Shown here piece by piece: positions 1-64,000 of a stretch of 64,000 nucleotides of DNA. Both the position numbers and the translations under genes were made by a program. Every line of letters starts with the position of its first letter. The stretch's first letter is position 1. The stretch lies in contig NZ_CP011454.1 in assembly GCF_000695095.2 (NCBI RefSeq), positions 4,464,001 to 4,528,000 on the forward strand, written 5' to 3'. The notes beneath the pieces were generated by a model. That model did no database searches and was not told the DNA's origin. It saw only the letters and a list, made by a program, of their open reading frames with translations. This stretch comes from Gemmatimonas phototrophica. GTDB taxonomy: Bacteria > Gemmatimonadota > Gemmatimonadetes > Gemmatimonadales > Gemmatimonadaceae.

Positions 1-2
1 GC

Positions 3-392
3 GGCATGCAGAGCGCGTCGGATTCACTCACGAAGCTGTACGCCGAGAGTCCCGACAAGGTGGTCTTCAAGCACATCCCGGAGTACTACAACCACACCAG
101 CGTGGTGCAACCGTACATCCAGAACGAGCTCAAGATTCCCGAAGGGATCAAAATTGGTGCGAGCTCCGGCACCAGCGGGCTGCACGAAGAGCTGGGCATT
201 GACGCCACCATGGCGCTCGTCGATCCGCAGTCCATCCGCTTTGCGCAGCGCGTCAAGGCCGGCCAGGCCGAAATCAACGGCATCAAGTTCGAATCACTGG
301 CATGGCTGCAGGAGCTCGGTCGCAAGGTGGCGGAGCTGCGGATGAATACCACCATCAAGGCGATTGAGGCGTATCGGGCGACCTGGCGTTGA
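3..392 (+). CDS. creatininase family protein, C-terminal part (truncated by window edge)
   Basis: The reading frame is open to the left edge of the window, so only the last roughly 130 residues are present. The visible part has the C-terminal pattern of creatininase-family amidohydrolases: an HEELGIDATMALVDP-like stretch, then INGI and a closing helix with LGRK and R-x4-T. These enzymes are metal-dependent amide hydrolases. The metal-binding N-terminal half lies outside the window, so activity cannot be judged. A GC-rich hairpin follows the stop and separates it from the convergent DM13 gene. The family call is from recalled similarity and is moderately sure. Confidence 0.5.
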   Translation, partial: GMQSASDSLTKLYAESPDKVVFKHIPEYYNHTSVVQPYIQNELKIPEGIKIGASSGTSGLHEELGIDATMALVDPQSIRFAQRVKAGQAEINGIKFESLAWLQELGRKVAELRMNTTIKAIEAYRATWR

Positions 393-418
393 GTGCCAAC
401 GCGTTGACCGACACATAC

Positions 419-440
419 CCGCCCCCTATGACGTGGGCGG
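419..440. terminator. hairpin between convergent genes
   Basis: CCGCCC (419-424) pairs with GGGCGG (435-440) around a 10-base loop. It lies between the end of the creatininase-like gene and the end of the oppositely oriented DM13 gene, overlapping the latter's last codons. There is no T-tract, so it is a candidate only. Confidence 0.35.
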
Positions 441-869
441 AATGACGGCCTGTGCCATGCCGACGTTGAACGGATCGCACCAGATGATCACGTGGGTGTA
501 GCGCACGCCGGCCGGCACCTGGAAGGTATACCGCTGAGCGCCCGTGCGAGCCCGCAAGGCGGCAACGCGCAGCGGCTGTCCACGATTCGGATTGGCATCG
601 GTGTTGAGATACACAAACGGCCCCGGCGTGCTGGCAATGGTAAAGTCGGGGGAGAAGTCGAGTTGCGCGACGCCTTTGTCAATCACCAGGGTTGCGGTGC
701 CTGTCACGTTGTAGCCGGTTCGCGTGAAGGACGCCGTGACGCCAGTGCCGTTCGGCAGAGAACCATCGGGTGCAACAGGAGTGGCGTTGGGCGCCATGGG
801 AGGTTCCGCGTTGCTGCAGGCGGCCACGACACCGAGTGCCAGCGTACCGATGGAGCGAATCAAACGCAT
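426..869 (-). CDS. DM13 domain lipoprotein
   Basis: This is a 147-residue secreted lipoprotein. The N-terminus has a short positive segment, a hydrophobic stretch and a VAAC lipobox, with Cys at about residue 18. Residues 45-147 match the DM13 fold: a GTATLV strand, LDFSPDF, a GPFVYLNT segment, and near the end a HVIIWCDPF motif with the single conserved cysteine. DM13 domains are thought to take part in electron transfer or redox chemistry, often as the only domain of bacterial lipoproteins. It lies directly downstream of the DsbD-like thiol reductase on the same strand, so a shared redox role in the envelope is plausible. The function is inferred from family only. Confidence 0.7.
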   Translation of the reverse strand: MRLIRSIGTLALGVVAACSNAEPPMAPNATPVAPDGSLPNGTGVTASFTRTGYNVTGTATLVIDKGVAQLDFSPDFTIASTPGPFVYLNTDANPNRGQPLRVAALRARTGAQRYTFQVPAGVRYTHVIIWCDPFNVGMAQAVIPPTS

Positions 870-936
870 TGATCATGTCCCCGTGTTGAAGTGAGTGCCG
901 TGAAACGGTGCCGGTACGACAACAGTGTGCAGCGGG

Positions 937-3177
937 TCAGTCGCTGGCGCTCGCGCCAGCCGCAGTGGCCCGGGTTACCGCGTCCATCACCTGCCCCGGC
1001 GTGAGGACCGCCGACAACACCTCCGCCTGGGAATTGGCCGCCGACGGGTACATCACATACAACGGCACGCCACTCCGCCCGAACGTCGCCAGCAGGCGGG
1101 TAATTTCCGCGTTGCGCGAGGTCCAGTCGGCACGCAGCAACACGACCTTCCCATTGGCAAAGGCCTGCTGCACGGCGTCGGTATGCAGTACCACGCGCTC
1201 GTTTACCTGACAGCTCAGGCACCAGGCGGCCGTGAAGTCCACGAACACGGCGCGCCCGGCTGCCCGTGCCTCCGCGACCCGCGCCGCCGACCACGGCTCC
1301 CACCCAACGGGCGTGGGGGCCGCCACCGGGGCGACCACCGGTTGCGAAGCCACCGCAAAGCCACCGCCCGCAATGGCCAGCCCTGCAAACGCCAAGGACA
1401 CCACGCTGCGGCGCGCGTGACCGGCCAACTGAGCGCGCCCAGCCATCCATCCGGCAAACGACACCACTACGCCAACCAGCAGGGCCAGCGACAGCTGGTC
1501 GGTACCCGCCTGTCGCCCGAGCACCCACAGCAGCCACACCACGGTCGCATACAACGGGAAGGCCAACAGCTGCTTGAATGTTTCGAGCCACGGACCCGGG
1601 CGCGGGAGCCGGCGCAGGAGCGATGGATTGCTGGCCAGCACCATGTACGGAGCGGCGAGCCCCAGCCCCAGTGAGGTAAACACGGCAAGACCAATTGCCG
1701 CGTGCTGCGTGAGCGCGTAACCAAGCGCGGCGCCCATGAACGGCGCCGTGCAGGGCGTGGCCACTACCACCGCCAGCAGTCCGGTGAGGAACGAGTCAAC
1801 GTAGCGCTCACCGCCGCCCACAGCGCCCAAACGCGTGAGGCTCATGCCCATGGTGAAGACACCACTCATGTTGAGGGCCAGCGCAAACACGACCAGCGCA
1901 AGCACGGTCACCACCGCCGGTGACTGCAAATGGAACCCCCACCCCAACTGTGCCCCGCCAGCCCGGAGGGCATACAGCGACCCGGCCAACACCCAGAAGG
2001 TGGTCAGTACACCTGCGGTAAAGACCATCGCGTGCTGCCGACCGGCATTGCCGTTCCCGTCGTCTCCGCCACGCTCAACGAACGACAGGATCTTTATCGA
2101 CAGGACCGGGAAGACACACGGCATCAAATTGAGCAGCAGCCCGCCAACAAACGCGAGTCCGATGGCCAGCCACATACCAATGCGTGCCCCTTCGGCCAAA
2201 CCCTCGGACTCCGCAACCGCACTCGTGCCCGTCGTCGCACGGGTGGCAGCATCGGCCACCGCGCCGCCCGTGCCCACCGCTGTGGGGCCGTCCAGACGAG
2301 CCAGCACCGTGGCAGCGCCAGCGGGAGGCGCCGAGAGCACGCGGGCATCCAACTGTGTCCCCACCGCGGAGGTGGCCACGTCGTGGACCAGCACACCGGT
2401 CACCCGTGACGCCGTGTCGGACAATGACTTGTCAACGGTCATCGCCAGAATCAGCGTGTCGCCCACCAGCACCACGCGCTGTTCCGCGGCGTGTTCCAGT
2501 ACGCCGGTGGAATCGGGCACCAGATAGGCAGCGCGCAGTGTGCCACGTGCGGCGTCGGGCACTCGCGCCACCAACACCAACCGCGAGCCGTCGCGCCAGA
2601 TGCGCGTGTCCCATCCAGTAGATGGGGTGGTCAGACGGGCGCGCGTATCCGCAATAGCCGATGCCCAGGTGGAGGGCATCGTGCGCGCAGCGGCTGGAGC
2701 GGTCAGGGCGACGTGCCCACTGGCCGGCAAACACACGTCAGCACAGACCAGAAAATCCACGTCGGCGGCGATGTTCAGCGTGGTGCCAACGGGCACCGAC
2801 GACGCCACCGTCAGGTCGGCCAGCACCAGCACCTCGCGCTCGTAGCCGTAACTCATGAACGGCGGTTGCGGCAACACGTGCGGAACGGGATAGCGCAACG
2901 CCGACACCGTGACACCGGACGGCAGCGTCCAACTCGCATGGAGCGGCAGCCCGGCGTCGCCCGGGTTGGTCCAGTAGGTATGCCAGCCGGGCTCCATCGT
3001 GATCCGGAACGCGACGGTTGTGCTCGAGCCCGGCTGGAGCCCGCTCCGTTCGGCCACCAACGCAATGTCACTGTTCGGCGACAGGTCCTCAGTGGCGTCT
3101 CGACCTTGCGCCTCGACCCGCACTGTCCCAAACAGGACGGCCAGTGAGAGGAGGAACGCGGCAAGGCGTGAGGACAT
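937..3177 (-). CDS. DsbD/ScsB-type thiol:disulfide reductase
   Basis: This 746-residue membrane protein should carry electrons from cytoplasmic thioredoxin to periplasmic thiol substrates. It starts with a signal peptide ending near EAQ (residue 24). A periplasmic DsbD-alpha-like domain holds the cysteine pair C145/C149 (VCADVC). Multiple membrane segments follow from about residue 300 to 590, with the DsbD transmembrane motifs LMPCVFPVLSIK and TPCTAPFMG. A C-terminal thioredoxin domain carries WCLSC (C653-C656). All three cysteine pairs needed for the relay are visible. Longer upstream starts exist, but they add a low-complexity arginine-rich tail; the ATG at 3177 immediately precedes the signal peptide. 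It is divergent from a secreted peroxiredoxin, a likely client or partner. Confidence 0.85.
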   Translation of the reverse strand: MSSRLAAFLLSLAVLFGTVRVEAQGRDATEDLSPNSDIALVAERSGLQPGSSTTVAFRITMEPGWHTYWTNPGDAGLPLHASWTLPSGVTVSALRYPVPHVLPQPPFMSYGYEREVLVLADLTVASSVPVGTTLNIAADVDFLVCADVCLPASGHVALTAPAAARTMPSTWASAIADTRARLTTPSTGWDTRIWRDGSRLVLVARVPDAARGTLRAAYLVPDSTGVLEHAAEQRVVLVGDTLILAMTVDKSLSDTASRVTGVLVHDVATSAVGTQLDARVLSAPPAGAATVLARLDGPTAVGTGGAVADAATRATTGTSAVAESEGLAEGARIGMWLAIGLAFVGGLLLNLMPCVFPVLSIKILSFVERGGDDGNGNAGRQHAMVFTAGVLTTFWVLAGSLYALRAGGAQLGWGFHLQSPAVVTVLALVVFALALNMSGVFTMGMSLTRLGAVGGGERYVDSFLTGLLAVVVATPCTAPFMGAALGYALTQHAAIGLAVFTSLGLGLAAPYMVLASNPSLLRRLPRPGPWLETFKQLLAFPLYATVVWLLWVLGRQAGTDQLSLALLVGVVVSFAGWMAGRAQLAGHARRSVVSLAFAGLAIAGGGFAVASQPVVAPVAAPTPVGWEPWSAARVAEARAAGRAVFVDFTAAWCLSCQVNERVVLHTDAVQQAFANGKVVLLRADWTSRNAEITRLLATFGRSGVPLYVMYPSAANSQAEVLSAVLTPGQVMDAVTRATAAGASASD

Positions 3178-3320
3178 GGGCGGTAACCGGTCGAACGTGA
3201 AAGGGTGCAGCGGGGCCATTGCAAGGAAAGAGACCGAACCGCCTGCAAAAGTTCCGCGGGAACCAAATCCGTGTGCATTGTCTAACTCACTCGTGCCCCT
3301 TTCCCTTGCCCCAGGTGAAT

Positions 3321-3965
3321 ATGTCATTGGACCCCCGCCGTTCCCCGCGCCCGCTGTGGCGCCTGGTGCTCCCCCTCGCTCTTGCCGCCGCCGTTGCCAC
3401 TCCCACCGGCACCGCCCACGCGCAGGCCGCGATGCTCGGCCCCGTGGATGGGAAGGAGTTGGCCCCCACCGACATCGAACGGATCGTAGTGGGCTCAACG
3501 GCCCCCGACTTCGCCCTCGGCAAGTTTGGCGGTGGCACGGTGACGCTGTCGTCACTGCGCGGGGCGAAGAACGTGGTGCTGGTGTTCTATCGTGGCTTCT
3601 GGTGCCCGTATTGCGTCGCGCAGCTCAAGGAGATGCGTACGTTGCTCACCAACGAACTCAAGAAGGACACGGAGCTGCTGGTCGTGTCGGTCGACGATGA
3701 CGCCGGTACCCAGAAGGCCATCGACCGCATTGCGGCCGACGGCACGAAACCGGACTTTACCTTTCTTTCCGACCCCGACCATACCGTCATCGCGCGCTAC
3801 GGTATCTTGAACCCGGCCGGCACACGGCGTGGCATTCCGCATCCGGCCACGTACGTGATTGACAAGAAGGGCGTCGTGCGCTGGCGCGACCTGCAGACCG
3901 ATTACAAAATTCGCCCCACCAACGCGGCGGTCCTCACCGCGGTGCAGGCGCTTCGCGCCCGCTGA
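3321..3965 (+). CDS. exported peroxiredoxin-like AhpC/TSA protein
   Basis: This is a 214-residue thioredoxin-fold peroxidase. A signal peptide ends at AHAQ (residue 35). The AhpC/TSA core starts at GSTAPDF, and the active site reads FYRGFWCPYC with cysteines at 95 and 98. Such proteins reduce peroxides using thiol donors. The 143-base gap to the divergently transcribed DsbD-like gene suggests co-regulation, with the DsbD-like protein recycling the oxidised peroxiredoxin outside the cytoplasm; this is inference. The ATG at 3321 was chosen because it opens the signal peptide and the longer frame adds nothing recognisable. The gene ends just before a strong hairpin. Confidence 0.82.
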   Translation: MSLDPRRSPRPLWRLVLPLALAAAVATPTGTAHAQAAMLGPVDGKELAPTDIERIVVGSTAPDFALGKFGGGTVTLSSLRGAKNVVLVFYRGFWCPYCVAQLKEMRTLLTNELKKDTELLVVSVDDDAGTQKAIDRIAADGTKPDFTFLSDPDHTVIARYGILNPAGTRRGIPHPATYVIDKKGVVRWRDLQTDYKIRPTNAAVLTAVQALRAR

Positions 3966-3972
3966 GTCGGCA

Positions 3973-4001
3973 TCGCGCGGCCGCTCTACCTGGCCGCGCG
4001 A
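3973..4001. terminator. bidirectional terminator hairpin
   Basis: TCGCGCGGCC (3973-3982) pairs perfectly with GGCCGCGCGA (3992-4001) around a 9-base loop. It sits between the convergent peroxiredoxin and TVP38-DUF547 genes. The TAG stop of the latter (3986-3988) lies in the loop. No clear T-run follows. Confidence 0.6.
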
Positions 4002-5443
4002 AGATTCAATGTCCAGTCGTACTTCGTATCGACCCAGGTAAAGGCACCGCTGCGCAACAGATCGCGCGCGGTGCCTTCGGGTAGGTAGCGCGCCCAGAAG
4101 GCCCCCACACCGGCAAGCGTACCGCCAAAGTCGTCACGGTACCAGGTGAAGATGGGCGAGCCGTACACGGTGCGCGCCGGCACATCCACCCGGTTCTTCG
4201 TCGTCTGCGCAAGAAAGCGGCGCGCCTGCTCATCAAGCTGCGCGTCAATTCGACTGCCGACATATGCTTCCGTGCGCAGCGGCGGACACCCCTTGGCGGC
4301 ACACACGAGGGCCACGTGAATGCGTGGATCACGATACGTGGGGCGGATGATGTTGTGCTCCACGTCGTCCAGCGTCAGGGTGCGACCACCGGCTTTTACA
4401 ATGGGTTCCGCCCAGGGACTCTTGAACGTCACCCCGAAGCGCTTGTTGATGTCGCGAATGGAACGTCGTTCCTTGCGACTGTTGATCAGCGCAATCGTGT
4501 AGGCGTTGTAGGTATTGATCCAGAAGGCGAGTTGATCGGCGCGCGCCATGCGTTCAGGGTGTGCGGCGGCGAGCGACGCGAGATACCGTGTGAACTCGGG
4601 CGATCGCGCAAAGGCATCATAGTCCACCATGCCGTCGGTTACCCAGGCCTGCAGCATGCGGTCGAAGGGGACATGATCCACCACCTCCCCGGGCGCCGGC
4701 GCTCCGCCCTGTGCCTGCAGCGTATCAGGTAAGGGCGACGCAACGCCAAGGAGCGCGGCCGCGGATAACCACCCGACGCGTTTGGCAAGCGCCGGCAGGA
4801 AGGAGAGTGCGACCAGCAGCCCGCCGGCAACGGCGACACGCAGCAGCGCCGCTTCGCGTGCGCCGTCAACTCCGGCCAGCAGCGCGTCGGCAAAATAGGT
4901 ATAGACCATGGTACCGGGAATGATGCCAAGAGCCGTCGCCAGCACGTAAGAACCGGGGCGCACCCCGGCCAGTCCGGCCCCGAAATTGATGCCGTTGAAT
5001 GGAATGATTGGCAGGAGCCGCAGGCGGAGCAGGGCGCCAAACGCCTGTTCTCCCGCAAAGCTGTCGAGTGCCGCCGCGCGCGCGCCCAGCAACGACCGCA
5101 CCGCCTCGCGTCCAAGAGCGCGGGCGAGCAGATAGGCACCCGTTGCCCCGAGCGTCGCGCCTATCCAGTTGAACAACGAGCCGAACCACGGCCCGAACAC
5201 CGCGCCGCCCATCAGCGTCAACGGTGTTGCCGGCAAGCCCACACTTGAGGCAATCGCGTACGTGGCCACGAAGGCAGGCGCCGCCCACGCGAACTGCCGC
5301 ACCTCGCGCACGAGCCCGGGGAGCCGTTCGATCTGCAGTTGGGCCAATACACCCGTTGAGCGGGCCGTGAACCAGGCACCCAACAGAACCAGCACGAAGA
5401 GCGCCAGACGAAACCAGGCGCTGCGCAGGATGGAACTGGTCAT
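3986..5443 (-). CDS. TVP38/TMEM64 (VTT) membrane domain fused to DUF547
   Basis: This 485-residue protein joins two domains that are usually separate. Residues 1 to about 250 are a TVP38/TMEM64-type VTT membrane domain: hydrophobic segments, GLPATPLTLMGGAVFGPW, and the LRLLPIIPFNGINFGAGL motif. Residues about 270-485 are a DUF547 domain, with FWINTYNAY, a FKSPW segment and the CAAKGCPPLR cysteine motif. VTT proteins act in membrane lipid or small-ion handling; the role of DUF547 is poorly known, and it is usually exported. The ATG at 5443 overlaps the stop of the upstream symporter gene as ATGA, which fixes the start and implies translational coupling. Confidence 0.8.
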   Translation of the reverse strand: MTSSILRSAWFRLALFVLVLLGAWFTARSTGVLAQLQIERLPGLVREVRQFAWAAPAFVATYAIASSVGLPATPLTLMGGAVFGPWFGSLFNWIGATLGATGAYLLARALGREAVRSLLGARAAALDSFAGEQAFGALLRLRLLPIIPFNGINFGAGLAGVRPGSYVLATALGIIPGTMVYTYFADALLAGVDGAREAALLRVAVAGGLLVALSFLPALAKRVGWLSAAALLGVASPLPDTLQAQGGAPAPGEVVDHVPFDRMLQAWVTDGMVDYDAFARSPEFTRYLASLAAAHPERMARADQLAFWINTYNAYTIALINSRKERRSIRDINKRFGVTFKSPWAEPIVKAGGRTLTLDDVEHNIIRPTYRDPRIHVALVCAAKGCPPLRTEAYVGSRIDAQLDEQARRFLAQTTKNRVDVPARTVYGSPIFTWYRDDFGGTLAGVGAFWARYLPEGTARDLLRSGAFTWVDTKYDWTLNLRAAR

Positions 5444-6834
5444 ATCGATCGCGGGAGAGGACGCGTCGTGAGCAACGTCACGGCAGCGCCGGTAAGGAAG
5501 ATGAGAGGAATGCCGTAGATCGCCCACGGCCATGTGTAGCCACCCGCCTCACCCACGACGAGATAGCAGCCGGTCCCCCACAGGACGCCCACCGTCATGC
5601 TGGCCCATGCGGCCGTCGTATTGGCGCGCGGCCAGTGAAAGCCCGCCAACAGCGCGAAGGAGAGCGCGGCAATGGGGATGTTGGCGAGAATGAGCCGGTC
5701 GAGAATGCGATCCACCAGAAACGTGGCGCCCAGCCAACTGGTGAGCGCCAGCACCACCAGCAGCCCGCGCTGTGCGCGTACCGTGCGCCACGACTGCGAC
5801 CCGAAGTCGGTGGCAAGCATGGTAGCCATGGCGCTCCACACACCAGCGAGTGTCGTCAGCGCAGCGCCAAAGAGCACGGCCAGTCCCAGCCCGCGAACCC
5901 CCGCGGGAAACCAGCGTAACATCATGGTGGGAACGGCCAGCTGCGCATCTGGCAGATTGGGCTGATCCACGCGCAAATGCGCCGCCGCCAGCACCACCAC
6001 GCCGTACAAGACGAACACGAGTACGGCGCTGATTGCCACCGCACGCACTGCGACCCGCGGACTGCGCGCCGCGAAAATTTTTTGCCCGTACCAGGGGGCC
6101 GCGATGTACGTGAAGCAGGTGAGCACCACGAGTGTGAGCACGAAGCGCAGCGACAGCGCCGGGTCGTTCCACTGCACCGCCGGATCAAACGACCGCTGTG
6201 CCTGCGTAAACACGCTCGCCAATCCGCCCTTGGCGGCAGCGGCCTGCACACCAAACCAGAGCAGCAGCGGCAGCAAGACGATCGTGGCCACAAACCCCAC
6301 GAGATCTGCCCGCACCACCGAGAGCAACCCGCCCGGGAGTACGGCGGCTAGCACCACGAGTGTGAGCACCAGAGCGAGTAACGGCAAGGGGACCGCGGCT
6401 GGCGCGAGCGGTGCAAACAGCAGCGCGAGCGACTTGACATACGTGGCCGTGAAACCGGTCATGGCAAGCAACAGCAGCGCCGACGCCGTCCGGCCCACGG
6501 CGGGAGAATACCGTTCCGCGAAAAGCTCGGCCACCGACAAGCGGTCGAATGTTTTCCAGGCGCGTGCGACGGTGAGTGTGTAGAACACGAGCCCAACCAG
6601 AAAGACGGCCGGCAGCATGAGCGCCACCGGACCAGCCGCGTACCCGGCAGCGGCAAAGGCCATGAGCGTGCTGGTATTGAACTCTGTCATCACCAGGGTG
6701 GCCACCAGCGGCAGCAGCCCAAGGTCGCGCGATGCCACGGTAAACGACGAGGAGGACGTGGTACGCCGCCAGCCCACGACGGCCAGCGTGGTGACCAATC
6801 CAAGGAACGCGAACACGTCCAGCACAGCAGGCAT
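5440..6834 (-). CDS. sodium:solute symporter family (SSF) transporter
   Basis: This is a 464-residue integral membrane protein with about 12-13 hydrophobic helices. The N-terminal pattern is typical of the solute:sodium symporter family: FTVASRDLGLLPLVATL, then TEFNTSTLMAFAAAGYAAG in the region of the first broken helix, and a SVAELFAERYSP motif. The substrate cannot be read from sequence. It overlaps the downstream TVP38-DUF547 gene by four bases, so the two are probably co-translated. The divergent neighbour is a TonB-dependent receptor, which hints at uptake of the same nutrient across the outer and then the inner membrane; this is inference. Confidence 0.82.
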   Translation of the reverse strand: MPAVLDVFAFLGLVTTLAVVGWRRTTSSSSFTVASRDLGLLPLVATLVMTEFNTSTLMAFAAAGYAAGPVALMLPAVFLVGLVFYTLTVARAWKTFDRLSVAELFAERYSPAVGRTASALLLLAMTGFTATYVKSLALLFAPLAPAAVPLPLLALVLTLVVLAAVLPGGLLSVVRADLVGFVATIVLLPLLLWFGVQAAAAKGGLASVFTQAQRSFDPAVQWNDPALSLRFVLTLVVLTCFTYIAAPWYGQKIFAARSPRVAVRAVAISAVLVFVLYGVVVLAAAHLRVDQPNLPDAQLAVPTMMLRWFPAGVRGLGLAVLFGAALTTLAGVWSAMATMLATDFGSQSWRTVRAQRGLLVVLALTSWLGATFLVDRILDRLILANIPIAALSFALLAGFHWPRANTTAAWASMTVGVLWGTGCYLVVGEAGGYTWPWAIYGIPLIFLTGAAVTLLTTRPLPRSI

Positions 6835-6931
6835 GCAGCAGGGAATGAGAGTCAGCGGTGGGTGGGAACTTACGCGCCAGGTCCCGTCTTACTGACCCGG
6901 TCGGCGGTTCCTCGTACATCAGCAAGACGGC

Positions 6932-9691
6932 ATGTCCATGAATAGTTTCACCCCCCGCACCTTGCAGCGGGTACTCCTCGTCGTAACGGTTGTCGCCGGT
7001 ACCGCGACGGCCCACGCTCAGGTGCGCCCCGACTCGGTGGCGCGTGACTCGGTCAGCAAAGCGCGCCCCTTGCTCGACTCGGTGCGCGTGACCGCCAACA
7101 AGCCCCGCGCGTTGCTCGATCAGCGGGCAGCGGGACTGGGCGGAGCCATTGAGGCACGGGAGCTCACCGCGCTGCCAACGGACGCGCGCGACCCCATCAG
7201 CCTCCTGTACAACATTCCCGGCATTACCCAGGCAACCGGCTTCTTTGGCGATGCCCCGCGCCTTTCCTTTAATGGCGGCAATGCCCTCTACTCGCAGTAC
7301 CTGCTGGATGGGCTCGACAATAACGAAGGGTTCCTCGGTGGGCCGCGCGTGGAGGTGCCGCTGGGCGCCATTGCCCGAATGGACGCCCTGGTAAACGGGT
7401 ACACGGCGGAGTTTGGCCGGAGCCCCGACGGCGTGGTCAATGTGACATCACTCCCCGGCAGCAGTACGCGGGGCGGCGACGTGTTCCTCTACCAGCGGCC
7501 CGGTCGTCCCCTCGACGCCCGCCTTCCCGTGACCTTTGGCGCCGTTCCGCAGGCGCTCAATCGTCGACAGGAAGGCTTTGAGCGGCTGCAAGCTGGTGGC
7601 TCCTACCGCACCGCTGCGCACAATGGGCGCACCCTGGCCGCCACGGCGCTGGAGTACACCAACGAGCAGGAAGACCGGATCGGCTCCACCGCGCTCGCGC
7701 AATTTCTGGGCACCGAACGTCGCCAGACAGTAAAGGGCTATCTGCGACTCGATCGCGGCTGGTCGCCAACACAAACCACCACGCTGCGCTTTGCCGGCAG
7801 TGGCGTGGATCGGGCCGGCAACGGCAGTGGGGTCGTTACGCCGGAGGCTGACATCAGCACCCGACGCATCGGCACGCTCAGCGCCCTGACCCATCGCTCC
7901 ACGCTGTCTGGCGGACGGGCGTCGAACACGGCGTCGTTCCAGTACGGCACCTACCACTGGTACTTTCCCCCGGTCCGCAGCGATTTCTCGCAGCCGCAGG
8001 TCACCATTGTCGCGCCTGACCGCGCTGTGCAGGCGGTGGTTGGATCCAGCAACTTCGTCTTCGACGAACGCGAAAAGCAGTTCCAGCTGCGCGACCTGTT
8101 TGAGCGTGAGCTCTCGACCACGCACCGGCTGCGCGCCGGTGCCGATGTCATTCACGCCCGGTTTGCATTGGCCGCCGCGAGTACGAATCCGAATGGCTCG
8201 TACACCGTGGTCAACGAGGGCAACATCAATGCGCCCGTCGGTCGCACACTCTCCATTCGCGATGTGCCCTCAACGGCCCGTGTGCTGTCGTATACCATTG
8301 ACGCGCGTCCGCAGCAAGTGAATCTCACGCAGACGACGTATGGCGCATTCCTTGAAGACGTGTGGACGCCAACCTCACGCGTGCGTCTTACGACCGGGCT
8401 GCGCTGGGACTACGACGACCTCACGTCGCGGGGCGAGAGTGCTCCCGATCTCGACAACATTCAGCCGCGAGTCTCGGCCACGTGGCTGCGGAGCGCGCGC
8501 GATGTGGTGCGGGCCAGCGTTGGTCGCTATGCCGGGCGCTTCCCGTATGCCATCTACTCCGATGCCATTCAGCTGGGCGCCGCCGGAAATGCCGTACTCA
8601 CGTACGAAGGCACGTCGGCCCCGACGTTTGGGGCGGGCAAGTTGCCCTCGCAGATTGATGCGTCGGAAATTCAATCGGTGCCGCGCGAAGTCTTCCGGAC
8701 CTTTGCCCTGGGCCTTGAACAACCCATGAGCTGGCAGTCCACGGTCGGTTATCAGCGCATCATTGGCAGCCGCTGGTCGGTGAGCGCCGATGTGATCTGG
8801 AGCGAGACGCGCAATCTGCCCTGGCTTGCCGACCTCAATCCCATTGGTACACGTCTCACACCGGGCGATACCACACCTGTCGTCTGTGCCAGTGCCTTCA
8901 GCTGCCCCGGCGATGCGAGTCGGCCCGCGTCGCCTGCAGCCACCGGGTTTCGGCGCGTAAGTACCGCGCAGTCGGGTGGGGAGGCACGTTATCGAGCGCT
9001 CTACGTTGCCGTGCGACGGGCCCTCTCCGACCGCTGGACGGTCGATGGCAACTGGGTATGGTCGCGCGCCGAGAACAATACCGAAGACATCAACTTCTCC
9101 GCCACGCAGGGAAACTGCTTCTCGCGCAATCAGATCGACGCGGTGACCGGCGCGGCCTGCACGAGCAACGAATGGGCCGACGCCAACAACGATCGTCGAC
9201 ACCGCGTGACCGTGCGCACCACCATTGCGCCACACCGCAGCGTGTCGTTCGGCGTTGTGGCCGACGCGCAAACCGGCGTCCCCGTCAATCGCCTGGCCGG
9301 AAGTGTTGATGCCAACGGCAGCATCACGCGATTCGATCTGCTGGGCAGCGGTCCCATCCGCGGCAATGGCTTCATTGGCAACGGTGATCGCTTTCCCGGT
9401 GTGGCCCGCAACGCGGAGCGGTTGCCGGGGAGCGTGACGCTGGGATTGAGCACCATCGTGCGACCGTTACGCTCGCGAGCGCCCGGACTCGAGGCGCGTC
9501 TCGATATCTTCAACGCCCTCAACTCGCTCGTGTGGGGCGGCTACGCGAACGGCACAGGTGGTGGTGGCAGCCGCACACAGTTTGGCCGGCCGGGCAGTCC
9601 CATCAACCTGTACGCCGCGGCGCCACCACGACAGTTTCAGCTGTCGCTGCGCTACGCATTTGGCAGCAGCACCAGCACGCTCACTCCCTGA
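6932..9691 (+). CDS. TonB-dependent outer membrane receptor
   Basis: This is a protein of 919 residues (917 if the ATG at 6938 is used). A signal peptide ends at AHAQ (about residue 30). A plug domain follows, with NIPGITQATGFFGDAPRLSFNGG-type residues, then LLDGLDNN and PLGAIARMDALVNGYTAEFG. The rest is a long beta-barrel of alternating aromatic strands that ends in LSLRYAF near the C-terminus. The conserved VNVTS strand at the end of the plug is present. It should import a ligand across the outer membrane with TonB energy; the ligand is unknown. It is only 9 bases upstream of the phosphatidyltransferase gene and probably heads the six-gene run to 13527. Confidence 0.85.
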   Translation: MSMNSFTPRTLQRVLLVVTVVAGTATAHAQVRPDSVARDSVSKARPLLDSVRVTANKPRALLDQRAAGLGGAIEARELTALPTDARDPISLLYNIPGITQATGFFGDAPRLSFNGGNALYSQYLLDGLDNNEGFLGGPRVEVPLGAIARMDALVNGYTAEFGRSPDGVVNVTSLPGSSTRGGDVFLYQRPGRPLDARLPVTFGAVPQALNRRQEGFERLQAGGSYRTAAHNGRTLAATALEYTNEQEDRIGSTALAQFLGTERRQTVKGYLRLDRGWSPTQTTTLRFAGSGVDRAGNGSGVVTPEADISTRRIGTLSALTHRSTLSGGRASNTASFQYGTYHWYFPPVRSDFSQPQVTIVAPDRAVQAVVGSSNFVFDEREKQFQLRDLFERELSTTHRLRAGADVIHARFALAAASTNPNGSYTVVNEGNINAPVGRTLSIRDVPSTARVLSYTIDARPQQVNLTQTTYGAFLEDVWTPTSRVRLTTGLRWDYDDLTSRGESAPDLDNIQPRVSATWLRSARDVVRASVGRYAGRFPYAIYSDAIQLGAAGNAVLTYEGTSAPTFGAGKLPSQIDASEIQSVPREVFRTFALGLEQPMSWQSTVGYQRIIGSRWSVSADVIWSETRNLPWLADLNPIGTRLTPGDTTPVVCASAFSCPGDASRPASPAATGFRRVSTAQSGGEARYRALYVAVRRALSDRWTVDGNWVWSRAENNTEDINFSATQGNCFSRNQIDAVTGAACTSNEWADANNDRRHRVTVRTTIAPHRSVSFGVVADAQTGVPVNRLAGSVDANGSITRFDLLGSGPIRGNGFIGNGDRFPGVARNAERLPGSVTLGLSTIVRPLRSRAPGLEARLDIFNALNSLVWGGYANGTGGGGSRTQFGRPGSPINLYAAAPPRQFQLSLRYAFGSSTSTLTP

Positions 9692-9700
9692 CCTCCGTGC

Positions 9701-10303
9701 ATGATCGACGAGCCATTCCGGCGGTGGCTGGCGCGCTATGCGGCCGCGCCAGTACCCCTGCTCCACCGCCTCGGCATCACGCCAGGTGCGCTCTCGTGGA
9801 CCGGAATCGTACTGGCCCTGGCCGCGACCGCTCTGGTCGCGCGCGGCGCGCTGGTGCCGGGGGTGCTCGTCTGGCTGGTCAGTCGTCTGGCCGACGGGTA
9901 CGACGGCATGCTGGCGCGTCATACCAACGCCAGCTCGCTCTTTGGTGGCTATCTCGATCTCACGCTGGATATGCTGGCGTATGCCGCCATGGCGTGCGGA
10001 TTTGCGTATGCCATGCCCGACGACCGCATGCTCTGGCTGCTGGTACTCGCCGGCTACATTCTGGCCATCACCACCACGCTGGCGCTCTCGTCGCTGGCCG
10101 AGCGAGCCGACCGGCAGCTGGGGGGCAACCGCTCCATCCAATTTACGCCGGGTATTGCGGAGGCTGGCGAAACGACTGTGGTGTACGCCGCCGTGGCGCT
10201 AGTGCCGGTCTACAGCCGCGCCATACTCGTGGTGTGGGTGGTGCTTCTGTTCGCAACGTTCGTGCAGCGAACACGGCTGGCGCACCGTATTTTGCGCCCA
10301 TGA
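9701..10303 (+). CDS. CDP-alcohol phosphatidyltransferase family protein
   Basis: This is a 200-residue membrane enzyme. It carries the full CDP-alcohol phosphotransferase signature D-x2-D-G-x2-A-R-x8-G-x3-D-x3-D, with D65, D68, G69, A72, R73, G82, D86 and D90 in register. These residues bind the metal and the CDP-linked donor. About five or six hydrophobic helices surround the site. The family makes phospholipids or phospho-alcohol lipids; the acceptor alcohol is not evident. The stop overlaps the start of the sigma factor gene (ATGA), so lipid synthesis and the regulator are translationally coupled. The first ATG after the TonB receptor is used. Confidence 0.82.
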   Translation: MIDEPFRRWLARYAAAPVPLLHRLGITPGALSWTGIVLALAATALVARGALVPGVLVWLVSRLADGYDGMLARHTNASSLFGGYLDLTLDMLAYAAMACGFAYAMPDDRMLWLLVLAGYILAITTTLALSSLAERADRQLGGNRSIQFTPGIAEAGETTVVYAAVALVPVYSRAILVVWVVLLFATFVQRTRLAHRILRP

Positions 10304-10884
10304 CTGAGGAATCGGGTGTTCGCCTCCCCTTCGACGAAGAAGCCATGCACTGGCTATCTGATGTCATGCGTTTTGCGTTGTCGCTCACGCGCGATCGCAG
10401 CGAAGCGGAGGATCTCGTGCAGGACACATATCTGACCGCGCAGAAGGCGTGGCATCAGCTTCAACCGGGGACCGACACCAAGGCGTGGCTGTTCACCATC
10501 GCCCGGCATCGGTTCTACCGGATTACGGAACGGGCGGAACGCCAGGTGGCCACGGACGCGCCCGAGCTGGAGTCACTCGCCGCCGCCGCGTACACCATCC
10601 AGCACGGAAGCACACTGGCCGACGAGTTGGAACGACAGGACATGCGTGACGCTGTACGCGCGAGCATGTATGCCCTGCCGGAGGTGTATCGCGAGGTCGC
10701 CATTCTGGTGGATTGGCACGATCAGCCGTACGACTCGGTCGCGCAGATTCTCGGCATCCCGGTCGGCACGGTACGCTCCCGGCTGTTTCGGGCCCGCCGA
10801 CTGCTGCAGGAGCAATTGACCGCCTACGCGGAAGATCTCGGCATTACGGGTCGTTCCACACCACAGGAGGCTCGCCGGGTATGA
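10300..10884 (+). CDS. ECF-type RNA polymerase sigma factor
   Basis: This is a 194-residue sigma-70 family factor of extracytoplasmic-function type. Region 2 is seen as FALSLTRDRSEAEDLVQDTY with the following AW.L..IARHRFY segment. Region 4 is a helix-turn-helix reading VAQILGIPVGTVRSRLFRAR near residues 150-175. A far longer upstream-extended frame exists but reads through the phosphatidyltransferase gene in another frame. The ATG at 10300 overlaps that gene's stop. The downstream anti-sigma gene overlaps its stop, the usual arrangement for a sigma/anti-sigma pair. Confidence 0.9.
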   Translation: MTEESGVRLPFDEEAMHWLSDVMRFALSLTRDRSEAEDLVQDTYLTAQKAWHQLQPGTDTKAWLFTIARHRFYRITERAERQVATDAPELESLAAAAYTIQHGSTLADELERQDMRDAVRASMYALPEVYREVAILVDWHDQPYDSVAQILGIPVGTVRSRLFRARRLLQEQLTAYAEDLGITGRSTPQEARRV

Positions 10885-11210
10885 GTCCTTCCATGTCCAA
10901 CGACCCGGGCGCCGGCAACTCCATGGGCGCGATGAACGGCATGAATGGCATGAACGGCATGGACGCCATGCTCGACTGCGAGGCGGTCATGCGGCAGTTG
11001 TGGGACTATCTCGATCAGCAACTGACGCCAGACACCATGCAGGCCATCCATGGGCATTTGGAGCAATGTCAGAAGTGTCGTCCTCAGGCGGAGTTCCGGC
11101 GGGCGTTCGAGCGCGCCGTCGTCGGTGCGCGCGAGGACGCCGGTGATACCGATGCCCTGCGTGACCGTATTCGCGCTGCCTTGCGCAACGCTGATCGCTC
11201 GATCGGGTAG
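10881..11210 (+). CDS. zinc-binding anti-sigma factor (ZAS type) with Met-rich N-terminus
   Basis: This is a 109-residue soluble anti-sigma factor. The HxxxCxxC zinc motif is at H59, C63 and C66, and LWDYLDQQL precedes it as in mycothiol-system and RsrA-like anti-sigma factors. It should hold the upstream sigma factor inactive until thiol oxidation or loss of metal. Unusually, the first 30 residues contain eight methionines in MNG/MGA-type repeats, encoded by near-identical 9-base units. The ATG at 10881 overlaps the sigma stop (ATGA). No membrane helix is present, so sensing is cytoplasmic. Confidence 0.82.
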   Translation: MSPSMSNDPGAGNSMGAMNGMNGMNGMDAMLDCEAVMRQLWDYLDQQLTPDTMQAIHGHLEQCQKCRPQAEFRRAFERAVVGAREDAGDTDALRDRIRAALRNADRSIG

Positions 11211-11218
11211 GCTGCACA

Positions 11219-11974
11219 GTGGCTGATGCCAACACGGTCATGGCCGCCCGGCTACCCATCGCGCTCACGGTACTCGCGCTTCTGGTGCTCTGGGAGTCCG
11301 TACACCCGTTCCTGCCACTGTTTCGCGGGGAGCGGGCCGCGCTGATGCGCGTACAACACGGTGCCGCCAATGTTGCGCTCGGTGTGCTGAATGGCCTGGT
11401 GGTGCGCTTCGGCTTCCTCGGCGCATGGGCAGCGGTGTCAACATGGAGTGAGACGCAGGCCTTCGGTGTGCGCGTGTGGATCGGGGGCCCGGCGTGGGTA
11501 CAGTGGGTGGTCGTGCTGCTGTTGCTCGATGCGTGGACCTACACCTGGCATCGACTCAACCATACGGTTCCCATCTTCTGGCGCTTTCACCGTCTCCACC
11601 ATTCGGATGCACAGATGGATGTGACAACGGCCAGTCGCTTTCATCTCGGGGAAATCGTGCTCTCCTCGATTTTTCGCATTCCGGTGCTGGCGCTGGTTGG
11701 TGCCAGCGTTCTGCAGCTCGCCGTCTACGAGACCATTCTCTTTACGGTGGTGCAGTTCCATCACGCCAACATCGCGCTGCCCGAGTCCATCGACCGTGTA
11801 CTCCGGGCGGTCATTGTCACGCCGCACTTGCACAAGGTGCATCATTCCGTCCGTGTCGATGAGCAGAACGCCAATTTCAGCTCGGTGCTGACCTGGTGGG
11901 ATCGTGCGGCACGCACGCTTACCGTCTCGCCGCACCTGGCACAGGTGGTGTTTGGCGTCGAGGAGCATTCCTGA
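11219..11974 (+). CDS. fatty acid hydroxylase / sterol desaturase family membrane enzyme
   Basis: This is a 251-residue di-iron membrane oxygenase. The histidine clusters of the family are visible: HRLNH (111-115), HRLHH (124-128) and HKVHH around residue 205, set between hydrophobic helices. The family hydroxylates or desaturates lipids such as sterols, carotenoids and fatty acids; the substrate is not determined here. The GTG at 11219 lies 8 bases after the anti-sigma stop; an internal ATG at 11240 is an alternative. The stop overlaps the start of the flavoprotein gene by one base. The position in a sigma-controlled run suggests lipid modification under envelope stress. Confidence 0.82.
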   Translation: MADANTVMAARLPIALTVLALLVLWESVHPFLPLFRGERAALMRVQHGAANVALGVLNGLVVRFGFLGAWAAVSTWSETQAFGVRVWIGGPAWVQWVVVLLLLDAWTYTWHRLNHTVPIFWRFHRLHHSDAQMDVTTASRFHLGEIVLSSIFRIPVLALVGASVLQLAVYETILFTVVQFHHANIALPESIDRVLRAVIVTPHLHKVHHSVRVDEQNANFSSVLTWWDRAARTLTVSPHLAQVVFGVEEHS

Positions 11975-13527
11975 TGTTGCCGCACGACAGCGCGCCAGGT
12001 GACTGGCCGTCCGATATAGCACTCCGGCCGTTTGATGCGGCCAATGCGCAACTGGTGCGCACCGTAGCGCCCAAGGGCTGGCTACCGCCCGTTCCCAAAG
12101 ATCGCTACCACCTGGTGGTTGTCGGGGCTGGTACGGCCGGACTGGTAAGTGCCGCCATTGCCGCCGGTCTCGGAGCACGGGTCGCGTTGGTCGAGCGGCA
12201 TCTGTTTGGTGGCGATTGCCTCAACTTTGGCTGCGTACCGTCCAAGGCGGTCATCCGCGCGGCCCGCGCCTGGCATGACGCACGACGGGCCGCGGCGGAA
12301 TTTGGCGGACCGCAGGTGAGTGGGGACGGAGATTTTGGGGCGGTCATGGCGCGACTGCGTCAGCTGCGCGCCGCAATCAGTCACGTGGACGGGGTTGAGC
12401 GCTTTCGTTCGTTGGGGATCGACGTGTTCCTCGGCGAGGCGACGTTTACCAGCCCCGAAACAATCCAGGTGGGAGCGGCCACGCTTCGATTTCGGCGGGC
12501 CATCATCGCCACCGGTGCACGAGCAGCACGTCCACCCATTCCCGGACTGTCGGATACGCCATACGACACCAACGAGTCCATCTTTTCCGTGACTGAGCGG
12601 CCAGGTCGCCTGGTTGTTGTGGGCGGTGGGCCTATTGGCGTTGAACTGGCGCAGTCGTTTGCGCGCTTCGGGAGCCAGGTGACCATCGTGCATACGCATG
12701 CGCACCTGCTCCCCCGTGAAGACCGTGATGCCGCCGCAATCGTCGCCGCCTCGCTGGCGGCAGACGGCGTGCAGCTGGTGAACGAGGCCAGGATTGAACG
12801 CATCACGCACAACGGGTCACAGTTTACGGTGCACCTCGCAGGGAACGGTGAGGGCTCACGCATTGAGGCTGACCGTCTGCTCGTTGCCACCGGGCGCACA
12901 CCCAATGTTGAGGGACTGGGCCTCGAAGCCGCTCAGGTGCAGTACACCCCGCAGGGCGTAACCGTGAACGATCAGCTGCGCACGACGAACCGGCGCGTGT
13001 ATGCCATTGGTGACGTGTCCTCGAAGCTGCAGTTCACGCACGTTGCCGATGCGCAAGCACGGCTGGTGGTTGCCAATGCGCTCTTCTTCGGCATGGGTGG
13101 CGGGCGGGCCAGCACGCTGGTCGTGCCTCGCGTGACGTATACCGATCCCGAAGTTGCGCATGTGGGCATGACCGTCGATGAGGCCGCTGCTGCTGGTCAG
13201 GCTGTTGAAACCATTCGGGTCAACCTGGATGACAACGACCGCGCGCGACTCGACGGCGACGCGCATGGCTTTCTCAAGGTGCACCTGGCCGCCGGGAGCG
13301 ACCGGATTCTCGGGGCAACGCTGGTCGCGTCACATGCGGGGGAGATGATCGGGGAGATGACGGTGGCCATCACCCATCGCCTGGGTCTTGGCGCCATCGG
13401 CAAGACCATCCATGCGTATCCCACGCAGGCGGAGCTGTTCCGTCGTGCAGCGGATGCCTGGCGCAAACAGTCATTCACCCCCCGGGTCGGTCGGCTGTTT
13501 GCCTGGTGGTTTCGGCTTGTTGGCTAA
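11974..13527 (+). CDS. FAD-dependent pyridine nucleotide-disulfide oxidoreductase (mercuric reductase-like)
   Basis: This is a 517-residue flavoprotein of the class I disulfide reductase family. The FAD site GAGTAGL is near residue 51, and the redox pair C82/C87 lies in GGDCLNFGCVPSKA. The NAD(P) site GGGPIGVE, the second FAD motif YAIGDV and the C-terminal HAYPTQAE catalytic segment follow in order. About 40 extra residues precede the FAD site. The N-terminal heavy-metal domain and the terminal cysteine pair of true MerA are absent, so mercury reduction is unlikely. Such proteins often sit with TVP38-family genes, one of which is 6 kb away. The start is the ATG overlapping the previous stop. 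Confidence 0.85.
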   Translation: MLPHDSAPGDWPSDIALRPFDAANAQLVRTVAPKGWLPPVPKDRYHLVVVGAGTAGLVSAAIAAGLGARVALVERHLFGGDCLNFGCVPSKAVIRAARAWHDARRAAAEFGGPQVSGDGDFGAVMARLRQLRAAISHVDGVERFRSLGIDVFLGEATFTSPETIQVGAATLRFRRAIIATGARAARPPIPGLSDTPYDTNESIFSVTERPGRLVVVGGGPIGVELAQSFARFGSQVTIVHTHAHLLPREDRDAAAIVAASLAADGVQLVNEARIERITHNGSQFTVHLAGNGEGSRIEADRLLVATGRTPNVEGLGLEAAQVQYTPQGVTVNDQLRTTNRRVYAIGDVSSKLQFTHVADAQARLVVANALFFGMGGGRASTLVVPRVTYTDPEVAHVGMTVDEAAAAGQAVETIRVNLDDNDRARLDGDAHGFLKVHLAAGSDRILGATLVASHAGEMIGEMTVAITHRLGLGAIGKTIHAYPTQAELFRRAADAWRKQSFTPRVGRLFAWWFRLVG

Positions 13528-13685
13528 CGGATCGCGCAGAACGCTCAACCGGACGGGAGCAGTTTCGATGAGCGAACGGTGAGAAAGGTCTAATGCAGCG
13601 GGGCGAGCGCGTGGCGGCGAGCAGACTACCCGTGTCACCTCCACCGGATGGGTTGGTGATGCCACCATTGCTCTGGAGCCACTCC

Positions 13686-14429
13686 ATGTCACGTTCCGCC
13701 ACATCCCTGCTCGCGCTGTCGGCGATCCTCCTGGCCGCCTGTGAATCGACCACATCGGTCGCTCCCGTCAGCGAGCCCGTGCTCGCTGCCAGCCCGAATG
13801 CGGCCGCAACGCACCGGTACGAAGTCACGGTGACCAACCTCACCACTGGCCAGCCACTCTCGCCGGCGGTTGCAGTGACGCACACGCGCGACTTCCGACT
13901 GTTCTCCGCCGGTACAGCGGCCAGCCTCGGCATTCAGGCGATCGCGGAAGATGGCAACCCCGGCGTGTCCGCCGCAGAGCTGCAGGGACGCGCCGGCGTC
14001 TTTCAGGTCGTTACGACTGGGGCGCCCATTGGACGCATTGGTGGCATGCCGTTCCCCAGCACCCTCCGCTTTGAGATCGAGGCGGCGGCAAACGCGAACT
14101 ACTTCTCCTTTGCCACCATGTTGATCTGCACCAACGACGGATTCGGCGGCGTCAACGCCATCCGTTTGCCGCACGGCGCCACCACAACCATGGTGTACGC
14201 GGCGGCCTACGATTCGGGGACCGAGGTGAACGACGAGAAAGCCGGGTCCATTGTCCCACCCTGCTTCGGTATCGGTCCGGTGGTGCTCGCGGGTGGTGGT
14301 GGGAACCGCACCGCAGAAGGTGGCGTCGTGCGCATGCATCCCGGCGTCGCGGGCGGCATTGGTGACCTGACGGCCGCGCATGCGTGGACCGGCCCCGTTG
14401 CCAGCGTCTCCATTCGTCGCATCCGTTAA
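13686..14429 (+). CDS. spondin-domain lipoprotein
   Basis: This is a 247-residue exported lipoprotein. The signal ends in a LLAAC lipobox with Cys at about residue 19. The remainder resembles bacterial spondin_N proteins: YEVTVTNLTTGQPLSP, then LFSAGTAAS, and a late block with NDGFGGVNAI and YDSGTEVNDE, the acidic loop expected to bind calcium. The function of bacterial spondin proteins is unknown; adhesion or matrix contact is guessed from animal homologues. The ATG at 13686 is chosen over a start 31 codons upstream because it begins the signal peptide. The gene is followed 8 bases later by a response regulator gene. Confidence 0.72.
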   Translation: MSRSATSLLALSAILLAACESTTSVAPVSEPVLAASPNAAATHRYEVTVTNLTTGQPLSPAVAVTHTRDFRLFSAGTAASLGIQAIAEDGNPGVSAAELQGRAGVFQVVTTGAPIGRIGGMPFPSTLRFEIEAAANANYFSFATMLICTNDGFGGVNAIRLPHGATTTMVYAAAYDSGTEVNDEKAGSIVPPCFGIGPVVLAGGGGNRTAEGGVVRMHPGVAGGIGDLTAAHAWTGPVASVSIRRIR

Positions 14430-14437
14430 GTTTCGAT

Positions 14438-15118
14438 ATGGCCAGCCGGGTACTCCTCGTCGAAGACGATCGCAACTTGCGCGGATTCCTGCGGAAGGCG
14501 CTGCGAGAGGAAGGGTACGTTGTGGACGTTGCCGCAACGGGAGACGAGGGGTTCCCCATGGCCGAGGCGTCGGCCTATGATTGCATCGTGCTCGACCGCA
14601 TGTTGCCCGGACTCGATGGGCTCTCCTTTGTGCGGGAGTTGCGCCGCAAGGGCCTGTATTCGCCCGTCCTCATGCTGACGGCACGGGGCGAACCGGGTGA
14701 ACGCGTTCGCGGGCTCGAGTCTGGTGCCGATGATTATCTGCCCAAGCCCTTTGATCTCGCCGAACTGCTGGCGCGTATTCAAGCGCTCATTCGTCGGGCG
14801 CGCATGGTGCCCGCCGAACAGCTCCTGACCGTCGGTCCCATCTGCGTCGATCGGGTCAAGCGCCGCGTCACCGTGCACGGACGGGTTCTCGACCTCACGC
14901 CACGTGAATACGAACTGCTGGTGTTCATGGCCGAACACCGTGGTCGCACACTGTCTCGCTCGCGAATTGCCGAATCGGTATGGCACTATCAGTTCGACAG
15001 TGAAACCAATGTGGTGGACGTGTATATCAACTACCTCCGAAAGAAGCTCGGCGTTCTTGCCGACGGCACGGAGATTGTCACAGTGCGTGGAGTCGGGTAT
15101 CGACTCGAGGAAGCCTGA
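14438..15118 (+). CDS. OmpR/PhoB-type response regulator
   Basis: This is a 226-residue two-component regulator. The receiver domain has the acidic pocket EDD (residues 9-11), the phospho-acceptor D53 in CIVLDRMLPG, and K103 in DDYLPKPF. The C-terminal winged helix is of OmpR type, with LTPREYELL, VVDVYINYLRKKL and a closing VRGVGYRLEE. It should act as a transcription factor under the sensor kinase encoded next. Its stop overlaps the kinase start as ATGA. The start at 14438 removes an upstream extension lying in the spondin gene. Confidence 0.92.
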   Translation: MASRVLLVEDDRNLRGFLRKALREEGYVVDVAATGDEGFPMAEASAYDCIVLDRMLPGLDGLSFVRELRRKGLYSPVLMLTARGEPGERVRGLESGADDYLPKPFDLAELLARIQALIRRARMVPAEQLLTVGPICVDRVKRRVTVHGRVLDLTPREYELLVFMAEHRGRTLSRSRIAESVWHYQFDSETNVVDVYINYLRKKLGVLADGTEIVTVRGVGYRLEEA

Positions 15119-16515
15119 TGGAGCGTAGTCTTCCGCATGTTCTTACCAGGCACACCAGTGGTGTGCTGTGGCGTTCGCTTGGTGGCTTCGCCGTAATCAT
15201 GATGGCAGCGGTCGTCGCCGTGTCTTGGTGGTCGGTTCGGCAGACGCTGGAGCGCACGGCAGACGTGGTGGAGTCGTTGCTCGGTTTGTACGCCGATCCC
15301 ACCGGTGAGCCCACCACCGTAGCGCCGGCCATGCTGGTGGATCAGCTGGCCGGCGTTGGCGCGCGGTTTTTCATCACGCGGCGCATGACAGACGGGAATG
15401 CCCAGCGTCGCGCCTACTTCCTGACCCCGCAAATGCCGGCCAGGGAGATCGCCGGGATCTCCCCCAACGCGGATAACGAGGAGATCGCCGGTGCGCTGCG
15501 GGCCGGACTGGCCGGTCGGCAGCTGAACTTCGCCATTTTGCATCGCGCTCGTGGCTCCTTCGACATTTTTGTTGCCCTCGATCGCACGCCGTATCTCTTT
15601 GCGGTGGGCGGACTCTTGGTCGCCACCGTCGTGCTGCTGCCAATCAGCGTATTGGTGGCGAGGCGCGCCACGCGACAACTTGTGCAGGACAGTCTGGCAC
15701 CGGTGGAACAACTCCGGGCGGAGATTGCCGCCATTACCCCCGCCGCCTTGCAGGAACGCGTCACGACACCAACCGGGTGGCGCGAGACGACCGAGATTGC
15801 CGACACCGTGAACGGGTTGATTGATCAGGTGGATCAGGCCCACCGTGCTCTGGCAGCGTTTACCGCCGATGCAAGCCACGAGTTGCGGACACCCCTCACC
15901 TTTGTGCGTGCGCAAGCGCAATGGCTGCTCGACCGTCCCCGTTCCGCGCAGGACATGCGTGAGGCGGTCGCGCTGATGTCGGATGAAGCCGAACGGATGC
16001 ACCGTCTGGTTGAGCAGCTCCTGCTCCTCGCGCGAGGCGACAACAATGACCTCGAAACGCCCGAGTCACACGTTGATGTGGCCGCCATTGTGCACGAGGT
16101 GGCAGAAGTAACCACCGGCCTCGTGGCGCAACGCCCCATTGCAGTCGTGACCGACATCAAGGAACCGCTGCAGGTGCGCGGCGATGCGGGTCAGCTGCGC
16201 CAGATTCTGCTCAACCTGGCCTCGAACGCGGCCCGATATACCGACGCGGGGACCATTGCGTTGCGGGGGCGTCAGGTCTCAACGGGCATCGAGTTGGATG
16301 TTGCCGATACCGGCATCGGCATCGCACCCGCGCACGTTCCTCGGCTGTTCGAACGCTTCTTTCGCGCCGAATCGTCTCGGAGTCGCGCCTCTGGTGGCGC
16401 CGGTCTCGGATTGGCCATCGTGCGCATGCTGGTGGATCATCACGGTGGCGAGATCACAGTATCCAGCGAAGCCGGTCAGGGCAGTTGCTTTACGGTGCGA
16501 ATCCCGACCGCCTAG
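15118..16515 (+). CDS. sensor histidine kinase (EnvZ/PhoR class)
   Basis: This is a 465-residue membrane kinase. Two hydrophobic helices (about residues 15-38 and 160-185) flank a periplasmic sensor of some 120 residues. A HAMP-like linker follows, then HisKA with the phospho-acceptor H254 in DASHELRTPL. The HATPase domain has the N-box LNLASNAARY, the DTGIGI G1 box and GGAGLGLAI. All catalytic boxes are intact. It partners the overlapping OmpR-type regulator. The stimulus cannot be told from sequence. It ends five bases from the convergent EAL gene, leaving no room for a separate terminator. Confidence 0.92.
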   Translation: MERSLPHVLTRHTSGVLWRSLGGFAVIMMAAVVAVSWWSVRQTLERTADVVESLLGLYADPTGEPTTVAPAMLVDQLAGVGARFFITRRMTDGNAQRRAYFLTPQMPAREIAGISPNADNEEIAGALRAGLAGRQLNFAILHRARGSFDIFVALDRTPYLFAVGGLLVATVVLLPISVLVARRATRQLVQDSLAPVEQLRAEIAAITPAALQERVTTPTGWRETTEIADTVNGLIDQVDQAHRALAAFTADASHELRTPLTFVRAQAQWLLDRPRSAQDMREAVALMSDEAERMHRLVEQLLLLARGDNNDLETPESHVDVAAIVHEVAEVTTGLVAQRPIAVVTDIKEPLQVRGDAGQLRQILLNLASNAARYTDAGTIALRGRQVSTGIELDVADTGIGIAPAHVPRLFERFFRAESSRSRASGGAGLGLAIVRMLVDHHGGEITVSSEAGQGSCFTVRIPTA

Positions 16516-16520
16516 CCCCC

Positions 16521-18764
16521 CTACCGCAGGCGATATAGTTCGCCAGTAGGTTCAAAGGGGCGGTCGTCGAAGACGTGCACCACGTCCCCACGCAGCATCA
16601 ACGCCTTGGCCACGCCCACGGCGGCGGACTCCGTCAGCATGAACCGGGTACGCAACCACTCATGCAGCGCTCGTCCGGAGAAGCAGCTTTCGTACCAGAG
16701 CCCATACCGACGGCATCCGCCAATGAGAATCCCTTCGCGCTCACGGAGCTGTTGAGCGACGGCGTCAAGCTCCGGCAGAGCATCGTTCGAGTGTGCCGTG
16801 GCGTCGTGTTCGGCTCCGACAAAGCGAAAGAAGAGATAGGCGTCGGCAAAGTCGTGCTCGGACACCACATGCTCGATGTATCCGAGCGCCGTGAGCCGTT
16901 CGCCAAGACGCACCGCGACCGCTCGCGACACTGACCAGCGGTTGACCATCCACGTCACGGCATCCGCGGCAACAAAGCACTGCGGATAGCGACGCAGATG
17001 ATGATGGCGATCCCGCACTTCGATGCCGTCCAGTCCGCGCATCTCGTCGAGCAGTTGCTCGTTGGTCAGCTGGGGAAGCCCTTCGCCGGGCGATTCGGTC
17101 AGTGGCTTGAGCCCCTCGGAGATGCGCGCCGAGCGACGCGGTGTCGGCACGCCGGAGGAGGTGGGCTCCGCGATGTCCGCATGGTAGGCGTCAATCCAGC
17201 GGCGAAAGTCCTCGATCGCCATGGGCCGGGCTACAAGATAGCCCTGCACGTATTGCACGCCACGCGTTGCGAGGTAGTCCCATTGGGCATCGGTCTCCAC
17301 CCCCTCGGCAATCAGGGGAATTTGCAGCGTATGCGCCAGCGCGATGATCGTGTCCAGTACCGGCCGCTCAGTCGTGGAAGCATCGATCTGCCGTACGAAC
17401 TCCCGATCGATCTTGAGTCGGTCAATGGTGAGACGCTCGATGGAAGCGAGGCTGCTTTGCCCGGTGCCAAAGTCGTCGAGTGCCAACTTGTAGCCAGCCT
17501 CCCGCAGGGCATGCAAGACCGCCTCGGAGCGGGCGTCCACCACGTCACGCTCCGTGACCTCCAGCAGCACATACTGCCGGGGAACCGATGCGGCGTCAAA
17601 GATCCGGGCGAGCGTTTCGTCGAAGGCTGGAGTACGCAGCTGCGCCGGCGTGATATTGAAGGAGAAGTACAGATCGCGGTGCGTTGCAATGATCGAGGCA
17701 AGCCGGTCGCGTGCCTTGGCCATGACCAGGTTGGACATGGGGACAATGAGGCGCGACTCTTCGGCCAGACCGATGAACTCCATTGGCGGGAGTACGCCAC
17801 GAGCCGGATGCACCCAGCGCATCAGAATTTCCCCGCCTACGCACCGCCCACTTCGGGTATCGACGATCGGTTGTACATACGGCTCGAAACGCCGCTTGCG
17901 GAGTGCCACTTCAAGCCGCCGCTGGGGGTTCGCTCGATCGCGAAGCTGCCCTTGAATCCAGCTCATCGCGGCAATGGCGAGCGCGGTGGTCAGCAGCAGC
18001 AGCACGAAGAGGTTGCGCCGCACGCGAAACAACAGGTGATCGACCGTGATCGATTGCGTCAGGCTTATGCGACGCTCGGGTGACCACGACGTGCGCTGCC
18101 ACAGTGCGCCGGCTGGTTCGGCCGGTTGTGGCACATTCATCCATGGCACGGGCGTGCCTCGTCCCGTTCCGACATGGCGGTCCCATCGATTGGCATTGGC
18201 CGACACGGGAAGGGCAAGCCGCGACAGCACGTTCGGATCGAGTTCAGCCACCAAGGCCGCGCCTCCCCGAGTGGAGAGCGTGCGCAGACCACGGGATCGG
18301 ATGGACGGCTCGAGGTACAGGAGTACGTCTCCATCGTTGGGGAGCGGCGGCAACGTATACAGACGCCGCACCCCGAGCGGTCCGCACCACGGGGCGCTGG
18401 CGGCCGGGCGCAGGAAGTAGGCGCGAGCCACCTCGCTGGTGAAGCTCACACTGACGATGCGCCGAATCGTCGCCTCGTCACAGCTGGCCGGAGTACGCTC
18501 GAGGAGGCGGGAGAAATCCTTCTCAATGGCAAGGATGGTTGAGTCCCAAAGTGCACCAACGAGCTGGGCTTCCTCGCGCATATCACGGTCATCACGGCCC
18601 ACTTCGATGGCTGACCACGTGGCGGCGACGCACAGGAACGAAATGCCAAAGACCATGCACCAGGCCAGCAGCCCCGGACGGGCATTGCGCGTCCGTGTCC
18701 ACAACACGGTCGCGCCGGTCGTGTCATTCGATGGGGATGTTCTGCCGAGCCAGGCCTTCAGCAT
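16521..18764 (-). CDS. cyclic-di-GMP phosphodiesterase: CSS-motif sensor, EAL domain, two DEP domains
   Basis: This is a protein of about 747 residues. An N-terminal membrane helix is followed by a periplasmic CSS-type sensor with cysteines in TPASCDEA and SAPWCGP. A second membrane helix (NLFVLLLLTTALAIAAM) comes next, then a full EAL domain with EILMRW, FNITP, LLEVTE, DDFGTG, KIDREFV and EGVET, so c-di-GMP hydrolysis is expected. The last 200 residues look like two DEP domains, one around FVAADAVTWMVNRW and one around CFSGRALHEWLRTRF. Disulfide state in the periplasm probably tunes activity, as in PdeC-like enzymes. A GTG at 18848 would overlap the upstream gene and is the alternative start. 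Confidence 0.82.
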   Translation of the reverse strand: MLKAWLGRTSPSNDTTGATVLWTRTRNARPGLLAWCMVFGISFLCVAATWSAIEVGRDDRDMREEAQLVGALWDSTILAIEKDFSRLLERTPASCDEATIRRIVSVSFTSEVARAYFLRPAASAPWCGPLGVRRLYTLPPLPNDGDVLLYLEPSIRSRGLRTLSTRGGAALVAELDPNVLSRLALPVSANANRWDRHVGTGRGTPVPWMNVPQPAEPAGALWQRTSWSPERRISLTQSITVDHLLFRVRRNLFVLLLLTTALAIAAMSWIQGQLRDRANPQRRLEVALRKRRFEPYVQPIVDTRSGRCVGGEILMRWVHPARGVLPPMEFIGLAEESRLIVPMSNLVMAKARDRLASIIATHRDLYFSFNITPAQLRTPAFDETLARIFDAASVPRQYVLLEVTERDVVDARSEAVLHALREAGYKLALDDFGTGQSSLASIERLTIDRLKIDREFVRQIDASTTERPVLDTIIALAHTLQIPLIAEGVETDAQWDYLATRGVQYVQGYLVARPMAIEDFRRWIDAYHADIAEPTSSGVPTPRRSARISEGLKPLTESPGEGLPQLTNEQLLDEMRGLDGIEVRDRHHHLRRYPQCFVAADAVTWMVNRWSVSRAVAVRLGERLTALGYIEHVVSEHDFADAYLFFRFVGAEHDATAHSNDALPELDAVAQQLREREGILIGGCRRYGLWYESCFSGRALHEWLRTRFMLTESAAVGVAKALMLRGDVVHVFDDRPFEPTGELYRLR

Positions 18765-18825
18765 GCTGCGGGCATTGAGGTGCGTTTGAGGTCGCGTGTC
18801 AGGCAGCGGTAGACAGTCGTGTTGC

Positions 18826-19485
18826 TTATTCGCGCCAGACGAATGCACGAATATGGGCTTCCGCTGGCGCTCCCGTCTGATCGGTGTCCTGCATCATTCC
18901 CACGGCGAGAATGCGACCCTCGTTCCAGCCACAGTCTCGTGCCGCATCGTTCGCTGGTGATACGACGAACGACTGCCACGTCAGGGTACGGGATTGCGGC
19001 ACACGAATGTCACACACGGTGTTTGTGCGCTGTACGCGCACACCGCTGTTCACGGTTCCCATTGAGTACATCACCAGACGTGTACCGGGCAGCAGTCGCC
19101 GCGGACTTTCCAGCACGAAGTACAGGCGCAACGCCGCATCGGATTGGTCGCGTACCGTGAGGTCGCTACCGGCAGGGACGACGGGGAGGCGGTACTCCAG
19201 GTGCGCCGTGCCACCGCGGGCGAGCGGCTGGCGCCTGAGGTCGAGCGCAAACCACGCCGCCTGACGCTCGCCATTGATGGACAGAAACCGACCACTCCCG
19301 TCTTCACGAATGGCGGAGGTGGGTGATGTGGATCCTCGAACCGCGCGCCGCTGCCAGAGGGGAGGGAGCGAGTCGCTGGCGGTTGCCGCGGAGAGCGTGA
19401 GCAGGTCACGCTCTCCGGGGTTCTGCTGGGCGCCATGCGCCGCCATCGCCACTGAAACCGCCAGGGCAAAGGGAAGCCGAGTCAT
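18826..19485 (-). CDS. DUF3047 family exported protein
   Basis: This is a 219-residue protein with a short signal peptide ending around AHGAQ. The body resembles DUF3047: a beta-rich domain with LEYRLPV, a LRLYFVLE strand, TLTWQSFVVSPAND, and the closing MMQDTDQTGAPAEAHI block that is the most recognisable part of the family. The function is unknown; a carbohydrate-binding-like jelly-roll fold is plausible. It lies directly upstream of the EAL protein on the same strand, about 60 bases from the preferred start of that gene, so the two may form one unit linking envelope or exopolysaccharide state to c-di-GMP. Confidence 0.6.
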   Translation of the reverse strand: MTRLPFALAVSVAMAAHGAQQNPGERDLLTLSAATASDSLPPLWQRRAVRGSTSPTSAIREDGSGRFLSINGERQAAWFALDLRRQPLARGGTAHLEYRLPVVPAGSDLTVRDQSDAALRLYFVLESPRRLLPGTRLVMYSMGTVNSGVRVQRTNTVCDIRVPQSRTLTWQSFVVSPANDAARDCGWNEGRILAVGMMQDTDQTGAPAEAHIRAFVWRE

Positions 19486-19703
19486 TGCGAGCGGATGGGA
19501 TGGGCAAGCCGTTCCGCGATGACGGCCAACGCGGGATAGGCAATGAACGAGGCCTGCTCCTCAAATAAAGAGCAACGGCAACCGTTTGGTTCACGAGAAT
19601 GCAGCGTGGCCAATTGGAGGAACTCGCCGGATCGCCCGCACCTATGCAGATAGGACGTCTTGCCGTACCTTCTCCCGACGTTGCTCTTCTGCCAGCCCCC
19701 TGC

Positions 19704-19708
19704 AAGGA
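19704..19708 (+). promoter_or_regulatory. ribosome binding site of the 19717 gene
   Basis: AAGGA sits 8 bases before the ATG at 19717. It supports that start over the in-frame ATG 19 codons upstream. Confidence 0.6.
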
Positions 19709-19716
19709 TCGTTGTC

Positions 19717-20298
19717 ATGACCGAATCACAGATGAAGTCAGCGGTGCAGTCGTTCAGGACGATGGACTTTCAGGCCCTCAAGGCCAAGATGGAGTTCATG
19801 CTGGACACCCATGCATCGGACCACATCACGCCGACACACACCAATCTGGACGCGGACCGCCCCAAGAGCTTCTACATGAAGCGCAAGATGGTGGACGAAC
19901 AGCAGGGCACAAAAATGGGCAAGATCAACTGGACCCAGATGGGCGAGGTCAAGAACATCGTGCAGGTACCCGGTGTCGTGGCGGCCACCAAGGAGGATGA
20001 AGCCACGATCCTCCAGCTCGCGTTGCGGCAGAGCACCGACTACAAAGTCGTATCGGCCGATGACAGTGTGGGCCAGAAGTGCCTGCTCATCACCGGGATC
20101 CCGACAGGCTATGCCGGTTTCAGCTACCCCACGAAAAGAGAATCGGGGCTGGGGGCCTCCGGGGCATCCACTGCGCTGCCCATGGAGGTGTACTACAACG
20201 TGATCTGCATACGGGCGGGCGGAAACACCAAGCTGCTCTCCACGTATCCCGCGTCGCAGTCATACATCGACAGCCTGGGGCCAGGGTTCATCGGCTGA
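19717..20298 (+). CDS. hypothetical protein, 193 residues
   Basis: I do not recognise this protein. It has no signal peptide or membrane helix and is rich in Met, Lys and Asp near the start (MTESQMKSAVQ, then FYMKRKMVDEQQG). The second half is more beta-like, with VVAATKEDEATILQLAL, CLLITGIPTGYAG and a run of Gly/Ser/Ala before MEVYYNVICI. A good ribosome site supports the ATG. The gene stands alone: 230 bases of apparently empty sequence precede it and a Rho-independent terminator follows, so it is a monocistronic unit. Confidence 0.65.
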   Translation: MTESQMKSAVQSFRTMDFQALKAKMEFMLDTHASDHITPTHTNLDADRPKSFYMKRKMVDEQQGTKMGKINWTQMGEVKNIVQVPGVVAATKEDEATILQLALRQSTDYKVVSADDSVGQKCLLITGIPTGYAGFSYPTKRESGLGASGASTALPMEVYYNVICIRAGGNTKLLSTYPASQSYIDSLGPGFIG

Positions 20299-20322
20299 CG
20301 CCTTTCCAGCGTCTGCACTCAT

Positions 20323-20366
20323 AGCCCCGTCGAGCTCAGGCCGCTCGTTCGCTCGATGGCTTTTTT
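20323..20366 (+). terminator. Rho-independent terminator of the 19717 gene
   Basis: AGCC plus TCGAGC (20323-20335) pair with GCTCGA plus GGCT (20351-20361), with small bulges. A run of six T (20361-20366) follows on the plus strand. Confidence 0.65.
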
Positions 20367-20440
20367 GACGGAAACGCGAGGCGATGCAGATGGTCAGGAG
20401 TCCCATATCATGGGGGTTCGCGCGAAACCATCACGCGAAC

Positions 20441-20866
20441 TCAGCCAACGCGTGCGCCGCGCAGGTCAACGGCGAGTGCTTCCTGGCCATCGGGGAGCAC
20501 GTTGAACATGCGAAACGTGAAGGCGTCCGGGTCGCACCAGTCAAGGACAATGCGCCAGCCCCAATCCGGCGACCCATCCCCCGCGGGATAGGTACCGTAC
20601 AACGCAACGGCGTGGCCTTGGGTGTGGCCATGCAGAACCATCGGCTTCACCGAATGGAACGTGTCGGTGAAGTCGCCTCGGCACGAGGCCCTTGGTCCGC
20701 GAAGCACCAGCTCGCCTTCCTTTGGTGTGCCCTCGTGCGCCCAACTCACGGACACGCGATCTGCGGAAACGACGAGCGTGCCGTCCGAGAGATGGGCCGG
20801 TGTGCCCGGCATGAACCAGAGCCGGTTGGGACCGGCGAAACGGCCGTGATGGGAGGTAGGAATCAT
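20441..20866 (-). CDS. hypothetical protein, 141 residues
   Basis: This small soluble protein has no signal peptide. It appears to be a beta-barrel-like domain: WAHEGTPKEGELVLRG, DTFHSVKPMVLHG, then WGWRIVLDWCDPDAFTFRMFNV and an ending VDLRGARV. It faintly resembles DUF1579-type beta-barrel proteins but I cannot assign it. It ends a minus-strand run (NHL protein, broken membrane gene, DUF1330, DUF4287, this gene). It may be the last gene of that operon, with 126 bases between it and the DUF4287 stop. Confidence 0.6.
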   Translation of the reverse strand: MIPTSHHGRFAGPNRLWFMPGTPAHLSDGTLVVSADRVSVSWAHEGTPKEGELVLRGPRASCRGDFTDTFHSVKPMVLHGHTQGHAVALYGTYPAGDGSPDWGWRIVLDWCDPDAFTFRMFNVLPDGQEALAVDLRGARVG

Positions 20867-20992
20867 GCTGCGATCCTACACACCGCTAAAAAGAGCGCAA
20901 GCCCATCCATAATCCGGCACGGGGCGTTGCACCAGCGATGGGCACGTGGAGCGGCCACGGAATTGGCCGCACCATGTGGGGCGTGAGCAGAA

Positions 20993-21214
20993 CTACTTCG
21001 CTTGTGCGAACACATACGCAACAATCGCGTTGGCATGTCCGTGCCCCAGCCCGTGCTCTGCCTTCAGCCAGCTCACTACCTCCATGTGCTTCATGCCGGT
21101 GCGGCTGCGCACAAGATCGAGCCAGAATTCCATTGGCTTTCCGTACTTCTTTTCGATGGAGGGGAAGTAGGACGCCGGGCCCTTGGGGGATTGATCCGAT
21201 TGGTTCCCACTCAT
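20993..21214 (-). CDS. DUF4287 domain protein
   Basis: This is a 73-residue protein matching the DUF4287 pattern: ASYFPSIEKKYGKPMEFW near the start, a central EVVSWLKAEHGLGHGHANAI, then a C-terminal helix. The conserved LGHGHA motif is present. The function is unknown. Related proteins often accompany small conserved genes such as DUF1801 or DUF1330 members. Its ATG overlaps the stop of the DUF1330 gene as ATGA, which fixes the start. Longer overlapping frames on this strand are shadows. Confidence 0.75.
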   Translation of the reverse strand: MSGNQSDQSPKGPASYFPSIEKKYGKPMEFWLDLVRSRTGMKHMEVVSWLKAEHGLGHGHANAIVAYVFAQAK

Positions 21215-21633
21215 CGATCCATCCCTTCCAGTAATGGCAGCAACCGCGAGTCCTCGATGGCCGCGAGGCGGTGACCAAGGCCCGTCAGGTAGGCCTCATT
21301 GGAGGCGAACGCTAGAAACGCCTCCGGGCTGGCCTGCCGCACGAGCATGGCGGCGTCCCAACGTTCATCAGTGGGGCCGATGAGAAACGGTCCCCCTTTG
21401 CCGAAGAACAGGAGCTCACCACCTGACGCCTCGAGATAGGGCTGAGTGTGTTGCATGTACAACTGGTAGGCGGCCTCCCCGGAAATTGCGCTCTCCGGTG
21501 CCAGCGCAGGCGTGGCCGAATAATCCGCAATGGCGCGAAATCGCAGCAGATTGAGCATCACGACCGGGCCGGTGATGCCACGAGTAAAAAATTCGCGTCC
21601 GGCGTCCTGCGTGGGCTCCAGATAGGTTTTCAT
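21211..21633 (-). CDS. DUF1330 family protein (dimeric alpha/beta barrel)
   Basis: This is a 140-residue cytoplasmic protein. The segments GPVVMLNLLRFR, AAYQLYMQHTQPYLEASGGELLFFG and the late PEAFLAFASNEAYL-type helix fit DUF1330/ferredoxin-like dimeric barrel proteins. Such proteins may be small enzymes or stress proteins; no function is firm. The ATG at 21633 is used rather than a start 13 codons upstream, because the family begins at about this point. It is translationally coupled to the DUF4287 gene downstream. Confidence 0.72.
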   Translation of the reverse strand: MKTYLEPTQDAGREFFTRGITGPVVMLNLLRFRAIADYSATPALAPESAISGEAAYQLYMQHTQPYLEASGGELLFFGKGGPFLIGPTDERWDAAMLVRQASPEAFLAFASNEAYLTGLGHRLAAIEDSRLLPLLEGMDR

Positions 21634-21681
21634 GCGAGTCTCCTTCGTATGATATGAGAGGGTGGGGGCCAACCAATACGG

Positions 21682-22068
21682 TCAGTCGCCTGTGTACGAG
21701 AATGGCGGGAATGCCACGCGCTCAAACCCCAGCGCGGCGATAGCCCCCGCAGCGTACATGACGAGATCGAGTGGGTCAAAGGTGCGACCGAACACGGCAA
21801 GGCCACGGTACTGCATCAGCTAAACGACCGCGCCGAAGAGGATAACGGCTGTTGCCCGTAGCGCCGGCCGGCGAAGCGTTGGCGAATGCTCAGCCCCCAC
21901 GCCAAGCAGCAATACGAGCGAGAACGGAAGCACCAGATCAATCAGATAGCCGGTAACGAATACGCGCCACGGTCCGCAGTAGTCGGGCCCGGTGATGAGA
22001 TGCAGCGCCGCTACCGTCAGGCAGATGCCCACGACCACCGGCTTGCGGGGAAGGTTGAGTGAAGGCAT
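21682..22068 (-). pseudogene. small VanZ-like membrane protein gene with an in-frame amber stop
   Basis: The frame starts at the ATG 22068 and encodes hydrophobic helices (VVVGICLTVAALHLI, YLIDLVLPFSLVLLLGVG). It meets a TAG at codon 83 (21820-21822), then continues open in the same frame for 45 codons to a TGA at 21682. The part after the TAG reads LMQYRGLAVFGRTFDPLDLV, a VanZ-like pattern in which the stop position is normally Glu followed by a hydrophobic residue and Gln. The nonsense change therefore probably arose from GAG. The protein would lose its last helix. A sequencing error or stop readthrough are alternatives. It lies 19 bases after the NHL gene. Confidence 0.65.
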
Positions 22069-22087
22069 CAGAAGCGGCGCTGACCTG

Positions 22088-23206
22088 TCACCGACGTATG
22101 AATTTCTGCACACGACGACCACCACCCACCTCCGACGTGTATACGTTCCCGCGGGAATCGACCGCCACGTTGTGGAGGAATACAAACTGCCCGGCGTACC
22201 GGCCTATGCGGCCAAACGATTGAACCTCCTGCAGCGTTTGCCGATCAAACAGGCGGATCCGCCCATTCCCCGCGTCGGCGATATAAAGGTAGCGCTGCTC
22301 CGCATCCTCGGAGAATGCGATGGAAAATGCGGTGCCGAGCAACTTCGTGCGCCGCTCAATGAAGAATTCGCGTTCGAACTTCCCCTGCAGTGAGAAAATC
22401 TGAATGCGATTGTTCAGGCGATCTGCCACATAGACATGCCCGTCATTTGACACGCGGATGCCATGTACCGTGTTGAACTGCAACGCTCCTGCCCCGGTTG
22501 GCTGCTGCATATTCGAGACCTGATCATCGGGACGATTGCCGTAGGCCCCCCACATGCGCTTGAACGTACCCGCGTCGGCGTCGTAGACGATGACGCGACG
22601 GTTCACATAGCCATCCGCGACAAACAGTTCGTTCGTTGGCGGATACACGAACATGTCCGCAGCATTGTTGAGATTCACAGTGTCGAGACTCCCCCGACTG
22701 GCCCCGCGATGCCCGATTTGCAGCAGGAATTTGCCGTCCCGTGTGAACTTCAGCAGTTGATTCTCGGTCTTCTGGGGGAGCCGGGGCCCGCCGGCCGAGG
22801 ACAGCCAGACGTTTCCCTTGTAATCGACGTGGAGACCATGCTCGTCGGCTGGCCACTCAAACCCAGTGCCTGAGCCGCCCCACCCACGGACGTACTCCCC
22901 CTCCGGCGTGAACTCCATCACTGGTGGCGCGGCCGTACAACACTCAGCCTCAGCATTCAGCGCCACTTCGTCCGTGCCTAGCGACCACGGACGCTGCAGA
23001 ATCCACACGTGGTCCCGTTCGTCAATAGCAACCCCCGACACTTGTCCAAGGGTCCACTGCTTGGGGATCTTTGGCCAGCTGGGATCGACCTCGTAGGTGG
23101 GAGCCCGGGGTCCCGCCGGAGTGACCGCGCGGGCAGCGAGTCGCTCGGCAAGAACGACACTCACGAGGGCCGCAACGTAAAGTGTGGCAGTGGTACGCGA
23201 TGGCAT
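22088..23206 (-). CDS. NHL-repeat protein (peptidyl-hydroxyglycine amidating lyase-like)
   Basis: This is a 372-residue exported six-bladed beta-propeller. A signal peptide covers about residues 1-28. Blades show the NHL pattern: VSGVAIDERDHVWIL, GLHVDYKGNVWLS, VHGIRVSNDGHVYVADRLNN, YLYIADAGNGRI and VAVDSRGNVYTSEV. The order and the ECCTAAPP cysteine pair resemble bacterial proteins annotated as peptidyl-alpha-hydroxyglycine alpha-amidating lyase family. Whether it has lyase activity is unknown. It is the first gene of the minus-strand run to 20441. Confidence 0.72.
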   Translation of the reverse strand: MPSRTTATLYVAALVSVVLAERLAARAVTPAGPRAPTYEVDPSWPKIPKQWTLGQVSGVAIDERDHVWILQRPWSLGTDEVALNAEAECCTAAPPVMEFTPEGEYVRGWGGSGTGFEWPADEHGLHVDYKGNVWLSSAGGPRLPQKTENQLLKFTRDGKFLLQIGHRGASRGSLDTVNLNNAADMFVYPPTNELFVADGYVNRRVIVYDADAGTFKRMWGAYGNRPDDQVSNMQQPTGAGALQFNTVHGIRVSNDGHVYVADRLNNRIQIFSLQGKFEREFFIERRTKLLGTAFSIAFSEDAEQRYLYIADAGNGRIRLFDRQTLQEVQSFGRIGRYAGQFVFLHNVAVDSRGNVYTSEVGGGRRVQKFIRR

Positions 23207-23475
23207 ACGATCTGACGAAAGAGGGGCGTTGTTGAACAGCCGGAGTCACAGCAATGATTGGCACGTCGGGCGTGCGTACACCCCTTGGGGGAACGACCGC
23301 CCGACGCACCGCTGAATCCATCCGCAAATGACGCCGTCACACGAGGGGTGGTGCGCTAATATGCGTCGAACGGAAGAGTGGGGGCGAGCCTCGCACTCGC
23401 CAGGAACGTGGACCTGATGGTGGGCCATTGGCGCTGGCTCGCTGTAGCTCGCGCGGCGCCTTAGCTTCCTGCCCA

Positions 23476-26118
23476 ATGAGCCCCACCCCCGACCGCCTCG
23501 CCGCCGCACTGGCCGACCGCTATCGCCTTGAGCGTGAGCTGGGGCAGGGCGGGATGGCCACGGTGTATCTCGCCGAGGACCTCAAGCACAAGCGCAAGGT
23601 CGCGGTGAAGGTGCTCAAGCCAGAACTCGCGGCCGTGCTCGGGGCCGAGCGTTTCGTGGTGGAGATTACGACGACCGCGGCGCTGCAGCATCCGCATATC
23701 CTGCCACTCTTCGACAGTGGCGACGCCGACGGGTTCCTGTACTACGTGATGCCGTTCATCGACGGCGAGACGTTGCGCAGCCGCCTCGACCGCGAGCGGC
23801 AACTCGGGGTGGAGGAGGCGGTGCGCATCGCTACCGAAGTCGCCGATGCGCTGCACTACGCGCACAGTCGCGGCGTGATTCACCGCGACATCAAGCCGGA
23901 GAATATCCTGCTGCAGGGCGGGCGAGCACTGGTGACCGACTTCGGGATCGCCCTCGCCGTCACTGCGGCCGCTGGCGGGCGCATGACCGAGACGGGGCTC
24001 TCGCTTGGCACGCCGCAGTACATGAGCCCGGAGCAGGCAACGGCGGAAAAGGAGATCAGCGCGCGCAGCGATCAGTTCGCGTTGGCGATCGTGCTGTACG
24101 AGATGCTGACCGGCTCACCGCCGTACGCGGGGGCAAGTGCGCAGCAGACCATCATGAAGGTCATCACCGAGCCGGCGCCTGATGTATCCACGGTGCGGCG
24201 CACGGTACCGCCGTCGGTTGCCAATGCAGTAGCGCGCGCGTTGGAGAAGCTGCCGGCTGACCGCTTCGCAAACGTTGCGGCGTTCGCTGCCGCGATGTCG
24301 GCGAACGAGGCGGCACCAATGCGCACGCACACTGGTGGCGGCGCACGCAGCGCGCCTGGAACGGGGGCGACCCGCACGTGGCGCGCCGTCGCGATCGCGA
24401 GCCTGGTGGTTGCCGCCGGCACAACGGCGTGGGCCTTCCGCGCGTCCACTGCGCACGAGACGGGGATCACCGAGCGCGTTGAGTTCGCCTATCGTCCCAT
24501 CCTCTCGCAGTCCGACTGGCCAAACGTCGCGATCTCGGCCGACGGTCGCCGCATCGCCCAGGTCGTGCGTGATGATGACGGCGTTGATCGAGTCATCCTG
24601 CGCGAGCTCGGCCGGGCGGTAATGGCCCCGGTTGCAGGAATGGAAGGAGCGCGCGACATCGACTTCTCCCCCGATGGCGCCTCGCTCTACTTCAGCTCGC
24701 GGGGGAAGTTCCTGCGTGTGCCCGTGGCCGGCGGTCCGCCCACGGTGGTCAGCGACACCGCCAGTCCTCTGGGCTTCACCATCCTGCCCGACGGTAGCGC
24801 AATCGTTGTGCGGAATCGCGTCGGGCTGCAGCTCATTGATGCGGCTGGTCGGTCGGTACGTAGGCTGACGACGCTGGATACCGCACGCGGCGAGTTCGGA
24901 CACTGGTACCCGCAGGCGTTGCCCGGCGGTCGCGCGGTGCTCTTCAACAGCTACGCCACACCACTCGCTCGCTCGCGAATCGAAGTGGTGGACCTCGAGA
25001 GCGGCAAGCGCACCGTGCTCGTGGAGGGCGCCATCTTCCCGCGCTACGCCGACAGCGGTCACCTGCTCTACGCGCGCGACAACACCGTCTTCGCCGTGCC
25101 GTTCGACGTGAGCTCGCAGCGGGTCACCGGGGCAGAGGTGGTGGTGCTGGAAGACGTCGCCATGAACGTCACGAACGGCACCGCAGGCTATGCTGTTTCG
25201 CGCACCGGTACGCTTGCCTACGTACGGGCCTCAGAGTGGCGCGCGGAGAGCCGCGTAGTATGGGCCGACCGCGCCGGGCGCATCGAGCCCGCCATCGCCG
25301 AGGTGGGCGGCTGGGCAGAACCTCGCCTCTCCCCCGATGGCCGCTGGCTGGCCGTCACACGTCTTGATCCACAGCGTCAGGTGTGGCTGCATGACAACGC
25401 GCGACGTGTGCTCTCGCAGCTGACCCGTGCGGAGGGGGTGTCGTTTTCGCCGGTGTGGATGGCGGACAGCCGGTCGCTGCTGCTCGCACGCGAAGTGCCG
25501 CAGTACGATCTGTACCGGCAGCCGATTGACGGAACGGCGGCCTCGGTTGCGCTGACGTCACCCAACGACAAGGTCCCTCTCGCCGTGTCGCCCGACGGGC
25601 GCACGGTCGCCTACGCACAGATCGGCATGAACAGTCAGCTCCTGCTCGGCGATCTGATGCGCGGCACGGAGCGGCCCGTCGAGACAGGCGCCGTCGAGCA
25701 GCGCACGGCAGATATCTCTCCAAACGGCCGCTGGCTCGCCTGGGGCGAAATGAATCCCACCGGCACCTTCGACGTCTTTGTTCGAGCACTCGACGGCAGT
25801 GGCGGTCGCCGCCAGGTGTCGGCCAACGGCGGCGACCAGCCGCGCTTCACGAAGGGTGGGCGTGAGCTCGTGTACCGTAAAGGCTCGGCCGTGTACGCGG
25901 TGCCGTTCGAACCCGCCAGCGGTGAGGCGGGCGCTCCGGTGCTGCTCTTCCGCCTCGCCGACGCCGGGCGCACATCACAGGGGCGCACGGTGGGCTACGA
26001 CGTGGCGCCCGATGGCTCGCGCTTCCTGCTGGTCACCCCGATCGAGCGCCTGGAGGCGACGCCCAACGTGGTGGTGCTGAACTGGTTCGACGAGCTGCGC
26101 CGGCGTGCGCCCAAGTGA
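23476..26118 (+). CDS. Ser/Thr protein kinase with C-terminal WD40-like beta-propeller
   Basis: This is an 880-residue protein. Residues 1-270 form a complete PknB-type kinase: glycine loop GQGGMATVY, ATP-lysine K45 in VAVKVLK, catalytic HRDIKPEN, DFG, and GTPQYMSPEQ in the activation segment. One membrane helix (TWRAVAIASLVVAAGTTAWAF) near residue 300 leads to an exported propeller of about 550 residues with repeated SPDGR.LA motifs of TolB/PD40 type. The architecture is common in Gemmatimonadota and suggests an envelope sensor. The upstream start at 23428 is not used; the ATG at 23476 opens the usual PDRLAAALADRYRLE sequence. It converges with the peptidase gene 18 bases away. Confidence 0.88.
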   Translation: MSPTPDRLAAALADRYRLERELGQGGMATVYLAEDLKHKRKVAVKVLKPELAAVLGAERFVVEITTTAALQHPHILPLFDSGDADGFLYYVMPFIDGETLRSRLDRERQLGVEEAVRIATEVADALHYAHSRGVIHRDIKPENILLQGGRALVTDFGIALAVTAAAGGRMTETGLSLGTPQYMSPEQATAEKEISARSDQFALAIVLYEMLTGSPPYAGASAQQTIMKVITEPAPDVSTVRRTVPPSVANAVARALEKLPADRFANVAAFAAAMSANEAAPMRTHTGGGARSAPGTGATRTWRAVAIASLVVAAGTTAWAFRASTAHETGITERVEFAYRPILSQSDWPNVAISADGRRIAQVVRDDDGVDRVILRELGRAVMAPVAGMEGARDIDFSPDGASLYFSSRGKFLRVPVAGGPPTVVSDTASPLGFTILPDGSAIVVRNRVGLQLIDAAGRSVRRLTTLDTARGEFGHWYPQALPGGRAVLFNSYATPLARSRIEVVDLESGKRTVLVEGAIFPRYADSGHLLYARDNTVFAVPFDVSSQRVTGAEVVVLEDVAMNVTNGTAGYAVSRTGTLAYVRASEWRAESRVVWADRAGRIEPAIAEVGGWAEPRLSPDGRWLAVTRLDPQRQVWLHDNARRVLSQLTRAEGVSFSPVWMADSRSLLLAREVPQYDLYRQPIDGTAASVALTSPNDKVPLAVSPDGRTVAYAQIGMNSQLLLGDLMRGTERPVETGAVEQRTADISPNGRWLAWGEMNPTGTFDVFVRALDGSGGRRQVSANGGDQPRFTKGGRELVYRKGSAVYAVPFEPASGEAGAPVLLFRLADAGRTSQGRTVGYDVAPDGSRFLLVTPIERLEATPNVVVLNWFDELRRRAPK

Positions 26119-26136
26119 TGTGGCTCCCATGCGATT

Positions 26137-27441
26137 TCACTTGCCAAGGGCAAGCGCCAACCACTCCGCCGTCTCTGGTGTTGTTGTAGCCGCAATCATC
26201 GCAAGCACCGCAGGCGTTGTGCGCAGCGGACGTGTCATGAACTGCACCAGAATTTGCTCCATGGCCGGCGTACCAATGCGCTCTTCGAGTGTGGCAAGCA
26301 GCAGCGGCGCCTTGCCGTACGCCGCGTTGGCTGTTGGACGCTCCCTGGCGGAGGGGCTCCATACCACGCCGGCACGCGCCGCTCGCGTTCGCCACTGCGC
26401 CTGCACCAGCGCATACGCGCTGTCGCCACGCAGTGTCCGCACGGCTCGCCCTGATACGAATTCGGCGAACCCTTCATTCAGCCAGTTCTCGGGGCCGTTG
26501 GCCACTGCACCGGAGCTCCAGTAGTGCGCCAACTCGTGGCAGACAAAGCTGGTCTGCCGCTCAGCACGCGCGGCCGCCTCGCTGGCGGCACCCTGCCACT
26601 CGCCCACCGGCACCACGATATAGTGCTTGCGCGCGTAGCCAGGCCCGATCCTCGGCGGGAGCACGATGGTCACTGCGGGCATGGTCTGCCCGGCACCGTA
26701 GCGCGACACCAGGTAGTCGGCACAGTCGGTTGTCACGTTGAGCAGGGCCCGCACCAGCGACGTGTCGGCCGTCGAGGTAACCGCGCGCGCTCGCGTGGCA
26801 CTTACTATTGCCAGTGACTTCGCCGCGACAAACGCGAAGTCGGGCAGCGGTACTGTGCTGGTGATGGACGTGGTGCGCCACCCACGGCGCGCGGAAGCTG
26901 CCCGCAACACCGTACCGCTAGCCACGATCTCCAGTGATGCCGGCAGCGTGAGCTGCAGTTCGCCGGTGATGTCGGGAAAGCCATCGAGCACCGGAAACCA
27001 GAAGCTGTCGAGGCTGAGCTCCGTATAGCTGGTGGATACTGAATTGATTCCGTCGTCGTCCAGCTGCAGTGTGCCGTCCGCCACCACGTCGAGGCGGACA
27101 TCACGGGGTGTTGGCGATGAACGCAGCGCCACGTGCAGACGGCGCAGCCCGCGCGCCGTGTCAACGGTGAATCGTACCACGTCATCTCCGGTTACGCGAA
27201 GCGTACCGAACCCCGAATTGAAGAGGAGCACCACACTGTCAGCCGCATGCCGCGTGAGGTGCAGCGCCCAGCGACTGCTCAGGGCCCCTGAGGACGGGTC
27301 CAGTTGAACAGCGCCCCGGTACGTCGCAGCCACCACCGGCGGCGATCCTGAGTGGGCGGTCTGCGACGAGACGGACGTGGACCAGATCGAAATCAGGGCA
27401 ACGGCGGCGAACCGGCGGACGGGGCAGAGGGTGGCGTGCAT
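26137..27441 (-). CDS. exported M1-family-like zinc peptidase
   Basis: This is a protein of about 434 residues with a signal peptide ending near SVSSQ. The zinc site HELAHYW is followed 16 residues later by the ligand Glu in WLNEGFAEF, the gluzincin pattern of M1 aminopeptidases. The usual spacing is 18, so the loop is slightly short. The N-terminal half is beta-rich, as in M1 enzymes, but the C-terminal helical domain is reduced to about 90 residues. No clear GAMEN motif is seen, so substrate choice may differ from classical aminopeptidases. An ATG at 27483 would add 14 residues ahead of the signal peptide. Confidence 0.72.
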   Translation of the reverse strand: MHATLCPVRRFAAVALISIWSTSVSSQTAHSGSPPVVAATYRGAVQLDPSSGALSSRWALHLTRHAADSVVLLFNSGFGTLRVTGDDVVRFTVDTARGLRRLHVALRSSPTPRDVRLDVVADGTLQLDDDGINSVSTSYTELSLDSFWFPVLDGFPDITGELQLTLPASLEIVASGTVLRAASARRGWRTTSITSTVPLPDFAFVAAKSLAIVSATRARAVTSTADTSLVRALLNVTTDCADYLVSRYGAGQTMPAVTIVLPPRIGPGYARKHYIVVPVGEWQGAASEAAARAERQTSFVCHELAHYWSSGAVANGPENWLNEGFAEFVSGRAVRTLRGDSAYALVQAQWRTRAARAGVVWSPSARERPTANAAYGKAPLLLATLEERIGTPAMEQILVQFMTRPLRTTPAVLAMIAATTTPETAEWLALALGK

Positions 27442-27644
27442 CCCGGGTAGACACCACGTGGCGTCGAATGGTTGTGCAGGCATCAGCGACGGCGTCCTTG
27501 TTCATCTGATGTGATATGCTACTCCTTGGCTACGACGGGTATCGAATCGGCAAGCCGTATGGGCTCGCGTCAGCCTTCGGAGTTGCAAGCAGCAGGCCAT
27601 TGGATGCCAGCTGAGCCCTCGTGTATCACCATAGCCGGTACCAA

Positions 27645-29297
27645 TCACACCGCCGTCATGTCGTACGCGAGGTCGTAGAGCATGACATCGACCAGCGCAA
27701 TGAATACCTGCAGAAAGAGCGCCCCGCTAAAGGCGAGTCCGCCAGCGAGCCCCACCAGCGGCATCGTGCTCGAAATGGGGATACGCAATAGCGACGTCAC
27801 ACCAAGGGTGGTCAGGATGGCGGCGGCTGGCAGAAGCGCCAACGCGGCAAGCTGCGCAATGGCCATCGTCGCAAAGGCACGTTTGGGCATTATCTCTGCC
27901 ATGGCATCCAGCCGCTCGGCTGGGGTGCGCACACCGCCGTGCCGGAAGTGATCGACAAAGGTGAGCATGTTCTTCACGCCGTTGCCTTTGGTGCTGCGAC
28001 TGGTGGCGAGATACAGGCGAACCGCCGTTGCAACCCACGCCAGATAGAGCGCGACGTTCCCGCGGAGCTCACGATGCTTGACATCGCCGATGACGCCGCG
28101 TGCCACACCCTGCCACGTTACGGTGACAAAGGGCCGCTCGCGGAGATCGCCGAAGATGGCTGCAATGCCCGCCATCGCCACTGGCGTCGCGAGAAGCATC
28201 GCTGCGAGCAGTACCATTGTCCAAAGCAGGGGCTGTACGAAAATCAGCAGTGGCGTTCCAAGCAGACCAATCGCAGTCGCGGCCAATCCGGGGAGCGCAA
28301 AGCAGCCACCAAGCACGGAAAGCTCCGGCATTCGTTCGGCGAACATGACCAGCGCTCGGCGCATGCTCTCGCCAAATCCGGACGCGTGCGCGCGGAGTGC
28401 GGCGGCAAACGGTAGCGCCGACGCAAAGCGCTGCGTCGGATCTTTGGCCAGCGCACGCCGCACCACCGCTTCCACCTCTGCTGGTACCCCCGCCTCGGCT
28501 GGAAACGGTGGGATTTCCGCGACAAAGTGTTGCCGAAGCAACGCCATGGTGTCCCCGCGAAATGGCAGGGCACCAGCCAGCATCTGGTAGACGACCACCC
28601 CGAGGCTGTAGATGTCGCTGCGCTGGTCTACGTCATCACCAACGCACTGCTCGGGCGACATGTACGCGGGGGTCCCAATGGACTCGCCAACTTGTGTGGC
28701 TGTACTTCCCGGCTCGTGCGACGCCGCGACCGGTGACAGGCTCGGCTCGCGTTTCGCGAATGTATCGTCGCGCAGCTTCGCAATCCCGAAATCGAGCAGC
28801 GTCACGTGGAAGCCGCCCCGCGCATCTGGCGTCAACCAGATATTGGCCGGTTTGAGATCGCGGTGCACCACACCGCGCCCGTGAGCGGCCGCGAGCGCAG
28901 CCGCAACTTGTTCGACAATATCCACCACCTGTGGCAGCGGGAGACGACGGCGCGCCTCAAGGACCGCCTCCAGAGTTTCGCCGTGGAGCTGCTCCATGAC
29001 GAGATACGCCACGTCGTGACCATCCACTCGGTCAACCCCAAAGTCGGTCACGTTGACCACGTGGCGATGCTGAATACCACCGGCCGCCCGCGCCTCGCGG
29101 ACGAATCGTTCGGCGGCGGCAGGATCGGCCAGCAGGTCCGGACGGACTACCTTGAGCGCGACCGCGCGTCCGATGCCCACATGTTCGGCGAGAAACACCG
29201 CCCCCATGCCGCCTTCGCCAAGCTGTGCCCCGACACGATACTTGCCATGAAGTACCGCGCCAGTCAGCCATTCCCCCTGCCATGCGTTTTGTGACAT
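27645..29297 (-). CDS. Ser/Thr protein kinase with multi-pass membrane C-terminus (paralogue A)
   Basis: This is a 550-residue protein. The kinase domain (about residues 20-290) has GEGGMGAVF, K49 in VALKVV, HRDLKPAN, DFG and GTPAYMSPEQ, so it should be active. The last 230 residues form at least four hydrophobic helices (LLWTMVLLAAMLLATPVAMAG, FATMAIAQLAALALLPAAA and others) without a periplasmic sensor domain. A paralogue nearly identical along its whole length lies at 40607-42259. The ATG at 29297 is used; a TTG two codons upstream is the longer option. It is divergent from the esterase gene, with starts about 40 bases apart. Confidence 0.87.
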   Translation of the reverse strand: MSQNAWQGEWLTGAVLHGKYRVGAQLGEGGMGAVFLAEHVGIGRAVALKVVRPDLLADPAAAERFVREARAAGGIQHRHVVNVTDFGVDRVDGHDVAYLVMEQLHGETLEAVLEARRRLPLPQVVDIVEQVAAALAAAHGRGVVHRDLKPANIWLTPDARGGFHVTLLDFGIAKLRDDTFAKREPSLSPVAASHEPGSTATQVGESIGTPAYMSPEQCVGDDVDQRSDIYSLGVVVYQMLAGALPFRGDTMALLRQHFVAEIPPFPAEAGVPAEVEAVVRRALAKDPTQRFASALPFAAALRAHASGFGESMRRALVMFAERMPELSVLGGCFALPGLAATAIGLLGTPLLIFVQPLLWTMVLLAAMLLATPVAMAGIAAIFGDLRERPFVTVTWQGVARGVIGDVKHRELRGNVALYLAWVATAVRLYLATSRSTKGNGVKNMLTFVDHFRHGGVRTPAERLDAMAEIMPKRAFATMAIAQLAALALLPAAAILTTLGVTSLLRIPISSTMPLVGLAGGLAFSGALFLQVFIALVDVMLYDLAYDMTAV

Positions 29298-29337
29298 GCG
29301 CAAAGCTAAGTCGGCGCGCCACCATTATCTTGGCCCC

Positions 29338-30387
<1,050 letters not shown>

Positions 30388-30458
30388 GCCGCTGTTCGAA
30401 CACCACGCATTCCGCTCCTGCCACCTTTTGGCCAGCTCACACGAACATCGGGAAACAG

Positions 30459-30995
30459 GTGCTGCACTACTGGTTCACCATCGGGCGCATGCTTGTGTCG
30501 CGGTACACACTGCCGCGGGTGCGCTTTCACGACACCATTCGGCGCACCTTCCGTGTGCGCCTGTTCGACTGCGACGGCCTCCGGGTCATGACCGCGGCGA
30601 AGTACCCCATGTACATGGACTTCATCCGCTGGGAAATGATCGCGCGCTCGGCGCTCTTCGAGGCCATGATGCGCCGAGGACTGGCGCCCACGCTGGGTTC
30701 ACAGAAGCTCATTTACCGCAAGCCGCTCAAGGTGTGGACGCGCTTTTCGGTGGAGCTCGAGCTGGCCGGGTACGACGACAAGTGGATCTACCACATCCAC
30801 CGCTTCGAACAGCGTGGCGAGCTGCGCGCGCTGGGCATTACGCGGGCACTCATCTGGAAGCGTGACGTACCCATGGCGTTGGCGGAGCTGCTGCAGGAGA
30901 TGGGCGCCACCGGCCCCATGCCCGCGCCCGAGTGGGTCACCGCACTCTTCGTGAACGACAAGGCGTTGCTGGAAGCCAACGCGGCCGGAGCGTAA
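30459..30995 (+). CDS. THEM6-like hot-dog thioesterase
   Basis: This is a protein of about 178 residues. The core FRVRLFDCDGLRVMTAAKYPMYMDF and WEMIARSALFEAMMRRG segments, then KLIYRKPLKVWTRFSVELE and HRFEQRGELRALGITRAL, match acyl-CoA thioesterase-like hot-dog proteins of the THEM6 type. The start is uncertain: a GTG at 30459 with an upstream GGGAA keeps the short hydrophobic N-terminus (HYWFTIGRMLVS) typical of the group, while an ATG at 30489 would shorten it. It lies 71 bases after the esterase gene and is likely co-transcribed with it. Confidence 0.75.
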   Translation: MLHYWFTIGRMLVSRYTLPRVRFHDTIRRTFRVRLFDCDGLRVMTAAKYPMYMDFIRWEMIARSALFEAMMRRGLAPTLGSQKLIYRKPLKVWTRFSVELELAGYDDKWIYHIHRFEQRGELRALGITRALIWKRDVPMALAELLQEMGATGPMPAPEWVTALFVNDKALLEANAAGA

Positions 30996-31004
30996 ACGGG
31001 CCGT

Positions 31005-31577
31005 TCAGTCAGCCCGCACGTCGAGGCCCATGGCCTGCACCAACGACAGCGCTTGCTGCAGGTCGATGATGGCCCCCTTGAGCCGGACGCGGGCGGGATC
31101 AAGGGTACTCACATCGCTGCCACGCAAATCGCAGTCGGTGAAATCAGCGCCGTCAAAATCGGCCCCCGACAGATCGGCGTCGCGGATGGAGCCCTCCTGA
31201 CAGCGCACGCGCGAGAAGTCGGCTTCGCGCAACCGCGTGCCGCGCACGATCGCGCGCGTGAGGTCGGCGCCGGACAGCCCCACATGCGACCAATTGCCGC
31301 CCACCACCTGCATGAGGTCAAAGGTGCAGCGGTCGAAATTGCTGCCCACGAATTTGCACTCGGTGAAGCGCGTGTCGAAAAACGAGCAACCGGTGAACGT
31401 GCAGTTCACGAACGCCGCGTCGGTGTGCACCGAGCAGTTGAAGGTGGACCGCTGGAAGGTGCAGTCGGTGAAGGTGGCACCGCGATTCACTACTTCGGTG
31501 CAGTCGAGGTCCGTGAACGTCACGCCGCTGTGGGTCTGCCCGGAGATGTCGTGTCCTTCCCAGTCGGTTTTGGCCAT
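31005..31577 (-). CDS. pentapeptide-repeat protein
   Basis: This is a 190-residue protein made almost wholly of A(D/N)LxX-type pentapeptide repeats: TFTDCTF, FVNCTFTGCSFFDTRF, LSGADLTRA, READFSRV, RDADLSGADFDGADFTDCDLRGSDV. It is predicted to fold as a right-handed quadrilateral beta-helix. Some relatives (MfpA/Qnr) mimic DNA and protect gyrase, but most have no known role, and nothing here favours the gyrase option. The C-terminus is a short helix (LQQALSLVQAMGL). The ATG at 31577 begins the repeat domain. It is convergent with the thioesterase gene, 9 bases away. Confidence 0.85.
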   Translation of the reverse strand: MAKTDWEGHDISGQTHSGVTFTDLDCTEVVNRGATFTDCTFQRSTFNCSVHTDAAFVNCTFTGCSFFDTRFTECKFVGSNFDRCTFDLMQVVGGNWSHVGLSGADLTRAIVRGTRLREADFSRVRCQEGSIRDADLSGADFDGADFTDCDLRGSDVSTLDPARVRLKGAIIDLQQALSLVQAMGLDVRAD

Positions 31578-31672
31578 GTCGAGTGAGAATAGCGCGGGGT
31601 AACGCGCGAGTCCATGCGGCGGGAGGAGGCCGCACAGTGGCACACGAGCAAATCTGGCCCCACATTCGGTAC

Positions 31673-32857
31673 ATGCGCACTCGCCCCTATACCCTCCTGT
31701 TCGCCCTGCTCGCCGTCACCGGCGTGCCCGTCGCATCGGCGCAGTCGGCCGACTCGCTCCGCGCGCGCATCGAATCGCCCCGCATCGCGGGCGATACCGG
31801 TGTTGCCGGACTCACGCTGGACGAACTGCTCGCGCGTGCCAATACGCCGGGCATCAGCGTTGCGGTTATCCACAACTTTGCCGTGCACTGGGCCCGCGGG
31901 TACGGCGTGGCTGATGCCGCCACTGGCCGGCGTGTCGATGCGCGCACGCGTTTTCAGGCGGCCTCGATCAGCAAGCCGGTGACCGCACTCGCCGTCATGC
32001 GACTGGTGCAGGACGGGAAAGTCTCGCTCGATGACGACATCAACGCCACGCTCCGGTCGTGGCGTGTCCCCGATTCGGAGTTCACGCGCTCACAGAAGGT
32101 CACGTGGCGCTCGCTCCTGTCGCACACGTCGGGCGCCGACGATGGGTTGGGATTTCCCGGCTACGATCCCGGCGCGCCGCGCCCCACGTTGGTGCAGATC
32201 CTCAAGGGTGAAGGGCCCACGAATGTCCGTGCCGTTACCTTCGCGCGGGCGCCGTACGCGCGCTTCAAGTACTCCGGGGGCGGAAGCACCATCGTGCAGC
32301 TCGCCCTCACGGACCTCACGCAGCGCGACTTCGCCGGGTGGATGCGCGACATGGTGCTCGCCCCCCTGGGTATGAACAACAGCGGCTTTGAACAACCCGC
32401 CCCCGATTCCCTGCACGCTCGGCTCGCGCATGCGCACAGTGCGCAGGGCCGCCGCATGGGTGACGTTCCGTGGCATGTATATCCCGAACAGTCGGCGGCG
32501 GGACTCTGGACCACCGCGGAGGATCTCGCGCGATTCGTCATCGAAATTCAGCGCGCCGCGCGCGGACCTCAAGGAGCGGTACTCACTCAGGCGGCGGCTC
32601 GCGAGATGCTGACGCCAGTCGGCACCGGCGCGTTCGGCGTCGGTCCAATGCTGAGCTACCGCGGTGAGGGCTGGTACTTCCACCACAGCGGCGGCAACTG
32701 GGGGTTCACCGCCAACGTCGAGGGACACGTGCGCCACGGCTATGGCCTCGTGGTGATGACGAACGGGGGTGTCGGTGGCCGGGTCATCGCCGAGCTCACG
32801 GAACGCGTGGCGCGGGCGTACGGGTGGGACCGCGTAGTGGAGCCGCTGCGGCGCTAG
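31673..32857 (+). CDS. exported serine hydrolase (class C beta-lactamase / esterase family)
   Basis: This is a 394-residue protein with a signal peptide ending at ASAQ (residue 24). The active-site motifs of the PBP-like serine hydrolases are present: S98-I-S-K101, a Tyr motif KYSGGG near residue 200, and HHSGGNWGF in the KTG position. It may be a peptidase or esterase rather than a true beta-lactamase; resistance cannot be inferred. The start was chosen at the signal peptide and not at the upstream frame extension in the pentapeptide gene region. It is transcribed away from the pentapeptide gene. Confidence 0.82.
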   Translation: MRTRPYTLLFALLAVTGVPVASAQSADSLRARIESPRIAGDTGVAGLTLDELLARANTPGISVAVIHNFAVHWARGYGVADAATGRRVDARTRFQAASISKPVTALAVMRLVQDGKVSLDDDINATLRSWRVPDSEFTRSQKVTWRSLLSHTSGADDGLGFPGYDPGAPRPTLVQILKGEGPTNVRAVTFARAPYARFKYSGGGSTIVQLALTDLTQRDFAGWMRDMVLAPLGMNNSGFEQPAPDSLHARLAHAHSAQGRRMGDVPWHVYPEQSAAGLWTTAEDLARFVIEIQRAARGPQGAVLTQAAAREMLTPVGTGAFGVGPMLSYRGEGWYFHHSGGNWGFTANVEGHVRHGYGLVVMTNGGVGGRVIAELTERVARAYGWDRVVEPLRR

Positions 32858-32912
32858 GAACCCGATTCCCCAGCTAGCGGGCTCTTCAATTTTGAATGCG
32901 GTTTGATTCGGT

Positions 32913-33251
32913 ATGACCAAGGCCGCCAAGATCGCCATTACCATTCCGCCGGAGGAGCTCGCGGCGGCCGATGCGCTGGCCACCACGCTGGGGCGGTCGC
33001 GGAGCTGGATCCTGAGCGAAGCGCTCCGGCGTTTCGTGGCACACGAACGGCTCAGCCACGACCTCGACGCCTCGCGGGCGGCCCAGCTGCGTCGGGACCT
33101 CGCACTCACCGCCGAGGAGCGCCTGCGTGAGGCGGAGCGTGAGCTGACCGCCCATGGTGATGTCGCACCCGTGCGCATGGAGCAGCCCCTGCGTTCTGCG
33201 AGCTACGACGATTTTGTTGCCTGGCGACGCGAGCGGGCCAGTGGTGACTGA
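32913..33251 (+). CDS. ribbon-helix-helix (CopG-like) antitoxin-type protein
   Basis: This is a 112-residue protein. The first 45 residues are a classical RHH fold: IAITIPPEELAAADAL forms the DNA-contacting strand and helix 1, and SRSWILSEALRRFV forms helix 2. The long charged C-terminus (AEERLREAERELTAHG, then SYDDFVAWRRERA) is the usual toxin-binding or linker part. It would dimerise and repress its own promoter. It is followed directly by a 49-residue remnant of a nucleotidyltransferase-like partner, so this module is probably a decayed toxin-antitoxin pair. A shortened second copy of its RHH core lies at 38778-38894. Confidence 0.78.
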   Translation: MTKAAKIAITIPPEELAAADALATTLGRSRSWILSEALRRFVAHERLSHDLDASRAAQLRRDLALTAEERLREAERELTAHGDVAPVRMEQPLRSASYDDFVAWRRERASGD

Positions 33252-33390
33252 ACCCACCACGGTGGAGGGCATTCCCATCCCGACCGCCTCGCTGCAGACG
33301 CTGATTGCATCGAAGCGCACCGGACGCCCTCAGGACGCCGCCGATATCCTCGTGCTGGAAGCGATGCCACAAACGCGCGACGAAGCATGA
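33241..33390 (+). pseudogene. C-terminal stub of a nucleotidyltransferase-like toxin partner
   Basis: The frame begins at a GTG overlapping the end of the RHH gene and encodes 49 residues. They match only the tail of small nucleotidyltransferase (MNT/AbiEii-like) partner proteins: IPIPTASLQTLIASKRTGRP, then QDAADILVLEAM. The motif L-I-x2-K-R-x-G-R-P-Q-D-x2-D-I is normally preceded by about 100 residues that hold the catalytic GSxAxxxD-type site, all missing here. The four-base-scale overlap with the RHH stop suggests the operon junction survived while the catalytic part was deleted. Confidence 0.6.
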
Positions 33391-33430
33391 GAACCCGCGT
33401 GCGATGACGCGACACACACGCCCACTCGCA

Positions 33431-34045
33431 TCACGACGGACTCCGTCGAGTGGCGACGAGACGATAACCGCCCGGCCTCCAGGTGATGGCCCCGTCAAGC
33501 GACACCTCGGTGCGGATCTCGAATCGTCGGGTTTCAATAGCGAAGTAGATCTCCCGCTTGACAATGGGCGCACCATCGGGCGCGCGAGACTGGGTCGTCA
33601 CCACCATGTTGTCGCCTGCACGCACCGATTCGTTCACATACCAGGCGCCTGGTGTCGGTACGTACAGGTTGTGACCATCCCACGTGCGAGTTTCGGGGTT
33701 GAACGATCGCAGTTCGATGCCGGTGGAATATGGGTCGCGCCACTCCTGCATGAGCACGTAGCCGTTGGCAATCCAGCAATTGCGCCACGTCGCCTGGTAT
33801 ACCAGCGGTTGACCACCCGACCTCGGCATCGTGACCGTCACGTCCCAGTCGCCCACGAGAAAGTCGTACTGCGACAGTTCGGTAGGGCCGGCGGCGCTGC
33901 GACCGACGCACTCACGGTCCGCCGAGACTCGACTCGCTGCGCCTTGCGCGTACGCCTGCGGGCCAAGCAAGAGACCACCCAAGGGCACGGCCAAAGCGGC
34001 CGTTGCAATCATCAGCAACCAGCGGTGAGTGTGGCATCTGGTCAT
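33431..34045 (-). CDS. exported DUF1579-like protein
   Basis: This is a protein of about 204 residues with a signal peptide ending at QAYAQ (residue 34). The mature part begins LSQYDFLVGDWDVTVTM and continues with TWRNCWIANGYVLMQEW, SFNPETRTWDGHNLY and a strand-rich end, the layout of DUF1579-type lipocalin-like barrels. The function is unknown. It lies 55 bases after the LytTR regulator gene on the same strand and may be the last gene of that operon. An ATG nine codons upstream is possible, but the chosen one precedes the basic part of the signal peptide. Confidence 0.65.
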   Translation of the reverse strand: MTRCHTHRWLLMIATAALAVPLGGLLLGPQAYAQGAASRVSADRECVGRSAAGPTELSQYDFLVGDWDVTVTMPRSGGQPLVYQATWRNCWIANGYVLMQEWRDPYSTGIELRSFNPETRTWDGHNLYVPTPGAWYVNESVRAGDNMVVTTQSRAPDGAPIVKREIYFAIETRRFEIRTEVSLDGAITWRPGGYRLVATRRSPS

Positions 34046-34100
34046 ACAAGAGTTCTCGAATGCCGATGGCACGGGAAATCGCCGGAATGAGAAGACGGAG

Positions 34101-34940
34101 TCACCGCTGCGCCATCGAATCGCGCAGGTGCGCGACGTATCGCTCGCTGACCGGAACGCGAGCGCCGCTCATCAGCTTGAGCGAGTAGGTTCCGTCGCCG
34201 GTGACCGACAACGACTTACACTCACTGCGCCGCACGATCGCGCGACGATGTACCCGAAGGAACACGGACGGATCGAGCCGCGCCTCAAGCGCCGCAAGTG
34301 TCACGCGGTGCAGCAGACTTCGCCCCTCCAGATGCAACTCCACATAGTTGCCCGCGGCAGTGATCCAGCGCACGTCCAATACCCGGACCAGATCGAGACG
34401 ACCGACCGACTTGACGCTGAACTGCTGCAGGTACCGCTCACCGGCAAGTACGCCATCGGTCGGAAGCGGTGAGTCAGGTCCTTCGTCCGCAAGAAAGCCG
34501 CGGAGCGCGACGGCATACGCCGCCTCGGCCCGGAGATCGAGCAGTGATTCAATGCGTTGCAGTCCCATCGACAGTCGAGCATCGTCAAACGGCTTGATCA
34601 GGTAGTCAAGCGCGTGAAGCTCGAATGCCGCCACCGCGTAGTTCTCGTAGGCCGTCACAAAGACGACTAGCGGTGGCGCAGGAAACTCCGAAAGCCGCCG
34701 TGCCAGGACCAGCCCCGAGGTGCGCGGCATGCGGATGTCGAGAAAGACGACATGCGGCATCTCGCGAGCGACTTCCGTGAGGGCACTCTCCGCGTCTGCG
34801 CAGGCTGCCTGAACACGCCAGCGGGGGAACGCCGCCAACGCACGTAGCAGGTTGAGCCGCGCGAGTGGCTCATCATCCACAATCAGTGCCCGAAGTGGCG
34901 TGCTCGATGCCCCGACAGCGTCCAGTCGCGCGTCAGTCAT
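34101..34940 (-). CDS. LytTR-family response regulator
   Basis: This is a 279-residue regulator. The receiver domain has acidic D22/D23 in LIVDDEP, phospho-acceptor D68 in VVFLDIRMP, and the Lys of IKPFDD. From about residue 170 a LytTR DNA-binding domain follows: VKSVGRLDLVRVLDVRWI, NYVELHLEGRSLLHRVTL and FLRVHRRAIVRR. It should bind direct repeats upstream of its targets. Its first codons overlap the end of the LytS-like kinase gene by 8 bases, so the pair is translationally coupled. Confidence 0.9.
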   Translation of the reverse strand: MTDARLDAVGASSTPLRALIVDDEPLARLNLLRALAAFPRWRVQAACADAESALTEVAREMPHVVFLDIRMPRTSGLVLARRLSEFPAPPLVVFVTAYENYAVAAFELHALDYLIKPFDDARLSMGLQRIESLLDLRAEAAYAVALRGFLADEGPDSPLPTDGVLAGERYLQQFSVKSVGRLDLVRVLDVRWITAAGNYVELHLEGRSLLHRVTLAALEARLDPSVFLRVHRRAIVRRSECKSLSVTGDGTYSLKLMSGARVPVSERYVAHLRDSMAQR

Positions 34941-36048
34941 CGTGGGGAACTGGCAGGGTCAAGCACACGTCAAAGCGGTCGGGCATTACCGTGGTCTTCA
35001 TGGATGCGCGCCCCTTGTACCCAACGTCGAGGCGGTCGCGGAGCGTGCGCAGCCCTACGCCGAGACCCGGATTGGGCGGGGCGCCAGCCGGCACGCTGTT
35101 GGATACGAGCACCGTCGTTCCGCCAGTGTCCCCGGCAACGCGGACGAGTATCTCCGACACTGTGTCGCTCCGCTCCACCCCGTGGCGAATGGCATTCTCG
35201 GCGAGTGGCTGCAGCAACAACGCCAGCGATTCGTGATCAGCGCTCACGCTCTCAAGACCATCGTAGGTGACCACCAGTCGGTCGCCGAAGCGCAACTGTT
35301 GCAAGGCGAGATATTCCTGCAAGAATCCGATTTCGTCGCTGAGCGGGACCCAGTCGCGCGATACGGCGGTGGTTGCGTATCGAAGCAGACGGCTGAGCTG
35401 CTGGAGCGCGGTAAGCGCGAGCCCCCGGTCGTCGCCGCGCACCAGACCGCTGATGGCATTCAGCGCGTTGTAGAGAAAGTGCGGCTCGAGCTGCGCGCGT
35501 AGTCCGTTCAGGCGCTGCTCCTCGAGCGCCAGACGGAGGCGAAGGTTATCGGCTAGCAGGCGTTGCTCCTGAGCGTCCGCCTCGCGTTGCGTGCGAATGG
35601 CCACGATGGCGTACACCACGGCGTTCGTCGCCAGGAGCAGGGCCAGGTCAATCAGGCGAAAGATCATGGGCATCTCCCAGAGCGCTGCCGCAACGCTCGC
35701 TGGCCTGAGGTCTGCATCCCGCGCGATCAACCACGCCTGATATACGAGCTCAACGCCGAAGAACGTGCACGACAGGAGCAGGACCCCTCGCCACGGCGGT
35801 CGCACGCGTTTGTGCAGGATATGGAGCGTAGCGCTGAACAGCACCCACGGTGCATACGCCAGCACATAGTCTCCGAACAGCTGCGACAGATCCGGCGTGC
35901 GACTGCGACGCAACGCGTCACTCCATACCGAGGCGGCGTGCACCGTCGCGACGGCAGCCCACGCCGCGAGGTGCACCGGCAAGGCTCGGAGCACTGCGGC
36001 GAATGAGGCAGACATCGTGGTCGGCGGCAGCGAGGAGGCGGAGGTCAT
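34933..36048 (-). CDS. LytS-like (HisKA_5/HATPase) sensor kinase
   Basis: This is a 371-residue membrane kinase. The N-terminal half has about four hydrophobic helices without an obvious extracytoplasmic domain. The His_kinase motif LRAQLEPHFLYNALNAI carries the phospho-acceptor His, and LLLQPLAENAIRHGV is the N-box of the ATPase domain, followed by GLGVGLRTLRDRL. It partners the overlapping LytTR regulator. The ATG at 36048 removes a 51-residue extension that antisenses the S41 gene end. It lies 23 bases after the S41 peptidase stop in what appears to be a single operon. Confidence 0.88.
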   Translation of the reverse strand: MTSASSLPPTTMSASFAAVLRALPVHLAAWAAVATVHAASVWSDALRRSRTPDLSQLFGDYVLAYAPWVLFSATLHILHKRVRPPWRGVLLLSCTFFGVELVYQAWLIARDADLRPASVAAALWEMPMIFRLIDLALLLATNAVVYAIVAIRTQREADAQEQRLLADNLRLRLALEEQRLNGLRAQLEPHFLYNALNAISGLVRGDDRGLALTALQQLSRLLRYATTAVSRDWVPLSDEIGFLQEYLALQQLRFGDRLVVTYDGLESVSADHESLALLLQPLAENAIRHGVERSDTVSEILVRVAGDTGGTTVLVSNSVPAGAPPNPGLGVGLRTLRDRLDVGYKGRASMKTTVMPDRFDVCLTLPVPHDD

Positions 36049-36071
36049 GGGCTGTGCGGATAAATATGCGC

Positions 36072-37085
36072 TCAGCGCCTCCGCAGGCGCGCGAGGGCCG
36101 AGTCCAGCGCCATCGCTGCTGGCATCGCTTTGGTCGGCGCAATTCCGACCCCTTCGATGCGTCCCATACGCGTCGAGTGATAGTCGGCGATTGGGACCCA
36201 CAGCTGCGAACCTGGCAACACATCGAACACCCGCTGCGACAGCATCGCCCCGGCCGTTCGTTCGCCGAGAACGGTGACCCTGTCGGCGGCCAGCATGGCA
36301 TCGACCGCCATCTCGGTCGCGCTGGCGCTGCGGCGGCTCGTCAGGACCATGACCGGCCCCCCGAAGCGCGGGGCCATGGGCGCGAAGCGGATACGCAGAA
36401 TGCCCGACGACTCAATGTCACCCCAGAACCGCGCGAGTGACCACCCTGTCCACGCTTCGATTGCAGCGAGCTCCACTTTCGTGGGAACTCGGTCGTGTTT
36501 GTCGGTCCAGAGTCGGCCGAGGAACACCCCGCCCTCTACCGGTGCGGAGAGCAGGTGCCCGACGAGCGGCACGACCGCAAACGCCCCACCATCATTCTGT
36601 CGCAGGTCGATGATCAGCCCCTCGGCACCGCGTGCCACGATCTCCGCAAACGCTTCACTGATGCGCTCGCGCGTGTCCTGGCCATTCATCGTGCGAACCT
36701 CGAGGATGGCAATGCGACCATCCCAGCGCAGCGCCATACCCTGGGCGCCGACCCGCATGGTGTCAACAAACGCTGTCATTGCCGCCGCGCTCATCGTTGC
36801 CGGGGCGAGTCGCACGTGCGACGTCGGTCCACTCGCCCAGAGACGGTTGAACCCCGTGAAGAACTCGCGGCGAGAAGTTACGACCCGTGCCAGCGAGTCC
36901 ACGGCACGCGACGTCGCCAGACCCGCCGGTGATGCGAGGACGCGCGGGTCGAACAGGTGCGTGCGCAGCGTTGCGGTAATGGCCGCTGGTGCTTGGCGGA
37001 TGTCGGCGAGCGAGTCGGTCTGCGCCTCAGCGAACACCGGAACGAGCGTAGCGAGCACCAGGGAAATAACACGGAGCGCCCTCAT
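36072..37085 (-). CDS. exported S41 (C-terminal processing-like) peptidase
   Basis: This is a 337-residue protein with a signal peptide ending at AEAQ (residue 22). The S41 core shows ALRWDGRIAILEVRTM, EGLIIDLRQNDGG, and the nucleophile region LTSRRSASATEMAVDAML, where the Ser of SASATE is the expected catalytic residue. A GERTAGAM strand follows, as in tricorn/CtpA relatives. No PDZ domain is visible, so the protein is shorter than CtpA. The ATG at 37085 overlaps the stop of the metallo-hydrolase gene upstream (ATGA). Confidence 0.82.
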   Translation of the reverse strand: MRALRVISLVLATLVPVFAEAQTDSLADIRQAPAAITATLRTHLFDPRVLASPAGLATSRAVDSLARVVTSRREFFTGFNRLWASGPTSHVRLAPATMSAAAMTAFVDTMRVGAQGMALRWDGRIAILEVRTMNGQDTRERISEAFAEIVARGAEGLIIDLRQNDGGAFAVVPLVGHLLSAPVEGGVFLGRLWTDKHDRVPTKVELAAIEAWTGWSLARFWGDIESSGILRIRFAPMAPRFGGPVMVLTSRRSASATEMAVDAMLAADRVTVLGERTAGAMLSQRVFDVLPGSQLWVPIADYHSTRMGRIEGVGIAPTKAMPAAMALDSALARLRRR

Positions 37086-38557
37086 GACAGCGGCCGCCGG
37101 CACATCTGCTGCTCCAACGGCTGCGTCCACTCACCGCTGCCGCGACCGGTCTCCACCACCCACATCCAGCAACCTTCCTGCTTGGGCGTGAAACGCATGC
37201 GATTGAAGACTTTGGCACCCGCCGCGTCCAAGTAGTGCGTGCCCGGCTCCACATTCGAAAGGACCAGCGATCCGTCGGCCTCGAGCGCGCCCACAAAGAC
37301 GTCGAGGAGTCCGGAGATCTGATCGCGGGACACGACCCGATAGCGCCGTTGCACGTGGTCGTACGAGAACGTCAGCTGATAGCGGTAGCGTGATGTCTCC
37401 ACGGTCGCGTCTAGATAGAGACCACCAAGTCCGACCGTGATGTCGCCGATGTCGTAGTGGCCAGCGAGGAACAGCAACGGACGCATCGCGTCCCGCACGG
37501 CGAGGGTCTGCGGCGGCGTGCGGCGGGTCGAGTCGGCAATGAACGCCGCGATCGTGGCGGGCAACTCGAACCGGGCCATCCCAACGGCACCAACGCCGTA
37601 GTCACCGCGCTCGGCCGTCTGGAGCGCCGTCAGCAGCAGCAGCTGACGCTTGGCCGGCGGCGTGAGATCCCCGTTGGGTGCGCGATTGGCCGGATCCGAG
37701 CCCACGAGCGCAACGGTCGCGTGCAGGCGGCGCACTTGGTCGAGATTGTCGGCAACGGTGCGATCCAGCGGCCGCGGGCCATAGTGACCGGCGTACGCGG
37801 TCATCTTCCCGGGATGGTCGGCGAGCACCCGCGGGAGCGCCGTCAACGCATGTTGCGCGTTCTCGGTCCCGACATAGAACGATGCCCCGTGTACGGTTGC
37901 GTCGCCGGTGAACACGGCGTTGAGCTCCGGCACGGCGATCACGCTGTTGTTCTGCGCTTCCAACGGCCCGTAGTCGCGGACGATGAACGTGAGGCCTGCC
38001 ATGCGCAGGGTATCACCGGAGTTCACGATGCGATCGGGGACCAGCAACGTGCTGTCGTATTCGGTGCCGAGCGCCCGGAGCCAGCCGTTGGAGGCCATCC
38101 CTTGCTCGTGTACGACGCGCATGCCGTTGCTGGTGGCACGCGTCGCGACAATGGGAACCCCCGGGTACGCGGCACGAACGGTCGAGAGCCCGCCAAAGTG
38201 ATCGGCGTGTCCGTGCGTGATGAACACCGCGCGCAGCGGCTTTCCCGTGGTCCGGAGCGCAGCCACCAACGCACGTGCATCAGACCGCAGCATCAGCGCG
38301 TCGATCAGCACAAGGTCGTGTGCCGTTTCAATCCACCACGCGTTGGCATCGTAGCCGTTCGCTGTCGCCACCGCGCGATGAAGAGTGCCGATTGGCGGAG
38401 GTGGCGGCGGCGGCGGGGCGGCAACCGTCTGCGCCATGCTGGGGCGCACATGGGCAGTGAGCAGTGCCAGCGCGATCGTGACGATCGCGCGGCAATTTGA
38501 CAGGAAGGGAGATGGAACTGACGTCGGCATAGGAGGCATCCCGGCGGTAGAGGTCAC
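37082..38557 (-). CDS. exported metallo-beta-lactamase fold hydrolase with C-terminal extension
   Basis: This is a protein of about 491 residues with a signal peptide ending at SMAQ and a run of eight prolines after it. The MBL domain holds THGHADHFGG, the FTGDA ligand region and AYAGHYGPR, so the two-metal site is complete. About 200 residues follow, including a helical part and a beta-rich tail (YRYQLTFSYDHVQRRYRVV). Specificity is not evident; sequences of this kind range from B3-like lactamases to lactonases. In-frame ATGs at 38539 and 38530 are alternative starts. It heads the operon with the S41 peptidase and the LytS/LytTR pair. Confidence 0.8.
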   Translation of the reverse strand: MTSTAGMPPMPTSVPSPFLSNCRAIVTIALALLTAHVRPSMAQTVAAPPPPPPPPIGTLHRAVATANGYDANAWWIETAHDLVLIDALMLRSDARALVAALRTTGKPLRAVFITHGHADHFGGLSTVRAAYPGVPIVATRATSNGMRVVHEQGMASNGWLRALGTEYDSTLLVPDRIVNSGDTLRMAGLTFIVRDYGPLEAQNNSVIAVPELNAVFTGDATVHGASFYVGTENAQHALTALPRVLADHPGKMTAYAGHYGPRPLDRTVADNLDQVRRLHATVALVGSDPANRAPNGDLTPPAKRQLLLLTALQTAERGDYGVGAVGMARFELPATIAAFIADSTRRTPPQTLAVRDAMRPLLFLAGHYDIGDITVGLGGLYLDATVETSRYRYQLTFSYDHVQRRYRVVSRDQISGLLDVFVGALEADGSLVLSNVEPGTHYLDAAGAKVFNRMRFTPKQEGCWMWVVETGRGSGEWTQPLEQQMCRRPLS

Positions 38558-38777
38558 ATGCGCTGACCTACATTGCGTCCTTCATGGCGCGTGGTGTCGC
38601 GCATGGGATGGACGGCCGGAGCGATGACGCCAATGCACGGCTTGACGTTGGGTGAAGCCCTTGTGGGCACGGCGATCGGCTGCCGCACGACGTTCCGGTC
38701 GCCAACCTCCTCACCAACGATCGCCACGCGGTCTGGGGACGTCTGCTTTTCGAACGTCTCCGCCTCTCTCGCACATC
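38558..38777. other. intergenic stretch upstream of the MBL gene
   Basis: No convincing gene is seen. Short frames on both strands lack family features. It must hold the promoter of the minus-strand MBL-S41-LytSR operon. It ends in the RHH relic at 38778, so part of it may be decayed remnant of that module. Confidence 0.4.
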
Positions 38778-38894
38778 GTGTCAAAGCCAGAGGATCTCGC
38801 GGCGGCCAATGCATTGGCCGCCACGTTGGGGCGGTCACGGAGCTGGATCCTGGGCGAAGCGCTGCGGCGATTCGTGGCGCACGAAGGGTCGTAA
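38778..38894 (+). pseudogene. truncated second copy of the RHH antitoxin core
   Basis: From the GTG at 38778 the frame encodes 38 residues whose core (LAAANALAATLGRSRSWILG, then EALRRFVAHE) matches the RHH gene at 32913 almost residue for residue. The first strand (the DNA-binding ribbon) and everything after VAHE are missing; a TAA follows at 38892. DNA similarity is also clear over about 100 bases. A 38-residue product could not form a normal RHH dimer, so this is a relic rather than a working gene. Confidence 0.7.
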
Positions 38895-38923
38895 AGGCTC
38901 CCCCAGTGAGATTCGCTGTACGG

Positions 38924-39340
38924 CTAGCTCTGGTGGGTAGACGCCAGTACGTGACGACCAAAATTGTCGAGAATCGCCTGCCACCCGGCACGCTGCTGCT
39001 CTTCCGAATGCGTGTCTTCGCCATCGAAGGCGACCGTCACGGTCACCCCTTCCGATCCTTCCGTGAATACCACCTGACCGAATCGCCCGCCGAATTCGTA
39101 TTCGATGAGGTTGGGTGCTTCCACCTTGGTATACTGACCGGCAAAGTCGAAGCCGAAGGATCCATCCTTCGCTTCCATGCGCGATGAGAACGTGCCACCA
39201 ACGCGAAGGTCCACCGTAGAGGCGGTGGTGTGCCAATCCGGAGACGCGGTGTTCCACACCTTGATGTCTTCGGGTGAGTTGTAGAAGCGCCAGACCTCAG
39301 CGATTGGAGCCTTGATGTCGGTGGACACAGTAATCTTCAT
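38924..39340 (-). CDS. SRPBCC / AHSA1-like domain protein
   Basis: This is a 138-residue START-like domain protein. It begins ITVSTDIKAPIAEVWRFYN with the typical first strand, continues with WNTASPDWHTT and the RVGGTFSSRMEAKDGS strand pair, and ends with the long helix AGWQAILDNFGRHVLAS. Such proteins bind hydrophobic ligands or act in stress responses; no ligand can be named. It lies 29 bases after the MFS transporter stop on the same strand and may be co-transcribed with it. Confidence 0.82.
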   Translation of the reverse strand: MKITVSTDIKAPIAEVWRFYNSPEDIKVWNTASPDWHTTASTVDLRVGGTFSSRMEAKDGSFGFDFAGQYTKVEAPNLIEYEFGGRFGQVVFTEGSEGVTVTVAFDGEDTHSEEQQRAGWQAILDNFGRHVLASTHQS

Positions 39341-39369
39341 GGATGCGGTGACTGAGGGTGGAGGTTGAT

Positions 39370-40593
39370 TTATGCGACGTTATTGGGGAGAACGGCAACG
39401 CCCCCCTCGACCAGCGTACGATTGCGCGACACCCACGCCAACTGCGCGAGCATGGCCAGCCCCGTCCCCACGAGCAGCCACTCGATACGCACCACTTCGG
39501 CCAGGGGACCAAAGAGGAGCATGCCCAGTGGCATCATGGACGTTTGCAGCATGCTGAACACCCCCATCACGCGCCCGATCATGGCTGGGTCCGACTGATC
39601 CTGTACCAGCACCATGGCGGCGGTGTTGTAGAACGGCAGCCCGATGCCGAACACACCCATGGGCACGAGATACACCCAGAATGTTGGCATGACGCCGAGT
39701 AGCACCGTGCACGTACCCATGATGCCGGTGGCGAGAAACATGGTGTACACGCGGTTGGTGAACCCGCCCCACGTGGCAATGATGGCGCCGCCGGCCATCA
39801 TGCCCACCGAAAACACCATTTCAATCGCCGTCAGGCGCCACACTTCGGGCCCGAACGTGCGCGTGACCTGCAGCGGCGTGAGAAAGGCCGCCGGCGCCAC
39901 AAGCACCAGCAGCCCCGCCATGTAGGCGAAGTACGACACGAAGAACTTATGCGCGCGAACGTACGCAAAGCCGGCGCGCAAATCGTCAAAGTACGACACC
40001 GTCTGCGTAGTGCCCGCCCGCTCGTGGGGCGGAACCCGCACGAACAACACCAGCAGCGCAATAGCCACCGTGGCTGTACCCACATCCAGCAGGAACACCC
40101 ACTGCAGGGGCCACACCGACATCAAGAACCCGGCCAGCACCGGCGCGGTAAAGAAGGTGACCGACTGAATGGTGCTGGAAATACCGTTCACCTTCGTGAG
40201 CTGGTCGGCCGGGACGAACTGCGGGAGAAAGGCGCCCACTGCCGGCAGCTGAATGGCCTGCCCCACTGCCCGCACGGCCGCCGTGATCATGATGAGCGTG
40301 AGTGACTGCCCCCCGGTCTGCAGCACCAACGCCAAGACGAGCGTGACCACGGCAATGCTGCCATCAGACAGCATGAGCACGCGCTTGCGATCATGTCGGT
40401 CGGCCCACACCCCCGCAAACGGCGACACCAGAAAGGCCGGCACGAAGCCCGCCAGTATGTACACCGTCATGAGCACGCCCGACTTGGTCGTCAGCGTGAC
40501 GTGCCACATGAGGGCGTACTGTACCAGCGCCGTGCCAAAGAGCGACAGCGCCTGACTGGTGAGGAAGATCGCCGCTGTCTGTTTCCAAGGCAT
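39370..40593 (-). CDS. major facilitator superfamily transporter (MFS_3/EntS-like)
   Basis: This is a 407-residue protein with about twelve membrane helices. The motif FAGVWADRHDRKRVLMLSD between helices 2 and 3 is the MFS motif A, and SLFGTALVQYALMWHV opens helix 1 as in EntS/MFS_3 exporters. PFYNTAAMVLVQDQSDPAMIGRVMG repeats motif A in the second half. The likely role is efflux of a small molecule; the substrate is unknown. The ATG at 40593 is preferred to the TTG two codons upstream. The gene starts 13 bases from the end of the kinase paralogue B gene and may follow it in one transcript. Confidence 0.87.
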   Translation of the reverse strand: MPWKQTAAIFLTSQALSLFGTALVQYALMWHVTLTTKSGVLMTVYILAGFVPAFLVSPFAGVWADRHDRKRVLMLSDGSIAVVTLVLALVLQTGGQSLTLIMITAAVRAVGQAIQLPAVGAFLPQFVPADQLTKVNGISSTIQSVTFFTAPVLAGFLMSVWPLQWVFLLDVGTATVAIALLVLFVRVPPHERAGTTQTVSYFDDLRAGFAYVRAHKFFVSYFAYMAGLLVLVAPAAFLTPLQVTRTFGPEVWRLTAIEMVFSVGMMAGGAIIATWGGFTNRVYTMFLATGIMGTCTVLLGVMPTFWVYLVPMGVFGIGLPFYNTAAMVLVQDQSDPAMIGRVMGVFSMLQTSMMPLGMLLFGPLAEVVRIEWLLVGTGLAMLAQLAWVSRNRTLVEGGVAVLPNNVA

Positions 40594-40606
40594 GGGCAAG
40601 AGGATG

Positions 40607-42259
40607 CTACATCGCTGTCATGTCGTACGCGAGGTCGTAGAGCATGACATCTACCAGCGCAATGAACACTTGCAGAAAGAGCGCCGCCGTAAAGGCGAGC
40701 CCGCCAAACAGTCCCAGGACCGGCAATGCGCTGGACGGAGAGATACCTAATGTCGAGGTCACACCAAGCGTCGCCAACACGGCGGCCGCTGGCAGGAGTG
40801 CCAACGCGGCAAACTGTGCAACGGCCATGGTTGCAAAGGCGCGCGTTGGCAGGACCTCCGCCATCGCATCCAGCCGCTCGGGTGTATTCCGCGCGCCACC
40901 GTGCCGGAAATGGTCGACAAAGGTGAGCATGTTCTTCGTCGCGTTCCCCTTGGTGGCGCGACTCGTGGCCACATACAGCCGAACCGCCGTACCCACCCAC
41001 GCCAAATAGAGTGCGACTGAACCGCTTGCCTGCTGCCCCCTGTCTTTACCGATGACGGCGCGTGCGACCCCCTGCCACGTAATGGGCACAAAGGGACGCC
41101 CACGGACATCGCCAAAGATGGCCGCAATGCCCGCCATCGCCACTGGTGTGGCAAGCAGCAACGCAGACAACAGTACCATGACCCACCACATCGGCTGCAC
41201 GATTCCAGGGAGTAGTGTACCCAGCACGCCAAGTGCGGTCGCGGCCAACCCGGGAAGCGCAAAGCAAGCACCGAGTACGGACAGTTCCGGCATCCGTTCC
41301 GCAAACATGACCAGCGCCCGTCGCATGCTCTCGCCAAAGCTGGACGCGTGTGCGCGCAGTGCTGCGGCAAACGGTGGCGCTGACGCAAAGCGTTGCGATG
41401 GATCCTTGGCCAGCGCGCGTCGCACCACCGCTTCCACCTCCACCGGTACCCCCGCCTCGGCAGGGAACGGTGGAATTTCCGCAACGAAGTGTTGCCGCAG
41501 CAGCGCCATGGTGTCGCCGCGGAATGGCAGCGTGCCGGCCAGCATCTGGTAGACCACCACGCCGAGGCTATAGATGTCGCTGCGTTGGTCCACGTCATCA
41601 CCAACGCACTGCTCCGGCGACATATAGGCAGGGGTGCCAATGGATTCGCCAACTTGTGTAGCCGTACTCCCGGCGTCGTGCGTCACGGTCGAGGGTGGCA
41701 GACCTGGCTCACGCCGCGCAAAGGTGTCGTCGCGCAGTTTCGCAATCCCGAAGTCGAGCAGGGTGACGTGAAAGCCGCCCCGCGCATCAGGAGTCAACCA
41801 GATGTTGGCTGGCTTGAGATCGCGATGCACAACGCCGCGCCCGTGTGCCGCGGCAAGCGCGGCGGCAACCTGTTCAACGATATCCACCACCTGTGGCAGC
41901 GGGAGACGGCGCCGCGCCTCAAGCACCGCTTCAAGCGTTTCGCCGTGCAGCTGCTCCATGACGAGATACGCCACATCGTGGCCAGCTACACAATCGATGC
42001 CGAAATCCGTGACGTTGACCACGTGGCGATGCTGAATGCCACCAGCGGCGCGGGCCTCGCGTACGAAACGATCCGCTGCCGTGGCGTCCGCCAGCAGATC
42101 CGGACGGACCACCTTGAGCGCCACGGCACGCCCGATGCCCACATGTTCGGCGAGATACACCGCGCCCATGCCACCCTCGCCAAGCTGAGAACCGACGCGG
42201 TACTTGCCATGAAGCACCGCGCCAGTCAGCCATTCTCCCTGCACTGCGTTTTGTGACAT
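40607..42259 (-). CDS. Ser/Thr protein kinase with multi-pass membrane C-terminus (paralogue B)
   Basis: This is a 550-residue paralogue of the kinase at 27645-29297; the two align end to end without obvious gaps and most residues are identical. All catalytic motifs are kept (GEGGMGAVY, VALKVV, HRDLKPAN, GTPAYMSPEQ). The clearest differences are in the linker after the DFG segment (ARREPGLPPSTVTHD against AKREPSLSPVAASHE) and in the membrane tail. The DNA just upstream of both ATGs is also alike. It is followed by MFS and SRPBCC genes, whereas copy A is divergent from an esterase. Confidence 0.87.
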   Translation of the reverse strand: MSQNAVQGEWLTGAVLHGKYRVGSQLGEGGMGAVYLAEHVGIGRAVALKVVRPDLLADATAADRFVREARAAGGIQHRHVVNVTDFGIDCVAGHDVAYLVMEQLHGETLEAVLEARRRLPLPQVVDIVEQVAAALAAAHGRGVVHRDLKPANIWLTPDARGGFHVTLLDFGIAKLRDDTFARREPGLPPSTVTHDAGSTATQVGESIGTPAYMSPEQCVGDDVDQRSDIYSLGVVVYQMLAGTLPFRGDTMALLRQHFVAEIPPFPAEAGVPVEVEAVVRRALAKDPSQRFASAPPFAAALRAHASSFGESMRRALVMFAERMPELSVLGACFALPGLAATALGVLGTLLPGIVQPMWWVMVLLSALLLATPVAMAGIAAIFGDVRGRPFVPITWQGVARAVIGKDRGQQASGSVALYLAWVGTAVRLYVATSRATKGNATKNMLTFVDHFRHGGARNTPERLDAMAEVLPTRAFATMAVAQFAALALLPAAAVLATLGVTSTLGISPSSALPVLGLFGGLAFTAALFLQVFIALVDVMLYDLAYDMTAM

Positions 42260-42341
42260 GCGCAAAGCTAACGCGCTGTTGCAGGGCCCATCAACAAAAT
42301 GCGGGCAGTATGCCCACCGAGAAGTCGGACCGCCCCCGGCG

Positions 42342-45300
42342 CTACGGCACGATCGCCCTTGGCGGCAGGGTAATCACGTGCGGTGTCCCCGCCAGCAGCT
42401 GGTTGATCTTCGCCACCCGCGTGCGCACGATGTTCTCCAATCGACGCTGCGCTACCACCGACTCGTCACGCAGTTCCGTGCTGCGCAGCAGTTCCCCCTC
42501 ACTCGGTGGGCCGAACGGCTGCGTGATCATGCGCGACACCGACTGCACTTCTTCCCGCAACCGCGGATACTGGCGATACCCGAGCCCCGCCATCGGGCGC
42601 GCCATCACGCTGTCGCGGAAATGCTTGAGATCGCCAATCGTCCCCGTGATTTCGGTCAGCACCGGAGCGTACGCCGCGGCCCCTTCGCCACCGGGCAACG
42701 CCGGCGCCGCCCGCAGCTGCCCCTGCAGGTTCGTCAGCTGCCGGGCAATGTTATCAATCGCCTCGATCGTCTGATTCACCTCGGCGCTCACCGTGCCCAT
42801 GCGCTGTGCCGCCTCCGCCTGCGCCACCAGCTGCGCACTCGTCATCTCCGACCGCGGATCGTTGCGCACCTGTACGGTCTTGGTGTGCGTAGTGCCGTTC
42901 ACGCGAAGCGTCACGGTATACACACCCGGCAACACGGCCGGCGCCCCACCGCCGCCGCCACGACGCCCACCACCGCCAGCGGGCGGACCCCCTGCTCCCT
43001 CACCGCGCAGATCCCACGCCACACGGTTCACACCGGCCACGTTGGACGGTCGCGCCAGTCGGCGCACCACCTTCCCGCTCGCGTCGGCAATCTCAATGGC
43101 CGGCGCGGTCGCCGCCGCCGCTTTGAGATAGTACGAAATGAGCGCCCCCTCCGGCGGATTATCCCCAGCCCAGATCTGCTGACCAAGATCGCCGTCCTTG
43201 CTCCACGTGACCCAGTTGGTGGCTAACCGGATATCAAAGAGCGTCGCGTCGGTGCGCATGGCGGCGCCGAGCTGCTGCAGCGGCGCAAGATCGTCGAGGA
43301 TGTACACTCCGCGACCATGCGTGGCCACAATGAGATCGTTGTCGCGCAGGTGCACCTTGATGTCACGCACCTGCACCACCGGCAGTTCGTTGCGCAGGCT
43401 CACCCAGTGCGCGCCCTTGTCCCACGACGCCCACAGCCCCATCTCCGTGCCCAGGTAGAGCAGGTTGGGGTTCTTGGGGTCCTCGCGAATCACGTGTGCC
43501 CATCCCGCGTTCGCCGGCAAGTCGCCACGAATGCTCGTCCACGTTTTGCCGTAATCGGTGGTCATGTACGCGTACGGGGCGTAGTCGTCGTCCTGGTGAT
43601 GATCGGCCACCACGTACGCGGTGCCCAGGTTGGCGTGTGACGCCTCAATGGTGGGGAGCCACGCGAACGGTGCCAGCCCCGGCACGTTCTTGAACACATT
43701 GCTCCAATTCTTTCCACCGTCGCGCGTGACCTGCACGTTGCCGTCGTCGGTGCTCACCCAAATCACATTCTCGTCCAGCCGCGATGGGGCAATGCTCAGC
43801 AACGTCGTATGGAACTCGGCGGCCGTATTGTCCACCACAATCTCGCCGCCGCTGTTCTGCTGCTTGCTCGGATCGTTGGTGGTGAGGTCGGGCGAAATCA
43901 CTTCCCACGACTGCCCGCGGTTGCGGCTCCGAAAGAGCACATTGCCACCGAAGTACACCGTGCCCGGGTTCTGCGGCGAAAGCTCAATGGGGGAGTTCCA
44001 GTTGAAGCGATACTTGTGCCCCAGCATCGCGTCACCCACCGACCCAATGCGGTTGGGATACGGGTAGATCATCTTCTGCGACCCCGTGCGACGGTCGGTC
44101 ACATAGATCATGCCGCCCTGTGCATCGGAGTAGATGATCCACGGCCGTTCGAGATCGGGCACTCCCGAGAATCCGTCGCCGCCGCTCACGTTGTACCAGT
44201 CGCGCATCATCACGCCGGCCGGGCTGAGCGAGTTGGAGGGGCCGCACCACGTGCCGTTGTCCTGCAGGCCGCCGCAAATGAAATACGGTTCCTGATTGTC
44301 GTAGTGAATGTGATAGAACTGCGTGAACGGAAAGCTCTTGATCACCTCGAAGTTCTTGCCGCCGTCGTAGCTCACCTGCCAGCCGCCATCGGAGCCTTCG
44401 AGAATGCGCCGCGGGTCAACCGGGTCAATCCACATGGCCTGGTGATCGCCGTGCACACCACGACCAATGGTGGTGAAGTTGCGGCCGCCATCATCGGAGA
44501 AGTACAGCCCGCCCGACAACGTCCACACGCGGTTGGAGTTCTTGGGGTCCACGCGAATGTCCGCGTAGTAGAACGGCCGGAAGTTGATGTTGCGGTCGTT
44601 GTTGATCATGCGCCACGACTTGCCGGCATCGTCGGTGCGCCACAGCTCCCCTTCTTCGCGCGTTTCGGTGAGCACATACACCACGTTCGGCTCACTGGGG
44701 CTTACGGCAATGCCAATACGGTCCATCGCCGTCTTGGGGAGCCCCAACGTGCGATCCTTCCCCGAGAGACGCTCCCAGGTGGCGCCACCGTTCACCGACT
44801 TGTACACCGCCGTGTTGCCGCCGCCGCTGTTCAGGTTCCACGCCTTGCGCAGATACGTGTACATGCCGGCGTAGATGATGTTGCTGTTGTTCGCATCGGT
44901 GGAGATGTCGGAGCAGCCGGTCTGCGCATCCACATACAGCACCTTCTTCCACGTGGTGCCGCCGTCGGTGGTCTTGAAGACACCGCGCTCCTCGTTGGGC
45001 CCCCATTCGCGGCCAATCGCGCAGGCGTACACAATGTCGGCGTTCTTTCCGTCCACAATGATGCGCGCAATCTTGTCCGACTTGGGGAGCCCAATGTGCG
45101 TCCAGTGATCGCCGCCATCCACGGACTTGTACATGCCGTCGCCCACCGACGCGTTGTTGCGCGGATTCCCCTCGCCTGTACCCACGTACACCACGTTGCG
45201 GTCGCTCGGGGCCACGGCAATCGCGCCAATCGAAATGGCGGTCTGCCCATCAAAGATGGGTTCGAAGGTGACGCCGCCATTCGTGGTGCGAATCACGCCG

Positions 45301-45578
45301 CCGTTGGCGCCGCCCACGAAGTACGTGTACGGATCGCCGGGGATGCCGGCGATCGCCGAGATGCGCCCCACCTGATTCACCGGCCCCAGCGATCGCCAGC
45401 GCAGGGCCTTGAGCGCCACCGCCTCGGCGCTGGGCGCGGGCGTAGTAGCGGCGGCGCTGTTGGTAGCCGCCACCTGGCGGGCGGGGGTGGCGGCACGCTG
45501 ACCGGAGGCGGGCGCGGCCAAGGCGGCAGACGCGACCAGCAGCGAAAGCGCAGTGCGGGAGGGGGAGAGGGGCATCAC
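42342..45578 (-). CDS. VPS10/sortilin-type beta-propeller protein (paralogue 1)
   Basis: This is a 1078-residue exported protein. After a signal peptide (ending near ASGQ), about 750 residues carry BNR/sortilin repeats with the S/T-x-D-G-G-x-x-W signature: TTDGGTTWK, SVDGGDHW, SVNGGATW, TDDAGKSW, TRDGGKNW. The conserved FRSIGP-like WRSLGPVNQVGRISAI start and a WCGPS block are present. A glycine-rich linker (GGGGRRGGGGG) and a helical C-terminal domain follow. Related giant propellers are abundant in Gemmatimonadota and in Bacteroidota; roles in protein or glycan binding are presumed. A second member is at 56008-59424. An ATG one codon downstream is possible. Confidence 0.8.
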   Translation of the reverse strand: MMPLSPSRTALSLLVASAALAAPASGQRAATPARQVAATNSAAATTPAPSAEAVALKALRWRSLGPVNQVGRISAIAGIPGDPYTYFVGGANGGVIRTTNGGVTFEPIFDGQTAISIGAIAVAPSDRNVVYVGTGEGNPRNNASVGDGMYKSVDGGDHWTHIGLPKSDKIARIIVDGKNADIVYACAIGREWGPNEERGVFKTTDGGTTWKKVLYVDAQTGCSDISTDANNSNIIYAGMYTYLRKAWNLNSGGGNTAVYKSVNGGATWERLSGKDRTLGLPKTAMDRIGIAVSPSEPNVVYVLTETREEGELWRTDDAGKSWRMINNDRNINFRPFYYADIRVDPKNSNRVWTLSGGLYFSDDGGRNFTTIGRGVHGDHQAMWIDPVDPRRILEGSDGGWQVSYDGGKNFEVIKSFPFTQFYHIHYDNQEPYFICGGLQDNGTWCGPSNSLSPAGVMMRDWYNVSGGDGFSGVPDLERPWIIYSDAQGGMIYVTDRRTGSQKMIYPYPNRIGSVGDAMLGHKYRFNWNSPIELSPQNPGTVYFGGNVLFRSRNRGQSWEVISPDLTTNDPSKQQNSGGEIVVDNTAAEFHTTLLSIAPSRLDENVIWVSTDDGNVQVTRDGGKNWSNVFKNVPGLAPFAWLPTIEASHANLGTAYVVADHHQDDDYAPYAYMTTDYGKTWTSIRGDLPANAGWAHVIREDPKNPNLLYLGTEMGLWASWDKGAHWVSLRNELPVVQVRDIKVHLRDNDLIVATHGRGVYILDDLAPLQQLGAAMRTDATLFDIRLATNWVTWSKDGDLGQQIWAGDNPPEGALISYYLKAAAATAPAIEIADASGKVVRRLARPSNVAGVNRVAWDLRGEGAGGPPAGGGGRRGGGGGAPAVLPGVYTVTLRVNGTTHTKTVQVRNDPRSEMTSAQLVAQAEAAQRMGTVSAEVNQTIEAIDNIARQLTNLQGQLRAAPALPGGEGAAAYAPVLTEITGTIGDLKHFRDSVMARPMAGLGYRQYPRLREEVQSVSRMITQPFGPPSEGELLRSTELRDESVVAQRRLENIVRTRVAKINQLLAGTPHVITLPPRAIVP

Positions 45579-45683
45579 GGCACGTCGGGGTGGAAGGAGG
45601 GGGACGCGTTTTGTCCCTCCGGGTTATCCCCAATTCGCGCGGTTCGCAAGGTTTTGGCCCAGCGAGATTGCCCGCACCCCGGG

Positions 45684-45712
45684 CGTGGGCGACCCCGCGT
45701 GAGTCGCCCACG
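45684..45712 (-). terminator. hairpin downstream of the subtilase gene
   Basis: CGTGGGCGA (45684-45692) pairs with TCGCCCACG (45704-45712) with an 11-base loop. It begins 22 bases after the subtilase stop, read on the minus strand. There is no strong T-tract. Confidence 0.45.
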
Positions 45713-45734
45713 TCGTCAAAATCTCAGCGACCGA

Positions 45735-48700
45735 TCAGAGGTTCAGGTCGAGGGAGAGGTTGCGTGACTTGACCAGCGGGTCCGGGTCGTCGAACAGCAC
45801 GTTGCACGTAGTTCCAGTCGAGCAGCGACCGGTGGCGTCGAACCAGCGGAATATCGACAACGTTTCCAACTTGAATACGGCCGTCGACCCGCGCCGCTGG
45901 CTCACTCGGCACAACACCAACAGGCCAAAGTCTCTGGAGGAGGAATACTCACAGACACCGCCGGTGTCCAAGCGAGTTAATCCCAGCGGGTCGGAGGTGA
46001 CTTTGGCGACGGTACCCGAGAAGAAATTCACCATCCGGATTTGCACGGTCACGGTGAAGGTCGGTGGACGGACGATGATCGAGAGCACCCTCGTCGCGAC
46101 TTCCCCTCCGGCGCTCGCTTGAACCGTAAAGGTGAACGTGCCGATCTGCGTCGACTTGCCGGTGAGCTCCCCGATGCTGCTGAGCGATATGCCGTTCGGC
46201 AACGCCCCGGACACGATACTCCACGTCGGTGCAGCACTCGCGCCGATCACCCGCAGCCGCTCGTAATACACGGCGCCCGAGTCGGTGGCAGGAAGCCCCG
46301 ACGAGATGATGGTGAGGGCCGGATCGATCCTGATGCCGTAGCTGCGGAACGTGCTCTCCCCCTCGCTCTCGGCCATGATGCTGACTGAGCGTGATGTGGC
46401 GTCGGTGGGCGTACCACTGATCAACCCGGTCCGCGCATTGATCGTGAGCCCGGCCGGCAACGTTGCATTGGGGTTGCTCCAGGTGATCGGGCCGGTGTTG
46501 TTGATGGCTGCCATCTGCGCGGAGTACGGCACGCCGATCTTCCCGCGTGGCAGCAGCTCCGTCGTGATGCGGAAAGATACGCAGTCGGTTCGGACGAGGC
46601 GGTCGCTGCCGATGGCGAGCTCCACCTTGGAGTCTTTCGCGTCGAGAACCGTGCCGTCCTGCGCGATTTTTGCGAGCTCAACGACGTACTCCGAACGATC
46701 TGTAACCGGCACAGTGAGCACGACACGCGCATCGCCTGCCGGGGCGATCACTTCCTTGGTGTAGGCCCCGGCGGTCTGCACGACGCGGATCCGCAATCGC
46801 TCGCCGACACCGAGCGTACAAAGATCGGTGGCGATATGAAGATCGGCCGAGCGCACCAACGCGGGGAGTTCCTGCGAGGTGTAGAGTGGGTCGTCGAACA
46901 GACGCTGCATCACCTCGAGATCGGTGAGGTTGGCGCGCGCGAGCGAGGCCGGCATCACGGCGCGGTCATTCGGCGAGATGATGCCGTCGCCGTTGAAATC
47001 GCCGCGGGCGAAGACATTTTCCTCTGCGGGCGTCTTCACGAGACCATCCCCATTGAGATCGCGCTTGGGATGATCGGCGCGCCCATCCAGCGACAGCCCC
47101 GCCGGATTCTCGGCCTGCAGGAGCCAATCGCGCCACCGCCGGAAGTCCTGCATGTCAATGCGGCCATTGCCGCCCATGACACCACCCAGATCTTCCGCAC
47201 CGTTGGCGAGGTTCACACGCGTATTGCCGTCTTGAGTTCCGTCATCGATGTCGAGCAGCCCACGCAGCGCGCGGGTACCACCCATGACACGATCGGCGTC
47301 GAGCGCTGTGGCGAAGGCATCAACGCGTGGCGCCGTGCCGAGGGCGACGGCGACGCTGTTGGCCTGCAGCAGTTCTCGAACGGGATTCGAGGAAGTGGTG
47401 GGGGCCGGCAGGGCCGGATAGAGGGAGTAGAGATAGCTCACAATACCCGTTACGAATGGTGCGGCGAACGATGTGCCGGACGCGAAGGCATATCCGTTGG
47501 AGTACGTGGCCACGAGTACGCCTGCCCCGGGGGCCGACAGCGCTCCACCAACGGACGAAAAGCTCGAACGGACTATCGCTCCACCAGGTTGCTGCGCGAG
47601 CGCTTCGATCGTGAGGATTGCCGCGACGCCATGGACGAGCGAGGCGTTCTTCATTGCCCCGGCATACTGTGAGGGATTCAATACACCATCTTTGCTATAG
47701 TTCCCGGCGCTTGCCACGAAGATTGGCAAGCGACGGCCCAGCAACTCCAGCGCAAAGAGTACATCGGAGATCACACGTCCATGCTCGTCGGCAATGGCCG
47801 TAATCTCCGGCGCGGTAGACGCTGGTTTCCCTTTCAGGTAGTCCAGCCCCCAGCTGGTGTTCACGACGCGGAGACCTGAGTTCACCCATGTATCAAGTAC
47901 CGTGGCGGTGAGACTGAGCGGCATCGCATCACTCGCATCACTAAGGCCGTGTGTACCAGTAACGAGCTGGACGAACGGGGAGACGCCGTCCATTCCGCCA
48001 TTGTTGTGGGTCGCCCCAAGGATTGAGGCGACGGCAGTTGGGTGGTCGTCGTAGTCGCCGTAGGTGGACGGTAGCCATTCGGCAGTTGGAAGGTCATTAT
48101 GACCCGGTCCGGTATCAATTTCCCAGACGCCAGTGCGTGTCGAAACGCCTTCGCGCGACACGATACCGTTGAAATGCCACATTTGCGGCACACGCGCGAC
48201 CTCGAGCCCCCAGTTACCACCGCCGGGACCGGTACTCGGTAGCTCCCAGGTCCAGTCTTCCGGGATGGGAAGTTCCCCGCTTCTCGGGAGCGCCTCCGTT
48301 TGCTGGAGCACATCCGGACTCACGCCGAGGACAATCGCGTACCCGCGCAGTTGCGCGATGCGCTCGGCCAGTGCGGCGTGGGTCGTTGTCGGGAACCGCA
48401 GCACCAGCAGGGCCGGCGCGCGCTCAGCAACACCGCGTGCTCCGCCAATCAGGGAGGCACCAACCTGAGCCAGCATCGCATTGGTCTCGCCCACCGTAGC
48501 CGTTGGTGCGAGCCGCAGCATGACCGTGTTGAAAGACACGTCGATACCAACGAGGATTGGATGGCCCTGCGCGAAGTCCTCACGTCGAACGGCTGACTGG
48601 CTGTCCGGCACCACATCGGCCGCCGGTGCGTCGGAAGGACCGGACAGCGCGCCCCCTGCCATGCTCGTGATCCGGAACTTGATCAGGATCGGCTTGCCAG

Positions 48701-49190
48701 CCACGACCGCCACACCGGGCGCAGTAATCCGATTCGCATCCTGCGTGGTGCGTGCCACCAAGAGATCGGCGCGGCCGATGATCTGTGCACCATCGAGCAC
48801 CTCGAGGCGATACGTGCCACCACCAATCGCCAGTGACGACGGCACGCGCCAGAGCACCGCATAGCTCTCGTCGGCGGCGTCCACGCGAATGCCGTCCGAG
48901 CCGGGTCCCATGGCGAACGTGGCCACCGTTGGACACGACGGCCCGCTCGGCGCGGTGCACACCACGCGCACCGTGGGCTTTCGCGTGGCATCGAAGGTGC
49001 CAGGCACCGGCGCCGGATTCTTGACCGTCGGCGGCAGGAAGCCAAAGCCGGTGATCGTGGCCGTGCTGGTCGACGTAGCGGAAGTGCGTGCGTCGGGGTC
49101 GGGACCGGCGGTGCCAGTCGGTACATCAGAGCAGGCACCCGTGACGAGTGTCAGGAGTGCGAGCAAGCGCAAACGTGATAGCGGTTTCAT
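45735..49190 (-). CDS. exported subtilase (S8) with EF-hand and Ig-like domains
   Basis: This is a protein of about 1151 residues. The N-terminus is a lipoprotein signal (VTGACSD). About 270 residues of beta-rich and propeptide-like sequence precede the S8 domain. Its catalytic residues are visible: Asp in VWEIDTGPG, His in YDDHPTAVASILGA (HP in place of the usual HG), oxyanion Asn in VASAGNYS, and Ser in ASGTSFAAPFVTG. Downstream are dockerin/EF-hand-like loops DLNGDGLVKTPAE and DFNGDGIISPNDR, then one or two putative-Ig domains (ITWSNPNATLPAGLTINART) and a C-terminal part with several cysteines. It is probably a calcium-stabilised surface protease. The ATG at 49190 is preferred to a TTG five codons upstream. 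Confidence 0.82.
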   Translation of the reverse strand: MKPLSRLRLLALLTLVTGACSDVPTGTAGPDPDARTSATSTSTATITGFGFLPPTVKNPAPVPGTFDATRKPTVRVVCTAPSGPSCPTVATFAMGPGSDGIRVDAADESYAVLWRVPSSLAIGGGTYRLEVLDGAQIIGRADLLVARTTQDANRITAPGVAVVAGKPILIKFRITSMAGGALSGPSDAPAADVVPDSQSAVRREDFAQGHPILVGIDVSFNTVMLRLAPTATVGETNAMLAQVGASLIGGARGVAERAPALLVLRFPTTTHAALAERIAQLRGYAIVLGVSPDVLQQTEALPRSGELPIPEDWTWELPSTGPGGGNWGLEVARVPQMWHFNGIVSREGVSTRTGVWEIDTGPGHNDLPTAEWLPSTYGDYDDHPTAVASILGATHNNGGMDGVSPFVQLVTGTHGLSDASDAMPLSLTATVLDTWVNSGLRVVNTSWGLDYLKGKPASTAPEITAIADEHGRVISDVLFALELLGRRLPIFVASAGNYSKDGVLNPSQYAGAMKNASLVHGVAAILTIEALAQQPGGAIVRSSFSSVGGALSAPGAGVLVATYSNGYAFASGTSFAAPFVTGIVSYLYSLYPALPAPTTSSNPVRELLQANSVAVALGTAPRVDAFATALDADRVMGGTRALRGLLDIDDGTQDGNTRVNLANGAEDLGGVMGGNGRIDMQDFRRWRDWLLQAENPAGLSLDGRADHPKRDLNGDGLVKTPAEENVFARGDFNGDGIISPNDRAVMPASLARANLTDLEVMQRLFDDPLYTSQELPALVRSADLHIATDLCTLGVGERLRIRVVQTAGAYTKEVIAPAGDARVVLTVPVTDRSEYVVELAKIAQDGTVLDAKDSKVELAIGSDRLVRTDCVSFRITTELLPRGKIGVPYSAQMAAINNTGPITWSNPNATLPAGLTINARTGLISGTPTDATSRSVSIMAESEGESTFRSYGIRIDPALTIISSGLPATDSGAVYYERLRVIGASAAPTWSIVSGALPNGISLSSIGELTGKSTQIGTFTFTVQASAGGEVATRVLSIIVRPPTFTVTVQIRMVNFFSGTVAKVTSDPLGLTRLDTGGVCEYSSSRDFGLLVLCRVSQRRGSTAVFKLETLSIFRWFDATGRCSTGTTCNVLFDDPDPLVKSRNLSLDLNL

Positions 49191-49362
49191 GAGAGGAGGC
49201 GGCAAGAGGTGTGAAATGCCTACGTGCGTGGTTACGCACCGCCTCGCCGGAGATTCTCACCTTCACCAAAACCGCGCCCATTCTGTTGCGTGCAGCCCAC
49301 ACGTTGTACGCAGGGCGGCGTGTTCGCTGCGAGCTTTTGCGCGTCGCGTCAGCGCTGATGGA

Positions 49363-50475
49363 TTACGGCATCTTCACAATGACTTTGCCGCGTGATCGCC
49401 CCGCCTCCTGATACGTCACCGCCGCCGGTAGCTCGGCGAACGCATACTCACGATCAATAACCGACCGCAGTGTGCCGCGCTGCATCCAGTCGCGCAGCAT
49501 GACCAAGTCGGCCTGGTTCTCGTTGGCGGTGAACGTAATGAAGGTGGCTTTGAGCACCGGTGCCGCCAGGATGGCCGCGGCCGAGCGGGTGAGCGGCCCA
49601 AGGTACGCGTTGTCATTGGGGCCACCCACGATGATCATGCGCCCACCGGGCGCGAGCACCGCATCGAGTGCGCGCAGCTCATGGTTGCCCACCATATCGA
49701 TAATGGCATCGTATCGCTCGGCGCCTTTGGTGAAGTCGTCTTTCGTGTAGTCAATCACGCGGTCGGCACCGATACCCTGCACCATGTCTACGTTGCGGGT
49801 GCTCGCCACGCCCGTGACGTGGGCGCCGTAGATCTTGGCGATTTGCACGGCAAAGGTGCCCACGCCGCCCGACGCACCGTTGATGAGTACGCGTTGACCT
49901 TTGCGCACCAGTGCCTGATCGCGAACCGCCTGCAGCGCCGTGGTGGCCGCCACGCCAATGGCTGCGGCCTGCTCGAACGAGGCGCTGTGTGGCATGCGAG
50001 TCATGGCGCCGTGCTCAGGGACCACGACGTGCGTACCAAAGGCGCCGGTGCGCGACCCGAATACCCTGTCGCCAACCTTGAACTCAGTCACGCGCGCGCC
50101 CACTGTCTGCACCGTGCCGGCGAAGTCGGCGCCAATACGCTCTTCGGTGGGCGCGCCCATGCCTGAGAGTATGCGCATGATGTAGGGTTTGCCGCGCAGG
50201 AAGTGCCAGTCGAGCGGATTCACCGACGCCGCATGCACGCGTACGAGCACTTCGGTATCACCCGGCGTGGGCGTGGCGATAGTCTTGAGGCGCATCACCT
50301 CAGGGCCACCGTAGCAGCTGTAGCTGTACACCTGTGCAGCGGTGGTGTCGTTCGCCGCGGGCGTGGCCGCAGCGTCTGAGCACGGCGACTCGTGGCTGAG
50401 TGCCAGCGCCCCGCCGGCGCCAGCGGCGCTCACGAGCACCACCAGTATTCCAACCCACTTCGTTTTGCGTCCCAC
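49363..50475 (-). CDS. membrane-anchored zinc-independent MDR oxidoreductase (quinone reductase-like)
   Basis: This is a 370-residue protein of the medium-chain dehydrogenase/reductase superfamily. The catalytic half has VHAASVNPLDWHFLRG, IGADFAGTVQTVG and KVGDRVFGSRTGAFGTH; the nucleotide-binding half has GASGGVGTFAVQIAK, the AxxGxxG-type NADPH loop. The zinc ligands of alcohol dehydrogenases are lacking, so NADPH-dependent quinone or enone reduction is likely. Unusually, the first 45 residues contain a membrane helix (WVGILVVLVSAAGAGGALAL) and a Ser/Ala/Thr linker, so the enzyme would be tethered to the membrane or exported. No close operon partner is seen. Confidence 0.8.
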   Translation of the reverse strand: MGRKTKWVGILVVLVSAAGAGGALALSHESPCSDAAATPAANDTTAAQVYSYSCYGGPEVMRLKTIATPTPGDTEVLVRVHAASVNPLDWHFLRGKPYIMRILSGMGAPTEERIGADFAGTVQTVGARVTEFKVGDRVFGSRTGAFGTHVVVPEHGAMTRMPHSASFEQAAAIGVAATTALQAVRDQALVRKGQRVLINGASGGVGTFAVQIAKIYGAHVTGVASTRNVDMVQGIGADRVIDYTKDDFTKGAERYDAIIDMVGNHELRALDAVLAPGGRMIIVGGPNDNAYLGPLTRSAAAILAAPVLKATFITFTANENQADLVMLRDWMQRGTLRSVIDREYAFAELPAAVTYQEAGRSRGKVIVKMP

Positions 50476-50600
50476 GGTACGCTCCCGGCTGTCAGACAGT
50501 GCCTACGCGTTAGCGCGCGCACACGTATGCCGTGGGGGTACGGACGGGCGGGGGTGGGGGTTTCAGGGGCGAGGTTTGGCGGGCATTTACCGCGAGTCGG

Positions 50601-50807
50601 TTAACGCGCCTGCGGCCACGCCTCTCGGGCTTCGCGGATGCTTGTGTAGCCGTAGTCGAAGAACTGCAGCACACCAGTCGCCTCGTCGCGGCGGGCAATG
50701 CAGTACACCGCGCGCAGCGGAGCCCCGTCGGCATCGGACACGCTGATGGTGGCCTCTTGGCCTTCGAAGCTGTCGACTTCGACGATGAAGAGTTCTCGGT
50801 CGGTCAT
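50601..50807 (-). CDS. hypothetical protein, 68 residues
   Basis: This small acidic soluble protein starts TDRELFIVEVDSFEGQEATI, continues through VYCIARRDEATGVLQFF and ends in a helix (SIREAREAWPQAR). It has no signal peptide and matches no family I recognise. The ATG at 50807 is preferred, because the longer frame to 50993 runs through the divergent promoter region of the restriction-type gene. The amino acid pattern looks coding, but size and lack of homologues limit certainty. Confidence 0.5.
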   Translation of the reverse strand: MTDRELFIVEVDSFEGQEATISVSDADGAPLRAVYCIARRDEATGVLQFFDYGYTSIREAREAWPQAR

Positions 50808-51007
50808 GGTTGGTAATGGTCGAAGAGGGGTCTGACATTTCAGGCGCACCTCCCGCGACGACTTCGAAATCCGCTTCGCACGTTTGCAACCGAAGTGCGC
50901 ACGGTCAGTGCGGCAGAACCCTGGACGAACCCCGCCTAGCGTCGTACCATGCCCGGGAGGAAAGTTTTCCGATTGCTTGAATCCTGCGCCCATTTTTCCG
51001 TACGCTA

Positions 51008-54000
51008 ATGACCCGACTTACCCGCGGACTCCACGAGCGACTCGTCACACGTCTGTTGGAGCGCGACCTTGAGACACTCGAGTCCCATCTGAGTGCAGAC
51101 CGTACCGCTCTACGCGACGCCGACGCGGCCGATCGGCTAGCCCTCCACCTGTCGCGGGTCGTAGAGCGCGCCATCGATACGCTCCCCGAGAAAGAGCGGG
51201 CCGCCCTCGGCGCCGATCTTACGCGCCGCCTCATTGCGGAGCTGTCACGAGAAGGTGCACTGGTCGAGTTCGCCGGCGAAGAGCCTCTCACTCCGCCCGA
51301 GTCGCTGCGCGCAATCAACGCCGCGCTGCCTGATGGGCGTCCCGAGCAGATCCCGCAGCCACTCATCCCACTGCTTGATACCACGTTGCTCACCAATGCT
51401 CCGGGTGAGCCGAATGTGGGGCATCAGTTGCTCGCCGAAGTGGCGTCCGCCGATCGCATTGACCTCGTGATGGCGTTCATTCGCCGTACGGGGGTGCGGC
51501 CGCTGCGCGAGGTGCTCAAACGGCACGTCGAGGCGGGACGGGGTCTACGCGTGCTGACCACGGTCTATACCGGTTCCACAGAGGCCGATGCGCTCGAGAT
51601 GCTGCAGGACCTTGGGGCGGATGTGCGCGTGTCGTACGACACCACCGGCACCCGTTTGCACGCCAAGGCGTGGCTGTTTCACCGGGAGAGCGGCTTCTCC
51701 ACGGCGTATGTGGGGTCGTCCAACCTCACGCACAGCGCGCAGGTGAGCGGGCTCGAATGGAACGTGCGGGTCTCCGGGGCCCGAAACCGTGGGGTGATTG
51801 AGAAACTGTCGGCGGTGTTCGAGAGCTACTGGCAGCAGCCAGACTTTGAGCCGTACGACCGGGCGCGGTTCGATAGTGCGACGAACCACGAGCGCCCTGC
51901 TCTCACGCTGCACCTCCCGCCCACAGAGATCCGACTCGAACCCTTCCAGGAGCGTCTGCTAGAGCAGATCGCCCTCGCTCGTGAGGAAGGCCGCCACCGC
52001 AACTTGCTCGTTTCGGCTACTGGTACGGGCAAGACCGTGATGGCGGCTGTGGACTTCGCGCGTCTCCGAGCCCGCCTGCCTCGAGCGCGCCTGCTGTTCA
52101 TCGCCCACCGCGACGAGATTCTGTCGCAAGCGCAGGCCACGTTCGCTCATGCTCTACGGGATCCATCGTTCGGCGAGCGGTGGGTGAGCGGCGAACGTCC
52201 CAGTCGGTGGGAGCATGTGTTCGCGTCTATCCAGTCGCTGAATACGAACAGTCTTGAGCAGCTGGACCCAGCGCACTTTGATGTGGTAATTGTGGACGAG
52301 TTCCACCACGCCGCGGCGTCGAGTTACGAGCGTGTGCTGGCGCGAATTCAACCGCAGCAGTTACTAGGGCTTACGGCCACTCCTGAGCGAAGCGACGGGC
52401 TGTCCATTCTGCACTGGTTCGACAATCGAATATCCGCTGAGCTACGGCTATGGGATGCCATTGATCAGCACCGACTGGTGCCGTTTTCGTACTTCGGAGT
52501 CACCGACTCACTTAATCTCACCGACATTCCGTGGACGCGCGGTCGAGGATACGACACGACGGCACTGACTGACGTGATTACCAGCACCGACGTGTGGGCG
52601 CGGCAGGTGCTTAAGCAGTGTGCGGAGTACCTCGGCCCGCTCAACAAGGTCCGGGCGCTGGGATTCTGTGTGAGCGTGCAGCACGCGCACTACATGGCGC
52701 GGATTTTCGCCGAGCACGGCGTGTCGGCACGCGCCGTTGACGGTACTACACCGGCGGCCGAGCGAGAGGAGGCGCTGCGGGCGCTTGCCAACGGCACCGT
52801 GAACGTGGTGTTCTCGGTGGACCTGTTCAACGAAGGCGTGGACGTACCAACCGTTGATACGCTGCTCATGCTGCGACCCACCGACAGTCCGGTGCTGTTC
52901 GTACAGCAGCTGGGGCGCGGGCTGCGCAAGGCGATAGGCAAGTCGCTGTGTACGGTGCTCGACTTCGTGGGTCAGCACCGCCGTGAGTTTCGCTTCGACC
53001 ATCGACTGGGAGCACTGCTCGGCGGGAGCCGTAAGCACATCAAGCAGCAGGTTGAGCTTGGCTTTCCGTTTCTTCCAGCCGGGTGCCAGATGCAGCTCGA
53101 GCCCGTGGCGAAAGAGCGTATACTGGCAAGTATCAGTCAGAGCATGCCGACACGTCGCGCCGAGCGGGCGCGTGAGCTGGCAGCGCTGGCCGCGCAGCGT
53201 CCGGACATTACGCTGGGTGAGTTTCTCGAGGAGATGGGCCTCGAACTCGAGGAGTTCTACGCCAGCCCGAGTGACTCATGGACCGGGCTCCGCGTGGCTG
53301 CTGGACTGCCCATTGGTGAGCCGGGGCCGCAGGAAAATGCGTTGCGCAGAGCTATGGGTCGACTACTGCACGTGGACGATCACGAACGACTCGATGCATG
53401 GCGTCGCTGGCTGAGTGCCCCCGATTCGGGCGATGTGGAGGCCGCCACACGTGCTGCCTGTCTGGTACGTATGCTGCTCGCGCAGGTACTGGAAAGCGTA
53501 GCGGATGATGCGATGTCGTTCGCCGCCGGCGCTCAGCTGTTGCGCGATCACCCAGCCGTTTGCGCTGAGATCGGAGAGCTATGCGATGTACTGGCGCAGC
53601 GCGTAGCTCACCTGTCGGTGCCACTGGATGTCTTTACCGAGGTGCCGCTGCGGGTTCACGCCCGATATACCCGCCGGGAGATTCTAGTGGCCAGCGGCGA
53701 GAGCACCGACGTGAAGGGCAGCACCTGGCGGGAAGGCGTTCGTTATGCGGATCACCTGCCGGCTGACCTGTTTGCCTTCACCCTCGACAAAACCGCCGGA
53801 CAGTTCTCCCCCACGACGCGCTACCGCGACTACGCGATCAGCCGCGAGCTCATTCACTGGGAGAGCCAGTCTACCACGCGCGCTGCAAGCCCCACGGGCC
53901 TTCGGTATCAGCAGCATGTGGAGCGTGGCAGCCACGTATGGTTGTTCGCGCGGCTCAACTCCGAAGAACGCGCATTCACGTTTCTCGGCCCGGCGTCCTA

Positions 54001-54100
54001 TGTGTCTCACGCCGGCGAGGCGCCGATGGGGATTACCTGGCGTCTGCAGCACTCGTTGCCTGGAGACTTGTTTCAGGCGTTCGCGGCGGCGGTGGCATAG
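51008..54100 (+). CDS. PLD nuclease-SF2 helicase-DUF3427 protein (SauUSI-like type IV restriction enzyme)
   Basis: This is a single 1030-residue protein. After a helical N-terminal region, a phospholipase-D-type nuclease domain shows H218-x-K220 in RLHAKAWLFH and a YVGSSNLT segment about 20 residues later. An SF2 helicase core follows: Walker A SATGTGKT (about 337-344), DEFHH at 430-434, LGLTATPERSDG, and motifs V-VI in NVVFSVDLFNEGVDVP and VQQLGRGLRK. The last 350 residues match DUF3427. The same order is known in Staphylococcus aureus SauUSI, which cuts modified-cytosine DNA with ATP. Standalone type IV restriction of foreign methylated DNA is therefore the best guess. No methyltransferase is adjacent, as expected for this type. 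Confidence 0.78.
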   Translation: MTRLTRGLHERLVTRLLERDLETLESHLSADRTALRDADAADRLALHLSRVVERAIDTLPEKERAALGADLTRRLIAELSREGALVEFAGEEPLTPPESLRAINAALPDGRPEQIPQPLIPLLDTTLLTNAPGEPNVGHQLLAEVASADRIDLVMAFIRRTGVRPLREVLKRHVEAGRGLRVLTTVYTGSTEADALEMLQDLGADVRVSYDTTGTRLHAKAWLFHRESGFSTAYVGSSNLTHSAQVSGLEWNVRVSGARNRGVIEKLSAVFESYWQQPDFEPYDRARFDSATNHERPALTLHLPPTEIRLEPFQERLLEQIALAREEGRHRNLLVSATGTGKTVMAAVDFARLRARLPRARLLFIAHRDEILSQAQATFAHALRDPSFGERWVSGERPSRWEHVFASIQSLNTNSLEQLDPAHFDVVIVDEFHHAAASSYERVLARIQPQQLLGLTATPERSDGLSILHWFDNRISAELRLWDAIDQHRLVPFSYFGVTDSLNLTDIPWTRGRGYDTTALTDVITSTDVWARQVLKQCAEYLGPLNKVRALGFCVSVQHAHYMARIFAEHGVSARAVDGTTPAAEREEALRALANGTVNVVFSVDLFNEGVDVPTVDTLLMLRPTDSPVLFVQQLGRGLRKAIGKSLCTVLDFVGQHRREFRFDHRLGALLGGSRKHIKQQVELGFPFLPAGCQMQLEPVAKERILASISQSMPTRRAERARELAALAAQRPDITLGEFLEEMGLELEEFYASPSDSWTGLRVAAGLPIGEPGPQENALRRAMGRLLHVDDHERLDAWRRWLSAPDSGDVEAATRAACLVRMLLAQVLESVADDAMSFAAGAQLLRDHPAVCAEIGELCDVLAQRVAHLSVPLDVFTEVPLRVHARYTRREILVASGESTDVKGSTWREGVRYADHLPADLFAFTLDKTAGQFSPTTRYRDYAISRELIHWESQSTTRAASPTGLRYQQHVERGSHVWLFARLNSEERAFTFLGPASYVSHAGEAPMGITWRLQHSLPGDLFQAFAAAVA

Positions 54101-54198
54101 CGGGACCATTGCCGTTTGTGGTCAGATGACTCGTTCCATTTACGCGGGCTTCTTTAGCGGGCGATCAGATAAATGCGAGCGCAGCGAGCTACCAAGCC

Positions 54199-54226
54199 GC
54201 CCGACTGCAGCAAGTATCGTTATGCT
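54199..54226 (-). repeat. attC-like left arm (right arm lost or degenerate)
   Basis: Read on the minus strand, CATAACGATACTTGCTGCAG (54224 to 54205) matches the left arm of the attC at 54949-55070 at 17 of 20 positions, including the extra G of the inner box. No matching CGTTATG right arm occurs in the next 100 bases; GCGTAAATGG near 54138-54147 could be a decayed one. It follows the GNAT gene stop by about 80 bases. Confidence 0.5.
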
Positions 54227-54306
54227 GGCATACTGAGCACGAAGAATGTCGCATCGCGATAGTTTAGAGCGCCAACGCGGTGATCTTACGCAGAGATCTC
54301 GAGTCT

Positions 54307-54804
54307 TTAGTCGATCGGAGTGGGCGGCCCCATTCGTTTTGCGAAGATGATCTTGTCGTCGCCGACGCTGTAAAAGTCCGGCACACGGCCACACTCGACG
54401 TAGCCTCTCTTGGCGTAGAACGCTCGCGCGCGGGCAAGAGGGGGGAGCGCGCTCGTCTCAATTACTAAGACTCGACCAGCTTCGGCCATGACGGTCGCTT
54501 CCACGGCATCGAGAAGTGAATCGCCCCCGCCGCGACCGTGATCCTCTGGACGGACACCAATCCACCACAGATTCCACACGCCATCGGCGTGTGCATCCGG
54601 GGCGTAGTAGACCCACCCAGCGGGTGCGCTTTCGTCGTTGGGCGCCCAAAACTGCGCGGCATGCCCTGGCCCGAGTTCGTCAGCGTGAAGCGCGTCGAGT
54701 ACTCCCCCTAGAAGTGCACTTGCATCAGCAGGTTCAAAAAGGCCTGTCGCGCACGCGACAGAAAGCAGCGTCGGTGTATCCGAGGGACGGACAGAACGAA
54801 TCAT
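54307..54804 (-). CDS. GNAT family N-acetyltransferase in a cassette
   Basis: This is a 165-residue acetyltransferase. It opens IRSVRPSDTPTLLSVA, has the acetyl-CoA loop VRPEDHGRGGGDSLLDAVE in the middle, VLVIETSAL, then ARAFYAKRGYVECGRVPDFY, the classical C-terminal GNAT motif B. The acceptor is unknown. It could modify a small molecule, a frequent theme in integron cassettes, but no resistance subfamily can be claimed. The ATG at 54804 is used, since the alternative upstream TTG adds four residues. It lies between an attC site upstream and an attC arm downstream. A leader of about 145 bases separates it from the upstream core site. Confidence 0.78.
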   Translation of the reverse strand: MIRSVRPSDTPTLLSVACATGLFEPADASALLGGVLDALHADELGPGHAAQFWAPNDESAPAGWVYYAPDAHADGVWNLWWIGVRPEDHGRGGGDSLLDAVEATVMAEAGRVLVIETSALPPLARARAFYAKRGYVECGRVPDFYSVGDDKIIFAKRMGPPTPID

Positions 54805-54948
54805 GCGATACTCTCTCAAGCTTGATGGGCGAGGTACTCACAACTTGGAACCTGTTGGTACACGTAGCCATACAGGCCAAGAATCGTTCCTCCTCACCAA
54901 TGAGCCCTTATCCTTAACTCGCGCTTCATTGATTGGACCGTCTGATCG
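54805..54948. other. leader between attC core site and GNAT gene
   Basis: No convincing gene is seen. On the minus strand an 11-codon ATG frame starts shortly after the core site and ends at once. Frames on the plus strand run through the attC site and look spurious. The promoter of the GNAT cassette, if any, must lie here. Confidence 0.4.
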
Positions 54949-55070
54949 GCATAACGCCGCGTTCTGCTTTAAAGGCTCTCATAAATTAGCTGTGAACGAA
55001 GCAGGGCGGAGCCCTGCGCAGTTACACAGCGTACCGCCTTGCCTTTGTCTGCAGCAACGCTCGTTATGTG
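54949..55070 (-). repeat. attC-like recombination site, about 120 bases
   Basis: On the minus strand the left arm CATAACGAGCGTTGCTGC is complementary to the right arm near 54950-54967. Outer CATAACG/CGTTATG boxes match exactly and the inner GCGTTGCTGC/GCAGAACGC boxes differ by one extra G in the left arm, the hallmark extrahelical base of attC sites. A perfect 7-base hairpin GCAGGGC-GGA-GCCCTGC (55001-55017) forms the variable middle. The core reads GCGTTATGCC, one mismatch from GTTRRRY. The gene upstream stops 20 bases before it. Confidence 0.65.
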
Positions 55071-55089
55071 GCGCCCCGCGACGACCCGG

Positions 55090-55650
55090 TCACTGGCCGG
55101 GCGGCTCGTCGAGCAACAGCGCGCGCCACGTCTTGCGACGAATGGCAACTTCGACGGTCGTCACCACGCGACTGCCCTGAAGCACGGATACTCCAAGCGC
55201 CTGCGCGTCGGCACCTCGCGGCGGTCGGTCGAACAGAACATACGGCCGGCCGGGAATGTCGCAGACGTAACCGAGCGACCACGGATGCGCGCGATCATAG
55301 TCGTAGAATGGTGGATCGTGGTGATACCCATGCGCGAGGACCCATTTTGTGGACGAGTCGGGGCCGACATAGCGTCCCCACCAAAGCACGAGATAGCTCC
55401 GGCCGCCGGCAGGCGATAGTGCAAGGACGCGCCAGGCTAACAAATGCGCTTCAACCAGTGCACCGGGCGGCTTAATCGTCGGACCGCAAAACCCAAGCGG
55501 CGCCGTGAGCAGAGAACGCGAAGGCTGCCAGTCCCACGCTGGCAGGGTGTCATCAACAGCGAGCACGCTGGCGGTCTGCGCGTGGACCTGACTCGCGCTG
55601 CCGAGGTGTGATGCGCCGACGAACAACAATGCCAGAAATGTTCGAGTCAT
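55090..55650 (-). CDS. exported hypothetical protein in a cassette
   Basis: This is a 186-residue protein with a signal peptide (TRTFLALLFVGASHLGSASQ, cleaved near VHAQ). The mature part is Trp/Tyr/Pro-rich: WDWQPSRSLL, FCGPTIKPP, LVLWWGRYVGPDSS, WVLAHGYHHDPPFYDYDRAH, then a strand-rich end TTVEVAIRRKTWRALLL. I do not recognise a family. The start codon lies about 25 bases after the core of the 55668 attC site and the stop 20 bases before the next site, so the gene fills a cassette exactly. An ATG seven codons upstream is inside the core-site leader and is less likely. Confidence 0.65.
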   Translation of the reverse strand: MTRTFLALLFVGASHLGSASQVHAQTASVLAVDDTLPAWDWQPSRSLLTAPLGFCGPTIKPPGALVEAHLLAWRVLALSPAGGRSYLVLWWGRYVGPDSSTKWVLAHGYHHDPPFYDYDRAHPWSLGYVCDIPGRPYVLFDRPPRGADAQALGVSVLQGSRVVTTVEVAIRRKTWRALLLDEPPGQ

Positions 55651-55667
55651 CGAGGCTTTAGATGAAG

Positions 55668-55722
55668 CCACATAACGCCCGCTAGCATGCAGGAAACTCT
55701 TGCAAGGCGGCCGTTATATGGG
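55668..55722 (-). repeat. attC-like recombination site, about 55 bases
   Basis: On the minus strand, ATAACG and CGTTAT outer boxes and CCGC/GCGG inner boxes pair, with TGCA/TGCA in the stem and a short loop. The core at the right end reads GGCGTTATGTGG. It is shorter than the neighbouring site and at the low end of attC lengths. It ends about 25 bases before the start of the cassette gene at 55650. The stop of the 55682 ORF lies inside it. Confidence 0.55.
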
Positions 55723-55948
55723 CAATTCGCTGCAAGATAGCGGAATCATCCCTCTTCGCCGCTAACCGCACAAGTAACTGTTTCACAAGAACTTGCCACA
55801 ACGCATCGCCACGAAGTTCCAGCTGTTCTCTTGCAAGCGCTGCAAGATAAACGGAAATCGTACAGAGAGACGCGCTGGCGAGGCCGAGCCGCCGCTCGGT
55901 AATCCGAGCGCCTGCGACAACCCGCCCCACCAAACCAACGCGGCGCAC
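55682..55948 (-). CDS. possible small cassette ORF, 88 residues
   Basis: This frame begins at a GTG and ends inside the attC-like site, as many cassette genes do. The second half looks protein-like, with helical segments LCTISVYLAALAREQLELRGD and LWQVLVKQLLVRLAAK. The first 25 residues are Arg/Val/Gly-rich and may be non-coding. No family is recognised, no ribosome site is evident, and its upstream end touches the terminator hairpin of the VPS10 gene. It may be a truncated cassette. Confidence 0.3.
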   Translation of the reverse strand: MRRVGLVGRVVAGARITERRLGLASASLCTISVYLAALAREQLELRGDALWQVLVKQLLVRLAAKRDDSAILQRIAHITAALQEFPAC

Positions 55949-55974
55949 CCACTCCCATCGAGTGAATGCGCCGC
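55940..55974 (-). terminator. hairpin downstream of the second VPS10 gene
   Basis: GCGGCGCA (55940-55947) pairs with TGCGCCGC (55967-55974), and CACTC (55950-55954) with GAGTG (55960-55964) inside it, giving a long stem about 34 bases after the stop at 56008 on the minus strand. Only a weak GT-rich tail follows. Its flanks weakly resemble attC outer boxes, so an attC reading is not excluded. Confidence 0.5.
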
Positions 55975-56007
55975 GCTGTTCTACAACCCACGGGTAATCC
56001 GCCGCGT

Positions 56008-59000
56008 TCAGTTCCCCGGCGGCACCACCAGCGTCACGCCGTTCGCCGCCAGCAGCGCGCTCATCGCCCGCGCCTTGGGCATGAACGCCGCCGCCTCGGT
56101 CACCGCGGCTTCCAGCGCAGTCTTCGCCGCGGCTGCCTGCTTCACCAGCGCGTCACTCGGCGTTTCCCACACGGCCAGCATGTTGCTCTTGGCGGTGCCC
56201 ACGCGCCCCAACACGTTCGTATCTGCACCGGCGGCGCCACCACCAAAGCCACCGCCGCCACCAAACCCACCTGCAGCGGGAATGGCGCCCACACCAAACT
56301 TGGCGCGCAGTGCGTCGTAGTCCTTACGGAACGCGGCGAACTGCGTCTTCACGCTGTCCGGCAACGTGGGCGTGCTGTCCATCTTGGCCGCCGCAGTCCG
56401 CACCCCGGCTACCATAGCTGCCAACGGCGCGGCTGCGGCAGCACCCGCGTTCTGCGCCGCGTGCAGCTCCATCGCCTTGGCGTTGTACGCCACGCGCTGA
56501 TCAGTCGTGAGCGTTACCGCGGGGTCCATGACAATGGTGAGCGGCTTGCGCGCCACTTCCTTGCCATCCACCACCAGCGCCACGGCATAGCTACCCGGCA
56601 GTACCTGCGGCCCCACGTTGCCACCGCCACCAAAGCGGAACCCGCCACCACCACCCGCGCCACCAGCCGGCGCACACGGGTTCTCCGGCAGATACCCCAC
56701 CGTGGGCAACGGCTCGGGATAACCAGGAATGGCGCGCCGCGGCGCCGGCGGCTGCACACCACCACCAGCCCCGCCGGCCGGCGCAGCGGCGTTCACTTCA
56801 CGCACCGGCTCCACACGCTGGTCCCAGCACACGGTCTGCATGCCGGCCACGTTCTTTGCCGCCGGCACCGCCAACTCGCGCACCAGCGCCCCGGCCCCGT
56901 CAAACACGCGCAGCACCGGGTTCTTCACCGGCGCCTTGAAGTGCAGCTGCAGCACGGTCTCCGTGGGCGGGTTCTCACCGGTAAAGAACTGGTGCCCCCA
57001 GAACTCGTCGTTGCGATCGTCCTTGTTCTTCCACTGCAGGCTCAACCCCGGCGTGAACAGCGTCGCATCGGCCTTGAGCGCCGCCGCATACTCCTGGATG
57101 GGCTCGAGATGATCGAGAATCCACAGCGAGCGCCCGTGCGTGGCCACAATGAGCGCGTTGTCGCGCGGATGAATGGTGAGCTCGTCCACCCGCACCGTGG
57201 GGAAGTTGGCCTTGAGCCGTTTCCACTGCTGCCCACGATTCACACTCACGAAAATGCCGGTCTCCGTACCCACATACAGCACGTCGGCATTCCTGGTGTC
57301 TTCGGTGAGCGTCTTGATCACTTCACCCTGCAACCCGTTCACCAGCGACACAAACGTCGCGCCAAAGTCACGCGACATCCACACGTACGGCGCGTAGTCG
57401 TTCTGCCGGTGGTTATCCACCGTGATGTACACCGTACCCGCCTCAAACCGGCTCGGCACCACTTCACTTACAAACGCGTACCCCGCCGGAAAGCCGGGCA
57501 GGTTCTTCGTGATGTTCTGCCACGTCTTGCCATCGTCACGCGTCACGCTCACCGTGCCGTCGTCGGTGCCGGTGTAGTACACGCCCGCCTGCTTGGGGCT
57601 TTCCCCCAACGCCACAATGGCCGGCCACTGCGAAATGCCGTCGTGACGGGCAATGGTGATGTCGCTCCCCTTGAGCCCCATGGTCACGATGCTATCGCGC
57701 GAGGCGTTCTGCGTGAGGTCGGGGGAAATGGCTTCCCAGCTGTCACCACGGTCGCGCGAACGGAACACCTTGTTGGCCGCGGCCAGCAGCACACCGGGAT
57801 CGTTGGGGCTCAGCATGAGCGGCGTGTCCCAATGGAAGCGATACGCCTCACGCGGCTGCGCATTGGTCACGTTCTGCGCCGTGGGGCGAATCTGGCGCGA
57901 CTCACCGGTCACCTTGTTGCGCCGCACGATGTTGCCGTCCTGCGACTCGGTGTACACAATGCGCGAGTCACGCAGGTCGGGAATGGCCACGAAGCCGTCG
58001 CCGCCAAGAATCTGGAACCAGTCGTAGTTGAAGATGCCGCGGTTCATGTGCGACGCGCTGGGGCCACACCAGTCGTAGTTGTCCTGCATGCCGCCGCACA
58101 CGTTGTACGGGAACTCCATGTCGTAGCTCACATGGTAGAACAACCCCACCGGCAGGTTGGGCAGGAACTGCCACGTACGACTCAAATCGTACGAAACGCC
58201 AATGCCACCGTCACCACCAATGAGCACGTGGTCGGGGTTCTTCGGGTTCACCCAGATGGCGTGAATGTCGTCGTGAATGACCAGCGCGGCGTCGGTTTCC
58301 CACGAGCGGCCGCCATCGACGGTCATGTGCAACCCCACGCCGCCCATGTACACACGGTCGGGGTTCACCGGGTCCACCTTCAGGTTGCTGAAGTACATGG
58401 GGCGCGGATTGGTGCTGCTCATCTTGCTCCACGTCGCGCCGCCATCGGTGCTGCGATACACACCCGTCGCGCCGGCGTTCTGCCCGCCACGCTGTGGGGT
58501 GTTGGCCATCTCCGCCGGCGGCACCGGCGCCGCGCCACGCGCCGCCGTAGGTGCTTCCACCGTGGCATACACAATGTTGCCGCTGTTGCGATACACATCC
58601 ACCGCAATGCGTCCCAGCGAGCCGGTGGGGAAACCCGTGCCCGTCACCTTGGTCCACGTGTCGCCACCGTCGGTGCTCTTGAACAGCGCGCTGCCGGGGC
58701 CACCGCCGTTCATGCAGCAGGCCGTGCGACGGCGCTGATACATGCTGGCAAAGAGTACGCTGGGGTTGCTGGCCGAGATGGCGACATCGTTGGCGCCGGT
58801 ATCGTCGTCGCCCTTGAGCACCTGCTTCCAGGTGAGGCCACCGTCGGTGGTCTTGTACACGCCGCGATCACCGCCCGGGCCAAAGAGCGGCCCCGTAGCC
58901 GCCACCCACACGATGTTCTCGTTGGTGGGGTGCAACACAATGCGGTTGATGTGCTTGCTGTTGGGGAGTCCAACGAGCGCAAACGTTTTGCCGCCGTCGG

Positions 59001-59424
59001 TGCTCTTGTACAACCCGCCGCCCCACGAGGTGCTCTGGCGGTTGTTGCTTTCGCCGGCGCCCACCCACACCACATCGGGGTTGATCTGCGACACGGCCAC
59101 ATCGCCAATGGCAATGAGCCCCTCATTTTGAAACAACGGCGTGAAGGTGGTGCCGTTGTTCACCGTCTTCCACACGCCACCGTGCGCGGTGCCTACGTAA
59201 TAGATGGCGGGGTTGTTCTCGAACACCGCCAGGTCGGCAATACGCCCCGACATGGTGGCGGGGCCAATGCTGCGGAAGTGCAGCTTGTCGAATTCGGTGG
59301 CCACCATGGGGGCCACGGGGCCGGGCTGGCTGGCGACGTTCTTGGCGCGCTGAGCGCTAACGGCCAGCGGCAGCGCCAGCGAGAGCAGGTAGCCCTTGGC
59401 CAGGGTACGCAGGGGGAGGGACAT
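56008..59424 (-). CDS. VPS10/sortilin-type beta-propeller protein (paralogue 2)
   Basis: This is a protein of about 1138 residues. A signal peptide (TLAKGYLLSLALPLAVSAQ) is followed by FRSIGPATMSGRIADLAVF, the conserved opening of these giant propellers. Repeats carry the T-D-G-G-x-x-W signature: STDGGKTF, TTDGGLTWK, STDGGDTW, STDGGATW, TRDDGKTW. A WCGPS block and the WILDHLEPIQEY segment also occur in the paralogue at 42342. The C-terminal third has glycine-rich linkers and an alpha-helical tail. The cysteine pair in ACCMNGG is unique to this copy. The ATG at 59424 precedes the signal peptide. A long open frame on the opposite strand is an artefact of codon bias. Confidence 0.8.
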   Translation of the reverse strand: MSLPLRTLAKGYLLSLALPLAVSAQRAKNVASQPGPVAPMVATEFDKLHFRSIGPATMSGRIADLAVFENNPAIYYVGTAHGGVWKTVNNGTTFTPLFQNEGLIAIGDVAVSQINPDVVWVGAGESNNRQSTSWGGGLYKSTDGGKTFALVGLPNSKHINRIVLHPTNENIVWVAATGPLFGPGGDRGVYKTTDGGLTWKQVLKGDDDTGANDVAISASNPSVLFASMYQRRRTACCMNGGGPGSALFKSTDGGDTWTKVTGTGFPTGSLGRIAVDVYRNSGNIVYATVEAPTAARGAAPVPPAEMANTPQRGGQNAGATGVYRSTDGGATWSKMSSTNPRPMYFSNLKVDPVNPDRVYMGGVGLHMTVDGGRSWETDAALVIHDDIHAIWVNPKNPDHVLIGGDGGIGVSYDLSRTWQFLPNLPVGLFYHVSYDMEFPYNVCGGMQDNYDWCGPSASHMNRGIFNYDWFQILGGDGFVAIPDLRDSRIVYTESQDGNIVRRNKVTGESRQIRPTAQNVTNAQPREAYRFHWDTPLMLSPNDPGVLLAAANKVFRSRDRGDSWEAISPDLTQNASRDSIVTMGLKGSDITIARHDGISQWPAIVALGESPKQAGVYYTGTDDGTVSVTRDDGKTWQNITKNLPGFPAGYAFVSEVVPSRFEAGTVYITVDNHRQNDYAPYVWMSRDFGATFVSLVNGLQGEVIKTLTEDTRNADVLYVGTETGIFVSVNRGQQWKRLKANFPTVRVDELTIHPRDNALIVATHGRSLWILDHLEPIQEYAAALKADATLFTPGLSLQWKNKDDRNDEFWGHQFFTGENPPTETVLQLHFKAPVKNPVLRVFDGAGALVRELAVPAAKNVAGMQTVCWDQRVEPVREVNAAAPAGGAGGGVQPPAPRRAIPGYPEPLPTVGYLPENPCAPAGGAGGGGGFRFGGGGNVGPQVLPGSYAVALVVDGKEVARKPLTIVMDPAVTLTTDQRVAYNAKAMELHAAQNAGAAAAAPLAAMVAGVRTAAAKMDSTPTLPDSVKTQFAAFRKDYDALRAKFGVGAIPAAGGFGGGGGFGGGAAGADTNVLGRVGTAKSNMLAVWETPSDALVKQAAAAKTALEAAVTEAAAFMPKARAMSALLAANGVTLVVPPGN

Positions 59425-59617
59425 AGTCTGTGGGCGGAGGGGGACGTAAAGCGTCACCCCCATAACGTGCGCCACGGCAGAGCGTTGGGCGAGGATCAGC
59501 CCACCAAAACTCCCTACCTCTCCACCTCCCCACCTCCATCATTCAGGCACACACCCGCCTGGCGGCACAAACCCACTGGCCACGCACTATACTACAACCA
59601 CCCTCTCAGGAGACCGC

Positions 59618-59833
59618 ATGAGCGACGACAGCATCACTCGTGAGTACCCCGGCCAGGAGCTGGTCGTGGAATGGCGTCAGGGGCTGTGCGCCCACAGCGG
59701 CAACTGCGTGCGCGCCAATCCGCGCGTCTTCAATCCGCGCCGCAGCCCCTGGATTCAAACCGACCAGGCCAGCGACGACGAGATCCGCGAGGCCGTGGGC
59801 CGCTGCCCCAGCGGCGCGTTACGCATCCGCTAG
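59618..59833 (+). CDS. YjdI-family (4Fe-4S) mono-cluster protein
   Basis: This is a 71-residue protein. The pattern REYPGQELVVEWRQGLCAHS, then GNCVRANPRVFN and RRSPWIQTD, and the closing GRCPSGALRIR, is that of the YjdI family, whose cysteines (here in GLCAHSGNC and GRCPSGAL) bind one Fe-S cluster. Such proteins act as small electron carriers or stress proteins, often near GNAT YjdJ-type genes; none is adjacent here. It converges with msrA, with a strong hairpin between the two. Confidence 0.85.
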   Translation: MSDDSITREYPGQELVVEWRQGLCAHSGNCVRANPRVFNPRRSPWIQTDQASDDEIREAVGRCPSGALRIR

Positions 59834-59854
59834 GGCGTATCCATTTAGGCCGCG

Positions 59855-59879
59855 TGCGCTGAGGGTCAGCCTCAGCGCA
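59855..59879. terminator. bidirectional terminator between yjdI-like and msrA genes
   Basis: TGCGCTGAGG (59855-59864) pairs perfectly with CCTCAGCGCA (59870-59879) around a 5-base loop. The msrA stop codon (59872-59874) lies within the right arm. It serves both converging genes; there is no T-run. Confidence 0.6.
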
Positions 59880-60378
59880 TCCAATGACAGGTGTACCCGC
59901 CCGGATTCTTCTTCAGATAGTCCTGATGGTACCCCTCGGCGCTCCACCACGTCGCCTCCGGCACGATTTCGGTGGTGATGGGCCGGTTCCACAACCCGCC
60001 CGTCGCCACCCGCGCCTTCACCAGCTCGGCGGTCTCGCGCTGCGCCTCGGTGGTGTAAAAAATGGCGCTGCGGTACTGCGTGCCAATGTCGTTCCCCTGA
60101 CGGTTGAGCGTCGTGGGGTCGTGCATGCGGAAAAAGTGGTGCTCCAGCAGCGTCTCGAAGCTCACCACCGTGGGGTCGAACTCAATGCGCACACTTTCCG
60201 CGTGCCCGCTCTTGCTGTCGTGCGTATCGTCGTAGCGCGGGTGCTCCAGCCAGCCGCCGGTGTACCCCACGTCGGTATCGAGCACCCCGGGGATGGCGCG
60301 CAGCAGCTCCTCCATACCCCAGAAGCAGCCGCCGGCAAGAATCGCTACCTCGCGCGTGGGCGTGTTGGCCTCAGCCAT
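59872..60378 (-). CDS. msrA: peptide-methionine (S)-S-oxide reductase
   Basis: This is a 168-residue repair enzyme that reduces methionine-S-sulfoxide in proteins, with thioredoxin as electron donor. The catalytic motif GGCFWGME is near residue 17, followed by [42 protein letters not shown] and the C-terminal [12 protein letters not shown]. All diagnostic motifs are intact. No cytoplasmic export signal is present. The start at 60378 lies 8 bases inside msrB, so the two Msr enzymes are translated together. Confidence 0.93.
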
Positions 60379-60910
60379 GCTTCCCGCCCTCCGCAAACAA
60401 CGGTAGAAACTCCGCGTACCCCTGCCCTTCCAGCTCGGCCACCGGGACAAAGCGCAGCGACGCCGAATTGATGCAGTAGCGCATGCCGCCCGCATCGCTC
60501 GGCCCGTCCGGGAAGAGGTGCCCCAGATGCGAGTCGCCGTGCTTGGAACGCACTTCCACGCGCCGCATGCCGTACGACCGGTCTTCGACTTCCGTGATGT
60601 TGGGCGCAATGGGCCGTGTAAAGCTGGGCCAGCCGGTGCCCGACTCGAACTTGTGCACGCTGGCAAAGAGCGGCTCACCGCTCACCACGTCCACGTACAG
60701 CCCGGGCTCATGGTTGTCCCAGTAGGCGTTCCGGAACGGTGGTTCGGTACCGCACTGCTGCGTTACGGCGAACTGCTCAGGGGTGAGCGTACTGCGCAGC
60801 TCGTCGGCCGCGGGCTTGGTGTAGCTCTTGTCGGTGGAGATGATCGGATCGCTCATGCTAGTACTAGGCACAAACGCCGGGCGGGGTTCCCGTTTCCACT
60901 TGAAAAACAT
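60371..60910 (-). CDS. msrB: peptide-methionine (R)-S-oxide reductase
   Basis: This is a protein of about 179 residues that reduces methionine-R-sulfoxide. The family motifs are [49 protein letters not shown] and the catalytic [11 protein letters not shown]. The two CxxC zinc pairs are absent ([13 protein letters not shown] replaces the Cys-bearing segment), so it is the zinc-free form, and the Cys of QQCGTE is the probable resolving residue. A strong GGAGGG supports the ATG at 60910. An ATG at 60856 would drop a short basic N-terminus. It overlaps msrA and follows the NlpE-like gene by 14 bases. Confidence 0.92.
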
Positions 60911-60917
60911 CGCCACT

Positions 60918-60923
60918 CCCTCC
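60918..60923 (-). promoter_or_regulatory. ribosome binding site of msrB
   Basis: On the minus strand GGAGGG lies 7 bases before the ATG at 60910, directly after the NlpE-like stop. It favours this start over the downstream ATG at 60856. Confidence 0.65.
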
Positions 60924-60924
60924 G

Positions 60925-61689
60925 TTACTTGCAGTCGGGATTGGCAGCCGGGCCGATGTACTTCACCACCTCCAGCACATCACGCTCGCGGGCCCCTTCC
61001 ATATCATCCGGGCGAGCCAGGAAGCGCGCCTGCACCTCCACCTGCTGGGCGCTGCCGGGCGGCAGCTTGGCCGACGTGAAAGCCTTTTCGAGCGCCTTGT
61101 AGCCTCCCTTCATGAGCACCGGGTACGTCTGCCCCGACGCGCACTCGCGGAAGGTGGGGGCGTCGGCCATGTACATGAAGGCGCCGGTAAACGTGGACGG
61201 CTCGCGCAGCGCGTTCACACTGGCGTCACGCACCAGGGCATGGTTCTGGGCCGAATCAATGGGCTTGCCGCTCTGGTTCAGCAGTCGCAGCGTATCGCTC
61301 CCCGCAGCGGCAAAGCGCACCGTGCGTCCCAGCCCCTCCAGCACAATGGCGCCCCCGTCCTGCTTCCAGCGCCCCATGCTCACCGCCGGGGCGCCGCCCT
61401 TGCCCTCGTACACTTCGCGCAGGCGATACGTGGTGTCCGAGAAGAGCGCCACCGTGGTGGCAATGCCACCGCAGTCGGCGCAGGGGAGCGTTCCGGTGTA
61501 CGAATTGGGGGCGAACGCCGCCACCGTAATGGTGGGGACCGACGGAATGGTCACGACACTGTCCTTGAGCGGGCCCGACTTGCCGTCGGCCGCATCCTTG
61601 TTGCCACCGCACGCCGCCAGCACGGCCAGCGACGCGGAGACCATCAGCGCCGCACCGGCGCGCCGCCCTGCATACTCAACAAAGCTCAT
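60925..61689 (-). CDS. NlpE-like copper-resistance/stress lipoprotein
   Basis: This is a 254-residue lipoprotein with lipobox LAAC and Cys at about residue 27. The first domain resembles Nlp[22 protein letters not shown] with the characteristic CADC pair, then [10 protein letters not shown] and [14 protein letters not shown]. The second part ([21 protein letters not shown]) resembles the C-terminal NlpE/META-like region with a lone Cys. NlpE proteins sense or relay envelope and copper stress. It is the first gene of a unit with msrB and msrA. The start is 27 bases from the divergent selO start. Confidence 0.72.
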
Positions 61690-61716
61690 GGGGGTCGACC
61701 TGTTGGACGGGGATCT

Positions 61717-63333
61717 ATGTTTCACGATGTGACCATGTTCATTGCCCAGAACGAAGCACCGGATGTCACCTTCGACAACCGCTTCGTCGCCGAGCTTCCC
61801 GGGGATGGTGAATCCTCGAATACCCGAAGACAAGTGCTGCGCGCCGCCTGGAGTGCCGTGCAGCCCACCCCCGTGGCCAATCCACAGCTGCTGGCCCACG
61901 CCGCCGACGTGGCCTCGCAGGTAGGGTTCACCGAGGCCTTTGTGCAGTCGCCCGCCTTTGCCAACGTGTTTGGTGGCAACGCGCTACTGCCGGGCATGCA
62001 CCCCTACGCCGCCTGCTACGGCGGCCACCAGTTTGGCAACTGGGCCGGTCAGCTGGGCGACGGCCGTGCCATGACGCTGGGCGAAGTGGTGAATGCGGAG
62101 GGGGAACGGTGGGAGCTACAGCTCAAGGGCGCCGGCCCCACGCCGTACTCCCGCACCGCCGACGGCCGCGCCGTGCTGCGCTCGAGTATCCGCGAGTTTC
62201 TGTGCAGTGAAGCCATGCACCACCTGGGGGTGCCCACCACGCGCGCGCTCAGTTTGGTGAGCACCGGCGACATGGTGGTGCGCGACATGTTCTACAACGG
62301 CAACGCCGCCCCCGAGCCCGGCGCCATTGTCTGTCGCGTAGCGCCCAGCTTCATCCGCTTCGGCAACTTCGAGATTTTTACGGCGCGCAACGATATCGCC
62401 AATCTCGAGCGCCTCGTGGACTTCACCATATCGCGCGACTTCGCGCACTTGGTTGATGCCCACGCCGACGTGACGGCACGTCGCGCCGCGTGGTACGCCG
62501 AGGTGTGTGAGCGTACCGCGCAGATGATTGTGCACTGGATGCGCGTGGGCTTTGTACACGGCGTGATGAACACCGACAACATGTCCATTCTCGGGCTCAC
62601 CATCGACTACGGCCCGTACGGCTGGCTCGATAATTTCGACCCGCACTGGACCCCCAACACCACCGACGCGCAGGGGCGTCGGTATCGCTTTGGGCAGCAG
62701 CCCGCCATTGCGCAGTGGAATCTCACGCGACTGGCCGACGCCATTGCGCCGCTCTTTGCCAACGAAGCCGATCTGCAAGCAGGGCTCGACAGGTTTTCGC
62801 AGGTTTACATTGCCGAATACGAAGCCATGAACGCCGCTAAGTTCGGCTTCGTGCAGCGCGGCGACGCCGAGCAGCAGCTCATTCGTGAATGCTTCAAGCT
62901 GCTCTACGACGCCGAGGTGGATTACACGCGCTTTTTCAGGGCGTTGGGGGACATTCCCGATGCGCTCCCCGAGCACGATATGCTCTGGCTGCTGGGCGAT
63001 GTGTTCTACGACAACGCCAAGCGCGACACGCACGCCGACGCGCTACGCGCGTGGCTGCTCCGCTGGCATGTGCAGGTGCTGCAGCACGGCCGAGGCTTCG
63101 AAGCGCGCCGCGCCGCCATGCACGCCGTGAACCCGTGGTTCGTGCTGCGCAATTACGTGGCGCAGCAGGCCATCGATGCCGCCACCGCCGGTGATCCGTC
63201 GCTGGTGCGTACGCTGCTCACGGTGCTGCGGGATCCGTATACCGAGCAGCCGGAGTATGCCGAGTTTGCCGGGCGGCGCCCGGAGTGGGCGCGGCACAAG
63301 GCCGGGTGCTCGATGCTGAGTTGTAGTTCGTGA
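61717..63333 (+). CDS. selO: protein adenylyltransferase SelO (YdiU/UPF0061 family)
   Basis: This is a 538-residue pseudokinase-fold enzyme that transfers AMP to Ser, Thr or Tyr of target proteins, mainly in redox control. Diagnostic blocks are [66 protein letters not shown] and [14 protein letters not shown]. The C-terminus ends LSCSS, with Cys where eukaryotic forms have selenocysteine. A GGACGGGGA ribosome-like site precedes the ATG at 61717; a second ATG is at 61735. The gene is divergent from the NlpE-msrB-msrA unit, so oxidative-stress functions cluster here. Confidence 0.93.
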
Positions 63334-63338
63334 GGAGA

Positions 63339-63441
63339 AACTGAAAACTGAAAACTCCAACTGACGACTGAAAACTTGTACTGAGAACTGAGAACTTCTT
63401 GGCAGCTCAGGAGTTGTCAGTTTTCAGTTGGAGTTGTCAGT
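63339..63441. repeat. heptamer inverted-repeat block, copy 1
   Basis: This 103-base block is built from ACTGAAA/ACTGAGA-type heptamers in the left half and their complements (TCAGTTTTCAGTTGGAG) in the right half, so the block can fold on itself. It starts 5 bases after the selO stop. A second copy lies 148 bases further on, with a single A/G difference. Confidence 0.8.
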
Positions 63442-63486
63442 TCTCAGTCGGAGTTGTCAGTAATCAGTCGGAGTTGTCCGTGGAAT

Positions 63487-63589
63487 AACTGAAAACTGAA
63501 AACTCCAACTGACGACTGAAAACTTGTACTGAGAACTGAGAACTTCTTGGCGGCTCAGGAGTTGTCAGTTTTCAGTTGGAGTTGTCAGT
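63487..63589. repeat. heptamer inverted-repeat block, copy 2
   Basis: It repeats the block at 63339-63441, with GGCGGCTC replacing GGCAGCTC. Extra complementary units (GGAGTTGTCAGT and TCAGTTCAAG-like) fill the spacer and trail to about 63620. There are no protein frames. It lies between the selO stop and the stop of the last minus-strand gene. Confidence 0.8.
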
Positions 63590-63624
63590 ACTCAGTTCAA
63601 GTTTTCAGTGCTCAGTTCAACGGC

Positions 63625-64000
63625 TCAGCGGGCCGCAGACTCAAGCCTATTCTGCCGCGACACCACCGCCTGCACAAACTGCAGTGCGTCGACCTGCGTA
63701 AACACCGCGCCGTCCCGGCCGTCGCCGACCTCGAACATCTTCATGCCGAAGCCTTTGATATCAAAGCGCAGTCGGCCTTCGGCGTACTTCACATTTTCCA
63801 CGTAGGTCACCGGCACACTGATCGTGCTGTTGGCCATGAAGACGTGTACGGAGTCCGACACCACCTCAATGGCGACGGTCCGGTCGAGACTCACCATCTG
63901 CACGTCGTCGGGCCCCAGGGTTCGGGTAGCGCGGGCCACCTTGGCCGCCGCTTCGGCCACCTTGGACTCAGCGTCCTGCGCACATCCGGCCAGGAGCAGG
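63625..64000 (-). CDS. lipoprotein of unknown function (5' end outside window)
   Basis: The frame is open to the right edge; 125 codons are visible. At the edge the residues read LLLAGCAQD, a good lipobox, so only part of the signal peptide is missing. The mature domain has DVQMVSLDRTVAIEVVSDSVHVFM, a VPVTYVENVKYAEGRLRFDI segment and a C-terminal helix (DALQFVQAVVSRQNRL). I do not recognise a family. The heptamer-repeat block lies just beyond its stop. Confidence 0.6.
   Translation of the reverse strand, partial: LLLAGCAQDAESKVAEAAAKVARATRTLGPDDVQMVSLDRTVAIEVVSDSVHVFMANSTISVPVTYVENVKYAEGRLRFDIKGFGMKMFEVGDGRDGAVFTQVDALQFVQAVVSRQNRLESAAR

What the first reader, a model, noticed from the sequence alone, without database searches (positions are those of the whole stretch)
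54130..55725. Integrase-less integron cassette array (CALIN) in a probable Gemmatimonadota chromosome
Three attC-like elements share CATAACG outer boxes and an inner TTGCTGC/GCAGAACG pairing with one extra G in the left arm, all on the minus strand. Small minus-strand genes lie between them, with stops just before and one start about 25 bases after the sites. This geometry and the extrahelical base are specific to integron attC sites. No integrase is in the window. The contents (a GNAT enzyme and an unknown secreted protein) are typical cassette cargo.
Basis: partly seen in the sequence, partly recalled or inferred. Interest (0 to 1): 0.85.

Follow-up and report, generated by a model that had tools for sequence, protein, structure and literature searches.

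The report
Second integron landing site without integrase
This stretch of a Gemmatimonas chromosome is a short gene-cassette array that begins with its own copy of an integron's attI landing site but has no integrase beside it, and the same genome holds three more such integrase-less landing sites plus one complete integron, so one integrase may serve several loading docks scattered around the chromosome.

Summary
Sites A (54138-54225, -) and B (54949-55069, -) are genuine attC sites: a covariance model built only from other genomes scores them 48.9 and 42.7 bits. A has a decayed right end. The third site (55669-55718) is not an attC. It is the core of a ~196-bp attI copy (55674-55869, -) matching the attI directly behind intI in relatives G015 and G019. 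The window holds an attI plus two cassettes without intI. The genome has one IntI, ~202 kb away, beside a different attI type.

In this finished 4.72-Mb genome all 23 attC hits fall into five clusters, each downstream of and on the same strand as one of five attI copies; only one copy has intI. Relatives keep attI at the same VPS10-gene position with different cassettes. One cassette is ~98.7% identical in the main and one orphan array. Best reading: a multi-platform integron served in trans by one IntI; the window copy is probably degenerating. I found no published description of multi-copy attI. Recombination in trans is inferred, not shown.

The parts
55674..55869 (-). Orphan attI unit (type II), ~196 bp, no intI; crossover G|TT between 55676 and 55675
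   Evidence: 73% identity over 205 bp to the attI behind intI in G019 (E 6e-31), 67% over 265 bp in G015; found by attI search; alignment of 16 copies with a common left edge
55822..55851 (-). attI distal palindromic repeat TTTATCTTGCAGCGCTTGCAAGAGAACAGC
   Evidence: 30/30 identical to the G019 orphan attI
55730..55740 (-). attI direct-repeat motif CTATCTTGCAG (TTATCTTGCAG in other copies)
   Evidence: alignment
   Evidence: no attC-model hit
54955..55675 (-). Cassette 1 (crossover to crossover), 721 bp
   Evidence: attI crossover to G of the R' box of attC B
55090..55650 (-). Cassette 1 gene: 186-aa protein with signal-peptide-like N-terminus, no Pfam or NCBIfam family
54949..55069 (-). attC site B (intact)
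   Evidence: CM 42.7 bits, E 8e-10; fold z -4.4; near-copy in the array of G001
54143..54954 (-). Cassette 2 (crossover to crossover), 812 bp
54307..54804 (-). Cassette 2 gene: 165-aa GNAT acetyltransferase
   Evidence: PF13508 2.8e-7, PF00583 4.3e-7
54138..54225 (-). attC site A (right arm and R' box decayed; G|TAAATGG at the array end)
   Evidence: CM 48.9 bits, E 1.2e-11; poor fold
56008..59475 (-). Flanking host gene, sortilin/VPS10-type beta-propeller protein, upstream of the attI; orthologous anchor in relatives
   Evidence: PF15902 8.7e-33; 90-92% aa orthologues followed by the same attI in G025, G015, G019
51008..54100 (+). Flanking gene beyond the array: PLD-ResIII-helicase-DUF3427 protein, convergent; not part of the array
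   Evidence: no strong attC model hit beyond it

Best explanation
The window carries an orphan integron platform: a copy of an attI site without intI, followed by two cassettes, at the 3' side of a VPS10-type gene. It belongs to a dispersed system. The same closed chromosome has one complete integron (intI, attI, cassettes) and four integrase-less attI copies, each heading its own same-strand cassette array. The most likely mechanism is that the single IntI, made ~202 kb away, recombines attC sites of circular cassettes with any functional attI copy in trans, so cassettes load at several positions. Shown by sequence: attI homology, attC identity, position and strand of all arrays, conservation of the platform position with changed cassettes, and one cassette present in two platforms of this genome. 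Inferred: that IntI acts on the orphan attIs; that attI units were copied without intI rather than left by deletion; and that the window copy, with its changed attI core, broken last attC and non-cognate attI type, is now poorly active or dead.
For: (1) Window attI matches the sequence directly behind the intI stop in G019 and G015. (2) The same attI family lies at the same VPS10 gene in G000, G015, G019 and G025, flanks 82-96% identical, with no intI there and no shared cassette stretch of 250 bp or more. VPS10 orthologues in the rest of the genus have no attC just downstream. (3) G000 has one IntI over cut-off and five attI copies: 4315194 (beside intI), 4664929, 4679586, 4519674 (window), 395605. 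All 23 attC hits lie downstream of these on the same strand. (4) In 24 attI-bearing loci from eight genomes, 51 of 54 attC hits lie downstream on the attI strand, none on the opposite strand. (5) One 612-bp cassette differs by 8 bases between the main array and the 395-kb orphan array of G000, cut exactly at attC boundaries with different flanks. G015 shares several 98-100% identical stretches of cassettes between its main and VPS10 arrays. (6) No intI remnant at orphan sites by tblastn. (7) Orphan units share one left edge, which in main integrons lies at the intI stop.
Against: No recombination assay. IntI of this genome sits beside a type I attI, while the window attI is type II, whose cognate IntI is 73% identical, so recognition is unproven. 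Shared cassettes could also move by homologous recombination between attC or attI copies, or be captured twice from outside. The window attI core and last attC look degraded and its two cassette genes were found in no other fetched array. Some attC clusters in relatives (for example G015 C5 and C2:198-205k) were not matched to an attI. Most multi-copy relatives are draft assemblies; of the multi-attI genomes only G000 is a single contig.
Confidence: 0.7

Rival explanations
1. Each orphan array is the remnant of a once complete integron copy whose intI was deleted. The arrays are relics loaded before intI was lost.
For: [quoted passage not shown] The window copy looks degraded. Two attI types in one genome suggest more than one integron lineage.
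Against: No intI remnant at any orphan locus examined. All orphan units start at the same left edge. The VPS10 site already lacks intI in four species yet carries unrelated cassettes in each, so turnover went on after intI was absent there.
Confidence: 0.2
2. The platforms are real but cassettes move between them only by homologous recombination among repeated attI/attC/IS sequences, not by IntI in trans.
For: G015 main and VPS10 platforms are identical from attI through a ~2.4-kb insertion element, which fits gene conversion.
Against: The G000 shared cassette stops at attC crossovers with different attC arms outside; in G015 single cassettes recur at different positions in the two arrays.
Confidence: 0.15
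3. A plain CALIN formed by off-target insertion of cassettes at a non-attI (attG) site.
For: Array lacks intI; attG insertion is reported (cited in PMC12444791); the array's last border is G|TAAATGG rather than GTT.
Against: The array begins with a ~196-bp attI homologue that relatives carry at the same place.
Confidence: 0.04
4. A piece of the main integron moved ~202 kb by chromosomal rearrangement.
For: Same replicon and attC family.
Against: Different attI type from the main integron; the flank matches orthologous positions in three other species, and in G015 too the two platforms are far apart (~274 kb on one contig).
Confidence: 0.03

Closest known systems
Sedentary chromosomal integron (intI-attI-cassette array)
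   Same: attI with repeats and core, attC sites with an extrahelical base, single-gene cassettes in one orientation
   Different: No intI at the array; attI present in several scattered copies per genome with one intI
[quoted passage not shown]
   Same: At least two attC and no intI nearby, the operational definition (PMC9024848)
   Different: Headed by a conserved attI copy; CALINs are usually read as degraded integrons or off-target insertions and attI is not searched for
Xanthomonas CALINs at conserved loci away from ilvD (PMC12444791)
   Same: Integrase-less arrays at conserved chromosomal positions in genomes that may keep intI elsewhere
   Different: In the passages read no attI was reported at those sites; here each array of the finished genome has one
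Delta-attI gene cassettes of mobile integrons (PMC12901181, abstract only)
   Same: attI pieces found away from intI
   Different: There attI fragments are part of resistance cassettes; here whole ~200-bp attI units sit beside host genes and head arrays

Membership tests
Integron (complete) | attC sites: palindromic, imperfect stem with extrahelical base, downstream of cassette genes | tested here: met
   B intact, A partly decayed
Integron (complete) | attI next to the first cassette | tested here: met
   homology to attI behind intI in relatives; recombination not tested
Integron (complete) | intI next to attI | tested here: not met
   no IntI in window or at orphan loci
Integron (complete) | Pc promoter driving the array | tested here: inconclusive
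   no sigma-70-like site in the attI unit by consensus scan; other promoter types not covered
CALIN | at least two attC sites and no intI nearby | tested here: met
   two CM hits; nearest IntI ~202 kb away
attG off-target insertion | recipient site is not an attI | tested here: not met
   attI homologue at the head of the array, shared by orthologous loci
Multi-platform integron (proposed) | several attI-headed arrays and one intI in one genome | tested here: met
   five attI, one IntI, 23 of 23 attC downstream
Multi-platform integron (proposed) | IntI recombines orphan attI in trans | not testable with these tools
   indirect support only: cassette shared between platforms, cassette turnover at a conserved platform

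The most novel reading that the evidence does not exclude
A subclade of Gemmatimonas runs a distributed integron: attI units multiplied as stand-alone ~200-bp landing sites beside conserved host genes, all loaded in trans by a single IntI, so many 'CALINs' there are live satellite platforms and not wreckage.
Probability: 0.55. Interest if true: 0.8.

Novelty: new variant of a known kind. Interest (0 to 1): 0.62.

Why it matters
Integrons are described as having typically one attI beside intI, and arrays without intI as degraded. A genome where every attC array, including four far from the integrase, starts with an attI copy would change how CALINs are read. It would offer a system in which one integrase loads genes at several chromosomal positions, and it raises the open question of how an attI can be copied without its integrase. 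It also gives natural sets of paired attI types and IntI variants for studying attI recognition, which is poorly known outside class 1.

Tried and rejected
Rfam scan of the region: nothing relevant. Genome-wide CATAACG pattern: ~207 hits, uninformative; the dense cluster at 1804942-1805192 is a local GTTATGGGTTATC-type repeat, not attC. Helicase-anchored search for an empty site: the helicase's neighbours are not conserved, so it cannot serve as an anchor. An off-target (attG) origin suggested by the GTAAATGG end was dropped once attI was found at the other end. The G. aurantiaca T-27-like relative G001 was checked for extra copies of its attI and has only one, so the multi-platform state is not shared by the whole genus. 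A first homology check of the GNAT used a wrong frame and was repeated correctly. No structure prediction was run because it would not bear on the question.

Full report
What was checked. The window is positions 4464001-4528000 of a single 4,716,552-bp contig. I collected attC sites from the arrays of related genomes (none from this genome), aligned 32 of them and built a covariance model whose stem, with one extrahelical G, is supported by covariation (score 0.363 against 0.144 in shuffles, 0 of 500 reaching it; the seven pairs used for picking sites are biased, the inner pairs are not). The model finds two sites in the 64-kb window at high score: 54138-54225 (48.9 bits) and 54949-55069 (42.7 bits), both on the minus strand. 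About 1.04 Mb of unrelated DNA gives one hit at 18.2 bits. Site B also folds with the expected stem and bulge (z -4.4) and is nearly the same as an attC in the array of G001. Site A is an attC of the 84-94-bp class, with its inner right arm and its R' box altered; it does not fold well.

The third site is an attI. The sequence from ~55869 to 55674 on the minus strand aligns with the stretch directly behind the intI stop codon in two relatives, G019 (73% over 205 bp, E 6e-31) and G015 (67% over 265 bp). It holds a distal palindrome (TTATCTTGCAG...CTTGCAAGAGAA), a direct repeat of the same motif and a core ending in GCGTT, the kind of layout known for attI sites (my knowledge of class 1 attI). 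The first cassette starts at that GTT. So the window reads, on the minus strand: VPS10-type gene, attI, cassette 1 (186-aa protein with a signal-like start, no family), attC B, cassette 2 (165-aa GNAT), attC A, then a convergent helicase gene.

The genome is not without an integrase. One protein passes the integron-integrase cut-off (TIGR02249, 380 bits) at 4315487-4316422, ~202 kb away. Its own attI, just behind it, is of a different sequence type (type I) from the window attI (type II; 52% identity over the 205-bp unit, near the shuffled level, although motif order and left edge correspond). As in the relatives, intI points the same way as its cassettes and the array lies at its 3' side.

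attI is multi-copy. A search with the type II attI finds it in G000 (window and 395535-395605), G015 (4 places), G019 (3) and G025 (4 to 5, two contig ends probably being one place), with one weak hit in G021 and none in the remaining 25 genus genomes. Type I attI occurs in G000 at 4315194 (main), 4664929 and 4679586, and in further copies in G025, G020, G014, G008, G013 and others. A core-pattern search recovers the same five places in G000. Each genome has one or two IntI, or none found. The attC model gives 23 hits in G000, all in five clusters, each on the strand of and downstream of one attI: main (5 attC), 4679586 (7), 4664929 (4), window (2), 395605 (5). In 24 attI-bearing loci of eight genomes, 51 of 54 attC hits lie downstream on the attI strand, three upstream on the same strand, none on the opposite strand.

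The platforms are old and their contents change. The VPS10-type gene is followed by the type II attI in G000, G025, G015 and G019, while the other orthologues checked have no attC just downstream. Flanks are 82-96% identical among the four, but no cassette stretch of 250 bp or more is shared between them. The 4664929 place is shared with G025, G020 and G013; the 4679586 place, behind a cystathionine-beta-synthase-like gene, with G019, G025 and G015. In G015 that place has a type II attI where the other three have type I, although its flank is 97% identical to G019 and G025. Cassettes occur in more than one platform: in G000 a 612-bp cassette of the main array recurs in the 395-kb orphan array with 8 differences, cut at the attC crossovers and with different sequence on both sides; in G015 stretches of 678, 746 and ~1800 bp recur at 99-100% identity in the main and VPS10 arrays.

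Interpretation. Orphan attIs carry no intI remnant by tblastn, and all units begin at the same left edge, which in main integrons lies at the intI stop. The simplest reading is that attI units were copied without intI and are loaded by the one IntI in trans. That integrase-less arrays can be mobilised in trans by a functional IntI is stated for integrons in general (PMC12444791); here it is inferred. The window copy departs most in the core (CATGCTAGCGGG where others have CAGGCTAATAGG), belongs to the type not next to this genome's IntI, holds only two cassettes, and its last attC is damaged; I regard it as a decaying platform. The 395-kb platform, also type II, has a clean core and the shared cassette, so type II attI may still be used in this genome.

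Limits. No assay was possible. Relatives other than G000, G001 and G002 are drafts. Some attC clusters in relatives were not tied to an attI (G015 C5 and C2:198-205k), because unknown attI types cannot be searched for. The relative G001 (same length as I recall for G. aurantiaca T-27) has one attI of its type and one ~40-kb zone of attC, so the multi-platform state belongs to part of the genus. Literature: in the held library no paper combined Gemmatimonas, integron and attC, and searches for second, multiple or duplicated attI found no description of such a system; subscription papers are not held. [quoted passage not shown] The Xanthomonas study reports CALINs at conserved loci without mention of attI there in the passages read (PMC12444791).

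Noticed in passing
L153 (G015 main), L209 (G015 VPS10), L160 (G005), L237 (G015 703k): An insertion element beginning GAAC(T/C)AAACCGC sits exactly behind the GTT of attI in four cases. In three of them a tyrosine recombinase ~35% identical to IntI is encoded close behind; it may target attI.
   Followed up: partly
L238 (G015 C2) against L273, L275, L162: Same platform behind the CBS-like gene, flank 97% identical to G019 and G025, but attI type II in G015 and type I in G019, G025 and G000: the attI unit appears to have been swapped.
   Followed up: partly
L209 + L210 (G015 C1:721-747 kb): The VPS10 platform that holds two cassettes in the window carries an array of more than 20 kb in G015.
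   Followed up: partly
G013 (L279, L280): Genome 99% complete with type I attI copies and attC sites but no IntI at E <= 1e-60.
   Followed up: no
L016 and relatives: In this genus intI points in the same direction as the cassettes, with attI behind the intI stop, unlike class 1 integrons.
   Followed up: partly
L019 9942-10192 (genome 1804942-1805192): Dense GTTATGGGTTATC / CATAACG inverted repeats unrelated to attC.
   Followed up: no
window 9133-9201 (-): Weak attC-model hit, 20.6 bits, in GC-rich sequence without TAAC/GTTA boxes; probably chance.
   Followed up: no
window 51008-54100 (+): PLD + ResIII helicase + DUF3427 protein found across many phyla with changing neighbours, 80-86% identical in some Gemmatimonas relatives; looks horizontally mobile.
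   Followed up: no
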